From a virus, in IMG/VR virus record IMGVR_UViG_3300036853_000288, positions 1 through 45,912 of that record: a stretch of 45,912 bases of DNA. One strand, written 5' to 3'. The position numbers were made by a program, and so were the translations under genes. Shown here one piece after another: positions 1-45,912 of this stretch (its first letter is position 1; every line of letters starts with the position of its first letter). The notes under the pieces are model-generated. The model did no database searches. It saw only the letters and a list, made by a program, of their open reading frames with translations, and was not told the origin of the DNA.

Positions 1-660
1 CAGCGGGGCGAACAAGATCGTCTGCCGGTTGGCGGCGTGCTCGCGCATCGCTTCGACGATCTTCTTGGGCGCCATCGAATCCTCGATCGCGGCCCCGAGT
101 CCGGCCTTGGAGAAGTCGCCGGCGACCTTGCGCACCTTGGACAGGTCGAGATCCTCGACCCGCACCCGGATACCGACCGGCCCGACGAGGTACCCCTCGG
201 CCTTGAGTTCGGCGATGTCCTTGACGTAGACGATGTCCTGCCAGACGTCGCCGAGCGCCTTGTCATCGCCACGGCTCATCGTCGCCGTGAAGCCCAGCGC
301 CCGGGCGCCACCATCACGCATGCACCCGAAGTGATCGAACACCCGCAGGTAGCTCCCGGCCGCCGCGTGGTGTGCCTCGTCAATGATCACCAACCCGACG
401 TCGCGCACCTGCGTCCGGCGTAGCTCAATCGCCAACGTGGCCACCGACGCACTGATCACGTGCCCCTGCGTCTCGTTGCGCCCCGCCATCACCACGCCGG
501 TACGCAGGTCGGGCGCGACGTCGCGCACCTTCTGCGCGTTCTGCTCGACCAACTCTTCGCGATGCGCGACGATGACCGTGCGCTTCCCTCCGGCTGCCCC
601 GTGCAACGACGTGCGGGCGATCTCGGCCAGGATCACCGACTTGCCGGCACCGGTGGCCAG
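1..660. repeat. Left copy of a 660-bp end redundancy
   Basis: This stretch aligns without gaps to 45253-45912, the last 660 bases of the window. By eye I count about 38 mismatches (about 94% identity). Outside a dense patch near 403-442 the mismatches checked fall on third codon positions of the helicase gene read on the minus strand. The redundancy starts exactly at base 1 and ends exactly at the last base, as expected for a circular or terminally redundant genome. The two ends are different alleles rather than copies of one molecule. Confidence 0.9.
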
Positions 661-750
661 CACTTCGGCCGGCCGCAGCATGCCGTCGCCGTGCGCCTTG
701 TGCGCCGCGGCCACGGCCTCGTGCTGGTAGGGCCTGAGCTTGATCGTCAC
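1..750 (-). CDS. SF2 DEAH-box helicase, N-terminal part (runs off window start)
   Basis: ATP-dependent superfamily 2 helicase, probably acting in phage DNA replication or recombination. The frame opens with GTG at 750 and runs without a stop to base 1. It contains an N-terminal Q-like segment (KLRPYQHEAV), Walker A ATGAGKS, the DEAH box in VIIDEAHHA and motif III FTATMSR. The GTG overlaps the stop of the upstream membrane-protein gene as GTGA, which suggests translational coupling. The rest lies at the other window end (44320-45252); joined, the protein is about 560 residues, normal for a phage UvsW/type I R-subunit-like helicase. The exact pathway is inferred. Confidence 0.85.
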   Translation of the reverse strand, partial: MTIKLRPYQHEAVAAAHKAHGDGMLRPAEVLATGAGKSVILAEIARTSLHGAAGGKRTVIVAHREELVEQNAQKVRDVAPDLRTGVVMAGRNETQGHVISASVATLAIELRRTQVRDVGLVIIDEAHHAAAGSYLRVFDHFGCMRDGGARALGFTATMSRGDDKALGDVWQDIVYVKDIAELKAEGYLVGPVGIRVRVEDLDLSKVRKVAGDFSKAGLGAAIEDSMAPKKIVEAMREHAANRQTILFAPL

Positions 751-1034
751 CGGTCACCACGCTCCAGCCGCTCGATCGCGTCGCGCATCGCCACGGCGTC
801 GGCATCGAGATCACGCTGCGCCTGCGCGACCTCAGCGACGTAGTCACCGACCCAGGCACAGGGGACCCCGGCCAGCGAGCCGGCCAGCACGAACATCCAC
901 AACGGCGCCGATGGCCACAGGTGCTCGACCCCGATCTTGATCGGCGCCGTGGCGACCATCATCAACAAACACGACGCGATGAAGCCGCGCAGTGACGGCG
1001 GCCGCCCGAGGTACCACGCCCAGAGCTTTCTCAT
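747..1034 (-). CDS. Small two-helix membrane protein
   Basis: A 95-residue protein (MRKLWAWYLGRPPS...) of unknown function. Two hydrophobic stretches (about residues 16-35 and 45-65) predict membrane segments, followed by a charged C-terminal helix rich in D, E and R. The ATG at 1034 was chosen because a -10 box TAGAGT ends seven bases upstream, which predicts a leaderless mRNA; a start further upstream would fall inside the promoter. Its stop overlaps the helicase GTG by four bases, so helicase translation may depend on it. Confidence 0.7.
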   Translation of the reverse strand: MRKLWAWYLGRPPSLRGFIASCLLMMVATAPIKIGVEHLWPSAPLWMFVLAGSLAGVPCAWVGDYVAEVAQAQRDLDADAVAMRDAIERLERGDR

Positions 1035-1041
1035 GATCGCT

Positions 1042-1071
1042 ACTCTACCATGCATCGGGTACTAGTACCAA
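1042..1071 (-). promoter_or_regulatory. Leaderless promoter for 747-1034 and the helicase
   Basis: Read on the minus strand: TTGGTA, 18-bp spacer containing CGATGCATGG, then TAGAGT, seven bases before the ATG at 1034. It carries the CGATGCAT core shared by many promoters in this genome. Confidence 0.6.
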
Positions 1072-1280
1072 CCCCGGGAGGCGTTGTACTCGGCCTGCGC
1101 CATGGCGGCCACCCTCGGCGTGTGGACCCACGCGCAGCACGACGGCGGCCAGTTCCAGACGTCGAGCCGGCCGGCGCACGGGCACCACAGCGGCGAGCAT
1201 TGCTGCCACCCTCCGCACCGGCAGGGGTACGGCTGGAAGACCGACGTTCCCGCCACCAACCAGACGTTGCGAGGGCTCAT
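1062..1280 (-). CDS. Cysteine/tryptophan-rich small protein
   Basis: A 72-residue hypothetical protein starting MSPRNVWLVAG. It is rich in Cys and Trp (PCRCGGWQQCSPLWCPCAGR, then WNWPPSCCAW), consistent with a small metal-binding ribbon. The ATG at 1280 overlaps the upstream stop as ATGA. The longer open frame upstream is Arg-rich and is a shadow of the neighbouring gene. Function unknown. Confidence 0.65.
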   Translation of the reverse strand: MSPRNVWLVAGTSVFQPYPCRCGGWQQCSPLWCPCAGRLDVWNWPPSCCAWVHTPRVAAMAQAEYNASRGWY

Positions 1281-1474
1281 CCGCTTCGTCCCACCTGGAA
1301 GGTCCAGGGCGCGACTGGCGTCGTGCCGCCGAGGGTGCGAGATCCCTCGGCGTCTACTGCGCCGTCGTCCGGAACACAGATGGGTCGCCAACCGTGTCGT
1401 TCCGGTTCCCAACCGATGATCAGATACCGACGCCCGCCCGCCCTGAGCCAGAGCGGATAGCCCTGCGGAATCAT
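1277..1474 (-). CDS. Hypothetical small protein
   Basis: A 65-residue protein (MIPQGYPLWLRAGG...) of unknown function with a compact beta-like sequence (RRYLIIGWEPERHGWRPICVP). It overlaps both neighbours by ATGA junctions, at 1471-1474 upstream and 1277-1280 downstream. It therefore sits in a three-gene coupled operon driven from the promoter at about 1633. Confidence 0.6.
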   Translation of the reverse strand: MIPQGYPLWLRAGGRRYLIIGWEPERHGWRPICVPDDGAVDAEGSRTLGGTTPVAPWTFQVGRSG

Positions 1475-1626
1475 GATCCATCCCCATCCTTCGGCGCCCC
1501 CGCGGCCACCAGCGCCGTTTCGATCACGTCCTGCTGCGTACAGCGACGTTCAAATGCTTGATCCTTCACCCATTTCAACTGACGACGGGTTAACCGTAGC
1601 GTCGTTGCCTGACGTTCTTCATCCAT
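1471..1626 (-). CDS. Ribbon-helix-helix-like small protein, paralog of 41244-41423
   Basis: A 51-residue protein (MDEERQATTLRLTRRQLKWV...). A short beta strand (TTLRLT) followed by two helices (RRQLKWVKDQAFERR and TQQDVIETALVAAGA) fits a ribbon-helix-helix DNA-binding fold. It closely resembles the product of 41244-41423 in the same positions, so the genome carries two paralogs. The ATG at 1626 is six bases after a TACATT -10 box, again a leaderless arrangement. It may be a regulator; its target is not known. Confidence 0.6.
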   Translation of the reverse strand: MDEERQATTLRLTRRQLKWVKDQAFERRCTQQDVIETALVAAGAPKDGDGS

Positions 1627-1632
1627 GACATC

Positions 1633-1638
1633 AATGTA
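1633..1638 (-). promoter_or_regulatory. -10 box of leaderless promoter for 1471-1626
   Basis: TACATT on the minus strand ends six bases before the ATG at 1626. No convincing -35 and no GATGCAT core are present, so this is a weaker member of the promoter set. Confidence 0.4.
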
Positions 1639-1654
1639 TACCACGAACCCCGAA

Positions 1655-1867
1655 CACCGCACACCGCGCACAGGCGCACACCCCTAAGAGAGGGGGGTGT
1701 GCGCCCTTGCTGTGCGCTTCGGTCCTGTGCTGTGTTGTGCGCTGTGCTGTGCGCTATCTGAGCAGGGAAAACAATGTTCGATTCATCGATCTGTGACGCC
1801 CTGTGCGGGCACTGTGCGGGCGCACAGGTGGATCATGCTGTGCGCTTACTTGTTCGCTATATAGACT
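1655..1867. other. Iteron-rich candidate replication origin
   Basis: This noncoding stretch between the small-protein operon and the replication gene holds eleven copies of TGTGCG or its complement: plus strand at 1698, 1711, 1736, 1748, 1802, 1813 and 1839, minus strand at 1658, 1667, 1675 and 1821. An AT-richer island (about 1769-1790) and another near 1850-1870 interrupt the repeats. It directly adjoins the 3' end of the Rep-like gene. Iterons plus an AT-rich segment next to a replication gene are the usual arrangement of an origin, but no function has been shown here. Confidence 0.5.
1673..1705. terminator. Strong palindrome inside the iteron region
   Basis: GGCGCACACCCC (1673-1684) pairs perfectly with GGGGTGTGCGCC (1694-1705) around a 9-base loop. 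The arms contain two inverted TGTGCG units, so it may be an origin hairpin rather than a terminator. There is no T-run on either side. Confidence 0.4.
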
Positions 1868-4147
1868 TTACCGAGAGTCACCAGACTCGGGCCTGACGAC
1901 CGACCAGCCCTCCGGTGGGGCCTCTTCGGGGGTCCAGGTGTTCATGGTCAACAGGCCATCAGCGGCACCGTCCGGTGGCGGGTAGACGCCGAATCGTTGC
2001 GAGCTTCCTTCACGTATGACCCGTCCACGCGACACCAGCAGATCCCATGCTCGTGTCGCGGCCATGCGCCGGGCCCCCGGGTGGAGGGCGGCGATCTCTG
2101 GCGCCTCTTTGAACAGCCCCTTGATCGCGTCGCGGGTAATGCCCTCACCGCGATGTTCCCGGGCCTTCGCGACCAGCTGGTACATGAGGAGGGCCCGACG
2201 CTTCGACACGTCGCGCTCGGTGTCCGGCGTCTCGGCCAGCATCGGCACCTCGGTGTGGTCGACGACGAGCGAGGAGAGGTCGCGGCCGGTCGTCGGGTCG
2301 AAGCCACCCTCGGAACGCTTCAATGACATCTTGATCGGCGGCGCTTCGGCCTGGTCCTTCTGCTTGTCCATGTGCAGGTCGACCACGTACATCGATCCCT
2401 CGGGCTTTTCTACACGCAGCTCGGCGTCCTGTGCGCCGTCCAGCGCCGAGGCGCCGCGGGCGTTCTTGCCGCTGCGCCCGGTGTGGTGCACGGTCAACAC
2501 GCAGGCGCCGGTCGCGACCCGCACGGCATCGACACAGGCGACGTAACGCCCCATGTCGGTGTTGCTGTTCTCCTCCAGCCCCAGCGTCACCCGAGCCTGT
2601 GTGTCGAGAATGACGAGTGCCGGCCGCAGCCGCCGGCACGCTTCGACCAGCACCGCCCATGCCTGCTGGTCGTTGGCCTGGACCGGCCGCGGCAGAAACC
2701 TGATCGACTTCAATGGTCCGTATTCGCGTTCCCACGCGTCGACCCGAAGGCGCATCCCTCGCGCGCCCTCGGCCACGATGTAGACCACGTCGCCCTGGTG
2801 TACGTCGTGGCCGCGCCACGGCCGGCCGAGGCCGACATGCGCAGCGATGTCCAGCGCCACAAAGCTCTTGTAGCTACCGCTCTCGCCGATCAGCCAAGCC
2901 GTCGTATCAAGATCAAGTAATCCGTTGATCAACGGTTGCGGTGGCGCGATATTGCGCAACGCATCGACATCGAGCATCTCGGACAGCAACGCGTCGATCG
3001 GGTCCCGATCCTCGCTGTGCGCCCCCTGACCTGCGCTGTGCGCCCCTGTTCGCCCGTCATCCACAGTCCCATGCACACCCTGTGGATAACTCCCGACCCC
3101 CGCCGTACCCGCCCCGGGCCCACCACCCAACAACGGCGGAGCACCCGGGGCACCGGCGAAATGGATCACGTCACCACCCCACCCGGACGGCCCGCCCACA
3201 CCGCTGAGGTCAGCCGGCCGGTCGCCCACGTGCCGCTCGGCACTGGCCCAGACCCGCAACAGCTCGACGTCCGGCACGCTCACCGACCGGTCGGGATGCG
3301 CCAGCCCGGCCGCCCACCACGCGGCGTAGACGCTCTCCGCCCCGACCAACCCAGTGTTGATCATCTCGATACAGCGCGCGGCAGCGCGCCAGGCCCGTTG
3401 ATTACGCTGCGTCCAACACCCGCGCAAAGCAGCGAGCTCCCCGTTGACGGCTGCCACCACGTACGCACCCACTTGGTCGGCCGACGTCGCGGTGAACGTC
3501 GTAGCCGGCGCCACGGCCCGCGGCGGCGTCGGGCGCACGGCGTCGAGCACGCCGGCGGGCGCCGCGGTGACCGGTCGATCCTGCAGCACGGTGTACGGCC
3601 CGACGCCGGAGACGCTGGGCGCGAGCACGATCTGCCCGCCGCCGCTCTCCCCGCGCCGCGCGCCACGCACGTCGAAGCCCTTGGGTAGCCGGCCGCTGCC
3701 GTTGTTCGGCACGAAGTCCTCGGGCAGGGCGAAGACGAAGTGCCACCCTCCCGAGCCGGTCTGCTGTACCCACGTCGCCGCGGCCCAGCAGTCGGCGAGC
3801 ACCCGAGCCACCTCGTCGGCCTGCGCCGGGTCGACGCTCTTCGGGTCGTAGTCCAGCGCCCACACCCCGCTGATCAGCCCGGTGGCGAGTCCCCAGTTGC
3901 AGGACGGCCAGCGCGCCGCAGCCGCCGCCAGCCCGCCCTCGTCGCGCACGAGGTGCTCCGGCCGCTGCCATTGCGACACTCGAGGATGCTTGCCGGCTGA
4001 GCGGCACGCCGTCCCGAGGTCGCACGAGCAGGCCCCCGACGACACATCATGTAGGGGAACCAGGGCCCAACCGCGCGCTATGTAGTGACGAACCTGCGGC
4101 AAGCGAACGTCCATGATATCGTTCAAGGCGGATTCTCCATCCAGCAC
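1868..4147 (-). CDS. Primase-polymerase / RepA-like helicase replication protein
   Basis: A 759-residue replication initiator. Residues about 15-200 look like a bifunctional primase-polymerase (prim-pol): catalytic D-Y-D at 99-101 (WALDYDP) and GSGGWH at 131-136. Residues about 400-640 look like a RepA/AAA_25-type ATPase: Walker A GESGSYKS (421-428), Walker B LVILDT (511-516) and LTVHHTGRSG. The Gly-rich linker (about 330-390) is encoded by DNA with DnaA boxes and repeats. GTG at 4147 has a GAGGG upstream; ATG at 4114 is an alternative start. The protein probably primes and unwinds phage DNA at the adjoining origin. No separate DNA polymerase gene is visible. Confidence 0.85.
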   Translation of the reverse strand: MLDGESALNDIMDVRLPQVRHYIARGWALVPLHDVSSGACSCDLGTACRSAGKHPRVSQWQRPEHLVRDEGGLAAAAARWPSCNWGLATGLISGVWALDYDPKSVDPAQADEVARVLADCWAAATWVQQTGSGGWHFVFALPEDFVPNNGSGRLPKGFDVRGARRGESGGGQIVLAPSVSGVGPYTVLQDRPVTAAPAGVLDAVRPTPPRAVAPATTFTATSADQVGAYVVAAVNGELAALRGCWTQRNQRAWRAAARCIEMINTGLVGAESVYAAWWAAGLAHPDRSVSVPDVELLRVWASAERHVGDRPADLSGVGGPSGWGGDVIHFAGAPGAPPLLGGGPGAGTAGVGSYPQGVHGTVDDGRTGAHSAGQGAHSEDRDPIDALLSEMLDVDALRNIAPPQPLINGLLDLDTTAWLIGESGSYKSFVALDIAAHVGLGRPWRGHDVHQGDVVYIVAEGARGMRLRVDAWEREYGPLKSIRFLPRPVQANDQQAWAVLVEACRRLRPALVILDTQARVTLGLEENSNTDMGRYVACVDAVRVATGACVLTVHHTGRSGKNARGASALDGAQDAELRVEKPEGSMYVVDLHMDKQKDQAEAPPIKMSLKRSEGGFDPTTGRDLSSLVVDHTEVPMLAETPDTERDVSKRRALLMYQLVAKAREHRGEGITRDAIKGLFKEAPEIAALHPGARRMAATRAWDLLVSRGRVIREGSSQRFGVYPPPDGAADGLLTMNTWTPEEAPPEGWSVVRPESGDSR
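3014..3089. other. DnaA boxes and GCTGTGCGCCCC repeats inside the Rep linker
   Basis: A perfect DnaA box TTATCCACA lies on the minus strand at 3081-3089. A one-mismatch box TCATCCACA lies on the plus strand at 3057-3065. Two exact copies of GCTGTGCGCCCC start at 3014 and 3034, 20 bp apart, and extend the TGTGCG iteron of 1655-1867. All sit in the low-complexity linker codons (about residues 353-378), where protein constraint is low. This supports a second origin element or an autoregulatory site. Confidence 0.5.
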
Positions 4148-4150
4148 GTC

Positions 4151-4181
4151 AAGACCCTCGGCATCGGGCGCCGGGGGTCTT
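4151..4181. terminator. Hairpin between the regulator and Rep genes
   Basis: AAGACCCTCGGC (4151-4162) pairs with GCCGGGGGTCTT (4170-4181), 12 bp with one T-G pair and a 7-base loop. On the plus strand it is followed by TTGATTAT. For the minus-strand genes it lies after the regulator stop and just before the Rep start, so it could end or attenuate regulator transcription before Rep. Confidence 0.5.
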
Positions 4182-4208
4182 TGATTATGCGCCGGCAGGC
4201 GCCTGTCG

Positions 4209-4565
4209 CTACGCCGCCGAACGCTTCGTCAGCGCTCGACCCCTCCCCTTGCGCGCCGGCTTGACGGCCTCGGCCGCCGCCGCGGTGCGCGTGCGCTCGT
4301 CATAGCTGCGACGCCGCGACACCTGCTTGTTGCCCCGCTCCCGCATGGCATCGACGTGCGTGCGCAGCGTCTCGGGAGGGATGCCCCCGAACACCCGCAC
4401 CCACTGCTTGCGCAGGTTCTCCAGCCCGTAGCTCACGCACTCCCTGGTGATCTCGCTGGTGCTGCGCCCCTGCACCTCGGCCCACGCGGCGAGCTCGCCG
4501 GCCACCTCGGGGGTCACGGTCGGGCCGAGCTGCACGGTGTATCTGGCCGGTACCGGATTCGGCAT
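4209..4565 (-). CDS. Ribbon-helix-helix-type transcriptional regulator (candidate repressor)
   Basis: A 118-residue protein (MPNPVPARYTVQLGPTVTPE...). A strand (RYTVQLG) followed by helices VAGELAAWAEVQG and TSEITRECVSYGLENL fits a ribbon-helix-helix domain at about residues 8-50. The C-terminal tail is very basic (KPARKGRGRALTKRS), suited to DNA contact. A good Shine-Dalgarno AGAGGA lies seven bases before ATG 4565. Its promoter overlaps the divergent promoter of the plus-strand genes, and an 11-bp palindrome sits near its own transcription start. This is the layout of an autoregulated switch protein; the repressor role is inferred. Confidence 0.7.
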   Translation of the reverse strand: MPNPVPARYTVQLGPTVTPEVAGELAAWAEVQGRSTSEITRECVSYGLENLRKQWVRVFGGIPPETLRTHVDAMRERGNKQVSRRRSYDERTRTAAAAEAVKPARKGRGRALTKRSAA

Positions 4566-4595
4566 CGGTCGATCCTCTCTCTCATCTGCACGATC

Positions 4596-4606
4596 AACTG
4601 TCAGTT
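4596..4606. promoter_or_regulatory. Candidate operator palindrome
   Basis: AACTG-T-CAGTT, a perfect 11-bp inverted repeat, lies just downstream of the -10 box of the regulator promoter, about at its transcription start. That is a good place for autorepression. Confidence 0.45.
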
Positions 4607-4608
4607 CA

Positions 4609-4637
4609 ACCATACTTGACGCATCGCATACTGACAA
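4609..4637 (-). promoter_or_regulatory. Promoter of the ribbon-helix-helix regulator
   Basis: On the minus strand: TTGTCA (4632-4637), 17-bp spacer, TATGGT (4609-4614). It overlaps the opposing promoter at 4616-4645 almost completely, so only one RNA polymerase can bind at a time. Confidence 0.6.
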
Positions 4638-4645
4638 GCTACCGT
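4616..4645 (+). promoter_or_regulatory. Leaderless promoter of the first rightward operon
   Basis: TTGACG (4616-4621), 18-bp spacer, TACCGT (4640-4645), then six bases to ATG 4652. The spacer holds GCATCGCATAC, a variant of the shared GATGCAT core. Confidence 0.65.
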
Positions 4646-4651
4646 CGCCCC

Positions 4652-4846
4652 ATGACCAGGGCCGAACGTCGCGAGCTACAGCGCTCGATCGCCGAGGCAC
4701 GGAAACTAGCCCGCCACCCCGACGCGCACGTGCGCCACATCGCACGTGAAGCTCTGCAGCTTGCCGGCGTCGCCGAGCAGCGTGACCCCCGTCCGCGCCT
4801 GCTGCTGCGCTGGCGCCTACGCCTGGCAGGAGTCGACGCCGGATGA
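4652..4846 (+). CDS. Hypothetical helical basic protein, first gene of the rightward operon
   Basis: A 64-residue Arg-rich protein (MTRAERRELQRSIAEARKLA...) that is probably all helical; function unknown. The start at 4652 was chosen because it lies six bases after the -10 box. An earlier in-frame ATG falls inside the -35 box and would not be transcribed. It is coupled to the next gene by ATGA. Confidence 0.6.
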   Translation: MTRAERRELQRSIAEARKLARHPDAHVRHIAREALQLAGVAEQRDPRPRLLLRWRLRLAGVDAG

Positions 4847-5088
4847 AGCTCAGCGCCCCGATCCCCTGGGCCCTGGTGCCGGTCGGCGCCGTGGTGCTGG
4901 CCCACGACGGCGTACCGCGCACCGTACTGGTCAACACTTCGATCGTCACGATGATCGAAGGACTACCGCCCCGCTTCCCGACCAGCCGCGAGACGGTGCA
5001 GCTCGTCGTGCTCGACGAGGCCGACGCCATCGCTACGCTGACCGCGGCCGACCTCAACCCGGAACCGATCGAGGAGAGTGGATCATGA
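4843..5088 (+). CDS. Hypothetical small protein
   Basis: An 81-residue protein (MKLSAPIPWALVPVGAVVLA...) with a strand-rich N-terminus and an acidic tail (PEPIEESGS). The VGAVVLAHDGVPRTVLV stretch suggests a small beta-barrel. It is joined to both neighbours by ATGA overlaps. Function unknown. Confidence 0.6.
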   Translation: MKLSAPIPWALVPVGAVVLAHDGVPRTVLVNTSIVTMIEGLPPRFPTSRETVQLVVLDEADAIATLTAADLNPEPIEESGS

Positions 5089-5780
5089 GCGTGTTCGACT
5101 TCTGGACCACGCCGCAATGGATCTTGTTCGGCGGCGTCACGGCGGTCGGCCTTGGCGCACTGGGACTGCTCGGGCTGGCGGTGCACGCCGTCCGCGGCTG
5201 GACGGCGCCGGCCACCTACCGCACCACGACGCCGGCGCCACGACCCTCGTTACAACTGGCCACCGAGCGCATGACCGATGCCGACATGGCGGACTTCGAG
5301 CAGCGCTGGCGCGACTCCAAGGCGCGAGCGACCGAAGCCTGGCGGCTGCCGGTCGTCGTCCTGGACGAGCGTGGCGGCACAGCGCTGTGGACGCACCCGA
5401 CCGAGGTGCTCGAACACCTCGCTCCCGGCGCCGGCTCCCTGGCCACCCTCGCCGAGGTGGGGGAGGGGTGCCTCCAGCGCGTCGAGCTGGTCGACCCCGA
5501 GGTAGCCCGCTGGTTCGCCGAGGCCTTCGACCGCCCCGCCCACGCCCCGGCGCGCGATGAGGCCGGCGTGGTCGACCCCGGCGGCGTGCTCGCGCAGTTC
5601 CAGGCGGCCATCGAGCCGATCATGCGCACCGTCAAGCTCTGGGAGATCCAGGGCCGCGGCAACGCCGGCGTCGAATCGGCGCGCCAGGCCCTGGATCACT
5701 GGCGGATGGACTACCCGACCGGAGGATGGCCCACCGTGCCACCGGTCGGCGGCCGCCTACCGGTCTTCGCCGAGGTGTGA
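5085..5780 (+). CDS. Membrane-anchored hypothetical protein
   Basis: A 231-residue protein (MSVFDFWTTPQWILFGG...). One N-terminal membrane segment at about residues 11-35 is followed by a long soluble domain with no motif I recognise. ATG 5085 overlaps the previous stop as ATGA and has GAGGAGAG upstream. A frame open from 4746 covers the same protein but its upstream part is a shadow of the previous gene. Function unknown. Confidence 0.6.
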   Translation: MSVFDFWTTPQWILFGGVTAVGLGALGLLGLAVHAVRGWTAPATYRTTTPAPRPSLQLATERMTDADMADFEQRWRDSKARATEAWRLPVVVLDERGGTALWTHPTEVLEHLAPGAGSLATLAEVGEGCLQRVELVDPEVARWFAEAFDRPAHAPARDEAGVVDPGGVLAQFQAAIEPIMRTVKLWEIQGRGNAGVESARQALDHWRMDYPTGGWPTVPPVGGRLPVFAEV

Positions 5781-5803
5781 TAGTATTAGACGCATCGTAG
5801 ACT
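5776..5803 (+). promoter_or_regulatory. Promoter of the nuclease operon
   Basis: TGTGAT (5776-5781), 16-bp spacer with GACGCATCG, TAGACT (5798-5803). The start codon at 5826 lies further down and has a GGAG site, so this mRNA has a leader, unlike most others here. Confidence 0.5.
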
Positions 5804-5825
5804 ACCCCCCGACGCTGGAGAGTCC

Positions 5826-7622
5826 ATGCCCGACGCAGACGTTATGAAGCAAATTCGAGAGCGCGAAGAATGGCGCCCGTGGGATGCGCTCGACGCATTC
5901 ATCACCGCCGGTAACAACGGCGCAAATGACGAGGCCGCGCTCGCCGCGGCCCTAGACGCGATCGTCAACAACTGGTATGTCACGGCCGAGCTGTACGGCA
6001 AGGCCAAGCTCAAGGGCGCGCAGAGCACCTACATCGTGCCCCTGCGCCACGCCGCCGCCGAGCTCGACAAGGTGATCAAGGCCCTGCACGGACCCCGCCC
6101 CGACGCCGCCGCAGAGTCGCCACGCTTCGAGCGCATCGCCATTGAAGCCGGTCTCGACGAGCCTGTGCACGCGTTCGAGGTGGCCGCAGGTGGGTCGGGT
6201 GTGACGTGCACGGCGATGGTCGAACGCGACGGCCACGGTGACCAGTGCGGCCGCTACGCCAGCCACCCCGCGCACCGTATCGACGGCCCAACCGAGCGCC
6301 CGAGCCTTGACCAGCTCATCGCCGACGCCGCCGGCCGGGAGTCCATCACGGTGGACTACAAGACGCCGCCGCCCCAGGTAGACGCATCCACCGAGGACGT
6401 TCAGGCGTACCTGCGTGGCGAGACCAACAGCCTGCCAGGCCCCGACCCCGGTCCGTCCACCGTGCACGACGCGACCCACGTACTTGATGCCGACGCGACC
6501 GAGGCCGAGATCCAGAAGATGACCTTCGCCGCGCGCGAGGAAGGCGCCAAGATGCAGCTGCCCACCAGCACTCCGCCCGTGCCGCTGCTCGGCCAGCCCG
6601 GTGACGCCGGCGCCGGGTACAGCCCGACGTACGTGCCTCCCGGTGGCGTACCGCTGACCTTCGCCGAGCTGATGACGCCGGTTCCCGTGACCGCCCTCCC
6701 GCCCCACCTCAGCCACTCCCAGATCGAGACGATCGGCGACTGCCCGACCAAGTACCGGGCGCAGCGTCTGCCCACGGCAGTTGAAGGCACGACGATTCCT
6801 CAAATCCCACAGTGGGCCCTGATCGGCGGCAGCGCTTTCCACGCCGCGGTCGAAGCGTGGGAGCGGCTTATGCTGGGAGGCAACATCACCCCGGGCCTGA
6901 GCGTCCAGCGTGACGCGATCCGCACGGGCAGCGATCACGTTCCCGGCCCGTGGGACATGGACTGCGATGCAACGTGGCGCTACTTCTTCGAGGCCGAGTG
7001 TGCCAAGATCGAAGCCTCGTCGCCGGTACCGCGCTCGATGTGGCGAGCCAGCAAGCAGGGCGCCGAGGGTGAGACCTGGTGGAACGCCAACGGACCGGAG
7101 ATGCTGCGCCGCTACCTCGCCGCCCGGCCCGACGAGCCCACGGCCACGCTGCCGACCGGGCCACCCGACGTCATGGGGGCGCTGGAGGATGCCATCGAAA
7201 TCGAGCGCCTTGTCACGGTACCGACCCCCTACGGCCTGATCCCCTACAAGGCGATCCTTGACCGCGTGACGGTGCGCAACACAGCCGACGTCACCACGCT
7301 GATCATCCGCGACTACAAGACCGGCGACCGGCTGCCCGACAGCACGTCACAACTCGGCGAATACGCCAACGTGCTGCGACTGCTCGGCGTGCCCCCGCAG
7401 GTCAAGATCCTCGGCACGTTCTTCAACGCGCGCCGGGGCACCTGGACGCCCGAGGTCGACCTTGATGAGCTCTGGCCGGCCGAGTGGTTCACCTACCTGG
7501 TGACCTCGGCCGAGTCGCAGCGTCGCGCGCTCACCTCCGGCCCGACCCCGGCCCGACCGTCGTTGTTCTGCGGCGGGTGCTCGGTGCGTTGGGCCTGCCC
7601 GATCAAGGGGGTGCGCCGGTGA
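5826..7622 (+). CDS. RecB/Cas4-like PD-(D/E)XK exonuclease
   Basis: A 598-residue nuclease. The C-terminal half (about residues 295-598) fits the PDDEXK_1/RecB family: LSHSQIETIGDCPTKYR at its start, GSAFHAAVEAWE, KAILDRV, and the catalytic core RDYKTG followed by SQLGEYA. A C-terminal FCGGCSVRWACP plus the cysteine in DCPTKY could bind a Cas4-like iron-sulfur cluster. The N-terminal 290 residues are unlike anything I recognise and include a Cys/His patch (CTAMVERDGHGDQCGRYASH). It probably trims DNA ends in phage recombination, alongside the RusA-like resolvase. GGAG lies five bases before ATG 5826. Confidence 0.85.
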   Translation: MPDADVMKQIREREEWRPWDALDAFITAGNNGANDEAALAAALDAIVNNWYVTAELYGKAKLKGAQSTYIVPLRHAAAELDKVIKALHGPRPDAAAESPRFERIAIEAGLDEPVHAFEVAAGGSGVTCTAMVERDGHGDQCGRYASHPAHRIDGPTERPSLDQLIADAAGRESITVDYKTPPPQVDASTEDVQAYLRGETNSLPGPDPGPSTVHDATHVLDADATEAEIQKMTFAAREEGAKMQLPTSTPPVPLLGQPGDAGAGYSPTYVPPGGVPLTFAELMTPVPVTALPPHLSHSQIETIGDCPTKYRAQRLPTAVEGTTIPQIPQWALIGGSAFHAAVEAWERLMLGGNITPGLSVQRDAIRTGSDHVPGPWDMDCDATWRYFFEAECAKIEASSPVPRSMWRASKQGAEGETWWNANGPEMLRRYLAARPDEPTATLPTGPPDVMGALEDAIEIERLVTVPTPYGLIPYKAILDRVTVRNTADVTTLIIRDYKTGDRLPDSTSQLGEYANVLRLLGVPPQVKILGTFFNARRGTWTPEVDLDELWPAEWFTYLVTSAESQRRALTSGPTPARPSLFCGGCSVRWACPIKGVRR

Positions 7623-8413
7623 GCGACGAATACCAGCTCGACGTCACCCCCTTGATCCTCGACGCCAGGAAGATCATGACCCTGCTCGGCGTGACCGAGC
7701 CGGCCGACGTGCTGCCCGAGCTGAAGCGACGGTTGCCGCAGCAGCCCGTACAGGCGCTCGACATGTACGGCTGCTCGTGGTGGTGGCATCCCTGCGGACT
7801 GGCGACCGCTGATCGAGATCACCACGAGCAGGTGTGCCGCCATCCCGGCCCGTGGCGCCCGCTGCTCGTCGGCGGTGACCCCGCGCCGGAGCAACTCATC
7901 CCGGCAACCGACGTGCCGAAGTGCTGCGAAACAGTCGGCGTGTACAACGTCCACGCCGCCGACTGCCCAACGCCGTACGCCTCGGGCGCCATGGGCTCAG
8001 CGACGCAGCCCGACCTCATGGCGCAGGTCATGGCCGAGCGCGACAAGGCCCGCGCTGACCGGGATCAGATGCAGGAGAACGCCGAGGCATGGAAGGCGCA
8101 GTACGACGAGGCCCGCGCCGAGGTCGAGCGCCTCAAGGCCGCCGCTGCACTTACGCCGGAAGACGCGCGGCGAGCGTACGACGCCTACCGAGCGGCCATG
8201 GCAGCACCCGCCGACCCTCTGATACTGTCCCTGCCCACCGTCCCCGAGGGAGCGGTAGCACTCGTCGGCGCGAAGACGGGCAGGCGGTACACGCCCGGCC
8301 CGCGCCCCGGCGAGTGGTACGCGGGGGCGGTGCCGCTGCGACTCGGGACGATCCTCATGGATGAGGGCAGCGTGCGGGTCGAGATGGCCCCGCCGCGCGA
8401 GTCCTCGACATGA
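7619..8413 (+). CDS. Hypothetical Cys/His-containing coiled-coil protein
   Basis: A 264-residue protein starting GTG (SDEYQLDVTPLILDARK...), coupled to the nuclease by GTGA. The first half has scattered Cys and His (YGCSWWWHPCG, HHEQVCRH, KCCETVGVYNVHAADC), probably one or two zinc sites. Residues about 135-185 form a charged coiled coil (MAERDKARADRDQMQENAEA). The tail resembles a small beta domain. Function unknown; a partner of the nuclease is possible. Confidence 0.65.
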   Translation: MSDEYQLDVTPLILDARKIMTLLGVTEPADVLPELKRRLPQQPVQALDMYGCSWWWHPCGLATADRDHHEQVCRHPGPWRPLLVGGDPAPEQLIPATDVPKCCETVGVYNVHAADCPTPYASGAMGSATQPDLMAQVMAERDKARADRDQMQENAEAWKAQYDEARAEVERLKAAAALTPEDARRAYDAYRAAMAAPADPLILSLPTVPEGAVALVGAKTGRRYTPGPRPGEWYAGAVPLRLGTILMDEGSVRVEMAPPRESST

Positions 8414-8622
8414 GCGCGGTACGCCGGCCTCTGGCGTGGGGGCAGTTCACCATCGGCATGAGTTGCACACTGGCCGCCGGCGCCCTGTCCATGACGATCG
8501 TCGAAGCATCCGGCGGGAACGTCGCCGGATGGGCCGCGGCCGCCATCGGCGGTCCGCTCACCGGTCTACTGCTCGTTGCCTCGTTCGTCGCCTTGATCGG
8601 ATGGAAGCCGTGGCACTCATGA
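8410..8622 (+). CDS. Small two-helix membrane protein
   Basis: A 70-residue protein (MSAVRRPLAWGQFTIGMSC...) with two membrane segments (about 12-32 and 40-65). It overlaps both neighbours by ATGA. Function unknown. Confidence 0.6.
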   Translation: MSAVRRPLAWGQFTIGMSCTLAAGALSMTIVEASGGNVAGWAAAAIGGPLTGLLLVASFVALIGWKPWHS

Positions 8623-8870
8623 TCACTCGCACCTGCGACGGCTGCCAGTGCGTCATCGCGTTGGACGATCGGCACGCCGCCCGCGATGTCCCGATCGGAC
8701 TGGAAGCTGCCCGTGCGGACTGGTGCGGCAGCTGCATCATGATCATTCGCGCCGAGCTCCCGCGCTGGGCCGCGCAGGCGAGGGCGGCCGAGCGCGCGGC
8801 GGCGGCCGAACCGGTGCGCTCCCGCGCGCTGAACATCTGGCAGGGCGCAGACAACAGAATCCGTGGATAG
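8619..8870 (+). CDS. Zinc-ribbon protein
   Basis: An 83-residue protein (MALMITRTCDGCQCVIALDD... in the longer frame; ATG 8619 is used here, giving MITRTCDGCQC). CDGC and WCGSC, about 35 residues apart, form a four-cysteine zinc ribbon. The C-terminus is an Ala/Arg-rich helix. It is coupled to the previous gene by ATGA. Function unknown. Confidence 0.6.
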   Translation: MITRTCDGCQCVIALDDRHAARDVPIGLEAARADWCGSCIMIIRAELPRWAAQARAAERAAAAEPVRSRALNIWQGADNRIRG

Positions 8871-8873
8871 GGC

Positions 8874-8902
8874 TTGACGGTCTGCGATGCATGGGGTAGT
8901 GT
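8874..8902 (+). promoter_or_regulatory. Promoter of the tRNA-like RNA region
   Basis: TTGACG (8874-8879), 17-bp spacer with TGCGATGCATGG, TAGTGT (8897-8902). No usable start codon lies six bases downstream (TTG followed at once by TAA), so it seems to drive a noncoding transcript. Confidence 0.65.
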
Positions 8903-9269
8903 TCTTCTTGTAAGGCAAGCAAGGCCAGGGCCCAAGCAGCACACCGGATGGGCCATACGGAAAATAGGTGCGACTGGAGCCGCGAGGCGCAAAGTCTGCC
9001 CCGAAGAGAGCGGTTCTCCGCTCCTGTTCCGTCCGACCACGGATCGGCTGGCAAGCACGGCAACGCCGGGAGGTGCACCCCCGGCGGGCGGATTGGCAAC
9101 TCTGGTGATGCTCGCCCGGACTGACAACAGGAGGGCGAAGGTCGGTTCGATTCCGGCATCCGCTGCGCACGGCCCCGACTGCTCAACGGCCAAAAACTGA
9201 GAGGCCCTGGTGCCTGGAACAGCAGACACGCGAGAGCCATACTTCCCAACCCAGCAATGGAGGCGCGAC
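8903..9269 (+). ncRNA. Noncoding transcript region carrying tRNA-like structure
   Basis: About 370 bases without a credible gene follow a strong promoter. They include a GAGCGG/CCGCTC hairpin near 9007-9022 and the tRNA-like structure at 9087-9165. The RNA could be a precursor of tRNA-like pieces or the leader of the 9270 gene. Start and end are inferred from the promoter and the next gene. Confidence 0.4.
9087..9165 (+). tRNA. tRNA-like structure with an abnormal anticodon arm
   Basis: The acceptor GGCGGAT (9087-9093) pairs with ATCCGCT (9158-9164). The T-stem is GTCGG/CCGGC around a canonical TTCGATT loop (9141-9157), and a 3-bp D-stem GCA/TGC can form. The middle stem CGCCC (9113-9117)/GGGCG (9133-9137) encloses 15 bases instead of 7, so no anticodon can be read safely. 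No CCA is encoded. It is either a degenerate tRNA or a tRNA mimic. Confidence 0.45.
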
Positions 9270-9455
9270 GTGTTCGGATCGAAGAGCGGCAGCGGTGACC
9301 AGGGGCGCAGCAGCGCCGAGGGTGGCAACGGCAACGTGCGCGACAAGAGCAACCCGGACGGCGCGCAGCACGCCGCCATCATGACCCCGCACCGCGACGC
9401 CGTGAACGATCTGCGCACCGGCAGCGACCGCCCGGGCCGGCACCGCGCCGGGTAA
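9270..9455 (+). CDS. Small hydrophilic Gly/Ser-rich protein
   Basis: A 61-residue protein starting GTG with a strong GGAGG six bases upstream (9259-9263). The sequence (FGSKSGSGDQGRSSAEGGNG...) is polar, Gly/Asn/Ser-rich and probably disordered, with a central helix (AAIMTPHRDAVNDLRTG). An in-frame ATG at 9210 exists but lacks a ribosome site. It lies between two tRNA-like elements. Function unknown. Confidence 0.5.
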   Translation: MFGSKSGSGDQGRSSAEGGNGNVRDKSNPDGAQHAAIMTPHRDAVNDLRTGSDRPGRHRAG

Positions 9456-9467
9456 CCTCCACAGACA

Positions 9468-9500
9468 GCTCGGGCTCACCTGCGTGCAGACAGCCCGAGC
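9468..9500 (+). terminator. Hairpin between the small gene and the tRNA
   Basis: GCTCGGGCT (9468-9476) pairs with AGCCCGAGC (9492-9500) around a 15-base loop. There is no T-run; it could be a weak terminator or a processing signal just before the tRNA at 9505. Confidence 0.4.
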
Positions 9501-9504
9501 ACCA

Positions 9505-9581
9505 GCCCCTCTGGTGTAGCTGGAGCATCTCCGACGTTTCGCGGCGTCGGCCTGGTCCCCGTTCGAGTCGGGGGAGGGGCA
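9505..9581 (+). tRNA. tRNA gene with slightly expanded anticodon arm
   Basis: The acceptor GCCCCTC (9505-9511) pairs perfectly with GAGGGGC (9574-9580), discriminator A9581. The T-arm CCCCG/TTCGAGT/CGGGG is canonical, and the D-loop AGCTGGA has the usual GG. The anticodon arm has a 6-bp stem CCGACG/CGTCGG (9531-9536/9545-9550) with an 8-base loop TTTCGCGG. The anticodon is thus ambiguous (TCG for Arg or CGC for Ala). Length is 77 nt without CCA. Confidence 0.65.
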
Positions 9582-9767
9582 CGCAAGGTGGCTGGAAGAA
9601 GAGCCGGCCGCCGAGCCCGTGAGCGTAGCCGCGCTGGCCGATGGCAACAGGCGGACATACGTGAACGGTAGCGACGAGGAGAGGGCGCGGCGCACCGGCG
9701 AAGACTATGACTCCGGCCGGACTGTTAGTAGCCCAAGAGGCCGCGCTCTCTGCTCGCTTACAAATAC
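9582..9767. other. Gap without a recognisable gene
   Basis: About 185 bases between the tRNA and the next promoter. Short open frames exist on both strands, but none has a ribosome site or protein-like composition. I see nothing else supportable here. Confidence 0.4.
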
Positions 9768-9797
9768 TTGACGCATCGCAGACTATCGCGATAGGGT
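9768..9797 (+). promoter_or_regulatory. Promoter of the P/Q-rich protein gene
   Basis: TTGACG (9768-9773), 18-bp spacer with GCATCGCAGACT, TAGGGT (9792-9797). The gene starts about 128 bases downstream, so this is one of the few promoters in the window with a long leader. Confidence 0.55.
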
Positions 9798-9804
9798 CGA
9801 AGCG

Positions 9805-9834
9805 CCCGGGGCCCTGTGGTTGGGTTGCCCCGGG
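9805..9834 (+). promoter_or_regulatory. Stable hairpin at the 5' end of the leader
   Basis: CCCGGGGC (9805-9812) pairs perfectly with GCCCCGGG (9827-9834) around a 14-base loop, beginning right at the predicted transcription start. It may protect the mRNA or attenuate it. Confidence 0.45.
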
Positions 9835-9925
9835 TCGGCGGCGGCGTAGCTGCCTCCATCGCAATGCGCCGCCGCCACCTTCCACGCCAGGGCATCGAGC
9901 CCACCCATCGACCGAGAGGGTCATC

Positions 9926-10957
9926 GTGACCTATCCGCAGTACCCCCAGACGTACCCGTCGCAGAGCTACGCGCCCGCCTACCCTCCGGCGCCGCCGATG
10001 CAGTACCCGCCCCAGCAGCAGCCCGCCGCGCCAGCCCAGCAGCAGGGCCAGGCGCTCACCCCGCCCGTGCCGACGCTCGGTCAGGGCAGCGGCGGCGGGG
10101 GCGCCGCAGCGCCGAAGCCCCGGCATCTGCTCGGCCGCACCATCATCATCGAGCCGATCCGGGTCGACGAGACCGCAATGGACACCAGCGTGAACCCACC
10201 GGTCAACCGGCCCGAGGCATACTTCAACCTGACCGTGGTCGACGGTGGGCCGGTGCGCTACGGCGACAGCCAGGATCGCGACGTCTCCAAGCAGCGGCCG
10301 AACACCCACGAGATCGACACGCCGTGTCGCTTCGTCAACGTCAACGACCGCTCGCAGCAGTTCGTCAAGGCCGTGCGCGAGGCCCTCGCGGCGGGCGAGG
10401 CCGGCCGCGTCGGGGTCGTTGAGCAGGGCACCAAGGGCAACCGCCCGTACATGATCCAGAAGTGCTCGAACGACGTGCTCGGCAACGCCCGGCCGGACGG
10501 CGACGCGCGCTACGCCGCGGCGATGGAGATCTTCGGCAAGATCTGGCACGACAAGCACAACCCGACGCAGCCGCGCCAGTTCATCAACCCCGAGCCGCGC
10601 AGCCTCGTCGCACCCCCGGCCGCCGCGCCGGCGCAGGTGGCCTACGCCGCACCGGCTCCCACGCAGTCGCCGTACATGCCGCAGGGCTACGCCACGCCGA
10701 ATACTGGCGCCGGCGTGCCGCAGGGCTACATGATGCAGCCGCAGAGCGCCCCGCCCGCGGCCGCCGCGCCCTCCTACCCGGCCGGCTACGGCCAGTACAG
10801 CGCCCCCGCGCCGAGCCTGCTCGAACAGGTCCCGCCGCCGGTGGAGGCCTGGCTCGCGTCGCTGCCCGAAGAGCAGCGGGCGGCCAGCAGGGCGGCGTAC
10901 CTCGCCCAGCAGCAGGGTCAGCAGCCGGCGCCGACCCCCACCGGCCCGGGCATCTGA
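9926..10957 (+). CDS. Abundant-type P/Q/A-rich protein, possible ssDNA-binding protein
   Basis: A 343-residue protein starting GTG at 9926, with GAGAGG five bases upstream. Residues 1-70 and about 220-343 are disordered and rich in Pro, Gln, Tyr and Ala (YPQYPQTYPSQSYAPAYPP). The ordered core (about 75-215) contains LLGRTIIIEPIRVDET, YFNLTVVDGG and FVKAVREALAAG, compatible with an OB-fold-like nucleic-acid binder. It has its own strong promoter, a leader hairpin and a strong terminator, so expression is probably high. The ssDNA-binding role is a guess from context; no decisive motif is visible. Confidence 0.6.
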   Translation: MTYPQYPQTYPSQSYAPAYPPAPPMQYPPQQQPAAPAQQQGQALTPPVPTLGQGSGGGGAAAPKPRHLLGRTIIIEPIRVDETAMDTSVNPPVNRPEAYFNLTVVDGGPVRYGDSQDRDVSKQRPNTHEIDTPCRFVNVNDRSQQFVKAVREALAAGEAGRVGVVEQGTKGNRPYMIQKCSNDVLGNARPDGDARYAAAMEIFGKIWHDKHNPTQPRQFINPEPRSLVAPPAAAPAQVAYAAPAPTQSPYMPQGYATPNTGAGVPQGYMMQPQSAPPAAAAPSYPAGYGQYSAPAPSLLEQVPPPVEAWLASLPEEQRAASRAAYLAQQQGQQPAPTPTGPGI

Positions 10958-11042
10958 CCCACTCCAGCGCGGGCGGGGGCGGCGTCAACCCCCGTTGTCA
11001 GCTCGGTGGTACCGCCCGGGCGCGCGATGCGGTACGCACAGA

Positions 11043-11074
11043 GAAGGGCCCCCTGCGGGAACAGGGGGCCCTTC
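11043..11074. terminator. Bidirectional terminator hairpin
   Basis: GAAGGGCCCCCTG (11043-11055) pairs perfectly over 13 bp with CAGGGGGCCCTTC (11062-11074), loop CGGGAA. It lies between the convergent genes ending at 10957 (plus) and 11083 (minus), so it can serve both. Confidence 0.8.
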
Positions 11075-11082
11075 GCGTTGGA

Positions 11083-11301
11083 TCAGTGCAGCTGGCGCCC
11101 CATCGCTTCGATCGCGCGGCTGTCGAGCTGGCGACCAAAGTGCTCGGCCAGCGCCTCACGCTTGCGAACGACGGTGGCGTTGCGCAGGTAGCTCAGCCCA
11201 ACCTCGTCGAGCAGCGTCTGGAGCGCGCGACCGCGCAGCGGGGTAACGAGGGCGGCGAGCTCGGCGTGGGTGCGGGCGGCGGCGAGAGCAGTGCGTGTCA
11301 T
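11083..11301 (-). CDS. Hypothetical helical protein
   Basis: A 72-residue, all-helical protein (MTRTALAAARTHAELAALV...) of unknown function. ATG 11301 is six bases after a CATACT -10 box, so a leaderless mRNA is expected; frames open further upstream would start outside the transcript. It ends just before the shared terminator. The C-terminal helix (VVRKREALAEHFGRQLDSRA) is basic and could bind nucleic acid. Confidence 0.6.
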   Translation of the reverse strand: MTRTALAAARTHAELAALVTPLRGRALQTLLDEVGLSYLRNATVVRKREALAEHFGRQLDSRAIEAMGRQLH

Positions 11302-11307
11302 GCGCTC

Positions 11308-11336
11308 AGTATGCGATGCATCGAGTACTACTGCAA
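11308..11336 (-). promoter_or_regulatory. Leaderless promoter for 11083-11301
   Basis: On the minus strand: TTGCAG (11331-11336), 17-bp spacer with CGATGCATCG, CATACT (11308-11313), six bases before ATG. Confidence 0.6.
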
Positions 11337-11421
11337 CGCGCCCCTGACCAGGGCGAACGCAGGACGAGTCGCTGACGAGGTGCTTGTCGCGGCCCCGCAA
11401 TCCAGACATACCGGGCGCCGG

Positions 11422-11628
11422 TCACGCTACGTAGATCGGTCCACTGTGCACCGTCCACTGTGGAGTGGGACATTCCCGGCGCCCCGACACTACTGGCCAG
11501 AGCTTCTGACCGAACGGCTGAGTCGTGATGTCTGGATTGCCGGGAGCGGCGCAAGGTTGGCACGCCATCGGTATGTGTAGCGACGCTACGCCGGAGCAAA
11601 TCGGGCAGCACACTGCGTATACCATGCA
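11422..11628 (-). CDS. Possible small cysteine-rich protein
   Basis: A frame of about 68 residues beginning at ATG 11628 (MVYAVCCPICSGVASLHIPM...). CCPIC and ACQPC, 15 residues apart, look like a zinc knuckle. The ATG lies inside the orphan promoter-like palindrome at 11617-11636, and no ribosome site is evident. Third-position GC is only moderate, so it may not be translated. A longer version would start at GTG 11682. It competes with a plus-strand frame over the same bases. Confidence 0.25.
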   Translation of the reverse strand, partial: CMVYAVCCPICSGVASLHIPMACQPCAAPGNPDITTQPFGQKLWPVVSGRRECPTPQWTVHSGPIYVA

Positions 11629-11734
11629 TCGAATACAGCGGCATTGCCGCAGGTCAGAAGGTCGTGACAGCGTCTCGCGCACCTACCCGCCCCTCTTCGA
11701 GATCGACGAGGACGAGGACAGCGACGAGGTCTGA
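11573..11734 (+). CDS. Possible small acidic-tailed protein
   Basis: A frame of 53 residues (MCSDATPEQIGQHTAYTMHR...) ending in a strongly acidic tail (FEIDEDEDSDEV). The last third has the G/C third-position bias of real genes here. No ribosome site or promoter fits ATG 11573; ATG 11525 is an alternative. It ends one base before the convergent holin-like gene. Confidence 0.3.
   Translation: MCSDATPEQIGQHTAYTMHRIQRHCRRSEGRDSVSRTYPPLFEIDEDEDSDEV
11617..11636. promoter_or_regulatory. Orphan copy of the ATGCAT element
   Basis: GTAT-ACC-ATGCAT-CGA-ATAC, a 20-bp imperfect palindrome with the same core as the promoters. Read on the minus strand it has CGATGCATGG followed by TATACG, but no start codon six bases on. 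It may be a stand-alone protein binding site. Confidence 0.4.
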
Positions 11735-11735
11735 C

Positions 11736-12044
11736 CTACCAGCTGCGCATGCCGGCGCCGTCGACGCCGCCACCCGGGGTGCTCGGCGGCGCCTTGGTGT
11801 CCCCGGCCGCCCACTTCGGCACCAGCGCGTTGCCGGCGTCATCGCGCGGGCGCGCGAGGGGCGTCACGGCGCCGTGCGTCAACGCGCCGAGCGCGGCGGT
11901 CAGCACGGCGATGGTGCCCAGCAGGTACGGGGTCCAGCGCTCAGGCAGGAGGTGAGCTGTTTCGTTCACGGCTTCGACCGCCACCAGCACCGTGACCACG
12001 CTGGTGAGCCAGGCCACGGGCTTGAACTTGAATGATCCCAACAT
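11736..12044 (-). CDS. Putative holin
   Basis: A 102-residue protein (MLGSFKFKPVAWLTSVVTVL...). Two membrane segments (about 10-30 and 38-60) are separated by a short loop (NETAHLLPERWTP) and followed by a hydrophilic tail. Size and layout match class II actinophage holins, which open the inner membrane for the lysin. ATG 12044 is six bases after CATACT, a leaderless start. The lysin candidate lies far away at 19698, so the lysis genes are split. Another small membrane protein here could instead be the holin. Confidence 0.55.
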   Translation of the reverse strand: MLGSFKFKPVAWLTSVVTVLVAVEAVNETAHLLPERWTPYLLGTIAVLTAALGALTHGAVTPLARPRDDAGNALVPKWAAGDTKAPPSTPGGGVDGAGMRSW

Positions 12045-12050
12045 GATCGC

Positions 12051-12056
12051 AGTATG
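12051..12056 (-). promoter_or_regulatory. -10 box of leaderless promoter for the holin-like gene
   Basis: CATACT on the minus strand, six bases before ATG 12044. No good -35 and no GATGCAT core, so it may need an activator. Confidence 0.4.
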
Positions 12057-12063
12057 CGCCTGA

Positions 12064-12324
12064 TCAGCAGCGTCGCGCCAGATAGCTCCTGATCGCAGCG
12101 ACCTGTGCCCGGCCGCGGTCGGTGGTCGGCTCGGGGGCGTTGGGATCGTCGAACACCCGCATCATCTCGCAGAGATCCTGCTGCGCCTCGCGCTGCGACC
12201 GCTCCAGCTCGGCGCGCGTGTGGTGGTCGACCTGGTTGGTGTAGACGATGCCCGAGAACGCCAGGCCACCAATCCCGAACAGCAGGGAGAGCACGAGCAG
12301 CAACCAACGCGCGCGGGCGGTCAT
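12064..12324 (-). CDS. Single-pass membrane protein
   Basis: An 86-residue protein (MTARARWLLLVLSLLFGIGG...) with an N-terminal membrane segment (about 6-28) and a charged soluble part. A GAGAGGA ribosome site lies seven bases before ATG 12324, so it is translated in the usual way. It sits between two other small membrane proteins, suggesting a lysis or membrane module. Function unknown. Confidence 0.6.
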   Translation of the reverse strand: MTARARWLLLVLSLLFGIGGLAFSGIVYTNQVDHHTRAELERSQREAQQDLCEMMRVFDDPNAPEPTTDRGRAQVAAIRSYLARRC

Positions 12325-12391
12325 CGGGCCATCCTCTCAGCCGATCAGCTACCTGACGATGACCGTATGGTGCCAAACGAGTATCCGCGCG

Positions 12392-12556
12392 TCACCCGTG
12401 CAGGTGCTGGGCGACGCCGATAATCACGGTCAAGATCCACGCGGCCAGGCCGAGCGGAACCAGCGACGGGCGGGAGGGGAGCCCAGCCGGCGCGAACGAC
12501 GCGACGAGAAAGCAGACGAATCCGAGGATGAGCAGGATCAGCACAATGATCTCCAT
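12392..12556 (-). CDS. Small two-helix membrane protein
   Basis: A 54-residue protein (MEIIVLILLILGFVCFLVAS...) made almost only of two membrane segments. ATG 12556 lies six bases after TATCAG; an in-frame ATG at 12562 would start directly at the -10 box and was rejected. It is divergent from the gene at 12599. A holin role is possible. Confidence 0.55.
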   Translation of the reverse strand: MEIIVLILLILGFVCFLVASFAPAGLPSRPSLVPLGLAAWILTVIIGVAQHLHG

Positions 12557-12562
12557 AACCAT

Positions 12563-12568
12563 CTGATA
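12563..12568 (-). promoter_or_regulatory. -10 box of leaderless promoter for 12392-12556
   Basis: TATCAG on the minus strand, six bases before ATG 12556. Its bases overlap the -35 of the divergent plus-strand promoter. Confidence 0.35.
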
Positions 12569-12592
12569 CCCGGCGCGCGAGATCCCTACGCT
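12564..12592 (+). promoter_or_regulatory. Leaderless promoter for 12599-12874
   Basis: TGATAC (12564-12569), 17-bp spacer, TACGCT (12587-12592), six bases before ATG 12599. It overlaps the opposing promoter, so the two divergent genes probably exclude each other. Confidence 0.5.
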
Positions 12593-12598
12593 GAGCGC

Positions 12599-12874
12599 AT
12601 GCCCGTAACCACTAGCGTCGCCACCCTCGTAACCGCCATCGCTACGGCCCTGATCGCCATCGGCGGCGTCATCACCTCGGTCACCGTGCTCCTGCCGATC
12701 CTGCGCGGCACCCGCGCCAACAGCAGGCAGATCATCGAAGTGCACACGATGGTCAACCAGCAGCGCACCGACCAACTGCGCTACCAGGAGCGCCTCATCG
12801 AAGCGCTGACCGCCGCCGGCGTCGCCGTGCCGCCCGACTCGTCGCTGCGCGGCCCGAGCGGCGGGCCGGCTTGA
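12599..12874 (+). CDS. Membrane protein with coiled-coil tail
   Basis: A 91-residue protein (MPVTTSVATLVTAIATALIA...) with one long N-terminal membrane segment (about 6-35) and a helical tail (IIEVHTMVNQQRTDQLRYQE). Its stop overlaps the -35 of the next promoter. Function unknown; a holin-like or membrane-tethering role is possible. Confidence 0.6.
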   Translation: MPVTTSVATLVTAIATALIAIGGVITSVTVLLPILRGTRANSRQIIEVHTMVNQQRTDQLRYQERLIEALTAAGVAVPPDSSLRGPSGGPA

Positions 12875-12898
12875 CATGTCTGCGATGCATGGTAGACT
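12871..12898 (+). promoter_or_regulatory. Leaderless promoter for the methyltransferase operon
   Basis: TTGACA (12871-12876), 16-bp spacer TGTCTGCGATGCATGG, TAGACT (12893-12898), six bases before ATG 12905. This is the best match to consensus in the window. Confidence 0.8.
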
Positions 12899-12904
12899 AC
12901 TGGC

Positions 12905-13141
12905 ATGACCGAGAAGGCACCCACGGACGCCGAGCTGGCCGAGCGACACGACAAGGCGCAGGCGCTGCGGGCGCGCCAATGGGCCGCGAACGCGAAGCTG
13001 CGCCAGGCCACAGCCCGACCGTTCGCCACGCTGCAGCAGGTGAAGCGCCCGATCCTGGTCGAGGTGGCGGACGCGTACGGTATGCCGATGGCCGCGAACG
13101 CTACCAGGAGCGAGCTCATCGCCTTCATTGAGTCGATCTAG
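12905..13141 (+). CDS. Small protein with a SAP/HeH-like C-terminus
   Basis: A 78-residue helical protein (MTEKAPTDAELAERHDKAQA...). The C-terminal ILVEVADAYGMPMAANATRS-ELIAFIESI resembles a helix-extended-loop-helix or Rho-N/SAP-type DNA-binding motif. It is the first gene of the methyltransferase operon, two bases before the next start. Confidence 0.6.
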   Translation: MTEKAPTDAELAERHDKAQALRARQWAANAKLRQATARPFATLQQVKRPILVEVADAYGMPMAANATRSELIAFIESI

Positions 13142-13142
13142 A

Positions 13143-14519
13143 ATGACGATCACGATCGGCTCCCTGAGTTCCGGGTACGGCGGGCTGGAGATGGCGCTGG
13201 GCCTCTGGCTCGGCGCGGTCGACGTGCGTTGGCACAGCGAGATCGATACCGACGCGTCGCGGGTGCTCAAGACGTGGTGGCCCGAGGTGCCGAACCTCGG
13301 TTCGTTCGCCGATGAGGACTTCTGGGAGTGCGCCGAGCGCGTGTATCTAATGTGCGGCGGCATCCCCTGTCAGCCGTTCAGCGCGGCCGGCCGCCAGCAG
13401 GGTGAGGCCGACCACCGTCACCTCTGGCCGTTCTGGCGGCGCGGCATCGCACTGCACCGGCCGGCAACGATCGTCTTCGAGAACGTCGCCAACCTGACCC
13501 GCGGCAAGATGCGCCCGATCTTCGACGGCATCGTGGCCGACCTACTCGCGCTGGGCTATGACGTGCGCTGGTGCCTGCTGGGCGCCTGCGCGGTCGGCGC
13601 CGCCCACCACCGGCACCGCGTCTTCCTGCTCGCCTGTCGCTCCCGCACCACACCGCACGCGCGCCAGGTCCAGGTGGCGACGTGCGGCCAGAAGCTCGCC
13701 GCCTACCTCCCCACTCCGAGCGCGGTCAGCTACGGCAGCAACCGGGGCGGCGGTGCCGGTCGCGTCGGTCCGGTCCGGCATTCGCTGGACAGCATGGCGC
13801 GTGCCGAGTTGCTCCCTTCGCCAGCCGGCCGCGACGGCTCGACGCGCGGGGAGGGCAGCGCGGAGTTCTGGGGGCGCCGTCGCGAGCTCGGCGGCACGCG
13901 CGCGGTCGCGGGGATCACACTCGGTGCCGCCGTGACGCTGCTCGCCACGCCGCAGCATCGCGACGGGCGCGAGCCTTCCTCGACGCTGAGCGCTGAAACT
14001 GCGGCTCGCCGGGAAGCCGCCGGCAGGCGGAACCTCGAAGACTCGGTGGCCCTGCTGCCGACTCCCCGCAGCGTGGACAGCACGCGCGGCCCAGCCGCTG
14101 CCGATCGGACCCGCCCCGAGAGCAATGGCCAGGATCTGGCGCAGGTGCTTGTCGCGCTCCTGCCGAGTCCGCGCGTCACCGACGCGCGCAACGGGGGACC
14201 GAACCAGGGCATCGCCTCGGGGGACATCGCACTGCCCAGCGCCGTCCAGCCCGAACGCTGGGGCCGCTACGCCGAGGCCATCGCGCGGCATGAGACGGTG
14301 CTGGGCCGACCGGCGCCGGAGCCCACCGAGATCGGGCCGCGGGGCGGCCGCCGGCTCGCCGCCGCCTTCAGCGAGTGGCTGATGATGCTGCCCGAGGGAC
14401 ACCTCACCTCGGTGCTCGACCGCAATCCCGCCCTCGCGCGGGCCGGCAACGGCGTGGTGCCGCTGCAGGCCGCGACCGCATTGCGCCTGCTGTTCGAGGA
14501 TCTGGTGCGCCGGCGTTGA
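13143..14519 (+). CDS. DNA cytosine-5 methyltransferase
   Basis: A 458-residue enzyme that should transfer a methyl group from S-adenosylmethionine to C5 of cytosine. Motif I is GSLSSGYGGLEMALG, motif IV GGIPCQPFSAAGRQ (catalytic Cys), motif VI FENVANL, motif VIII-like HHRHRVFLL, and motif X AGNGVVPLQAATA near the end. The middle (about 195-350) is unusual: five repeats of the type LLPTPRxxD, in place of a plain target-recognition domain. It probably protects phage DNA from host restriction. No cognate endonuclease is seen. The start at ATG 13143 follows the previous stop directly. Confidence 0.9.
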   Translation: MTITIGSLSSGYGGLEMALGLWLGAVDVRWHSEIDTDASRVLKTWWPEVPNLGSFADEDFWECAERVYLMCGGIPCQPFSAAGRQQGEADHRHLWPFWRRGIALHRPATIVFENVANLTRGKMRPIFDGIVADLLALGYDVRWCLLGACAVGAAHHRHRVFLLACRSRTTPHARQVQVATCGQKLAAYLPTPSAVSYGSNRGGGAGRVGPVRHSLDSMARAELLPSPAGRDGSTRGEGSAEFWGRRRELGGTRAVAGITLGAAVTLLATPQHRDGREPSSTLSAETAARREAAGRRNLEDSVALLPTPRSVDSTRGPAAADRTRPESNGQDLAQVLVALLPSPRVTDARNGGPNQGIASGDIALPSAVQPERWGRYAEAIARHETVLGRPAPEPTEIGPRGGRRLAAAFSEWLMMLPEGHLTSVLDRNPALARAGNGVVPLQAATALRLLFEDLVRRR

Positions 14520-14545
14520 CGTGTCTGCGATGCATGTGATACTGT
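14516..14545 (+). promoter_or_regulatory. Leaderless promoter for 14552-15012
   Basis: TTGACG (14516-14521), 18-bp spacer with TCTGCGATGCATG, TACTGT (14540-14545), six bases before ATG 14552. It overlaps the methyltransferase stop and is nearly identical to the promoter at 15041. Confidence 0.7.
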
Positions 14546-14551
14546 ACTCGC

Positions 14552-14818
14552 ATGACGAAGAAGAGCGAAGCGCAGACCCCGGCCAATCGAATCATTGCCA
14601 ACTTCACAGACCGGCAGGGGCGCAAATGGATGCGCGAAGCGGGTCGTACCGAGATCACCGTGCCGCATTACCCCCTCGGCTGGTTGCCGCTCGATGAAGC
14701 ATGGAGCGCGGCGCTCGATGCGGCGATCACGGCTGGCGAAGTTCACTTGGTCGAACTTCCGCGTCGCGCTGGTTCCGGCACCGTTACCTTTGTCGTGAAG
14801 GGATCGGCCTCGAAATGA
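14552..14818 (+). CDS. Hypothetical small protein
   Basis: An 88-residue protein (MTKKSEAQTPANRIIANFTD...) with a leaderless start. A mixed strand/helix pattern and no known motif. It is coupled by ATGA to the next gene. Function unknown. Confidence 0.6.
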   Translation: MTKKSEAQTPANRIIANFTDRQGRKWMREAGRTEITVPHYPLGWLPLDEAWSAALDAAITAGEVHLVELPRRAGSGTVTFVVKGSASK

Positions 14819-15012
14819 CGCAGACGAGCACCCCGAAGGCCGGCCAGACGATCCGCCTCACGAGCGTTGCCCCCGTGTCGGCCGCGCACCTCGGCGAGGT
14901 GGTCACGGTCAAAGCTGTCCTACCCAACGCCATCGTCACGGACGGCGGCATCTTCCACCTGCGCTGGGGCACCAAGCGCAACCCCGGTGACCTGGGATTC
15001 GAGGTCGTCTAG
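14815..15012 (+). CDS. Hypothetical small beta-rich protein
   Basis: A 65-residue protein (MTQTSTPKAGQTIRLTSVAP...) that looks like a small beta barrel (EVVTVKAVLPNAIVTDGGIF). ATGA overlap with the gene before. The 22-bp direct repeat at 15009 begins at its stop. Function unknown. Confidence 0.6.
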   Translation: MTQTSTPKAGQTIRLTSVAPVSAAHLGEVVTVKAVLPNAIVTDGGIFHLRWGTKRNPGDLGFEVV

Positions 15013-15030
15013 TGCCCCACGTGCTGGGCG
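15009..15030. repeat. 22-bp direct repeat, left copy
   Basis: CTAGTGCCCCACGTGCTGGG plus CG, identical to 15251-15272. It flanks a promoter-gene cassette of 242 bp. Both copies begin at or just after a stop codon. Confidence 0.75.
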
Positions 15031-15040
15031 GAACAGCTGC

Positions 15041-15070
15041 TTGACATGTCTGCGATGCATGTGATACTGT
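15041..15070 (+). promoter_or_regulatory. Leaderless promoter for 15077-15250
   Basis: TTGACA (15041-15046), 18-bp spacer with TCTGCGATGCATG, TACTGT (15065-15070), six bases before ATG 15077. Confidence 0.7.
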
Positions 15071-15076
15071 ATTCAC

Positions 15077-15250
15077 ATGACGCAGACGGGCGAGACTCGG
15101 ACGGCACGCGAAATCGCGATCGACTTCTACCGCGCCGAATGGAGCATCGACGAGGTAGCCGCGGCAGAGATGGTAGAGGACCTGAGCGTCGAGGAACTGG
15201 CTTCGATCTCCACCGCAGTCGCCGCCGCGCCGCATCTGGCGCCCCGGTAG
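15077..15250 (+). CDS. Small acidic helical protein in a repeat-flanked cassette
   Basis: A 57-residue protein (MTQTGETRTAREIAIDFYRA...). It is acidic and helical, with an EEVxAAExVE-like centre (IDEVAAAEMVEDLSVEELAS). It has its own leaderless promoter and is bounded by 22-bp direct repeats, so it may be an acquired gene unit. Function unknown. Confidence 0.6.
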   Translation: MTQTGETRTAREIAIDFYRAEWSIDEVAAAEMVEDLSVEELASISTAVAAAPHLAPR

Positions 15251-15272
15251 CTAGTGCCCCACGTGCTGGGCG
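15251..15272. repeat. 22-bp direct repeat, right copy
   Basis: Exact copy of 15009-15030, directly after the stop of the 57-residue gene. It also encodes the last residues of a minus-strand mini-gene. Confidence 0.75.
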
Positions 15273-15316
15273 AGCAGGGCGGCCACGACGATCACGAAGA
15301 CGAGCCCCCCGATCAC
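15251..15316 (-). CDS. Possible 21-residue membrane peptide
   Basis: GTG at 15316 overlaps the stop of the upstream gene as GTGA and opens a 21-residue, almost purely hydrophobic peptide (VIGGLVFVIVVAALLAQHVG). The size fits a single membrane helix. It could be a real mini-protein translated by coupling, or part of a frameshifted longer protein. Confidence 0.3.
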   Translation of the reverse strand: MIGGLVFVIVVAALLAQHVGH

Positions 15317-15579
15317 CGCGGCATAGGCGCGGTATCGGGGGCTGAGCTCGGCTCCCCCTGCTGATAGGGCAACGCGCTGCGCGCCAGCGCCACGGCGTGG
15401 TTCGCCGGGATGAGGCCGAGGATCACGACGTAGGTCCCGAGCAGCCACGGATTGACGTGGCCCGTGTGCTCCTGGTGCCACACCCCCCACAGCGCCAGCC
15501 CGGTCATCCCGACGTCGCGTAGGGCCGCGAAGACCACCCGCCAGCGGGAGCCAGCCTGCGTCTGCTGTGCCGCGCTCAT
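15313..15579 (-). CDS. Two-helix membrane protein
   Basis: An 88-residue protein (MSAAQQTQAGSRWRVVFAAL...) with two membrane segments (about 14-36 and 45-68) and a Pro-rich tail. GGAG lies seven bases before ATG 15579. It is an isolated minus-strand gene among plus-strand genes, and its topology resembles holins. Confidence 0.55.
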   Translation of the reverse strand: MSAAQQTQAGSRWRVVFAALRDVGMTGLALWGVWHQEHTGHVNPWLLGTYVVILGLIPANHAVALARSALPYQQGEPSSAPDTAPMPR

Positions 15580-15687
15580 TCATGCACTCCGGCCCCTCCG
15601 TCAGTAACGCCCGGCGCCCGGAGTCCGGGGGCGACTGTCAGCACACAGCGTATCGGCCGCCGGAACCCTCGGCCATCCTCGCGCCGC

Positions 15688-15716
15688 TGGACAGTACGCG
15701 ATGCATGGGATAGGGT
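15688..15716 (+). promoter_or_regulatory. Leaderless promoter for the resolvase operon
   Basis: TGGACA (15688-15693), 17-bp spacer with CGCGATGCATGGG, TAGGGT (15711-15716), six bases before ATG 15723. Confidence 0.7.
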
Positions 15717-15722
15717 CAGGGT

Positions 15723-15881
15723 ATGAGCAAGACCAGACAACGGCGCCGGCTACTGGCGCTGCGACGCTATGACGAGCGCTGGCGCAAGCTGGCCCACGAC
15801 ATCCCCTATCCGAAGATCAGCCTGGCACTGTTCATGCGTGCGACGCAGGTGCCCTTCAAGCGTCAGTGGTGGCCGCGGTGA
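15723..15881 (+). CDS. Small basic protein
   Basis: A 52-residue, strongly basic protein (MSKTRQRRRLLALRRYDERW...) with a leaderless start. It is probably helical and nucleic-acid binding. The stop overlaps the next GTG (GTGA). Function unknown. Confidence 0.6.
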   Translation: MSKTRQRRRLLALRRYDERWRKLAHDIPYPKISLALFMRATQVPFKRQWWPR

Positions 15882-16066
15882 TCGCCGAATGGGATGGGCC
15901 GGCGTGGGCCGCGCCGCTGTGCGTCGAGCGCCATCGCACCGGCGCCGAGGTCAGCCTGCCGTCGACCGGTCGGACGTTGCTCGGCGCGCTGGCCGCCGCC
16001 CTCGCGCAGAAGTTGATCGACGCCAAGCAGTTCCAGCTCGCCCTCCCGCTGGGCCGACGCTCGTGA
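15878..16066 (+). CDS. Hypothetical small protein
   Basis: A 62-residue protein starting GTG (IAEWDGPAWAAPLCVERHRT...). A strand-like N-terminus is followed by a helix (LLGALAAALAQKLIDAKQFQ). Coupled by GTGA on both sides within the resolvase operon. Function unknown. Confidence 0.55.
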   Translation: MIAEWDGPAWAAPLCVERHRTGAEVSLPSTGRTLLGALAAALAQKLIDAKQFQLALPLGRRS

Positions 16067-16269
16067 AGCTACGGCAGGGCCGACGCAACCCACTCACGCT
16101 GTACGTGCAGCTCGGCGACGAACCCAGCGATACCGATCCGTGCCTTGGGATGGTGCTCAACCAGCACGTCGCGGCCATCCTCTGCCGACTGGTGAACGAG
16201 CGTCCCGAAGATCAGGTCTGGGTCCAGCAGGCGCTCATCGGCGCCATGGCCGAGCAGCTCATTCCATGA
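16063..16269 (+). CDS. Hypothetical small protein
   Basis: A 68-residue protein starting GTG (KLRQGRRNPLTLYVQLGDEP...). A short strand region (LTLYVQLG) and helices (QHVAAILCRLVNE) are visible but no known motif. Coupled by GTGA and ATGA to its neighbours. Function unknown. Confidence 0.55.
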   Translation: MKLRQGRRNPLTLYVQLGDEPSDTDPCLGMVLNQHVAAILCRLVNERPEDQVWVQQALIGAMAEQLIP

Positions 16270-16694
16270 TCCTCGTCGACACGTTCGTTGCCGGCCTGCC
16301 GCGGACCAAGGGCAGCCTGGCCAAGCGCCCGAACGGCACGCTGTACGACAGCGTGATCGACTCGGGCAAGTGGCGCGCGCTCATGGCCGGCGCCGTGCGC
16401 GACGACTACCAGCGACACTGGCTGGGCCGTAGGGATCTTGGCCCCGGCCCACACGCCGGCGTCGTGCGCGTGGTCGCGGTGTTCAGGCTGCCGGTGGATC
16501 CACTGGCACACGGCGCCGGCGACCTCGACAAGCTGACACGCAATCTGCTCGACGCACTCGGCACGCGCTCCAAGAATCCGCGCTACAACGGCGGAGTGAT
16601 CGTCGACGACAATCAAGTCGTGACGCTGTACGTGCAGAAGATCGGACCGAATGAGCGCCCGGGCGTGAACGTGCTCATCGAAACGTTGTCATAG
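16266..16694 (+). CDS. RusA-like Holliday junction resolvase
   Basis: A 142-residue endonuclease that should cut four-way DNA junctions. The RusA signature is clear: acidic GDLDKLTRNLLDALG (about 91-105) and VIVDDNQVV (about 116-124), with conserved D and K. The N-terminus (VAGLPRTKGSLAKRP) also fits the family. Length is near the usual 120-140. It resolves recombination or replication junctions before packaging, and fits with the RecB-like nuclease. Last gene of a four-gene coupled operon. Confidence 0.85.
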   Translation: MILVDTFVAGLPRTKGSLAKRPNGTLYDSVIDSGKWRALMAGAVRDDYQRHWLGRRDLGPGPHAGVVRVVAVFRLPVDPLAHGAGDLDKLTRNLLDALGTRSKNPRYNGGVIVDDNQVVTLYVQKIGPNERPGVNVLIETLS

Positions 16695-16714
16695 TCTCCG
16701 ATGCATGGTAGACT
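16686..16714 (+). promoter_or_regulatory. Leaderless promoter for 16721-17707
   Basis: TTGTCA (16686-16691), 17-bp spacer with CTCCGATGCATGG, TAGACT (16709-16714), six bases before ATG 16721. It overlaps the resolvase stop. Confidence 0.75.
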
Positions 16715-16720
16715 GAGTAC

Positions 16721-16927
16721 ATGACCAACATCGAGAGCACTGACGCGCAGGCCACGGCTGACTACATCGAGCTGACCGCGCGCCTCGGCCTGCCGGACGA
16801 CAAGCAGAGCGCCGTCCTCGCCTGGACCGGCGAGAACGCCGATCACCTGTGGACCGACGACGAGATCGACAAGCTGATTGAGATTTGGCACGCCGACGTG
16901 CGTCGCATCGACCGTGAGCGTGGCTGA
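16721..16927 (+). CDS. Small acidic protein
   Basis: A 68-residue acidic, helical protein (MTNIESTDAQATADYIELTA...) with a leaderless start. Many D, E and W residues. Function unknown; acidic phage proteins of this size are sometimes inhibitors of host enzymes, but nothing here proves that. Confidence 0.6.
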   Translation: MTNIESTDAQATADYIELTARLGLPDDKQSAVLAWTGENADHLWTDDEIDKLIEIWHADVRRIDRERG

Positions 16928-16928
16928 G

Positions 16929-17207
16929 ATGGACACCCATCATTTCATTCCCTCGCGACCGGACGGCGTGGCCTGCATCGCCGGGCGCGACATACCGTCC
17001 GGGTACGAAGTCTGCGGCTACCCAGCCGGGCACCCGATCCACGCCACCACGCCGGCCAAGGCGCGCACCGGCGTCAGCGATCGCACGGCCGCTGCCCGCA
17101 ACGCGCTGGCCAAGCTGCACCTCGAAATCCACGATGCCGTGATTCCGCACTACGACGACCGCAACCGGATCCGCGAGCTGCTGCGCATCATCGAGCAGGC
17201 GCTGTGA
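16929..17207 (+). CDS. Hypothetical protein with a Cys/His motif
   Basis: A 92-residue protein (MDTHHFIPSRPDGVACIAGR...). HHFxP...C...C-G-Y-P-A-G-H-P-I-H may bind zinc. The C-terminal half is helical (NRIRELLRIIEQAL). ATG 16929 was chosen over GTG 16920, which is also possible. Coupled to the next gene by GTGA. Confidence 0.6.
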   Translation: MDTHHFIPSRPDGVACIAGRDIPSGYEVCGYPAGHPIHATTPAKARTGVSDRTAAARNALAKLHLEIHDAVIPHYDDRNRIRELLRIIEQAL

Positions 17208-17707
17208 ACCGCCGCCGCACCCTCGGCCTGCTGGCCGTGCTGCCGTTCGTCGGCGCCGCTGGCAAATGCGACAAAAAGAAGCCGGAGCACCACGAGAACA
17301 ACCACAACGACGCCCACGACGTGCAGCCCGACCCGTACCGGGTCAACAAGGATTTCCCCAACCACCACGTTGTCGCGCTGAGCGCGTGGATCGAGCCGCA
17401 GTACGGCCCCTACCGCGTGCAAGCCACGGCCAAGGATCTGAACACCGGCGACCAGACCACCCTCACCGATGATCCCACCGACAAGAGCGGCACCACCGGC
17501 GAACTCATCGGCCCGGGGCGGCAGTGGAAATACACCCTCGCCTTCCCGGCCGGGCACCGCTGCGAGGTCAACGTCCACGTGACGGCGAGCAAGCCCGGCT
17601 CGACGAGGGGCTACATCGCGCTCCGGACGATCGACCGGCGCCCAGGCCAGAAGTCGGTGGGCTTCAACGGCTTGGCCGCCGCATCGCTGTACACGATCTG
17701 CGAGTAG
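17204..17707 (+). CDS. Predicted secreted or membrane-anchored protein
   Basis: A 167-residue protein starting GTG (NRRRTLGLLAVLPFVGAAGK...). A basic N-terminus, a hydrophobic core and a Cys at residue 22 resemble a signal or lipoprotein signal, though the lipobox is not standard. A His/Asn/Asp-rich segment (EHHENNHNDAHD) could bind metal. The rest looks like a beta sandwich. A phage-made exported protein could change the host surface, for example to block other phages; this is inference. Confidence 0.6.
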   Translation: MNRRRTLGLLAVLPFVGAAGKCDKKKPEHHENNHNDAHDVQPDPYRVNKDFPNHHVVALSAWIEPQYGPYRVQATAKDLNTGDQTTLTDDPTDKSGTTGELIGPGRQWKYTLAFPAGHRCEVNVHVTASKPGSTRGYIALRTIDRRPGQKSVGFNGLAAASLYTICE

Positions 17708-17717
17708 CGACATACCG

Positions 17718-18284
17718 ATGAAATACTCCTACGCCCCCGGATCGGCTGCCGCGCACGATGCCGCTGTGGCCGCCGATCCGGGCCCCGGGCCGGCGCCGGC
17801 GTACGCCATCCTCCGCCCCGCTCAGCCGTACGACCTCACCACCCCGGGTACGCCGGCCGGCATCATCGCGGTCGCGCGAGCAGCCGAGGCGGGCGGCGTA
17901 TGGCAACACCGGGCGACGTTCGCCTTGGCTGCTGCCAACGACGCTGAGAGCGCCGTGGTCGCCTCGCTGTGCCTGCGCCTACAGGCAGACCTGCCCGGCC
18001 GACCACGACGCGCGTGGGTGGCGTACGCGCGGACCGCGGCGGGAGGGTGGCGCCCGAACGGCGCCGCGCTGCTCGACTCGGCGGCCGAGCGCCCGATGCG
18101 CGTGATCGGCATCGAGGAGCTCAAGGCGACGCTACGCGGCGAGCCGTGGGCACCCCCGCCCCCGCGTACGCCACCGGTTACCGTGCCGTGTCCAACGTGC
18201 AGCGGGCCGCTGCGCCTCACCAACGCCGGCAAGCCCTACGCCAACCACCGATGCGAGAAGACACAGACAGAGGGGCGATCGTGA
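17718..18284 (+). CDS. Hypothetical protein with C-terminal zinc ribbon
   Basis: A 188-residue protein (MKYSYAPGSAAAHDAAVAAD...). An Ala/Pro-rich start, a middle domain, and a C-terminal ribbon (CPTCSGPLRLTNAGKPYANH, then RC) are visible. No good ribosome site lies before ATG 17718. Coupled by GTGA to the next gene. Function unknown. Confidence 0.6.
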   Translation: MKYSYAPGSAAAHDAAVAADPGPGPAPAYAILRPAQPYDLTTPGTPAGIIAVARAAEAGGVWQHRATFALAAANDAESAVVASLCLRLQADLPGRPRRAWVAYARTAAGGWRPNGAALLDSAAERPMRVIGIEELKATLRGEPWAPPPPRTPPVTVPCPTCSGPLRLTNAGKPYANHRCEKTQTEGRS

Positions 18285-18496
18285 GCGAGGTCAACTGGAA
18301 CGGCGGGAGTCTCGGCCGCCCGGCCGCACGCGGCATGAACCAGGTCAACGGCGGGAAGCGCGCGCCACGCCGCTTCAACGCCACGTGCAAGTTCTGCCTG
18401 CTGGGCATCTACGACGGCGACCCGCGGGTGTGGCTGAGCAAGCCGATGGGTCTGTCGCACGAGGGATGCGCAACGACGCAGCGGGAGGCATCGTGA
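18281..18496 (+). CDS. Zinc-finger-like small protein
   Basis: A 71-residue protein starting GTG (SEVNWNGGSLGRPAARGMNQ...). ATCKFCLLGIYDG followed by LSHEGC forms a Cys-Cys-His-Cys site. The N-terminus is basic and Gly-rich. Coupled by GTGA on both sides. Function unknown. Confidence 0.6.
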   Translation: MSEVNWNGGSLGRPAARGMNQVNGGKRAPRRFNATCKFCLLGIYDGDPRVWLSKPMGLSHEGCATTQREAS

Positions 18497-18657
18497 GCGA
18501 CGACGTTATCGAGCCGAGCTGGTCGGTATTCGACAAATGTCCAAAACCGATGTGTCGCGCGCTGCCGGGTGATCCATGTATTGACGCGCGCAGTGGACAA
18601 CGACGACCACGCACGTTGCGCAATCCACACAAAGGACGCAAGAAGCTCCCCCGTTGA
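18493..18657 (+). CDS. Zinc-finger-like small protein
   Basis: A 54-residue protein starting GTG (SDDVIEPSWSVFDKCPKPMC...). CPKPMCRALPGDPCIDARSG followed by a basic H-containing tail matches the CxxC-xxGxPC family also seen at 33029-33217. These short proteins are common in actinophages and of unknown role. Confidence 0.6.
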   Translation: MSDDVIEPSWSVFDKCPKPMCRALPGDPCIDARSGQRRPRTLRNPHKGRKKLPR

Positions 18658-18683
18658 CCGCAGTCTGCGATGCATGGTAGACT
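18654..18683 (+). promoter_or_regulatory. Leaderless promoter for 18690-19366
   Basis: TTGACC (18654-18659), 18-bp spacer with TCTGCGATGCATGG, TAGACT (18678-18683), six bases before ATG 18690. It overlaps the stop of the gene before. Confidence 0.75.
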
Positions 18684-18689
18684 GCTGAC

Positions 18690-18998
18690 ATGACGCAGAT
18701 GACGATCCTCCCCGGTGGCGACAAGGGCGTGCTGGCCAGCCCTCAACACCTGCTACTCATCGCGATGCGCAACGGCGGCGGCTTCATCGCCCGCGGCGCC
18801 GGCGCCAGCCGGCCGCAGTTGATCGCGTTAATGAAGGCGGGCTACGCGAAGCTGACCACCGAGCGCGAGGGTGCACGGATCATCGTCACCGGGGCCACCC
18901 TCGCCCCGCACGGCGAGCGGCACCTGGAGCTGCTCGATGAGGCGCTGGCCCGTAAGCAGCACATCGAGCACATCGTGGCCCACGGATTCGGGAGCTGA
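18690..18998 (+). CDS. Possible winged-helix-like protein
   Basis: A 102-residue protein (MTQMTILPGGDKGVLASPQH...). Helices followed by a two-strand wing (YAKLTTEREGARIIVTGATL) suggest a winged-helix fold, but no family is certain. Leaderless start. It could be a regulator. Confidence 0.55.
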   Translation: MTQMTILPGGDKGVLASPQHLLLIAMRNGGGFIARGAGASRPQLIALMKAGYAKLTTEREGARIIVTGATLAPHGERHLELLDEALARKQHIEHIVAHGFGS

Positions 18999-19000
18999 CC

Positions 19001-19366
19001 ATGGTCAAGGTCGAAATGAACGAGATCGTCATGATGGTCGATGGCCACGGCCGCACCTTGCGCACACATCGCGGCAAGGTGGTGAAGATCGGCCGGGCAT
19101 GGATCACCGTCGAGACAGAGGATTACCCGGGCTGGACCGAGCGGTATCGACTCGATGATCAAACCAACGGCGGCGGCTACTCCTACTCCCCGCGCTTCTA
19201 CACCCTGGCCCAGTGGGACGAGAGGGAGCGGCAGGCGCAGGCGACCAAGGTCATACGCGATCAGGGCATCAGCATCAACTTCGAGTCGCCGTGGCGCGGC
19301 CGCGAAGTCGAGCTGGCCGCGCTGTTGACCGCGGCGAAGACCACTGATCACGTCTCCGATGCATGA
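19001..19366 (+). CDS. Hypothetical protein
   Basis: A 121-residue protein (MVKVEMNEIVMMVDGHGRTL...). The N-terminal half is beta-rich (GKVVKIGRAWITVETEDYPG), the rest helical. GGGAG lies six bases before ATG 19001. Its stop overlaps the next promoter. Function unknown. Confidence 0.6.
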   Translation: MVKVEMNEIVMMVDGHGRTLRTHRGKVVKIGRAWITVETEDYPGWTERYRLDDQTNGGGYSYSPRFYTLAQWDERERQAQATKVIRDQGISINFESPWRGREVELAALLTAAKTTDHVSDA

Positions 19367-19372
19367 TAGACT
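19345..19372 (+). promoter_or_regulatory. Leaderless promoter for 19379-19630
   Basis: TGATCA (19345-19350), 16-bp spacer with CTCCGATGCATGA, TAGACT (19367-19372), six bases before ATG 19379. Confidence 0.7.
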
Positions 19373-19378
19373 GGGAGC

Positions 19379-19630
19379 ATGACCCTCACGCGCAAGCGCA
19401 TCATCCTGACCACTGCGGGCCTGCTCGCCGCAACCGGCCTGGTGTCCTCGGCCATGCCCGCCCACGCCGACTTCACGCCGCGCCCCGGCTTCTCGCCCGT
19501 CACGCGCAGCCCCTGGATCCCCCCGACCACGTCGGTTTCCCCGATCCCCAGCGGCACGCCGTCCAACGCCGTGACGCCCGGGCCCAGCGCCAGCGCGACG
19601 TCGGTCGTCCTGTCCAGCCACTGCCGGTAG
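19379..19630 (+). CDS. Small secreted Pro/Ser/Thr-rich protein
   Basis: An 83-residue protein (MTLTRKRIILTTAGLLAATG...). It has a classic signal peptide: basic start, hydrophobic core, and an AHA-like cleavage site (AMPAHA-D, about residue 30). The mature part is rich in Pro, Ser and Thr and has one Cys near the end. It should be exported and disordered. It lies next to the lysin, so a role at the cell wall is possible. Its own promoter and terminator make it a one-gene unit. Confidence 0.65.
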   Translation: MTLTRKRIILTTAGLLAATGLVSSAMPAHADFTPRPGFSPVTRSPWIPPTTSVSPIPSGTPSNAVTPGPSASATSVVLSSHCR

Positions 19631-19639
19631 ACGCACAGG

Positions 19640-19677
19640 CCAACGCCCCGACCTGCGGACCAGGATCGGGGCGTTGG
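19640..19677. terminator. Bidirectional terminator
   Basis: CCAACGCCCCGA (19640-19651) pairs perfectly with TCGGGGCGTTGG (19666-19677) around a 14-base loop, followed by CGTCTTT. It separates the convergent genes ending at 19630 and 19698. Confidence 0.75.
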
Positions 19678-19697
19678 CGTCTTTGGTGGGCGGGAGG

Positions 19698-20483
19698 TCA
19701 GCTGTCCTCGGCCAGCTCGGCGCCCTGCCGCGCGGCGTCGATCAGCGTTGCGCGCACCTCGGGCGTCTGCAGCGCGGCCAGCACGGCGGCGTTCACCGCG
19801 TCCTGGCTCACCTGCCCGGCCTGGATCGCCTCCACCTTGGCCAGCAGCGCCGCGAGTCCGGCGTAGATCCTACCGAATGCACTGTTCGGCGCCGGCCGGC
19901 CGTAACCCGTCTTGGCGTCATCCAGCCACGCACCGGTGCGGACCTGCGTCGCGATGTTGAGCGCGTTCCCGACCGTGTTGCCTTCGGCGTTGGCCGGGTT
20001 GAGCGGTTCGGTCTGTTCCATGCCAGCTCCAATGTTCTTGATCGATGTCCAGGCCCGGGCGTCCTCGTCGGACTCGGGGTCGCCGGAGAAGTGCGCGTGC
20101 CGATCGTGCGGGTCGCTGCCGGTGTAGGTCTCCTGGCGCCAGCCGTTCGACTTCCGCCAGATGCGCCGGTTGTAGATGATGTAGATCAACCGGTCGCGCT
20201 CGGCGGCCGGCCCGTGCAGCACGGCCTGTACCGCCTGTTCCATGGTCACGCCAGGCTGGCGGAGGTCAGCATCGACGTCCGCGGCACGCACCTCGGGGAC
20301 CGAATCGGCGTCCTGGCGCTCTGCCTTCACGCCGGCCGTGTCGTCGGGGTTGTGCCCGGACGTCTCAGCCTGGTGGGCGGTATCGCCGATCGTCCCGTCC
20401 TGCCCCTTGGCTCGGTTGGGCGCGATGGCGTTGAACGCCTCAAACAGCGGATCGATCCACTTCACCCTGTACCAAACGGTCAC
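19698..20483 (-). CDS. Putative endolysin, M15-like peptidase
   Basis: A 261-residue protein starting GTG (TVWYRVKWIDPLFEAFNAIA...). SGHNPDD, AADVDADL and DPHDRHAHFS give a His-Asp-His set typical of M15/VanY-like D,D-peptidases, which cut peptidoglycan peptides with a zinc ion. The C-terminal 110 residues are helical and may bind the wall. It has its own leaderless promoter at the end of the tail operon. There is no separate amidase or lysin B in the window. A tail-associated hydrolase is an alternative. Confidence 0.65.
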   Translation of the reverse strand: MTVWYRVKWIDPLFEAFNAIAPNRAKGQDGTIGDTAHQAETSGHNPDDTAGVKAERQDADSVPEVRAADVDADLRQPGVTMEQAVQAVLHGPAAERDRLIYIIYNRRIWRKSNGWRQETYTGSDPHDRHAHFSGDPESDEDARAWTSIKNIGAGMEQTEPLNPANAEGNTVGNALNIATQVRTGAWLDDAKTGYGRPAPNSAFGRIYAGLAALLAKVEAIQAGQVSQDAVNAAVLAALQTPEVRATLIDAARQGAELAEDS

Positions 20484-20489
20484 GTGATC

Positions 20490-20520
20490 AGAGTACCCGA
20501 TGCATGTCTGCAGGCGTCAA
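20490..20520 (-). promoter_or_regulatory. Leaderless promoter for the lysin gene
   Basis: On the minus strand: TTGACG (20515-20520), spacer with ACATGCATCGGG, TACTCT (20490-20495), six bases before GTG 20483. The -35 overlaps the stop of the tail gene upstream. The 19-bp spacer is long; GGTACT with a 17-bp spacer is an alternative -10. Confidence 0.6.
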
Positions 20521-21029
20521 CGGATGCGCTCGGCGGTCATGCTGCTACCGGTGTACAGCGTGGTATTGCTGGCCGTGCTGGCGTTCTGGGCCCACATCAG
20601 CGAGACGTTGCCGGCCGTTGAGCCCATGATCACGGTGGCGAACAGCAGCGTCGTGTTGGCCAGACCCGAGCCGGCCGCCGTGATGTTGCTCGTGCCCGAG
20701 GTCGCCGAGCTGTACGCGCCCGGATCCACGTCGCCGGTCACCGAGGCCGAGGTGACCAGGCGCAGTCCACCGAATGGCGTCGTGGCGCCGGAGGGGAAGC
20801 TGAGTGCGAACTGGATATCGGCCGCAGTGGCGCTGTTGTGGTAGATAACGAAATTGACAATGTAGGTGTAATTCGCGGCGAATGGCAGCACGAGATGCGG
20901 ATCAGCGGTCAGTGTCGTAGTGCTGATTCGCGGCGTGTCCACCGACTTGGCGACTGATAGGTGGTCGTCAATGATGTCCTGCAGGTTCGAAGCCCGCAAC
21001 TTCTGGCCGACGTAGAACAACGCGGTCAT
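20517..21029 (-). CDS. Minor tail protein
   Basis: A 170-residue protein (MTALFYVGQKLRASNLQDII...). The N-terminus resembles that of many actinophage minor tail proteins; the rest is a Ser/Thr/Ala-rich beta domain. GGGAG lies five bases before ATG. It probably sits at the tail tip with the 815-residue protein. Confidence 0.6.
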   Translation of the reverse strand: MTALFYVGQKLRASNLQDIIDDHLSVAKSVDTPRISTTTLTADPHLVLPFAANYTYIVNFVIYHNSATAADIQFALSFPSGATTPFGGLRLVTSASVTGDVDPGAYSSATSGTSNITAAGSGLANTTLLFATVIMGSTAGNVSLMWAQNASTASNTTLYTGSSMTAERIR

Positions 21030-21043
21030 GAGGACTCCCTGCC

Positions 21044-23491
21044 CTACAGGCCCAGAATGGGCGGATTGAACACGGCTACCGCACTACCTGCCGGCAGCGC
21101 CTTGAGGACGGCCGAGCCGGTCACCGTAAACGTCTGCGGCGAGGTCGCCCCGGTGATGTTGGTAACCGGAATCTTGATCCCGTTGATCAGGATGTTGAGC
21201 CCGCTGATGTCGTCGGCCACGGTCGTCCACACCGGGCCATTACCGGTGGTCTGCACGGTGAGCGTTGTAGCGCCGGCCGCCGCGGCGGCCGCGAGCGTCG
21301 ATGCTCCGTCGTCCTCGGCCAGCCACAGCAGGAAGTCTCCCGAGTCACCGACGTCGGCGGCCAGTATGGCGACGGTCCACGCGTCGTACGGCGACAGGTT
21401 CATCGACACTCGTAGCTGTTTGCTGTTCCAGCGCTCCCGCCAGCCGCGTATCAGGAATCGCAGATCGGTGCCGTTGGACCCAAGCCCGAGCACGTCGAGC
21501 CGGCTGAACGGCAGGGAGTCGATCCACTGCTGTGCCTTGGCTGTCATGCCAGACTTGGCAAACTCGACTTCGACCCGCGGGTACCGCAGACCGCCCACGG
21601 TGCCCTGAGCCACCCTCCAAGCGGCCACTTGATACAGGTCCGAGGGGAGGCCGGCGCGAATCTCGTCGGCGCTTTCGTACACACCGACCGTATCCGTGCC
21701 CAGTGCTCCGTCCGTCTGCGTGAACGTCGATTCGGCGCCGGCGTTGTTGCGCGCGGTGAACGTGTTGACCCGACTCTGCGCGTTGTGCACGATCTCAAGA
21801 TCAACAATATCGCCACCACCGGCGGCGTCAAGCGTCAAGCCGGCTGCCTGCGAGGTCGCCTGCGTACGGGTGATGTAGGTCAGCCCACTGTTCAGCCCGT
21901 CGAGCAGAATGCCGCTGTCGACCTTCCATGCCTCGATCACCAGATCTAGGAAGCCGTTCACCGACTGGGCTCCCATGATGAGGTCGGCATCCCCGATGAC
22001 GTCGATGGCGACGTTCTGCTCGACCCCGAGCCGATAGAGCCTGGTGGCTACCGTGTCGCCGGAGCGACCGAGCAGCGCTCGCGGGTAGCGGTCACCGAAA
22101 CTCTGATCGTCATTGTCTCCATACAGCGTGATCTGTCCGACACATCCGCCGTTGAGGTTTTCGGTACCCGACACGGTGAGGCCGTGTACGCCGTACAGCG
22201 TCGAGCTGGTCATGCCGGTGGTCGCCTGATAGACCGCAGTGAATGGGTAATCGGCCGCCGCAGTATCGGGGTCCATGACCAATGGCAGGTGCCCCATGCT
22301 CACGATGATGTCCGTACCGCTGCGCAGGATATCGAGCGTTACGTATACCCCTTGCTCAAACGGCAGACCGACGAGACCGCCGATGGTCTGCATCGTGGTG
22401 TCGGAATGGTTCTTGGTTTCCAAGTACATCAGCAGGCCATCGGTCGGATCGTTGTCCAGGAACACCGTGGCCCGGGCCAGGGTCGTTGAGCTCACCTCCA
22501 GGCTGAGCAGCCGTGCCTTCAAGCCATCGGCCAGGGTGCCCAGGGAGTCTTTCAGTGCGGTGATCGTCGACTCGGACAGCCGCACCAGAAACTGACACCG
22601 GATGGTCGGCGGTGCACTGAAGATCCCGAATTCCTCGGTACCTCCAGTAGCTGTGATCATCGGAAACTGCACGGTGAGCGATGCGCCGTCGTTGAACGAC
22701 GGCATGGCGCGCGTGCACAGCAGTGCCGTGTCCGCGCTGAACCGCGGCAGGTGACCTGCGGCAGCAGTGAGCGGATAGGCCGGCTGCACGGCGTTCTCGC
22801 CTCGCACCGCTGCCGAGCCTTCCTCCAGCGCCCAATAGTGCGACGGCAGGATGTGGTAGCCCTGGTCCTCGCCGCTGTACCAGCCGGCGTTCGTGTCCCG
22901 GGGGAACCGGTATGACAGCATGTTATAGCGCCACATCGGTGAGCGCGGCGCACTGGTGCCCTGCTTAAGTCGGTACACGGCGCCCTTGGCCACCAGCTGC
23001 ACTGCGCTGATCCTGGTGCCGTCATCGTCGTTGCCGATCCACGTCGGCGTCCAACCCTCGGCGTAGCCCTGGAAGCGGACGGACGGGCCGAGCCCGAGAT
23101 CAAGCCGAGCTCGGATCGGCACGTCTTCTCGCACGTAGGGCCAGTACTTCCCCAGCGGGTTATCGATGGAGAAGTCTCCGCCGTTCGGCTGATCATTGCG
23201 GATCTTGCACGTGAAGTTGGCCGGCGTGATGCTCAGCGCTTCGTCGCGTTCCCCGATCGTGATGTCGACGCCCGGATTCCACTGCACCGTGCTCGGGCCA
23301 CCGATGTACGTCCACGTCCACGTGTCCGGGTCAGCCGTGGGGTCGGCGCCGAATGCCGCTTCGATGTACTGCCGGGCGTCGGAGAACACATCGGGCAGGA
23401 AGTCGCCACCGCCGCGGTCGCCGGCCAGCGGCACCGAACGGCGCAGTGGCGGCCGTCGCCAGCGTAGGGGACGGAGCATGGCCCGAGACAT
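21044..23491 (-). CDS. Large minor tail protein (tail hub/receptor-binding candidate)
   Basis: An 815-residue protein. Residues about 30-180 resemble the distal tail or hub beta domain seen after tape measures (TWTWTYIGGPSTVQWNPG, RARLDLGLGPSVRFQGYAEG). Residues about 230-450 look like a concanavalin/LamG-like lectin domain (GASLTVQFPM, VYVTLDILRSGTDIIVSMGH). The end is a beta domain. Its place after the tape measure and the lectin-like domain suggest the host-binding part of the tail. Confidence 0.65.
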   Translation of the reverse strand: MSRAMLRPLRWRRPPLRRSVPLAGDRGGGDFLPDVFSDARQYIEAAFGADPTADPDTWTWTYIGGPSTVQWNPGVDITIGERDEALSITPANFTCKIRNDQPNGGDFSIDNPLGKYWPYVREDVPIRARLDLGLGPSVRFQGYAEGWTPTWIGNDDDGTRISAVQLVAKGAVYRLKQGTSAPRSPMWRYNMLSYRFPRDTNAGWYSGEDQGYHILPSHYWALEEGSAAVRGENAVQPAYPLTAAAGHLPRFSADTALLCTRAMPSFNDGASLTVQFPMITATGGTEEFGIFSAPPTIRCQFLVRLSESTITALKDSLGTLADGLKARLLSLEVSSTTLARATVFLDNDPTDGLLMYLETKNHSDTTMQTIGGLVGLPFEQGVYVTLDILRSGTDIIVSMGHLPLVMDPDTAAADYPFTAVYQATTGMTSSTLYGVHGLTVSGTENLNGGCVGQITLYGDNDDQSFGDRYPRALLGRSGDTVATRLYRLGVEQNVAIDVIGDADLIMGAQSVNGFLDLVIEAWKVDSGILLDGLNSGLTYITRTQATSQAAGLTLDAAGGGDIVDLEIVHNAQSRVNTFTARNNAGAESTFTQTDGALGTDTVGVYESADEIRAGLPSDLYQVAAWRVAQGTVGGLRYPRVEVEFAKSGMTAKAQQWIDSLPFSRLDVLGLGSNGTDLRFLIRGWRERWNSKQLRVSMNLSPYDAWTVAILAADVGDSGDFLLWLAEDDGASTLAAAAAAGATTLTVQTTGNGPVWTTVADDISGLNILINGIKIPVTNITGATSPQTFTVTGSAVLKALPAGSAVAVFNPPILGL

Positions 23492-23501
23492 TGAATGTTG
23501 C

Positions 23502-24017
23502 CTACTCTTCGATCAGTACCCAGCAGCGCATATCCACAGCCGTGGTCGGCGTGGTCGCCCGCACACGCAGGAAGCGTGATACCGCGATCTGCGGCATGCG
23601 CACCTCGGAGAACTCGCGCTCCCAGGTGAGGAACGGCGCCGCCTCGGCGGACACCGAGGACAGCGCCACGGCGTCGTGGATCTTGCTGGCCGTCGGCGTG
23701 CCCTCGCCCGAGGCTGTGTAGCCGGTCGCCGAGGTGCCGAGCGTCATCAGCGACGCCGGCGCGCCGGACACCACCGGCTGCACGCCGCTGGCCACGTGCG
23801 CCGTCACGGTGGCTGCGACGTCGGTCTCGATCAGCTCGATGATCGCGTCAGCGCCGGGCGGGTCATCGAGCGTGAAGCCCCACGCCAGGACGCTGATCAT
23901 GCGGCTCGCCGGCGTGGCGACCTGCAGCATGGTCTTGATCGCCGTGCCGGTGGTGACGCTGGCCTGCGCGGCCGTCGTCGCCATGGGTCCGTTCCAGATC
24001 GTGTATCTATGCAGCAC
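23502..24017 (-). CDS. Minor tail protein
   Basis: A 171-residue beta-rich protein starting GTG with GAGAG upstream (MLHRYTIWNGPMATTAAQAS...); ATG 23984 is an alternative start. It lies between tape measure and tail hub, where small tail-tip proteins are coded. No family is certain. Confidence 0.55.
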   Translation of the reverse strand: MLHRYTIWNGPMATTAAQASVTTGTAIKTMLQVATPASRMISVLAWGFTLDDPPGADAIIELIETDVAATVTAHVASGVQPVVSGAPASLMTLGTSATGYTASGEGTPTASKIHDAVALSSVSAEAAPFLTWEREFSEVRMPQIAVSRFLRVRATTPTTAVDMRCWVLIEE

Positions 24018-24030
24018 GGCGCTCTCTCTT

Positions 24031-26199
24031 CTACTTGACTATGCCGACGACGGCGTTGGCGGGCACGGTGAGCAGCCCGTCGCGAAGTGCTTTCTGGAAC
24101 AGACGCCACAGCGCCGAGTCGTCGCCCCTGAACTGCACGAGCGCCGGAGTCTGGTCGCCGCCGCCCTGCGCCATCATCTGGTTGGTGTTGGCGTGGGGGT
24201 AGACCATGCTCCCGCGAGGGAGGCGCACGTACTCCGGGCCTTCCTCGCCGACCAGCGTCATCCCGTCCTGCGCGCCGCCGGTGGCGGCGTGACCGATACC
24301 GCCGGTGCGCTGTGGTGCGTTGAGGGACTGGCCCTGCGTGTGATAGCGCACGATAACCTGTGCTTCGTACGTCTGGCCGTCGATCCGGTTCAGCGCGTTG
24401 CCCAGGCTGATGCCCTGGCTCAGGGCGGAGGACAGCCCCGGCGCCTTGACCTCGGTCGAGACCTGTTCCGGCAGTGCGCCGTACGAACGCAGCAGCGCGT
24501 CCACCTGTGCATCGGTGAACCCCGCGGCCCGGGCCGTCTCCCGGAGCTTCTGAATGGCGGCGTCGTACGCGGCGTTGGCCTGCTCAACCGCTTCCTGCGT
24601 GTTGTTGCCCGTGGCGATGGCCTGTTCGCGCTGCCGCTCCAGCAGCTCGACCTGACCCAGGATGGCCTTTTGATTGTCGATCCCGGCTTGCGTGGTGGAG
24701 TCGAGCGACTTCTTGCCATCGTCGAGCCCCTCTTTGAGATCCAGCCACCCCTGTGCGACCGCAAGGTTGGCATCGGCCAGGGACAGCTCAGCGTTGCGCG
24801 TCGCGGTGAGGGCATCGTTCAGCGCGAGGGTCTGCACCGTGGTCTCGGCGGCGGCCTGAGCCACGGCCGCCCATTGCTCCGACAGGCCGCCGGAGATGTC
24901 CGCGGTTTCCTTCAGCGACCGGCCGGCCACGATCGAAGACTCGTGAATGCCGAATAGACCATCGGCCAACCCGTGTGCGAAATCACCAACAACTGGGACA
25001 GAACTGATGAAGTCCTGATTTGCCGATTCAAAGTCGTGAATAGCCTGATACGCGTTCTCGAATCCGAGGATGAGTACGCCGGTGGCCCTGATCACGTAGC
25101 CGATGCCGTCGACCAGATCACCGAGCGCATCGGCGCCGCCCTCGCTGCCCTCCGAGATCATGCGCAGCGCGTCGCCCGCCGCATTGCCAAGGTTAGCCAG
25201 CTTGGGCCCGACGCGCTCGACGATCACGCTGACCTTGCCCAGCGCGTCGACCGCGCCGTTGGCGAAGTTGGTGATACCGCCGCCCGCCCCCTGCACCAGC
25301 GGCGTCGACAGCCCCTGCGACAGCGCGAGCACCTTCTCCACAGGTAGGTCGCGCATGGTCCGGTCGGCCTCTTTGAGGTCACCGGTCAGCTCATCGCCGA
25401 ATGCTCGCGACGACTCCAACCAGCGATGAGCGACATTGTTGATCGCTCGCTGCCACTGCGCGTCGAACTTCTCGGGGTCGCCCTGCCACGCGCCGGCAAG
25501 ACCCGCGCCCGCGCCCGCGCCGCCCAGGCCGAGGCCCACCGCGCCGCCGGCCGCGCCGCCGACAAAGCTCGCCGCGGGAATCGTGGCAGCGGCGATGGCG
25601 GCCAGCAGCGCCGGCCCGACGACCGGGGTACCGAGGCTTCCCTCCAGCGCCGAGGTCGCACCGCCGATGCCGCCTTTGAAGAACCCCGCACTGATGTCCG
25701 CACCCGTACCGAGACCGTTGCCCTTGCCGTTGCTGCCCAGCTTCGAAGCCGCGCCGAGGATAGCCACGGCGCGCGCCGCCTGGCGCGCGTTGTCCGCCAC
25801 GCGGTCGTAGGCGCGTGCCTGTTCCCGCGCCTCGCTGGCCGCGCGGTTGGCCGCGCGGCGGTACTCGTCGGTGGCCTGCGCGGCGAATCGGTGGTCGGTA
25901 GTCAGCCGGTCGATCTTGCGCGAGAGCTGGCCGGACGCGTCGCCGTTCTCCTCCAGCTGGTGCTTGAGCAGACCGAGATCCTCGGCCATCCGGCGCGCTT
26001 TCTCCGCGGCGCGCTCCTCCGCTTCGGCCAGCTTCTGGGCGCGTTCGTTGGCGCGCTCCAGCTTCTCGCTCATCGCCTGCAGCTGCTTGGCCGCCTCGGC
26101 GGCGGCGTCGCCAACGGTCTTCTCGCCCTTGGCGGCCGAGGCCATCGCCGGCCCAGTCTTGTCCTGAGCGTCGACGGTGACCGTGACGTTGCTACCCAC
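24031..26199 (-). CDS. Tape measure protein
   Basis: A 722-residue protein starting GTG. It has a long N-terminal coiled coil (about 20-165), a hydrophobic Ala/Gly-rich middle (about 200-250) that may cross the host membrane, and more coils near 470-580. It sets tail length, is threaded inside the tube and helps DNA enter. The rule of about 1.5 angstrom per residue would give a tail of about 110 nm. It follows the frameshifted chaperone pair, its usual neighbours. Confidence 0.85.
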   Translation of the reverse strand: MGSNVTVTVDAQDKTGPAMASAAKGEKTVGDAAAEAAKQLQAMSEKLERANERAQKLAEAEERAAEKARRMAEDLGLLKHQLEENGDASGQLSRKIDRLTTDHRFAAQATDEYRRAANRAASEAREQARAYDRVADNARQAARAVAILGAASKLGSNGKGNGLGTGADISAGFFKGGIGGATSALEGSLGTPVVGPALLAAIAAATIPAASFVGGAAGGAVGLGLGGAGAGAGLAGAWQGDPEKFDAQWQRAINNVAHRWLESSRAFGDELTGDLKEADRTMRDLPVEKVLALSQGLSTPLVQGAGGGITNFANGAVDALGKVSVIVERVGPKLANLGNAAGDALRMISEGSEGGADALGDLVDGIGYVIRATGVLILGFENAYQAIHDFESANQDFISSVPVVGDFAHGLADGLFGIHESSIVAGRSLKETADISGGLSEQWAAVAQAAAETTVQTLALNDALTATRNAELSLADANLAVAQGWLDLKEGLDDGKKSLDSTTQAGIDNQKAILGQVELLERQREQAIATGNNTQEAVEQANAAYDAAIQKLRETARAAGFTDAQVDALLRSYGALPEQVSTEVKAPGLSSALSQGISLGNALNRIDGQTYEAQVIVRYHTQGQSLNAPQRTGGIGHAATGGAQDGMTLVGEEGPEYVRLPRGSMVYPHANTNQMMAQGGGDQTPALVQFRGDDSALWRLFQKALRDGLLTVPANAVVGIVK

Positions 26200-26425
26200 C
26201 GGCCGCCATCCTCTCCAGCTCAGCCAATCCCGGGTCTATCCCTGCGCTCTCACCCATCGCCTGCTGTTGCAGGTACTCCGCCTCGGCCTCGTTGACGATG
26301 GCGTCGACCTCAAGCAACTGCAGCAGCAGACCGGCATCCTCGGCCAGCACCTGCGACGGCAGCGCGTGGTACTCCTTGCACAGCCGGCGCAGCGTCAGCA
26401 GCACGTCGGCCTGCGGACTCAGGGG
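26192..26425 (-). CDS. Tail assembly chaperone, frameshift extension
   Basis: This frame has no start of its own at the right place and continues the upstream chaperone after a -1 shift. It adds about 77 residues (PLSPQADVLLTLRRLCKEYH...) ending LERMAAGG. The likely slip site is CCCC at 26422-26425: the Pro tRNA in the P site re-pairs one base back, just before the TGA of the short product. It overlaps the tape measure start by eight bases. Confidence 0.6.
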   Translation of the reverse strand, partial: PLSPQADVLLTLRRLCKEYHALPSQVLAEDAGLLLQLLEVDAIVNEAEAEYLQQQAMGESAGIDPGLAELERMAAGG

Positions 26426-26844
26426 CTCAGCGTCTCCTGCGGCGGGAGGTCCCACTCGTCGGGCCCAGGCTCTGAGCTCTTGGGCAAAGGGGGCGACACT
26501 CGGATGATCGCGTCGTTGTACGTCTCCCACATCGCATTGATCATCTGGTTGTCGCAGGCGGCGAGGATTCCTGCGGCCGTGTGCGGCACGGGGTTTCCGT
26601 AGTCGTCGGCGAAATTCCAACTCACGATCAGATCGGCGAGATCATCGGCGCCATTCTCCGCCCGAGCCACCCGCTCCTTGGGGGAGAGGTCAGCCCAGTC
26701 CTTGCCGTCCCCGGGCCGCTCGGTCAGCATCAGCTCGTTCGCCTCGGCCAGCGACCGCCGCCGCATGACGACCTCCAGCCCATGCATCTCATGCTGCTCG
26801 GGCCAGACCAGCACCACCCGGCCCCGCTGCCACAACGTCGTCAT
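26419..26844 (-). CDS. Tail assembly chaperone (short form)
   Basis: A 141-residue protein (MTTLWQRGRVVLVWPEQHEM...) of the lambda gpG type, which keeps the tape measure soluble while the tube forms. It ends TLSP-stop at 26419. The overlap with the -1 frame up to 26620 is the usual layout for a fused G/GT pair. No strong ribosome site; it follows the tail tube gene by two bases. Confidence 0.7.
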   Translation of the reverse strand: MTTLWQRGRVVLVWPEQHEMHGLEVVMRRRSLAEANELMLTERPGDGKDWADLSPKERVARAENGADDLADLIVSWNFADDYGNPVPHTAAGILAACDNQMINAMWETYNDAIIRVSPPLPKSSEPGPDEWDLPPQETLSP

Positions 26845-26846
26845 GG

Positions 26847-27260
26847 TCAGGCCCAGCTCGGGACAGTGCCGTCCGCCAGCACGCCAGGCACCGAGGCGCC
26901 CAGCGAGCCGTCCTGCCCGCGCGTGACGTTGAAGTCGGTGTAGAGCACCTCGTTCGCCAGCGTCTTGGACGCAAAGACGAGCGTGGTGGTGCGGGCGACC
27001 GAGGTCGACGGCACGGTGTGAAAGACGTCCCAGAACGAGGGGGTGCTGGCGAAGTTGATCGCCGTGGTGGTCAGCGTGATCGAGAAGTCGGCCAGCAGCA
27101 GCAGCCGCTCGATCGCGCTCTTGTCCACACCGGTGATGTCCAGCACGCCGCGCGGCATGGCGAACTGGAAGGACTGCACGTCGTTCTTGATCACCTCGAC
27201 GGCGCCGCCGCTGTCGTCCACCGAGAGCGTGGTCCACGCGAGACCTGAACCCTTTGCCAT
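26847..27260 (-). CDS. Tail tube-like protein
   Basis: A 137-residue protein (MAKGSGLAWTTLSVDDSGGA...). Beta-rich with VDKSAIERLLLLADFS and RGQDGSLGASV, the latter shared with 27728-28483. Its place just before the chaperones is typical for a tail tube subunit. AGAGGG lies upstream of ATG 27260. Confidence 0.65.
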   Translation of the reverse strand: MAKGSGLAWTTLSVDDSGGAVEVIKNDVQSFQFAMPRGVLDITGVDKSAIERLLLLADFSITLTTTAINFASTPSFWDVFHTVPSTSVARTTTLVFASKTLANEVLYTDFNVTRGQDGSLGASVPGVLADGTVPSWA

Positions 27261-27263
27261 GAT

Positions 27264-27725
27264 CTACCCTCTTTCACGCAATGTGTGAAGCTTGTCCAAA
27301 TCGTCCGACCACTGATCGGCGAAGCTCTCAGCGCTGGTGTGCCGCATGCGCCAACCGGTGGGATTGCCGCGGAAGTCGCCGGCGCGCACCACCATGAACG
27401 GGTCGCGCTCCAGCGGCATGCGGTGCGTCGTGAAGCACTCCTGCCCGGCCGGGAAGGTCAGGGTGACCTTGCCATCGGTCACCACGGCGCTCATCGTGCG
27501 GCCGGAGTGGTCACGGATCCACCGGGCCGCGGCCACGCGCTCCGGGTCGGTGAGGTCGAAGCCCATCGACCAGCCATTGGCGTAGTTCGGGCAGTCGACC
27601 TCCCGGCACGTCGCCGTGCGGAAGTGGGTCTTGATCGGCTGCGCCAGCTGAAACGTGCGCATCTGCTGGACCGGCGCCTGCACCAGGCGCCGGATGTTCG
27701 CGAACGGATCGCTACCGCCGAACAT
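27264..27725 (-). CDS. Hypothetical tail-region protein
   Basis: A 153-residue protein (MFGGSDPFANIRRLVQAPVQ...). CREVDCPNYANGW and one further Cys may bind metal. It lies between the two tail tube-like genes, so it is probably a tail component or assembly factor. Function unknown. Confidence 0.55.
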   Translation of the reverse strand: MFGGSDPFANIRRLVQAPVQQMRTFQLAQPIKTHFRTATCREVDCPNYANGWSMGFDLTDPERVAAARWIRDHSGRTMSAVVTDGKVTLTFPAGQECFTTHRMPLERDPFMVVRAGDFRGNPTGWRMRHTSAESFADQWSDDLDKLHTLRERG

Positions 27726-27727
27726 GA

Positions 27728-28483
27728 TCAGTACACCGTGGACGTGCGGTGCCGAGCCACGCCGACGCTGAACACGGCGTTGCTGAACGTGCCCGTGGTC
27801 ACCACCTTGAGGTAGCGCTCAACATTGATCAAGCCGGTGGCGATGCGCAGCGCGGTCGGGGCGGAGGAGAGCGCGCCGGTCGTCGCGCCGACCACATCGG
27901 CATAGGCGTCGGCGCCGTTGTCGCTGGACTCCTGCAACTTGATCGTGACCGAGGTGCCGGTGAACGCGAAGAGGTGCACCCACATCACGAGGCCGAACGC
28001 GCCCGGCGTTGCGGTGAGCTGGTCCAGCGCGGTGACCGCGGCGGCCGCCGTGGCCGCCGTGTCGGTGCGCTTGCCGGCCGTCGCCTGGAACGTCCACTGC
28101 AGGCCGTAGCCGTTGGCCAGGGCCTGCACACCGATGCTCAGCGAGCCGTCCTGCCCCCGCGTGGGGTCGTAGTTGATCTGCTTGGCCACCACGTTGGCCG
28201 ACACGCCACCGATCGCCGTGGTGTGCGCGTACGTCGCGATGACGTCAGCCGTGGGCAACGGCGAGTAGACCGCGTGCGCCTCGCCAGCCGCCGGCGCCCA
28301 GTACGACGTGATATCGAAACCGCCGTCGCGCTGGCCGCCCTCCCGGGCCATGGCCGACTGGGTGATGTCGGTCATCGGGATGGGGGTGTTCCCACCGCCG
28401 ATGCGATTCAGGCTGTTGGTCGACGCGCCGAGATCGTACCCACCGATCCATAGCTGATCGCCCATGCCATGGGTCTTGGCCAT
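27728..28483 (-). CDS. Major tail protein
   Basis: A 251-residue protein (MAKTHGMGDQLWIGGYDLGA...) with GGAGG eight bases before ATG 28483; upstream in-frame codons are shadow sequence. Beta-rich with INYDPTRGQDGSLSIGVQAL. Position after the head-tail connectors fits the main tube subunit. It shares the RGQDGSL element with the smaller protein at 26847. Confidence 0.7.
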   Translation of the reverse strand: MAKTHGMGDQLWIGGYDLGASTNSLNRIGGGNTPIPMTDITQSAMAREGGQRDGGFDITSYWAPAAGEAHAVYSPLPTADVIATYAHTTAIGGVSANVVAKQINYDPTRGQDGSLSIGVQALANGYGLQWTFQATAGKRTDTAATAAAAVTALDQLTATPGAFGLVMWVHLFAFTGTSVTIKLQESSDNGADAYADVVGATTGALSSAPTALRIATGLINVERYLKVVTTGTFSNAVFSVGVARHRTSTVY

Positions 28484-28578
28484 CAGGGCAACCTCCAGAT
28501 CGACAACGAGCCGATGACGCAGTTGCGGGGTGAGTACGGCTTCGGTGAGCACGCCTGCGTGCCGCGGCGGTTCGTCAT
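28483..28578 (-). CDS. Possible 31-residue coupled mini-gene
   Basis: ATG 28578 overlaps the previous stop as ATGA, and its stop overlaps the next ATG as TGATG. The peptide (MTNRRGTQACSPKPYSPRNC...) is basic and has two Cys. It may only pass ribosomes from one gene to the next. Confidence 0.35.
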   Translation of the reverse strand: MTNRRGTQACSPKPYSPRNCVIGSLSIWRLP

Positions 28579-29036
28579 GGTGCCTGTGTCCAAACGTCGT
28601 TGAGGACCGCGTAGATCTGCAGCTCGGCGATGCGGTATATCGCCTGCCCGATGGTGATGTAGCCGTACTGCCAGAGCATCGGCTCACCCATCTCGCCCAG
28701 CAGGTCGACGTCGCGCACCAAGCCACCGAGGGTGAAGGCGCCGTGCAGCCGACCCATGTAGGCGTCGGCGGCGTCGGCCACGAGCACCTCGATGCCGTCC
28801 TCCGGCTGGTACAGCATCGGGAGGTGGATGCGCGCGGTTGCGTGCAGCAGCGCCGTCGTGGCCGCCAGGCCGCTGCCGGTCGGCGCCACCCCGAGCGTCT
28901 GCATCCACACCGCGAAGCTCAGCCCGTTGGGCGGCGGGGTCTTGAACTCCCCGACCCGGATGACCTCGAATGAGCCGGTGAGGCGCGCGTGGTTGGCCAG
29001 CGTGGCGAGGACGGCGCCCGCCCCGACGCCGGTCAT
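28575..29036 (-). CDS. Tail terminator/completion candidate
   Basis: A 153-residue protein (MTGVGAGAVLATLANHARLT...). It starts by an ATGA overlap and lies between the connector genes and the major tail protein, where the tail terminator is usually coded. The family is not certain from sequence alone. Confidence 0.5.
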   Translation of the reverse strand: MTGVGAGAVLATLANHARLTGSFEVIRVGEFKTPPPNGLSFAVWMQTLGVAPTGSGLAATTALLHATARIHLPMLYQPEDGIEVLVADAADAYMGRLHGAFTLGGLVRDVDLLGEMGEPMLWQYGYITIGQAIYRIAELQIYAVLNDVWTQAP

Positions 29037-29416
29037 CCGAGCCTCGCCAACGCGCGGTCGATGACCTTCTGAGTGGTCGGCCTGCTGATCTTCTGGACGA
29101 ACGTGACCAGCCGGCGCCAGTGCGCATAGCCCTTGAACCGCGTCGTGGCGTTGCGGCTACCGGTGCCGGCCAGCCACGGCCCGTAGATCACGCCGCTGTC
29201 CTGGATCGCCCACATGGCACCGATCCGCTTCGGGGTGATGTGCGAGCGGTACCAGCCGGTGGGGTTCTTGAACGGTGGCACGCCGAGGTCGCCGCGCAAG
29301 TGGTCGGCGCCGATCGTGGCAATCTCCTGCTCGGCCTCATCGACCGCCTCGGCGAGCGTCCTGGACAGCCGACCGTCGAACACGGGGCCCGCGGCCCGCA
29401 CACTGATGTTGATCAT
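29033..29416 (-). CDS. Head-tail connector / HK97 gp10-like protein
   Basis: A 127-residue protein (MINISVRAAGPVFDGRLSRT...). A helix-rich start followed by PFKNPTGWYRSHI and a basic C-terminus. Size and place fit an HK97 gp10-like minor tail or connector protein. ATGA overlaps on both sides. Confidence 0.5.
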   Translation of the reverse strand: MINISVRAAGPVFDGRLSRTLAEAVDEAEQEIATIGADHLRGDLGVPPFKNPTGWYRSHITPKRIGAMWAIQDSGVIYGPWLAGTGSRNATTRFKGYAHWRRLVTFVQKISRPTTQKVIDRALARLG

Positions 29417-30480
29417 ACGATCGCCCTCGTCCGGACCTTGCGGCCGTAGATGCGCTCAACGTCGCGCTCCAGCTTCGCGATGCCGCGGCCGGTCAGTTCG
29501 ACGGCCGTGTCCGCGTTGGCCTGCAGCGACCGAGCCCAACCCGAGCGCTCACCGAGCAGCGTGTTGATCGCGTACGCGCGGTTGAGGGTGGCCAGCGGGC
29601 CGGGCGGTACCCAGCGGTAGACCACCGTGCTGGTCGCGTGCACCGCGATCGTCGTACCGAGACGCGCCCTCGTCAGCTCGACGCCGGTCAGCGCGTAGAC
29701 GTCGTCGCCGAGGGTGTGTGCGGCAAGTTGGCTGCCGTCCCAGGCCCGCTTCACGGTCAGCGTGTTCCCTGAGATGCTGACCACCCGCATGCTCTCGGTG
29801 CCGATCTGGATGATCTCCTCGACCGCGAACGCCGTGCCGTCGCTGATACTGACAGCGACGTCCGCCCCGCTGGCGGTCAGGCTGGCGCCGAGATTCTGCG
29901 TGCTGTCGACGAAGTTGCGATCACGGATGGTGATCGCCTCGCTGTCCATGAACAGCACATCGCCCACCCCGAAGCGGGCCGTGGTCCAGGCCAAGGCGGC
30001 CGTCGAGCTCGACGTGGCGCCGAGCTGGCTCGACAGCGTGCCGACGCTCTCGCGCGCGTTGGTCCAGCCCCACAGGCCGGCTATGCCGATCGCGTTCTGC
30101 CAGCTGTCGCCCGAGCTGAGTGCGCCCGAGCCGCCGAGGTCGATCTCCAGCCGGTTGTACGGCGGGCCGCTGTCCGGCTTGAGGAAGTATTGGCTGGCCG
30201 TGAGCGACGTCGCCCCGCCGCCGACCGTCACGCCCGATGCGGTGATCAGGAGGAACTCGTTGAACCACACCCGCCAGGACGGCGGACGGCCGGTGCGCGA
30301 GGGATAGTCGAAGTACCGCGTGGCGAGCATCGGCGCCAAGCCGTTCTCGGGACGGTGGCAGAGACCCTCGACGCTGCGCGCACCCTGTTCGATGGCGTCA
30401 TCAATCTGCGCGTTGCTCCGCGCGGTCTCTTGCTCGTCGAGCGCGCTCTTCACGCTCTCGCGAGTGCAGTACCAGACCAT
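29413..30480 (-). CDS. Head-tail adaptor-like protein with extra beta domain
   Basis: A 355-residue protein starting MVWYCTRESVKSALDEQETA. The first 90 residues look like an HK97 gp6-type adaptor (NAQIDDAIEQGARSVEGLCH). The remainder has a beta-rich insert with repeats of the DVLFMDSEAITIRD type and a C-terminal helix (IAKLERDVERIYGRKVRTRA). It is much longer than a plain adaptor (about 100). ATG 30480 follows an AAGGG site. It should join portal and tail. Confidence 0.6.
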   Translation of the reverse strand: MVWYCTRESVKSALDEQETARSNAQIDDAIEQGARSVEGLCHRPENGLAPMLATRYFDYPSRTGRPPSWRVWFNEFLLITASGVTVGGGATSLTASQYFLKPDSGPPYNRLEIDLGGSGALSSGDSWQNAIGIAGLWGWTNARESVGTLSSQLGATSSSTAALAWTTARFGVGDVLFMDSEAITIRDRNFVDSTQNLGASLTASGADVAVSISDGTAFAVEEIIQIGTESMRVVSISGNTLTVKRAWDGSQLAAHTLGDDVYALTGVELTRARLGTTIAVHATSTVVYRWVPPGPLATLNRAYAINTLLGERSGWARSLQANADTAVELTGRGIAKLERDVERIYGRKVRTRAIV

Positions 30481-30576
30481 CCCTGTGCCCTTGCTTTCTT
30501 GGCCGGTCGGCACACGGGGCCGAGCGGGGGTGGATATGCAGTTGTCTCGCCGGGGCTATCCAGGCTGGCCCACCCG

Positions 30577-31932
30577 TCAGGTGATCGCCCCGACGATGGT
30601 GCCAGTATGCACGGTGATCGAGCCAACAGCGAGAGGCAGCGGCCCGTGCGCGTTGCCGACCAGCCCCGTAGGGGTCGACGTGCTGACCGTCACCGCGCCC
30701 ACGCCGGCCGCGGCGAGCACGGTGCTCACGGCGAACGTCGAGCTGGTACGGAACGTCGGCACGCCGACCGACGCCACGGCGGCCGCCGTCGCCGGCGTGA
30801 TGGCCGCCGACAGCGCGATCGTCGGCGCGCCGACCGTGGCCGCCGCCGAGACCTTGACCGCCGTGACAGTCTGGTCGGCGCGTAGGGAAGGCGCGCCGAC
30901 CGTCGCGACGGCGGCCACGGTGACGCCTGAGACGCTGGCGCTCCCGCCGGTGGAGATGCTCGGCGCGCCCACAGTGGCGACGGCGGCCACCACGGCGGCC
31001 GAGACCACCTCGCCGGTCGAGAACGTGAGGGCGCCGACGCTCGCCACGGCGGCCACGGTGGCGGGTGAGACCGCGGTCCCGGTCTGCACGGTCGGCGCGC
31101 CCACGGTGGCGACCGCCGCGACGACGGCCGGCGTGATGACCACGGACAGGCGAATCGTGGGCGCGCCGACCGTGGCCACGGCCGCGACCGTCGTCGCCGT
31201 GACCGTCTCGCCGGTCTGCAGGGTCGGTGCGCCGACCGTCGCCGTGGCCGCGACCACCGACGCCGAGACGCTGGCGTCGCCACTGCTCAGTGCGACGGAC
31301 AGCAAGCTACCCAGCAGGGCCCCGCGTCGGTCGCTGGTAGCACAGGTGGCCGTGAGCGAGCCGGTGGCGCCGGCCGTGGTCTGGGCGAGGGTGTCGACGG
31401 TGAGGGTGGCATCACCGGTATCGAGCCGCTCGGTGAAACCGGTCACCGGAGTCCAGGCGCCGCCGCCCCAGTTGCTGCCGCTGAACCACTTCAGTTGATC
31501 GTTGTTCTGCGTGGTCATCGAGACGGCCGGCGTCACGCCTGAGGTGATGTCGGTTGCCGTGGCCGCCGCCGTGCCGATGCCGCTGTTGGTGTCCCACGGG
31601 TCGCCGGTCGCCACGCAGCCATCGACCCGACTGGCCACCCCGTTGCTGTAGACGTTGGCGCTCAGGCCCACGGTGTACGTCGCGCCGGCCGGGTTGCGGG
31701 CCCAGAGCCGCACGATCTTGTGCTCGCCGCCGCCGCTCGGGTTGATCGTCAGCGGACTACCGGCGACGTGCGCGAATCCGGTCGGCAGAGAGCTGATCGT
31801 CGCACCGGCATCGAGGTACATGTCGATGATCACGATGCTGGTGCTGACGATGGAAGCCGGCGCGGCGAATGCCGGGCTGGCCGTGCTGCCCTGCCGGTAG
31901 GTGCCCGCTACGCCATACGTCGGTGCGGCCAC
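30577..31932 (-). CDS. Structural protein with nine 20-residue repeats
   Basis: A 451-residue protein starting GTG with GGAGGG upstream. The first 200 residues form a beta domain (lectin- or fibre-like, with NPSGGGEHKIVRLWARNPAG). From about 225 to 425 nine units of the type AAVATVGAPTxxTGxxVTPA follow each other. Such regular Val/Ala/Gly-rich units suggest a long beta-solenoid or fibre. It lies in the head/connector region and could be a head fibre or decoration protein. Its partner is unknown. Confidence 0.6.
   Translation of the reverse strand: MAAPTYGVAGTYRQGSTASPAFAAPASIVSTSIVIIDMYLDAGATISSLPTGFAHVAGSPLTINPSGGGEHKIVRLWARNPAGATYTVGLSANVYSNGVASRVDGCVATGDPWDTNSGIGTAAATATDITSGVTPAVSMTTQNNDQLKWFSGSNWGGGAWTPVTGFTERLDTGDATLTVDTLAQTTAGATGSLTATCATSDRRGALLGSLLSVALSSGDASVSASVVAATATVGAPTLQTGETVTATTVAAVATVGAPTIRLSVVITPAVVAAVATVGAPTVQTGTAVSPATVAAVASVGALTFSTGEVVSAAVVAAVATVGAPSISTGGSASVSGVTVAAVATVGAPSLRADQTVTAVKVSAAATVGAPTIALSAAITPATAAAVASVGVPTFRTSSTFAVSTVLAAAGVGAVTVSTSTPTGLVGNAHGPLPLAVGSITVHTGTIVGAIT
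30717..31270. repeat. Degenerate tandem repeat of about 60-66 bp
   Basis: On the plus strand GGCGCGCCGACCGT-like blocks recur roughly every 60-66 bases. They encode the VGAPT units of the overlapping protein. Copies differ at many third positions, so selection has kept the protein repeat rather than the DNA. Confidence 0.65.
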
Positions 31933-31959
31933 GGGCTACCCTCCCCGCCCCCCGTCCGG

Positions 31960-32427
31960 TTACGGAGTCCAGTCGATGGCGAAGACGCCGGTCGATGCCC
32001 ACACGATGCCGAACGTGCCCGCCACGGTGGAGTAGTCGGCGCCGAAGTTGATCAACACGATGAGGTTGTCGCCGGCCAGGGCGTCGGCGTAGATGCGCGC
32101 GGCCCGAGCGTTGGTCAACGTGGTGCTCGCTACCGAAATGTCGCCCATGTCGTACATCTGGGAACCGGTTGGCGACTCGGTGTTGGTCGGCGCCGTGGAC
32201 GTCGCGCCGGCCGCCGCCGCCGACAGTGCAACGCCGCCGCTGGCCCAACCCGTGCCGCTGACCTCGTTCGTGCTCGACCACGAGACATCCGAGCTGAAGT
32301 TGGGGGTGGCGCTGTTGGTGATCAACGCGATCTTGTGCGTGGTCAGTGAGAGGTCAACGGCGAGTTGGGTCGCGTCGTACACGTCGATCATGTTCGCGAC
32401 GTAGAGCCCAGAGACGGTGACAGCCAT
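31960..32427 (-). CDS. Structural protein, beta-rich
   Basis: A 155-residue protein (MAVTVSGLYVANMIDVYDAT...). Ser/Thr/Ala-rich and beta-rich; similar proteins lie among virion genes of many actinophages. GGAGG lies eight bases before ATG. A head decoration or fibre role is possible. Confidence 0.6.
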   Translation of the reverse strand: MAVTVSGLYVANMIDVYDATQLAVDLSLTTHKIALITNSATPNFSSDVSWSSTNEVSGTGWASGGVALSAAAAGATSTAPTNTESPTGSQMYDMGDISVASTTLTNARAARIYADALAGDNLIVLINFGADYSTVAGTFGIVWASTGVFAIDWTP

Positions 32428-32430
32428 CGA

Positions 32431-32790
32431 TCAGCCCTCCTGGCCCTGAACCTGTGCCGCGAGACGCGCGCGGGCCTCGCGGTACTCACGCCGCACCACT
32501 GCGAGATCATTGGCGCAGGCGCGTTCCTCAGCCCGCGTCTCGTCCGAGGGATCGCGGAGGTAGGCCTGCTGTGCCGCAACGTAGGCCGCGGTCGCGTCAA
32601 CTTGGCCGGCCGCGAACGGCAGCAGCGCTTCGATCAGCGACTGTTCGGTCTCGTCGTCCAGCTCCAGTGATCGCACGAATCGGCGCACGTCGCGCGCGGC
32701 ACCGGTGTGTGCCTCATCGCGCTTATACGGGAAGTGCGACAGCGGATCATTGAGCCGCTCTTCGAACGTCGGCCGGCTGCTTGCGCTCAT
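32431..32790 (-). CDS. Hypothetical helical protein
   Basis: A 119-residue, highly charged helical protein (MSASSRPTFEERLNDPLSHF...), coiled coil near the end. ATGA overlap with the gene before. It lies among structural genes and might be an assembly factor. Confidence 0.55.
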   Translation of the reverse strand: MSASSRPTFEERLNDPLSHFPYKRDEAHTGAARDVRRFVRSLELDDETEQSLIEALLPFAAGQVDATAAYVAAQQAYLRDPSDETRAEERACANDLAVVRREYREARARLAAQVQGQEG

Positions 32791-33029
32791 GCGCCCTGCG
32801 CTCCGATCTTCATAGCCACAGTCTGGGGGCGGATGAGCACGTCGCGACGATAGCCGTCGCGCCTCTCGGCGTGCTCGGTCACGGTGTTGCCGAGCTCGTC
32901 CGTGGTGGCCTTGACGCGCACGCCGTCCGCGCGCCGGCCCTCACGGACGATGTCGCGCGTGCGGCTGCCAACGCCAATGGAGCGCATCTTTTCAAGATCG
33001 ATCGGCGTTCCCTGCCGCACGTCGCCCAT
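32787..33029 (-). CDS. Hypothetical basic protein
   Basis: An 80-residue protein (MGDVRQGTPIDLEKMRSIGV...) rich in Arg and charged residues. Start and previous stop overlap as TAATG; its stop overlaps the next start as ATGA. Function unknown. Confidence 0.55.
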   Translation of the reverse strand: MGDVRQGTPIDLEKMRSIGVGSRTRDIVREGRRADGVRVKATTDELGNTVTEHAERRDGYRRDVLIRPQTVAMKIGAQGA

Positions 33030-33217
33030 TACTCCGCCGCCACCGATCGAGCGGTGCCCTGCTGATCCTGCCAGTCGTGCAGCCGCGCCGGGTGGACCAA
33101 CGGGCCACCCTCTTCCAGCGGCAGGAAGCTACCGGCTGAGTTGTGGCACGGACTACCGGGCTCGGCGCCACAGCGCCGGCACGCGATCGTGGCCCGGGCC
33201 AACTCTTCGTCGCTCAT
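33029..33217 (-). CDS. Zinc-finger-like small protein
   Basis: A 62-residue protein (MSDEELARATIACRRCGAEP...). CRRCGAEPGSPCHNSAGS followed by LVHPARLHDW matches the CxxC-xxGxPC type also found at 18493. ATGA overlap upstream. The family is common in actinophages; role unknown. Confidence 0.65.
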   Translation of the reverse strand: MSDEELARATIACRRCGAEPGSPCHNSAGSFLPLEEGGPLVHPARLHDWQDQQGTARSVAAE

Positions 33218-33414
33218 GCGGTCCCTCGTTTCCCCTCGGTGGTGCCGTCCCAGCGCCAACCGTCGCTCGGGCAGAACAGCTCGCCGTCCGGTCCGGTCTT
33301 CAGCGGTTCGCCGTCGTGCGGGCAGGCTTGGGGCGGGCTGTTGCGCCACTCGCCGATTTCGTCGCGGTTGAGCTGGATAATGTTGAGGAGTCCGTACCAC
33401 CCGCTGATGGCTGC
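33214..33414 (-). CDS. Conserved zinc-ribbon protein, C-terminal part in a shifted frame
   Basis: This 66-residue frame (AAISGWYGLLNIIQLNRDEI...) holds the recognisable part of a small actinophage protein, with ACPHDGEPLKTGPDGELFCP as a ribbon. It has no ATG, GTG or TTG start: a TGA at 33415-33417 blocks it upstream. The start lies one frame away in 33300-33500. The gene is therefore split by a -1 programmed shift, a true frameshift mutation, or a sequence error. Coupled by ATGA to the next gene. Confidence 0.6.
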   Translation of the reverse strand, partial: AAISGWYGLLNIIQLNRDEIGEWRNSPPQACPHDGEPLKTGPDGELFCPSDGWRWDGTTEGKRGTA

Positions 33415-33500
33415 TCACTCCCCTCGGGCTCTGGCACCGCGGCCGGTGGGGGCTGGAAGAATATGCCCTCACCGATCCGCGGCAACGGGTCGGCGCTCAC
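33300..33500 (-). CDS. N-terminal part of the split zinc-ribbon gene
   Basis: GTG 33500 overlaps the previous stop as GTGA. The first 35 residues (SADPLPRIGEGIFFQPPPAA...) read well. After about residue 40 the frame turns into Ser/Thr-rich shadow sequence while the real protein continues in the -1 frame (33214-33414). A join near codons 32-36 would give a protein of about 95 residues. Confidence 0.5.
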   Translation of the reverse strand: MSADPLPRIGEGIFFQPPPAAVPEPEGSEQPSAGGTDSSTLSSSTATKSASGATARPKPARTTANR

Positions 33501-33853
33501 AGCACCGGTTCGTCAACGTGCTGCTCGTCGTCCTCGGTCTCGTTCTCGCCAGTCTCGGCGCCCTCGTCGTTGGTTACGAGCGGCCCCGCAGTACCCGACT
33601 CCTCGGCCGCCGGCTGCTCGCCCGGCGCCAGGCCCTGCGCCAGCGCGTCGTGCTTCTCGGGGGTCTCGTCGCGCAGCTCGCGCTCCGAGGCGTCCTCGCG
33701 CGCGGGGTCGGCGTTGTCACCGTGCTCGGTGGCGTCGCGCTTGACCCACTGGCCCGACTCCTCGTCGAAGTAGTTGAGCCCGTGCGCCTTGGCCACGTCC
33801 TCGTCGTCGGTCGCGAAGATGCCCGGCTCGTTCGGGTCGAACACGCCACTCAT
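33497..33853 (-). CDS. Acidic hypothetical structural-region protein
   Basis: A 118-residue, very acidic protein (MSGVFDPNEPGIFATDDEDV...). AAGGAGA lies just before ATG 33853; an earlier in-frame start was rejected for lack of a site. The second half is disordered (E, D, P, A). It may be a small head or assembly protein. Confidence 0.6.
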   Translation of the reverse strand: MSGVFDPNEPGIFATDDEDVAKAHGLNYFDEESGQWVKRDATEHGDNADPAREDASERELRDETPEKHDALAQGLAPGEQPAAEESGTAGPLVTNDEGAETGENETEDDEQHVDEPVL

Positions 33854-33920
33854 GATCTCTCCTTCTGTTGCGATGATCGGTGCGCGCAGCGTACCGCGCA
33901 CCGATCACCCGCGCAGTACG

Positions 33921-34382
33921 TCAGGCCGCGACCAGGGTCGCACCATCGGTCAGCGGCACCCACGTGCAGTACCACGTGATGACGCCGTCCGTGCCGGCCG
34001 AGACCGACTGGATCTTGCCGGTGCTGATCGGGCAGGGCCCGAGCGCCACCCCGTAGCCGATGCTCATGAGCTTGCGCGGCGCCGTGGTGGTGTCGAGCGC
34101 GAACGTGAGCAGCGTGCCGGCCGTGGTGTCCGTGGTACCGATGTCCGTTGCGGCGCAGAGGTCCTGCGACGCACCGGTGGTCGGGGTCGCGATCAGCTTG
34201 TAGCTGTTCGCGACCGTGATCGTCGTGGTGACCTTGCCCCACAGTGCGGTGACCATGATCTCGCCACCGGCGATGACGAACAGGTCGACCGTCGTCGCCG
34301 CGAGCGTGCCGGTCGACTTGCTGATAACCGGCCCGCCGAGGATGGCGTTGCGGAACGCCGAGGCGTTCGCCAATGCTGGCAT
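33921..34382 (-). CDS. Structural protein, possible head decoration
   Basis: A 153-residue beta-rich protein (MPALANASAFRNAILGGPVI...). It follows the major capsid gene region and has no charged coil. This place and composition are common for decoration or minor head proteins. Confidence 0.55.
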   Translation of the reverse strand: MPALANASAFRNAILGGPVISKSTGTLAATTVDLFVIAGGEIMVTALWGKVTTTITVANSYKLIATPTTGASQDLCAATDIGTTDTTAGTLLTFALDTTTAPRKLMSIGYGVALGPCPISTGKIQSVSAGTDGVITWYCTWVPLTDGATLVAA

Positions 34383-34396
34383 GCGTCAGTCCCCCG

Positions 34397-34951
34397 TCAC
34401 GCGTTCGCCGCGCCGGGGCGCAGCAGGTTCGGACGATTGGGGGGCGTGCGCTGCGCGGCGAGGTCGTACGGGATGTACAGCGCGGTGAGCAGCTGCGATG
34501 TGGACGTGGTGCAGTCGATGCGCGCCGACAGGTGGGTATACCCGTCGCCGAGCTGATCGGCACCGACCTGCACGACCACCAACTTCTGTTGGGTGCCGTA
34601 CGTCGCGCCGACCACAACGACCTCAGAGGCCGCGGTCTGCGTGACCTTCACCCATGCCTCGTCGTTGTCCAGTGCCGTCTCGGCCTTGATGTAGTAGTGG
34701 TCGATGCCGCTGGACGTCGAAACGGCCGCCGCATCGAGGTCGGCCGACGTGCCACCGGTGTAGGCCGTGTGCTGCTGGACGTCGATGGTGATGTCGTCGG
34801 CACCCCCGACGAGGGTGTGCAGCACGATCGCGATGCCGGAGTGACCGGCCATCGAGATGCGCTGACCGGTCGCGGTGTCCGACGTGTTGATGTCGACCGG
34901 GACCACGCAGGTGCCGATGTCGAACAGGCGACCGAGCGCCTCTTGGAACAT
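34397..34951 (-). CDS. Structural protein, possible head decoration
   Basis: A 184-residue beta-rich protein (MFQEALGRLFDIGTCVVPVD...). GGGAGG lies upstream of ATG 34951. It is the first gene after the major capsid protein, a usual place for decoration proteins. Confidence 0.55.
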   Translation of the reverse strand: MFQEALGRLFDIGTCVVPVDINTSDTATGQRISMAGHSGIAIVLHTLVGGADDITIDVQQHTAYTGGTSADLDAAAVSTSSGIDHYYIKAETALDNDEAWVKVTQTAASEVVVVGATYGTQQKLVVVQVGADQLGDGYTHLSARIDCTTSTSQLLTALYIPYDLAAQRTPPNRPNLLRPGAANA

Positions 34952-35032
34952 GGTGCCATCCTCCCCGGCCGGGGGTTGAGTGCCGGCACGGTTGGCCCTA
35001 CTCCCGGGCGGTCCGGGTACGGGCGAGAGCGT

Positions 35033-35066
35033 GCGCGGCGGCCGATCTGCGAGCGCACCGCCGCGC
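35033..35066. terminator. Stem-loop after the major capsid gene
   Basis: GCGCGGCGG (35033-35041) pairs with CCGCCGCGC (35058-35066) around a 16-base loop, in the 150-bp gap after the capsid stop. It may lower downstream transcription or stabilise the capsid mRNA end. No T-run. Confidence 0.4.
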
Positions 35067-35101
35067 GCCAGCCCATCCGGGCCGGTTCTACTTCCAGGTA
35101 G

Positions 35102-36631
35102 CTACGGACGCGCGGCCAGGCCGATGAACGGGCTCAGGGTCGCGCTGTTGTTGTGCGGGGTGAGCGGGGACTGCAGCCACGGCCGGCCGTCGTTGCGCGC
35201 GATGGCCCGGAACGACGTCTTGTCGCTGGTGAACTTGACGTGCGGCGAGCTGTCCACGGTCATGTTCTGGTAGTCGCCGATGAGGTACATCGACCAGTCC
35301 ACGAACGACAGATCACCCTGCGAGCCGAGTGCCGCCGGCGCCGAGCCGGTCATCAGCACCGGCCGGCCGAGCAGCGTCAGCACCGGCTGGTCGCGGCCGT
35401 TGGTCAGCCACACCGCCGAGCCACCGGTGCCGACCGACAGCGCCATCGTGGCGAGCTGGGCGAACGTGTCCGGCGACGCCACCCACACCGCGGTGCCGAG
35501 CGAGGTCGGCAGCATGCGGGCGTACATGTCGATCACGTTCTCCCAGACGAGCTGGTTGCCGGCCGCCGCCGACTGCCCGGACCGCGCGGCCACGGCGATG
35601 AGCGCCGTGTTCGCCGAGTTGAGCCCGCCCAGCGGCGCGCCCACACCGTTGCCCGAGATGTAGTCCCAGTCCTCGTAGGCGCTCATGGCGGCCGGGAGGG
35701 TGGCGTCCATGAACGCGCCGAACGCGCCCCAGTCGCGAATCAGCTCGTTGGGCACGTGGGACAGCGCGGTCTGCTTGGTCACGTCGAGCTTGATCGACGC
35801 GAACGTGGCGGACGACTCGGTGAGCTCGGCGCCCTCCTCCGTCCGGTAGACGACCACGCCGCCGTAGATCGAGCTGACCCGCGAGGTCTCGTCGATGCTC
35901 GGGATGTGGATGCGCGGCGCGTTCATCGGAATGATGGTCGCCCGCGGGCGCACCACGGCGCTGTCGAGCGACAGCCGCATGATCTCCGAGCGGAACTCCT
36001 CGGGCACGAGGAAGCCGCCCTCGCTGGGCACCTTCTCCGAGTACGTGTTGTAGATGTCCATGCGATGGCGGGCCTCGGCGGACATCGACCCGTTGCCCTT
36101 GGAGTACCAGATGTCCTGCAGGAACGTGTAGTAGTCCGGCCACACGCCGTCGAGCGGCGCGCCCTTGGCGCGCTTGTTGTTGTAGACCGGCGACGGGCGC
36201 GCGCCGGCCGTGCGCTTCGACTCGTCCAAGTCGGGCAGCTTGATGATGTTGCCGAACGCGCCCTGATGCTCCTTGAGCAGCTCGGTGAACTGTGTCTCGA
36301 CCTGCGTGCGCAGCTGATCGAGCAGCTCTTCCCGCTCCTTGGTCCGGCTGTTGGCGTAGCTGTTCAGCGCGGCCTTGAACTCGCCGCTCTCGAACGTCTT
36401 GCTGAACTGCTCGATCGAGCCGGCCTTGGCCTGGATCCAGGCCTCCCAGTCGGCCGCGTTCTGCGGCAGGGGGCGGCCCTCGAACGTGGTGTCATTGGCG
36501 CCTTCGTCGGGCACGACGCCCGGGATCACCCGGGTGGCCAGCCGGTTGTAGACCTTGCCGAGCTGCGACACGTCGACGCCGTGGCGCGCGAGCAGCCGGC
36601 GTGACCGCCGGTTCAGTGCGAACAGGTTCAC
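35102..36631 (-). CDS. HK97-fold major capsid protein
   Basis: About 509 residues starting GTG 36631, which has GGAG five bases upstream; ATG 36670, one base after the protease stop, is the alternative (522 residues). The first 150 residues form a charged helical delta/scaffold domain (SRTKEREELLDQLRTQVETQ) to be cut off during maturation. The rest is a capsid domain with VPEEFRSEIMRLSLDSAVVR, FASIKLDVTKQTALSHVPNE and GNGVGAPLGGLNSA. It builds the icosahedral shell; the adjacent ClpP-like protease removes the scaffold. Confidence 0.9.
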   Translation of the reverse strand: MNLFALNRRSRRLLARHGVDVSQLGKVYNRLATRVIPGVVPDEGANDTTFEGRPLPQNAADWEAWIQAKAGSIEQFSKTFESGEFKAALNSYANSRTKEREELLDQLRTQVETQFTELLKEHQGAFGNIIKLPDLDESKRTAGARPSPVYNNKRAKGAPLDGVWPDYYTFLQDIWYSKGNGSMSAEARHRMDIYNTYSEKVPSEGGFLVPEEFRSEIMRLSLDSAVVRPRATIIPMNAPRIHIPSIDETSRVSSIYGGVVVYRTEEGAELTESSATFASIKLDVTKQTALSHVPNELIRDWGAFGAFMDATLPAAMSAYEDWDYISGNGVGAPLGGLNSANTALIAVAARSGQSAAAGNQLVWENVIDMYARMLPTSLGTAVWVASPDTFAQLATMALSVGTGGSAVWLTNGRDQPVLTLLGRPVLMTGSAPAALGSQGDLSFVDWSMYLIGDYQNMTVDSSPHVKFTSDKTSFRAIARNDGRPWLQSPLTPHNNSATLSPFIGLAARP

Positions 36632-36671
36632 GCTGGCTCCATTCTGTTCTTGCGATTCGATGTTGTGCATG

Positions 36672-37754
36672 CTACGGGGTCTTGAACATTTCCAGCAGTG
36701 CCTGACCGTGTGGGATCTCGATGACCTCTGGCGGATTCTCGACCTCACTGAACACGGCCAGCAGTGCCGAGGGGCTGAAGGCGGCGAGCATCGTTTCGTC
36801 GCGCAGTTCGGCCCGCGCCGGCGCCCGGCCGGCCGGGGCGCCGCCCTGGACCTCATCGGCCAGGCCCGCCCGCACCGCGGCCTCTGCGTCGTACCACGTT
36901 CCGTCAGGGCCACCCTCGGCCGCCCGCATCGCCGCGCGCCACTGCGCCCGCGTGCCGCCGGCGCGCTCAGCGTAGATGTCCGCGATCGTGTCGCTGAGGC
37001 TGTCCAGGAGGGTGGCCATCTCGGCCATGTCGCGCGCGTTGCCCATCACCACGCCGTGCGCGTCGTGGATCATCATGCGCGCCCGCGGCGCCATGACGAT
37101 CTTGTTGGCCGCCTGCACGACGAAGCTGGCGGAGCTCGCCGCGATGCCGTCCACGTAGGCCGTGATGTTGGCGGGGTGCTGGCGCAGCGACTCGTAGATG
37201 GCGGTGCCGTCGAACACCTCGCCGCCCTCGCAGGACACGTGCAGATCGATGGCCGACGCCTTGACCTGCGACAGGTCGCGCACGAAGTCCTGCGCGGTGA
37301 TACCCCAATCGCCGATCATGTCGTAGAGGTAGACCGAGGCCGGCTCGTCGGCGCGCGCCGGCGCAGCGTTCTCGATGCGGTACCAGCACCGGCCGGCCGC
37401 CGCCGCCCGCGCTGCGGCGATGCGCTCCGGCGGCGGGGCCAGGCGCGCCCGCGCCGTCTCGGTCAGGTTGTGCAGTCGCGTGAGGTCGACCCGTGCGCCC
37501 ATCGTGCCTTCCTCCTGCCCGACCCCGGCGTCTGCCGAGATCACCATCTTGCCATTGGACCATCCGTCGTCGGCCAAGCGCGCGAACGCGGTGGCCTCGT
37601 CGATGCGAAAGCGCTGCGCGATCGCCGCAATGACGTCGGCGAGGATCGGCGAGCCGTCGTATGTGATCTTCTTGCCGGCCAGGGTGGCGCTGCCGATCGC
37701 GTCGGTCAACAAGCCGTCGTCACCGACCGGACGCAGGGTCAGCTTAGTCTTCAT
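36672..37754 (-). CDS. ClpP-like prohead protease
   Basis: A 360-residue protein. The protease core (about 135-300) has a ClpP-type Ser nucleophile in GIAASSASFV and a His in MMIHDAHG. SCEGGEVFDGTAIYESL matches the strand that binds the peptide. About 120 N-terminal and 55 C-terminal residues extend beyond the core and could be scaffold-like. It should cut the capsid delta domain. The start overlaps the MuF gene end by 11 bases. Confidence 0.85.
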   Translation of the reverse strand: MKTKLTLRPVGDDGLLTDAIGSATLAGKKITYDGSPILADVIAAIAQRFRIDEATAFARLADDGWSNGKMVISADAGVGQEEGTMGARVDLTRLHNLTETARARLAPPPERIAAARAAAAGRCWYRIENAAPARADEPASVYLYDMIGDWGITAQDFVRDLSQVKASAIDLHVSCEGGEVFDGTAIYESLRQHPANITAYVDGIAASSASFVVQAANKIVMAPRARMMIHDAHGVVMGNARDMAEMATLLDSLSDTIADIYAERAGGTRAQWRAAMRAAEGGPDGTWYDAEAAVRAGLADEVQGGAPAGRAPARAELRDETMLAAFSPSALLAVFSEVENPPEVIEIPHGQALLEMFKTP

Positions 37755-39393
37755 AGATCGACTCCGTTCCGGTCGCGTGCTCGGCGAGCTGATCGAGCAT
37801 GGCGTACGCGTTGTCCAGCCACTTGCCCCGGCCGCGCTGCTCGTAGGCCGGGCGCAGCACGTCGAGCCGCCGGCGCGTCTCGGCCACGTCGCCCGGCGTC
37901 ATCGGGTTGTCCCGCCAGCTGTTCTTGCCGTTGTCGTCGGTGGCGATGAACCGGCGGGCCGGCGCATGCGATCCGCCCATGCGGCCGAGATCCTGCGGGT
38001 GCGGTGCGCCGCGCTCGTAGCCCACCATCTCGAACGCGTAAGCGTGGTCGATGCCGACCACGTAGTTGCCATCGATGATCAAGTTACCGTCGTTGCGATC
38101 GTTGTTGCCGATCAGCACGTCGAGCAGACCCATCCGCGCGCCGGCGTTGCTGCCGCGGAACTCGTTGAACTTCGCGAGATCGCCGCCGGCGCTCTCCTCG
38201 GCCTCGCCCAGCGTCTTGCCGCTGACGTGCTCGATCCACACCGAGTCGTCGCTGTCGCGCTGCACGGTGGCCGTCTCGGCGCCCAGCAGCATCGCGGTCA
38301 ACGAGGCCAGATCCTCAGCGTCGGCCTGCGTCCTGGGTTCATCGCTACCCCAGTCCGGCGCCTTCTTGTGCACCACCCGGCGGCCGCCGGGGAGGGTGGC
38401 CATGCGCACGCCCGAGCCCGACCCGCCGCCGCTGAGCTGGTGCCAGTGATCACCGTCGTCGGACAGCTTCTTGGCCTCGGCCACCACCGAGGCCAGCTCA
38501 CGGATGCGGTTGACCGCCCCACCGCCGCGGGCGAACCGGCCATGGCTGTCGCGCTTGTACTCGCGCACCGCGTTGCGCAGCACGCTGCGTACCGTCTCGT
38601 CGGCGCTCTGCTTCGTCCACACCCCGACGACCGTGCCGCGGCACCGCTCGCCACCCTCGCAGAACAGGTAGCCCGATCCGCCGTACGCCAGCTCGGCGGC
38701 GTCGAGCGTCGGCAGCACCGTGCCGTCGACCTTGCGACACGGCTTGCAAGTGTTGCTGTCGAGCGTCTCGTCGGCGACCAACTGCAGGTTCCAGCCGGCC
38801 GGGCGCTGCGCGTAGGCGGCCAGCCGGCCGAGGTTCTGCGCGCGGGTCAGCGCGCCGCCGATGACGTCGCGCAACCCGCGGTCGGTGAGGCTCTTGAGGT
38901 AGGCCCTTACACCGTCGACCACGGCGGCGGCCGTCGTCCCGGGCCGGAACAGACGGGCAGCCTCCCGGGCCATCCCCGCCGCCAGTCCATCGGCAAGCAC
39001 GTCGGCGGCCAGGCGGGCCCAGTCGGCCAGGGTGACCGACGCCATCGGGGGCGGCACCTCGAGGTCGACGCCCTGTGCCCTGGCCTCGTCGATGACCGAC
39101 GCCGCGCCGGCCGCTGCCATCGTCTGCATCGACTCCAGCAGCAGCCGGTCGCCGAGCACGGGCACGGCCAGTGCGCGCAGCGCGGCGAGGTTCTGGCTGT
39201 GGATGGCGTGCTCGATCTGCCGCTCGCCGCTGGCCTGCTGGGTTGGGCTCACCTCTGCCTGCCAGCGCTTCACGGCGGCGTCGAGCTCGCGCTGCCAGCG
39301 CGCGCCGAGCATGCCCAGTCCGCCCGAGCGCGCGGCGGTGGCGGCCAGCAACCGGCCGATGCTCAGTGTCAGCTCGTCAGACAGCGTTGTCAT
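37744..39393 (-). CDS. MuF-like capsid protein fused to a PI3K/HipA-like kinase domain
   Basis: A 549-residue protein. Residues 1-270 are a Mu gpF-like minor head domain; DSNTCKPCRKVDGTVLP and LFCEGGERCRG (about 212-253) are its Cys sites. RDSHGRFARG (281-290) is the usual linker to a C-terminal effector. Residues about 310-545 look like an atypical kinase: HKK (about 342-344) as possible ATP lysine, IGNNDRNDGNLII (429-440) with catalytic D432 and N437, and VVGIDHAYAF (445-454) with metal-binding D449. MuF proteins enter the cell with phage DNA, so the kinase may act on the host. Substrate unknown. Confidence 0.75.
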   Translation of the reverse strand: MTTLSDELTLSIGRLLAATAARSGGLGMLGARWQRELDAAVKRWQAEVSPTQQASGERQIEHAIHSQNLAALRALAVPVLGDRLLLESMQTMAAAGAASVIDEARAQGVDLEVPPPMASVTLADWARLAADVLADGLAAGMAREAARLFRPGTTAAAVVDGVRAYLKSLTDRGLRDVIGGALTRAQNLGRLAAYAQRPAGWNLQLVADETLDSNTCKPCRKVDGTVLPTLDAAELAYGGSGYLFCEGGERCRGTVVGVWTKQSADETVRSVLRNAVREYKRDSHGRFARGGGAVNRIRELASVVAEAKKLSDDGDHWHQLSGGGSGSGVRMATLPGGRRVVHKKAPDWGSDEPRTQADAEDLASLTAMLLGAETATVQRDSDDSVWIEHVSGKTLGEAEESAGGDLAKFNEFRGSNAGARMGLLDVLIGNNDRNDGNLIIDGNYVVGIDHAYAFEMVGYERGAPHPQDLGRMGGSHAPARRFIATDDNGKNSWRDNPMTPGDVAETRRRLDVLRPAYEQRGRGKWLDNAYAMLDQLAEHATGTESIYED

Positions 39394-40717
39394 CGGGCGC
39401 CGCCCCGCCGCCGGACCACGCGCTCATCACGTCGGCCTGGCCCTGCGGGTCGGCCGCCGGCGTCGGCTTGGGCTTGATCTTCAGAGGAGGGAGGCCGCAC
39501 ACCTGCGCGGCGTCGGCCTCGTCCACGCCGGCCGCGATGTAGGCCGCGAACGCCTGTGCCTTACTCAGCCGCTCGGCGTTGTTGCCTTCGCGGTCCTCGG
39601 GCACCGGGCTGATGTAGGCGAACGCGTAGCCCTTGCCCATCGTGCCCTTGAACAGCCGCATGAACGGGCCGTTGAGCGCGTCCTTGATCCGCTCGCCCCG
39701 CGGTACGATCTGGCGCTTCGCGAAGCCGTACTCGCCGGCCTCGGCGTTGGCGCGGTTCACGTTTTCGCTGATGCCAAGCACCTGCCCGTGGATCGCGAAC
39801 GCTTCGCGGATCTCCTCACGGGTGGCTCTGCGCAGTTCGGAGAACTCCATGTCACGCTGCGTGTACTTGGTGTCGATCCACTTCGCGCCGTGCTCCAGCG
39901 TCGCCACCGTGTGCGCGTTGCGCACGCCGCGGTGCGACTCGGCCCAGCGCAACTGGAACTCTTCCCACTCCGGGTCGCTGAGGTGCACCGGCATCTCGAT
40001 CACGCCACCGGGAATGGCGCTGTTCTGGAAGAATCGGGCATTCCACTCGGCGGCGTACCGCGAGCCGTAGAGCTGGCTCAGCAGCGTCTGCACGGCGCCG
40101 GCGCCGCGGTAGGGGTCCCACGGCGCAGGGGTGCGCAACATGATCACTTCGTCGAGACGCAGCGGGATCATCTGGCCGTCCGGCGAGCGGTAGACATAGC
40201 CGCTGATGAATTTCTTAGCGTCGCGCACCGGCGCCATGCGATCGGGGCGGACGGGCCAGAGCTCGATGGGCCTCCCTCCGAGCCAGACCACCACCCACCA
40301 GGCTTCGCCCACGAGATCGAGGTGTTGCTGGAAGGTCTCGGCGAACAGCATCGGCGTGAAGAAGTCGTTGGGCCGATCCCAGACGACGAGCGCGGGGTGC
40401 GCCGTCACCAGCTCGACGCCACGCGGCGCGTCCTCGCCCGACCCGCAGAGATCGCACGTGCGGTCTTGCTTCAAGCCGGTCTTGTGCATGTGCCAGTCGA
40501 GCGCGGCCACGGCCGTGCTGAGCTGGTTGATGATCGCAAACAGCGTGCCGTTGCTGCCGGTCGCCTCCAGCGCCGTCGTCTGGTCGCCAGTTGCCGAGGA
40601 CACAGCGGCCGCCCCGCCGTACGCGCCGCGGCCGACGTACGGCACGGCGGCGTCGTTACGCGGGCGAGCCAGCGCCCGGCCAGCGATGCTCAGCAGCTCG
40701 CCGACTGGCGACCTCAC
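39377..40717 (-). CDS. HK97-type portal protein
   Basis: A 446-residue portal that forms the ring through which DNA enters and leaves the head. Features are FAIINQLSTAVAALDWHMHK near the start, PIELWPVRPDRMAPVRDA, and LHxLxISENVNRANAEAGEY-type sequence (about 345-360). The C-terminus is Pro/Gly-rich. GTG 40717 overlaps the previous stop as GTGA and was preferred to the longer frame. A CDLCGSG motif at about 88 is an unusual insert. Confidence 0.9.
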   Translation of the reverse strand: MRSPVGELLSIAGRALARPRNDAAVPYVGRGAYGGAAAVSSATGDQTTALEATGSNGTLFAIINQLSTAVAALDWHMHKTGLKQDRTCDLCGSGEDAPRGVELVTAHPALVVWDRPNDFFTPMLFAETFQQHLDLVGEAWWVVVWLGGRPIELWPVRPDRMAPVRDAKKFISGYVYRSPDGQMIPLRLDEVIMLRTPAPWDPYRGAGAVQTLLSQLYGSRYAAEWNARFFQNSAIPGGVIEMPVHLSDPEWEEFQLRWAESHRGVRNAHTVATLEHGAKWIDTKYTQRDMEFSELRRATREEIREAFAIHGQVLGISENVNRANAEAGEYGFAKRQIVPRGERIKDALNGPFMRLFKGTMGKGYAFAYISPVPEDREGNNAERLSKAQAFAAYIAAGVDEADAAQVCGLPPLKIKPKPTPAADPQGQADVMSAWSGGGAAPDDNAV

Positions 40718-40947
40718 TGCCGCTTCACAATCCACTCAAGCAGCAGCAGCGACACGCCGCCCGCGGCCAGGCCGGCCGGCAGGGCCAGGGCCCACGCCGC
40801 CGCGGTCAGCATGCCGAGGCCGCCGACGACGAGCAGCAGGCGCAGCGCGACCGCGAGGAACGGGAGGATGGCGCGGCGCTTACGCCGAACCCAGCGCGCG
40901 AGAATGCCGAGCATCGACTCTCGCCCCGCCAATGACCACGCCACCAT
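40714..40947 (-). CDS. Small two-helix membrane protein
   Basis: A 77-residue protein (MVAWSLAGRESMLGILARWV...) with a basic stretch (RRKRR) and two membrane segments. ATG 40947 lies seven bases after TACGCT. It lies between terminase and portal, an odd place for a membrane protein. Function unknown; a holin role is possible. Confidence 0.55.
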   Translation of the reverse strand: MVAWSLAGRESMLGILARWVRRKRRAILPFLAVALRLLLVVGGLGMLTAAAWALALPAGLAAGGVSLLLLEWIVKRQ

Positions 40948-40954
40948 GGCCGAC

Positions 40955-40960
40955 AGCGTA
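40955..40960 (-). promoter_or_regulatory. -10 box of leaderless promoter for 40714-40947
   Basis: TACGCT on the minus strand, seven bases before ATG 40947. No clear -35. Confidence 0.35.
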
Positions 40961-40991
40961 ACCGATCATTGGTGCTTAGCACAGCGCGCGA

Positions 40992-41189
40992 TCAGGCGTA
41001 CCACCTATCAAAGTTGATCTCCTCGGCGGTCAGTGCCTCGGCCGCCAGCGAGTACGCCACCCCGCTGCCTGCGGCGATTGCCTTGAGTACGTCGACATAC
41101 AGCTTGTCGAGCAGATGGTGAGCGCTCTCGCTGTCGTTCCTGCTCGCTTCGATCTCGGCAACCCGGCGCCGGCACTCCATAATGTCCAC
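40992..41189 (-). CDS. Hypothetical helical protein
   Basis: A 65-residue protein starting GTG (DIMECRRRVAEIEASRNDSE...). All helical, acidic tail. GTG 41189 is exactly six bases after TAGACT, so this is a leaderless GTG start; the ATG three codons on is the alternative. Function unknown. Confidence 0.6.
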   Translation of the reverse strand: MDIMECRRRVAEIEASRNDSESAHHLLDKLYVDVLKAIAAGSGVAYSLAAEALTAEEINFDRWYA

Positions 41190-41195
41190 GTCATC

Positions 41196-41223
41196 AGTCT
41201 ACCATGCATCATGTAGCCGATCA
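41196..41223 (-). promoter_or_regulatory. Leaderless promoter for 40992-41189
   Basis: On the minus strand: TGATCG (41218-41223), 16-bp spacer with ATGATGCATGG, TAGACT (41196-41201), six bases before GTG 41189. Confidence 0.65.
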
Positions 41224-41243
41224 TCGCCCGACCGAACAGCGTG

Positions 41244-41423
41244 CTACTCGGCAACGGCGTTGCGGCCGGTGGTCGGCGGCGGGGCGCCGTACTCGATGAG
41301 AGCGGCTTCGATGACGTTGCCCATCGTCCAGCGCCGGGCGACCGCCTCGGCCTTGACCCACTGCAGCTGCGGCACAGTCAGCTTGATGTTCGTCAGCCGC
41401 CGTTCCTCGGGCTTCTCTGGCAT
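41244..41423 (-). CDS. Ribbon-helix-helix-like small protein, paralog of 1471-1626
   Basis: A 59-residue protein (MPEKPEERRLTNIKLTVPQL...). The strand (NIKLTV) and helices (PQLQWVKAEAVARR, TMGNVIEAALIEYGA) match the paralog at 1471. ATG 41423 lies seven bases after TAGAGT; the longer frame starts inside the promoter. It may be one of the regulators of the shared promoters. Confidence 0.6.
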   Translation of the reverse strand: MPEKPEERRLTNIKLTVPQLQWVKAEAVARRWTMGNVIEAALIEYGAPPPTTGRNAVAE

Positions 41424-41430
41424 GACTACT

Positions 41431-41436
41431 ACTCTA
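41431..41436 (-). promoter_or_regulatory. -10 box of leaderless promoter for 41244-41423
   Basis: TAGAGT on the minus strand, seven bases before ATG 41423, preceded by ACCGATG. No -35 at normal distance. Confidence 0.4.
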
Positions 41437-41446
41437 CATCGGTAGG

Positions 41447-42790
41447 TCAATACCGACGCAGCGCGCGGATCGCTGGCCGGCCGCCGAGGTCGCGCTCAGC
41501 CACCACGTACCGCAGGGCGTCCATGCCGTGGTCGCCCTCCTTGTGGGGTTCCTCCTTGACCGGCCGGCCGTCGAGCCCCTTGGCCCAGACGTAGCCCGTG
41601 ATCTCTTCCTTCGAGCACGTGGGCTTGCCGGCCTCGGTCAGCGACACGTCGCGTTCGACGAGCGCATCACGCACGATGAACAGCCGCGGCTGGCCGTCGC
41701 CCGCTGTCCTCAGCCTGGCTTGCACGGCCTCGATGCCGGGGGTCACCTGCTTCTTGGCGTTGACGGTGCTCATCCGCAGGTGCCGCTCCAGCGTCGCTTT
41801 GTCCTCGGCATCGTGATCACAGATGACGGCCCGCGGCCGTGGCTCGATCCACTTCCCGCCCGGCGCCACGATGCTCAAGATTTGCCGGGCGTGATCCTCG
41901 ACCAGGCGCCCGGTCATGTAGATCTCGCGGTACAGCCAGAGCCGGCCGTCGCCGTCCTCCGCCCAGCACTGCAGCACGAACGGGTTGCGGTAGCCGAAGT
42001 CGACCGACCACCAGCGCACCCAGTTCTCGGACCCCTCGGGCAGCTTGTCGACCAAGTGGACAGCGGGGTCCCAGCTCTCGTAGATCAGCCCCTCGGCGGC
42101 CACCCAGAGCCCGCGGCGCAGGCGCCAGTACCGCACGCCGGTCAGCTTGTCGAGCTTGGCAATGTAGGCGGCGCCGACCGGCGTCGGCGTGCCGTCGGCG
42201 TTGTAGTACTCGGGGTTGTCCTCGTGTCGCGACTCCATCATGGTCATCGCGCCGGACTGGGCCCGCTGGTACAGCCAGTGATGCTCGGCGTCGGGGTTGC
42301 ACATGGCGATGATCTGCGAGTACGGCAGGTTGCCGGCGCGCAGTCGGCTGATGCCCGCCTCCCAGTCCTGCACGAGGAACTCCGTTCCCTCGTCACACAC
42401 CACGAGGTCGTACGCCGAGGACATGATCTTGCTCGGCTTGTCCATGCCGCCGATGACGACGGCCGAGCCGTTGCGCAGGTAGCGGTACTGCGGCGGCTCA
42501 GCGGTCGACCCGCCGTAGTACTCGACCTCGCCGCTGGCGAGGGAGGCCACGGCGACGTGCTTGCGCCAGACCTCCAGCGTCGATGCACCGAGCGACGCCG
42601 CGGTCTTGCGCAGCAGCAGCCCCCGCGCGCCGTGGTACTTCATCATCGCGAGGTGCAGCTTGGTCAGCCCACCGACACTCTTGCCCGTACCGGCCGGACC
42701 ACTGACCAGAATCTCAGCGTCGCGACAGGAGAGCAGCCGGCGCGCGGCGCCGCGCAGTTCAATCCGGCGCGTCGCGACGATCGTAGTCAC
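41447..42790 (-). CDS. terL: Terminase large subunit
   Basis: A 447-residue packaging motor. The N-terminal ATPase has Walker A GPAGTGKS (31-38), Walker B LVVCDEGTE and a coupling-type MCNPDA. The C-terminal RNase H-like nuclease has acidic residues in SVDFGYRNP, VICDHDAED and GDHGMDALRY. It cuts concatemers and pumps DNA into the head through the portal. Start overlaps the upstream gene by ATGA-like four bases. Confidence 0.95.
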   Translation of the reverse strand: MTTIVATRRIELRGAARRLLSCRDAEILVSGPAGTGKSVGGLTKLHLAMMKYHGARGLLLRKTAASLGASTLEVWRKHVAVASLASGEVEYYGGSTAEPPQYRYLRNGSAVVIGGMDKPSKIMSSAYDLVVCDEGTEFLVQDWEAGISRLRAGNLPYSQIIAMCNPDAEHHWLYQRAQSGAMTMMESRHEDNPEYYNADGTPTPVGAAYIAKLDKLTGVRYWRLRRGLWVAAEGLIYESWDPAVHLVDKLPEGSENWVRWWSVDFGYRNPFVLQCWAEDGDGRLWLYREIYMTGRLVEDHARQILSIVAPGGKWIEPRPRAVICDHDAEDKATLERHLRMSTVNAKKQVTPGIEAVQARLRTAGDGQPRLFIVRDALVERDVSLTEAGKPTCSKEEITGYVWAKGLDGRPVKEEPHKEGDHGMDALRYVVAERDLGGRPAIRALRRY

Positions 42791-43056
42791 GGCGAGAGCA
42801 GACCCTCACGGATCACGTTGCCGTCGCGATCGACCACCCGCCAGCCGAGCGCCGGCATGGCACCGTCGATATTGACCGGTAGGCCGAGCATCTGATCCAG
42901 CCCGAGACCGAAGCGCACGCCCCACCCCGCAGGGGTGCCGACAGCCTTGAAGCGCTCCCAGGCCAGCTCACCCACGTAGATGCGGGCGGGGTGCGGTTCG
43001 GTGCGCTCGGGGAGATCCTGGTACAGCTTCACGATGTCGTCCCAGGTGACGCTCAC
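42787..43056 (-). CDS. Hypothetical protein
   Basis: An 89-residue protein (MSVTWDDIVKLYQDLPERTE...) with a helix and a beta part (ALGWRVVDRDGNVIREGLLS). It overlaps both neighbours by four bases. It lies between the terminase genes and may help packaging; function unknown. Confidence 0.6.
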   Translation of the reverse strand: MSVTWDDIVKLYQDLPERTEPHPARIYVGELAWERFKAVGTPAGWGVRFGLGLDQMLGLPVNIDGAMPALGWRVVDRDGNVIREGLLSP

Positions 43057-43406
43057 CCCTGCCCCGGCAGGTTCTTCGGGTCGATGCGCACGCCGTTGAG
43101 CAGCGTCGCGCGGGTCGCCTGCGACTCAACGCCGGCAATGACCTCGGTAAATCGCGTCTGCACAGCGTGCTCGTAGTCGAGCCGGCGCGCGTCATCCATG
43201 TCGCCGAACAGCATCTCCACCAGCACCTGGACCCGCACCCCGAGGATCTCCTCTCGCGGGATACCGATCTTGTGCAGCTGGGCCAGGCGAATCAGCGCGG
43301 CGTCGTTGGCCTGTTGCATGCGCTCGACCTCAAGCCGGCGCTCGGTCGGCGCTAGCGCCTCGGCCACCTCGGCGCCGAGCGCCTCAAGCTTCTCGTTCTC
43401 CGTCAC
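43053..43406 (-). CDS. Hypothetical helical protein
   Basis: A 117-residue, mostly helical, charged protein (MTENEKLEALGAEVAEALAP...). ATGA overlap with the terminase small subunit. Function unknown. Confidence 0.6.
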   Translation of the reverse strand: MTENEKLEALGAEVAEALAPTERRLEVERMQQANDAALIRLAQLHKIGIPREEILGVRVQVLVEMLFGDMDDARRLDYEHAVQTRFTEVIAGVESQATRATLLNGVRIDPKNLPGQG

Positions 43407-43933
43407 AACTGCTCCAATTCCTCGGGCTGAGCATTGATCACATAACTGACGGTTCCCTCTACCTGTTGCTGCACCTTGGTCGGTGCGTCGAGCCCGAGCA
43501 GCTTGCGACGCGACTCACTGATCTTGATCAGCCGGTCGGCGGCCGCGAGGTTCGGCCCGTTGTCGATGACGTCGGCCCAGTCCGGCTCGTCCTCGGTACC
43601 GAGGTTCCGACGCACCACTCGACCGTTGCCGTGCGCGAGGTGCTCGGCGTTCATGATCCGGTGCGCGACCTCCAACGCATCATCGAGCAGCGCCAGCTCG
43701 CGGGCGCGCTTTACCGCGGCCGACTCGCTCTGTTCCTTGGCCTTTTCGGTAAGGACTCGCTTGACGTCGCGATATACCGCCTGGCGGTTGTTGTAGCCCA
43801 GATTCCCCTCACGGACAATCCGGTCGTACGACCATCCGGCGACCGAGAGTCTGCAGGCAGCGGCCGCTCTCTCGGCCCGTGCAGCCCGCGCCGCAATGGT
43901 GTCCTGCGGGTTGGGCACGGCGCCCCGCGCCAT
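43403..43933 (-). CDS. terS: Terminase small subunit
   Basis: A 176-residue DNA-binding protein that would choose the packaging site. The N-terminal helix-turn-helix is at about 25-60 (AGWSYDRIVREGNLGYNNRQ), the middle is a coiled oligomerisation part, and the end KLLGLDAPTKV...VSYVIN is typical of small terminases. It precedes the large subunit by two short genes. The call rests on these features and place. Confidence 0.7.
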   Translation of the reverse strand: MARGAVPNPQDTIAARAARAERAAAACRLSVAGWSYDRIVREGNLGYNNRQAVYRDVKRVLTEKAKEQSESAAVKRARELALLDDALEVAHRIMNAEHLAHGNGRVVRRNLGTEDEPDWADVIDNGPNLAAADRLIKISESRRKLLGLDAPTKVQQQVEGTVSYVINAQPEELEQL

Positions 43934-43947
43934 GGGCGTAACGCCCC

Positions 43948-44154
43948 TTACTTCAACAGACCCGAGGCGGTCGACCGAGCGCCCCGGTGCCTGATGGTCG
44001 TCAATCCCCTGGCCTCAGCGACCTGCAGTTTCGCGTGCGTCGCGCCGTACGACCAACCACGGACCAGGGCGAGCGCGCGGATCGAGAGACCCTGCGAGTA
44101 CGCCGCGGCGAGCTCGCGCAACTCGGCGTCGGTCAGCGTCAGCACCCTTGGCAT
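43948..44154 (-). CDS. Small helix-turn-helix protein
   Basis: A 68-residue protein (MPRVLTLTDAELRELAAAYS...). Helices with QGLSIRALALVRGWSYGATH form a homeodomain-like helix-turn-helix, followed by a basic tail. ATG 44154 lies seven bases after TACAGT; a GTG three codons earlier lies in the -10 box. It may regulate packaging or late genes. Confidence 0.6.
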   Translation of the reverse strand: MPRVLTLTDAELRELAAAYSQGLSIRALALVRGWSYGATHAKLQVAEARGLTTIRHRGARSTASGLLK

Positions 44155-44323
44155 GCCGATCACTGTACCCGATCACTCGGGACGAGGCGAGCCACGCGCA
44201 CAGCCCACCGAGCAGCAGCGCGGCCACCACGTCGGCACCGGCAGCGCGGGCGCACAACGCCACCAACGCACCGCCCGACCCACAACACGCCCGGCGCATC
44301 GCCGCGATCGCCAGACCCATCAT
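44015..44323 (-). CDS. Possible membrane protein overlapping the helix-turn-helix gene
   Basis: ATG 44323 overlaps the helicase stop as ATGA and opens 102 residues. The first half is hydrophobic (MMGLAIAAMRRACCGSGGAL, then VVAALLLGGLCAWLA), with two possible membrane segments. The second half overlaps the gene 43948-44154 in another frame and is Arg-rich. It may be real only in its first part. Confidence 0.35.
   Translation of the reverse strand: MMGLAIAAMRRACCGSGGALVALCARAAGADVVAALLLGGLCAWLASSRVIGYSDRHAKGADADRRRVARARRGVLAGSLDPRARPGPWLVVRRDARETAGR
44162..44167 (-). promoter_or_regulatory. -10 box of leaderless promoter for the helix-turn-helix gene
   Basis: TACAGT on the minus strand, seven bases before ATG 44154. 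It could start the terminase transcript too. No clear -35. Confidence 0.4.
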
Positions 44324-45912
44324 CGCCGCACCCACGCCGGCAGCGCGTTGTCGATGCGCGCCGAAGCGTACGCCACGGTAAGCATCTTGCGAATCTCGCC
44401 GGGCGTCGCATCCTCGGGCACCGGGAAGCCGACGCGCCGCGCCTCGGCGCGCGGTGACGACGAGCGCCAACCCAGATCGGGCACAAACGCCCGGCCGGCG
44501 CTGTGCCGGTAGACCATCGCGTCGCGCTCGTCGTCGGTGATCTCGCCGGTGGCGTGCGCCATGGCGTAGCTCAGATCCGAGACCCGCTCCATGACCCAGT
44601 CAGAGACGCCGCTGCGCGTCCGGTGAACCCAGACCACCCCGTACCCGCCATCGACCCGCGGGAGGACGGCTACGTAGCGCTCAGGGGCCGCAAGGAACCA
44701 AACGCCGGCGTAGGTCCGCAACCATCCGGCGTCGGAGCCTTCGAAGAGATCAACGACCTCGGTGACCAACTTCCCGTCGCGGTACGTCGGCGCTTCGTCG
44801 AGCCCGAGCAGATGATCAATCTCCGCCTGTTCCTCGGCATCATCAAGGTCCTCGGCGTCGCCGTCCGGCCCGAGCAACTCGGTCGCGTCCTCGATCGTGA
44901 CGCCTTCCTCGCCCCACAACTCGATCGGTGCGGCGAGCCGATGCCGACCGGTGGCTCCCACCACGTCAAGCACCACGCAGTCGGTCTTGCCCGGCCAGAG
45001 CCGTAGGCCGCGGCCGACCATCTGCACGAACAGCGCGGCCTGCATGGTCGGCCTGGCGATCACGATGCACGACGTCATCGGCAGGTCGGTGCCTTCGGTG
45101 AAGACCATGGCATTGCACAGCACCTGCACGGCGCCGTCGCGGTAGGCCTGCAGGATGCGCCGGCGCTCGTCCTTCGGCGTCTTGGCCGAGACCACCTCGG
45201 CCGTGAAGCCGCCCTCTCGCAGCGCATCGCGGATCACGTCGGCTGTCTCAACCAGCGGGGCGAACAAGATCGTCTGCCGGTTGGCGGCGTGCTCGCGCAT
45301 CGCTTCGACGATCTTCTTGGGCGCCATCGAGTCCTCGATCGCCGCCCCGAGTCCGGCCTTGGAGAAGTCGCCGGCGACCTTGCGCACCTTGGACAGGTCG
45401 AGATCCTCGACCCGCACCCGAATGCCGACCGGCCCGACGAGGTACCCCTCGGCCTTGAGCTCGGCAATGTCCTTGACATAGACGATGTCCTGCCAGACGT
45501 CGCCGAGCGCCTTGTCGTCGCCGCGGCTCATCGTCGCCGTGAACCCCAGCGCCCGGGCGCCACCATCCCGCATGCACCCGAAGTGATCAAACACCCGCAG
45601 GTAGCTCTCGGCCGCCGCGTGGTGTGCCTCGTCAATAATCACCAACCCGACGTCGTGCAGCTGCCGCAGACGCATGTCGCTGAGCAGCGTCTGCACCGAC
45701 GCACTGATCACGTGCCCCTGCGTCTCGTTACGCCCCGCCATCACCACGCCGGTACGCAGGTCGGGCGCGACGTCGCGCACCTTCTGCGCATTCTGCTCGA
45801 CCAGCTCTTCGCGGTGCGCCACGATAACCGTGCGCTTCCCTCCGGCTGCCCCGTGCAACGACGTGCGGGCGATCTCGGCCAGGATCACCGACTTGCCGGC
45901 ACCGGTGGCCAG
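44320..45912 (-). CDS. SF2 DEAH-box helicase, C-terminal and central part (runs off window end)
   Basis: The same helicase gene as 1-750, seen from the other end. The frame is open to base 45912 and begins inside Walker A. DEAH in VIIDEAHHA, FTATMSR, and motif VI QMVGRGLRLWPG are visible. After the helicase core an acidic region (LLGPDGDAEDLDDAEEQAEI) and a beta/helix domain of about 150 residues follow; this tail is of unknown function. It should unwind or remodel DNA during replication or recombination. An apparent internal ATG at 45888 is not the true start. Confidence 0.9.
   Translation of the reverse strand: MATGAGKSVILAEIARTSLHGAAGGKRTVIVAHREELVEQNAQKVRDVAPDLRTGVVMAGRNETQGHVISASVQTLLSDMRLRQLHDVGLVIIDEAHHAAAESYLRVFDHFGCMRDGGARALGFTATMSRGDDKALGDVWQDIVYVKDIAELKAEGYLVGPVGIRVRVEDLDLSKVRKVAGDFSKAGLGAAIEDSMAPKKIVEAMREHAANRQTILFAPLVETADVIRDALREGGFTAEVVSAKTPKDERRRILQAYRDGAVQVLCNAMVFTEGTDLPMTSCIVIARPTMQAALFVQMVGRGLRLWPGKTDCVVLDVVGATGRHRLAAPIELWGEEGVTIEDATELLGPDGDAEDLDDAEEQAEIDHLLGLDEAPTYRDGKLVTEVVDLFEGSDAGWLRTYAGVWFLAAPERYVAVLPRVDGGYGVVWVHRTRSGVSDWVMERVSDLSYAMAHATGEITDDERDAMVYRHSAGRAFVPDLGWRSSSPRAEARRVGFPVPEDATPGEIRKMLTVAYASARIDNALPAWVRR
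45253..45912. repeat. Right copy of the 660-bp end redundancy
   Basis: Partner of bases 1-660, same orientation and reading frame. Joining the ends here gives a unit of about 45,252 bp and restores a full helicase gene. In the divergent patch the right copy encodes SVQTLLSDMRLRQLHDVG where the left encodes SVATLAIELRRTQVRDVG. Confidence 0.9.

Follow-up and report, generated by a model that had tools for sequence, protein, structure and literature searches.

Within a viral genome record of 45,912 nucleotides (IMG/VR record IMGVR_UViG_3300036853_000288, here called the window), the segment at 1.64-1.87 kb very probably acts as a cis-acting replication origin bound by the element's own Rep, whether that element is a phage or a phage-plasmid. 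This assignment, made by comparing sequences, is the best-supported reading because the position of a repeat array is shared by 37 of 57 analysed loci, a hairpin within the array is conserved, the same layout occurs on circular plasmids, and a similar plan has been published for plasmid pWTY27 (PMC3583192). The same evidence supports the preliminary description of this DNA, which had proposed that replication starts here and is served by a Prim-Pol/RepA-like protein. The features concerned are listed in Table 1.

Table 1. Features of the candidate origin and of rep in the window
Feature	Position	Strand	Remarks
Small ORF, 51 aa	1471..1626	-	3' of array; ribbon-helix-helix-like by eye only
AT-richer island, 53% AT	1588..1647		Far side of array, overlaps start of small ORF; eighth highest in window
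Main iteron array, 11 x TGTGCG	1658..1844	7 on +, 4 on -	Count of exact copies
Putative origin hairpin	1673..1705	-	Inverted pair of iterons with CCCC/GGGG extensions; CCTCTCTTA loop (rep-sense strand)
AT-richer island, 53% AT	1828..1887		Rep-proximal end of array; sixth highest in window
rep gene	1868..4147	-	Prim-Pol aa 21-198, linker, AAA_25 helicase aa 395-560, predicted winged helix ~aa 643-721
Mini-array, 2 x TGTGCG	3016..3042	+	In rep coding sequence, linker between Prim-Pol and helicase
Second DnaA box TCATCCACA, one mismatch	3057..3065	+	Inverted, 24 nt from first
Perfect DnaA box TTATCCACA	3081..3089	-	In rep linker

The window includes terminase, portal, capsid and tail genes, and a gene for a C-5 cytosine DNA methyltransferase was also observed at 13128-14519. 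Its two ends, 1-660 and 45253-45912, are 94.2% identical over 660 bp, each copy lying inside a helicase gene, and the genome is therefore probably complete and either circular or terminally redundant. The record is classed as linear, but the end repeat suggests a circular or terminally redundant genome that was assembled from strain variants.

Eleven copies of a hexamer on both strands in about 190 bp had been described, and the exact count agreed: 11 copies of TGTGCG span 187 bp, the fuller unit being approximately GCGCACA(G), i.e., CTGTGCGC. Since TGTGCG is under-represented in the 45.9-kb window (34 copies seen, 58 expected), this cluster stands out. The best hexamer cluster per 200 bp had 11 copies, compared with at most 7 when the whole window was dinucleotide-shuffled 60 times, and as a local control, 500 shuffles of the 222 bp around the array gave no more than 5. 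As in iteron-type origins, short repeats above chance expectation were found beside an initiator gene. The second-strongest hexamer clusters, CGCCGA (eight copies) and CCACGG (seven copies) at 30755-31176, are probably coding repeats. The location of the array next to the Rep gene was also borne out, with a correction as to the side: because it is situated between the rep stop codon (1868) and a small same-strand ORF, it lies downstream, beyond the 3' end of rep, and not ahead of the gene. The AT-richer islands noted earlier proved to be two stretches flanking the array, each of which, when scored over 60 bp, was about 3 standard deviations above the mean of 31.5% AT. The GC-skew check suggested in the preliminary description gave no support to the origin reading, with no turn at the array and the detrended extremes located at 8.2 and 38.0 kb.

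The Prim-Pol and AAA_25 domains of Rep were assigned by Pfam. An AlphaFold model built with 34 sequences was poor in the Prim-Pol half and confident for the helicase and C terminus, and the best PDB match of the helicase was RSF1010 RepA (1nlf/1g8y). The C-terminal 100 residues were modelled as a winged helix, and many of the PDB matches to this fold were winged-helix proteins, all with weak E values.

A whole-Rep alignment search of the genome collection returned no match, and a search with the helicase core yielded 29 viral and 80 genomic loci. Among viral relatives, the closest three (58 to 63% identity) lacked a TGTGCG array. At the same place, however, they carried arrays of GCGTTGCA, GGCAACGC and GGACAACG. 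The preliminary description had made its case depend on the repeats being kept in close relatives; the TGTGCG word was lost, but a different word filled the same array position, which strengthens the origin reading. The 37 loci had a significant hexamer cluster, exceeding all 100 shuffles, no more than 400 bp from the 3' end of rep, and the independent arrays are fewer than 37 since near-duplicate loci (L031 to L033 and L029/L030) were included in the count. Control stretches of the same loci were mostly far below the rep-3' clusters. The position is conserved in relatives, as for iteron-type origins. The units differed between lineages and, besides GCGCACA and the three words above, included TGTCCC, GATACACC, GCGTTACA and others. 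As judged by these comparisons, each replicon has its own iteron word, which shifts with the divergence of Rep, and an element would therefore probably fail to recognise the origins of its relatives. At locus L049, a separate cluster of 12 CTGGCCA/TGGCCAG repeats was observed approximately 5.1 to 5.3 kb upstream of the rep end, outside the origin array. No rep-3' array was found in 14 marine viral contigs, and neither array nor hairpin followed rep in the isolate phages NBR1, BFK20 and Gustav, which have more distant Prim-Pol/RepA-like proteins, indicating that not all such Reps go with this plan.

The arrays in relatives sat just past or across the rep stop, many of them overlapping the 3' coding end of rep, and at some Streptomyces loci the array was within the 3' coding part. 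These placements bear on the proposal that the repeats are not an origin but operators of the small ORF, acting as an autoregulated repressor on its own promoter. Small repressors typically have inverted operators in several copies, and the array ends just before the ribbon-helix-helix-like ORF both in the window and in L003, where the 51-aa ORF is conserved. However, the array persists in L002 and L004, where no such ORF was found after it, the ORF had no match in Pfam or PHROG, and copies of the same word also occur inside rep. Together with the overlap of many arrays with the rep coding end, these observations make operators a highly unlikely explanation.

The 12-bp palindrome of the preliminary description proved to be an inverted repeat whose two 12-bp arms (1673-1684 and 1694-1705) match perfectly around a 9-nt loop. 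In most arrays there was one hairpin, in which inverted iterons and C/G runs either formed the stem or flanked it; the loops included CTCTTA, CCTTTA, CCTATA and CCCTTA, among others. From 14 loci we derived a pattern, CYYWTAG in a stem of at least 7 pairs; a pattern test was used rather than a covariance model because automatic alignment put stems with unequal loops out of register. Exactly one such hairpin occurs in the whole window. When applied to other loci, the pattern matched 11 times within rep-3' zones, at 10 loci, and never in the 389 kb beyond these zones; these loci were not blind, some of their hairpins having been seen earlier, which leaves the outside-zone and shuffle controls unaffected. 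Among the 57 rep-3' zones, 23 contained the hairpin, compared with a mean of 0.21 and a maximum of 2 after shuffling. An Rfam search returned no credible family. In literature drawn mostly from outside the subscription journals, we found no description of a CYYWTAG-type loop motif or of iteron-word exchange in this Rep family.

A G+C-rich stem after the rep stop might also be a transcription terminator of the rep operon, with the repeats as by-products. There is, however, no T tract after the hairpin, many array copies lie outside it, and the loop is conserved among loci whose stems differ, most loci having a stem built from their replicon-specific iteron. In pRN1, moreover, a putative terminator is separable from the origin stem-loop that follows the Prim-Pol gene, and only the stem-loop is needed (PMC4234260). 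A terminator is therefore extremely improbable as the explanation of this hairpin, and we retain its assignment to the origin. NrS-1 recognises TTTGGTTA and GTG (PMC8718748), and we considered whether the loop is a start site specific to Prim-Pol. This candidate was weakened when the same loop was found beside Toprim-like primases, at L076 (Toprim score below the Pfam cut-off) and L138 (annotated toprim); the loop is independent of primase type. A motif near AGGTCAGACC was also seen to recur mid-array in L051, L053, L055, L056, L070, L077 and others, whose iterons differ, and it is possibly another fixed origin element.

The same layout was observed on plasmids. In the circular Caenibius phage-plasmid (p1, L137), 12 copies of TGCGGAAG immediately follow the RepA-like gene's stop codon, and in that of Methylobacterium (Methylobacterium currus unnamed4, L138) the RepA-like stop is followed by 8 copies of GCGCAACA and the hairpin. 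Both phage-plasmids are complete, and the RepA-like protein is their only annotated replication initiator. Arrays were also present on a Xanthobacter plasmid and on a 17-kb capsid-bearing Klebsiella plasmid (K. pneumoniae, L139); a Polaromonas plasmid had the hairpin without a clear array. L137, L138 and L139, all three deposited as plasmids, carry capsid, terminase or tape-measure genes and are classed here as phage-plasmids or satellites; their rep/array plan is the same as in the window.

A second site was found inside rep. Two to four copies of the replicon's own word occur in the rep linker of the window, L002 (=L022), L003 (=L023) and L026, about 1.1 to 1.2 kb before the rep stop, and none were detected in the 31 other loci examined. 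The linker copies of L002 and L003 are spaced 10 to 12 nt apart and hence fall into more than one reading frame, an indication that selection acts on the DNA rather than on the protein. The TAT and CCA codons at this site are rare in the genome, where they account for 12% and 6%, respectively, of the codons for their amino acids. An inverted pair of DnaA boxes, 24 nt apart, lies beside the linker site in the window, L003 and L004. With inverted DnaA boxes and copies of the same word together in the linker of the phage clade, the real origin could be this internal site, the 3' array then being a partition or copy-control (incompatibility) locus. We consider this very unlikely, since the mini-array was found in only 4 of 35 loci and perfect boxes in 3, whereas the 3' array is widespread, and the corresponding 3' segment is essential in pWTY27 (PMC3583192). 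With the 3' array as the origin, the linker site of the phage clade probably adds either control, by titrating Rep or by looping from one site to the other, or a contribution of host DnaA.

From the anatomy, conservation and position specificity of the array, we infer how binding, melting, priming and control may proceed. The C-terminal winged helix, our candidate for the word-reading domain of Rep, would bind the TGTGCG iterons on both strands. Oligomers of Rep would form on the array, and the two inverted iterons around the CYYWTAG loop would be extruded or melted into a hairpin, the putative function of this element at the origin. The RepA-like hexameric helicase domain would then be loaded and open the flanking AT-richer DNA, and the first primers would be laid by the Prim-Pol domain or, in relatives, by a separate or Toprim-type primase. 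In Mantel tests, iteron similarity gave a rho of 0.07 (p = 0.11) with the C-terminal domain and of 0.19 (p = 0.01) with the helicase domain; the C-terminal domain was not tracked better.

The chances are about even that these elements form an unnamed, widespread replicon class in which the 3' array, the CYYWTAG hairpin and the RepA-type helicase are fixed while the word and the primase (Prim-Pol or Toprim-like) are exchanged. Its proposed scope takes in actinobacterial and proteobacterial phages, phage-plasmids and integrated elements. If such a class exists, the loop would be its universal part and the iteron word a changeable incompatibility key. High-GC bacteria commonly carry elements of this kind as unannotated prophages and plasmids, few of which have a known origin; an array and hairpin at a predictable spot would allow origins to be found from sequence alone, and these would yield small vectors for actinobacteria. 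The dozens of words with their Reps would also form a natural series on how winged-helix initiators change specificity and how incompatibility groups emerge.

Several known systems share parts of this plan. RSF1010/IncQ RepA is the closest solved helicase structure, and the window likewise encodes a RepA-type hexameric helicase. In IncQ, however, the iteron reader (RepC) and the primase are separate proteins, whereas in the window the helicase and the predicted winged helix form one chain and rep is followed by the array, with no repC. One IncQ2 plasmid examined had neither an array nor a hairpin of this type. The Rep helicase of the staphylococcal SaPIs belongs to another family than the RepA/AAA_25 ring helicase, and that of the window is AAA_25/RSF1010-RepA-like. 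SaPIs have a separate primase, unlike the window, and their Reps are described as using the C-terminal domain to bind iterons that lie immediately downstream of rep (PMC7581432). The window also has its iterons directly downstream of rep. Phage P4 differs in having a Toprim primase and a helicase of another family, and its second cis site (crr) lies outside the alpha gene. P4 alpha resembles the window Rep in combining primase, helicase and winged-helix origin binding in one polypeptide, and its origin has repeats (as cited in PMC4234260). For pRN1 ORF904 and Bordetella phage BIP-1, the origin is a stem-loop 3' of the gene for the Prim-Pol protein (PMC4234260). The crenarchaeal pRN1 protein and BIP-1 thus share with the window a Prim-Pol protein with a C-terminal winged helix and an origin 3' of its gene, but they have an SF3 helicase and a stem-loop of approximately 100 nt without iterons, in contrast to the iterons and AAA_25 helicase found here. 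Prim-Pol replication modules (RepPP) are listed in a survey of AICEs, the available text of which describes no origin for RepPP (PMC3218068). In Streptomyces plasmid pWTY27, repA, repB (primase/polymerase) and an iteron segment of 300 bp are all required for replication; this cis segment was demonstrated by deletion, EMSA and footprinting, in which RepA protected a long inverted repeat but not its loop (PMC3583192). Its repeats are TTCCCAC/GTGGGAAC, and its primase and RepA are encoded by separate genes, whereas they are fused in the window. When compared by published layout rather than by RepA sequence (PMC3583192), the window nevertheless has the pWTY27-type arrangement of a primase/polymerase, a second Rep function (a RepA of 522 aa in pWTY27) and adjacent iterons on both strands with a long inverted repeat.
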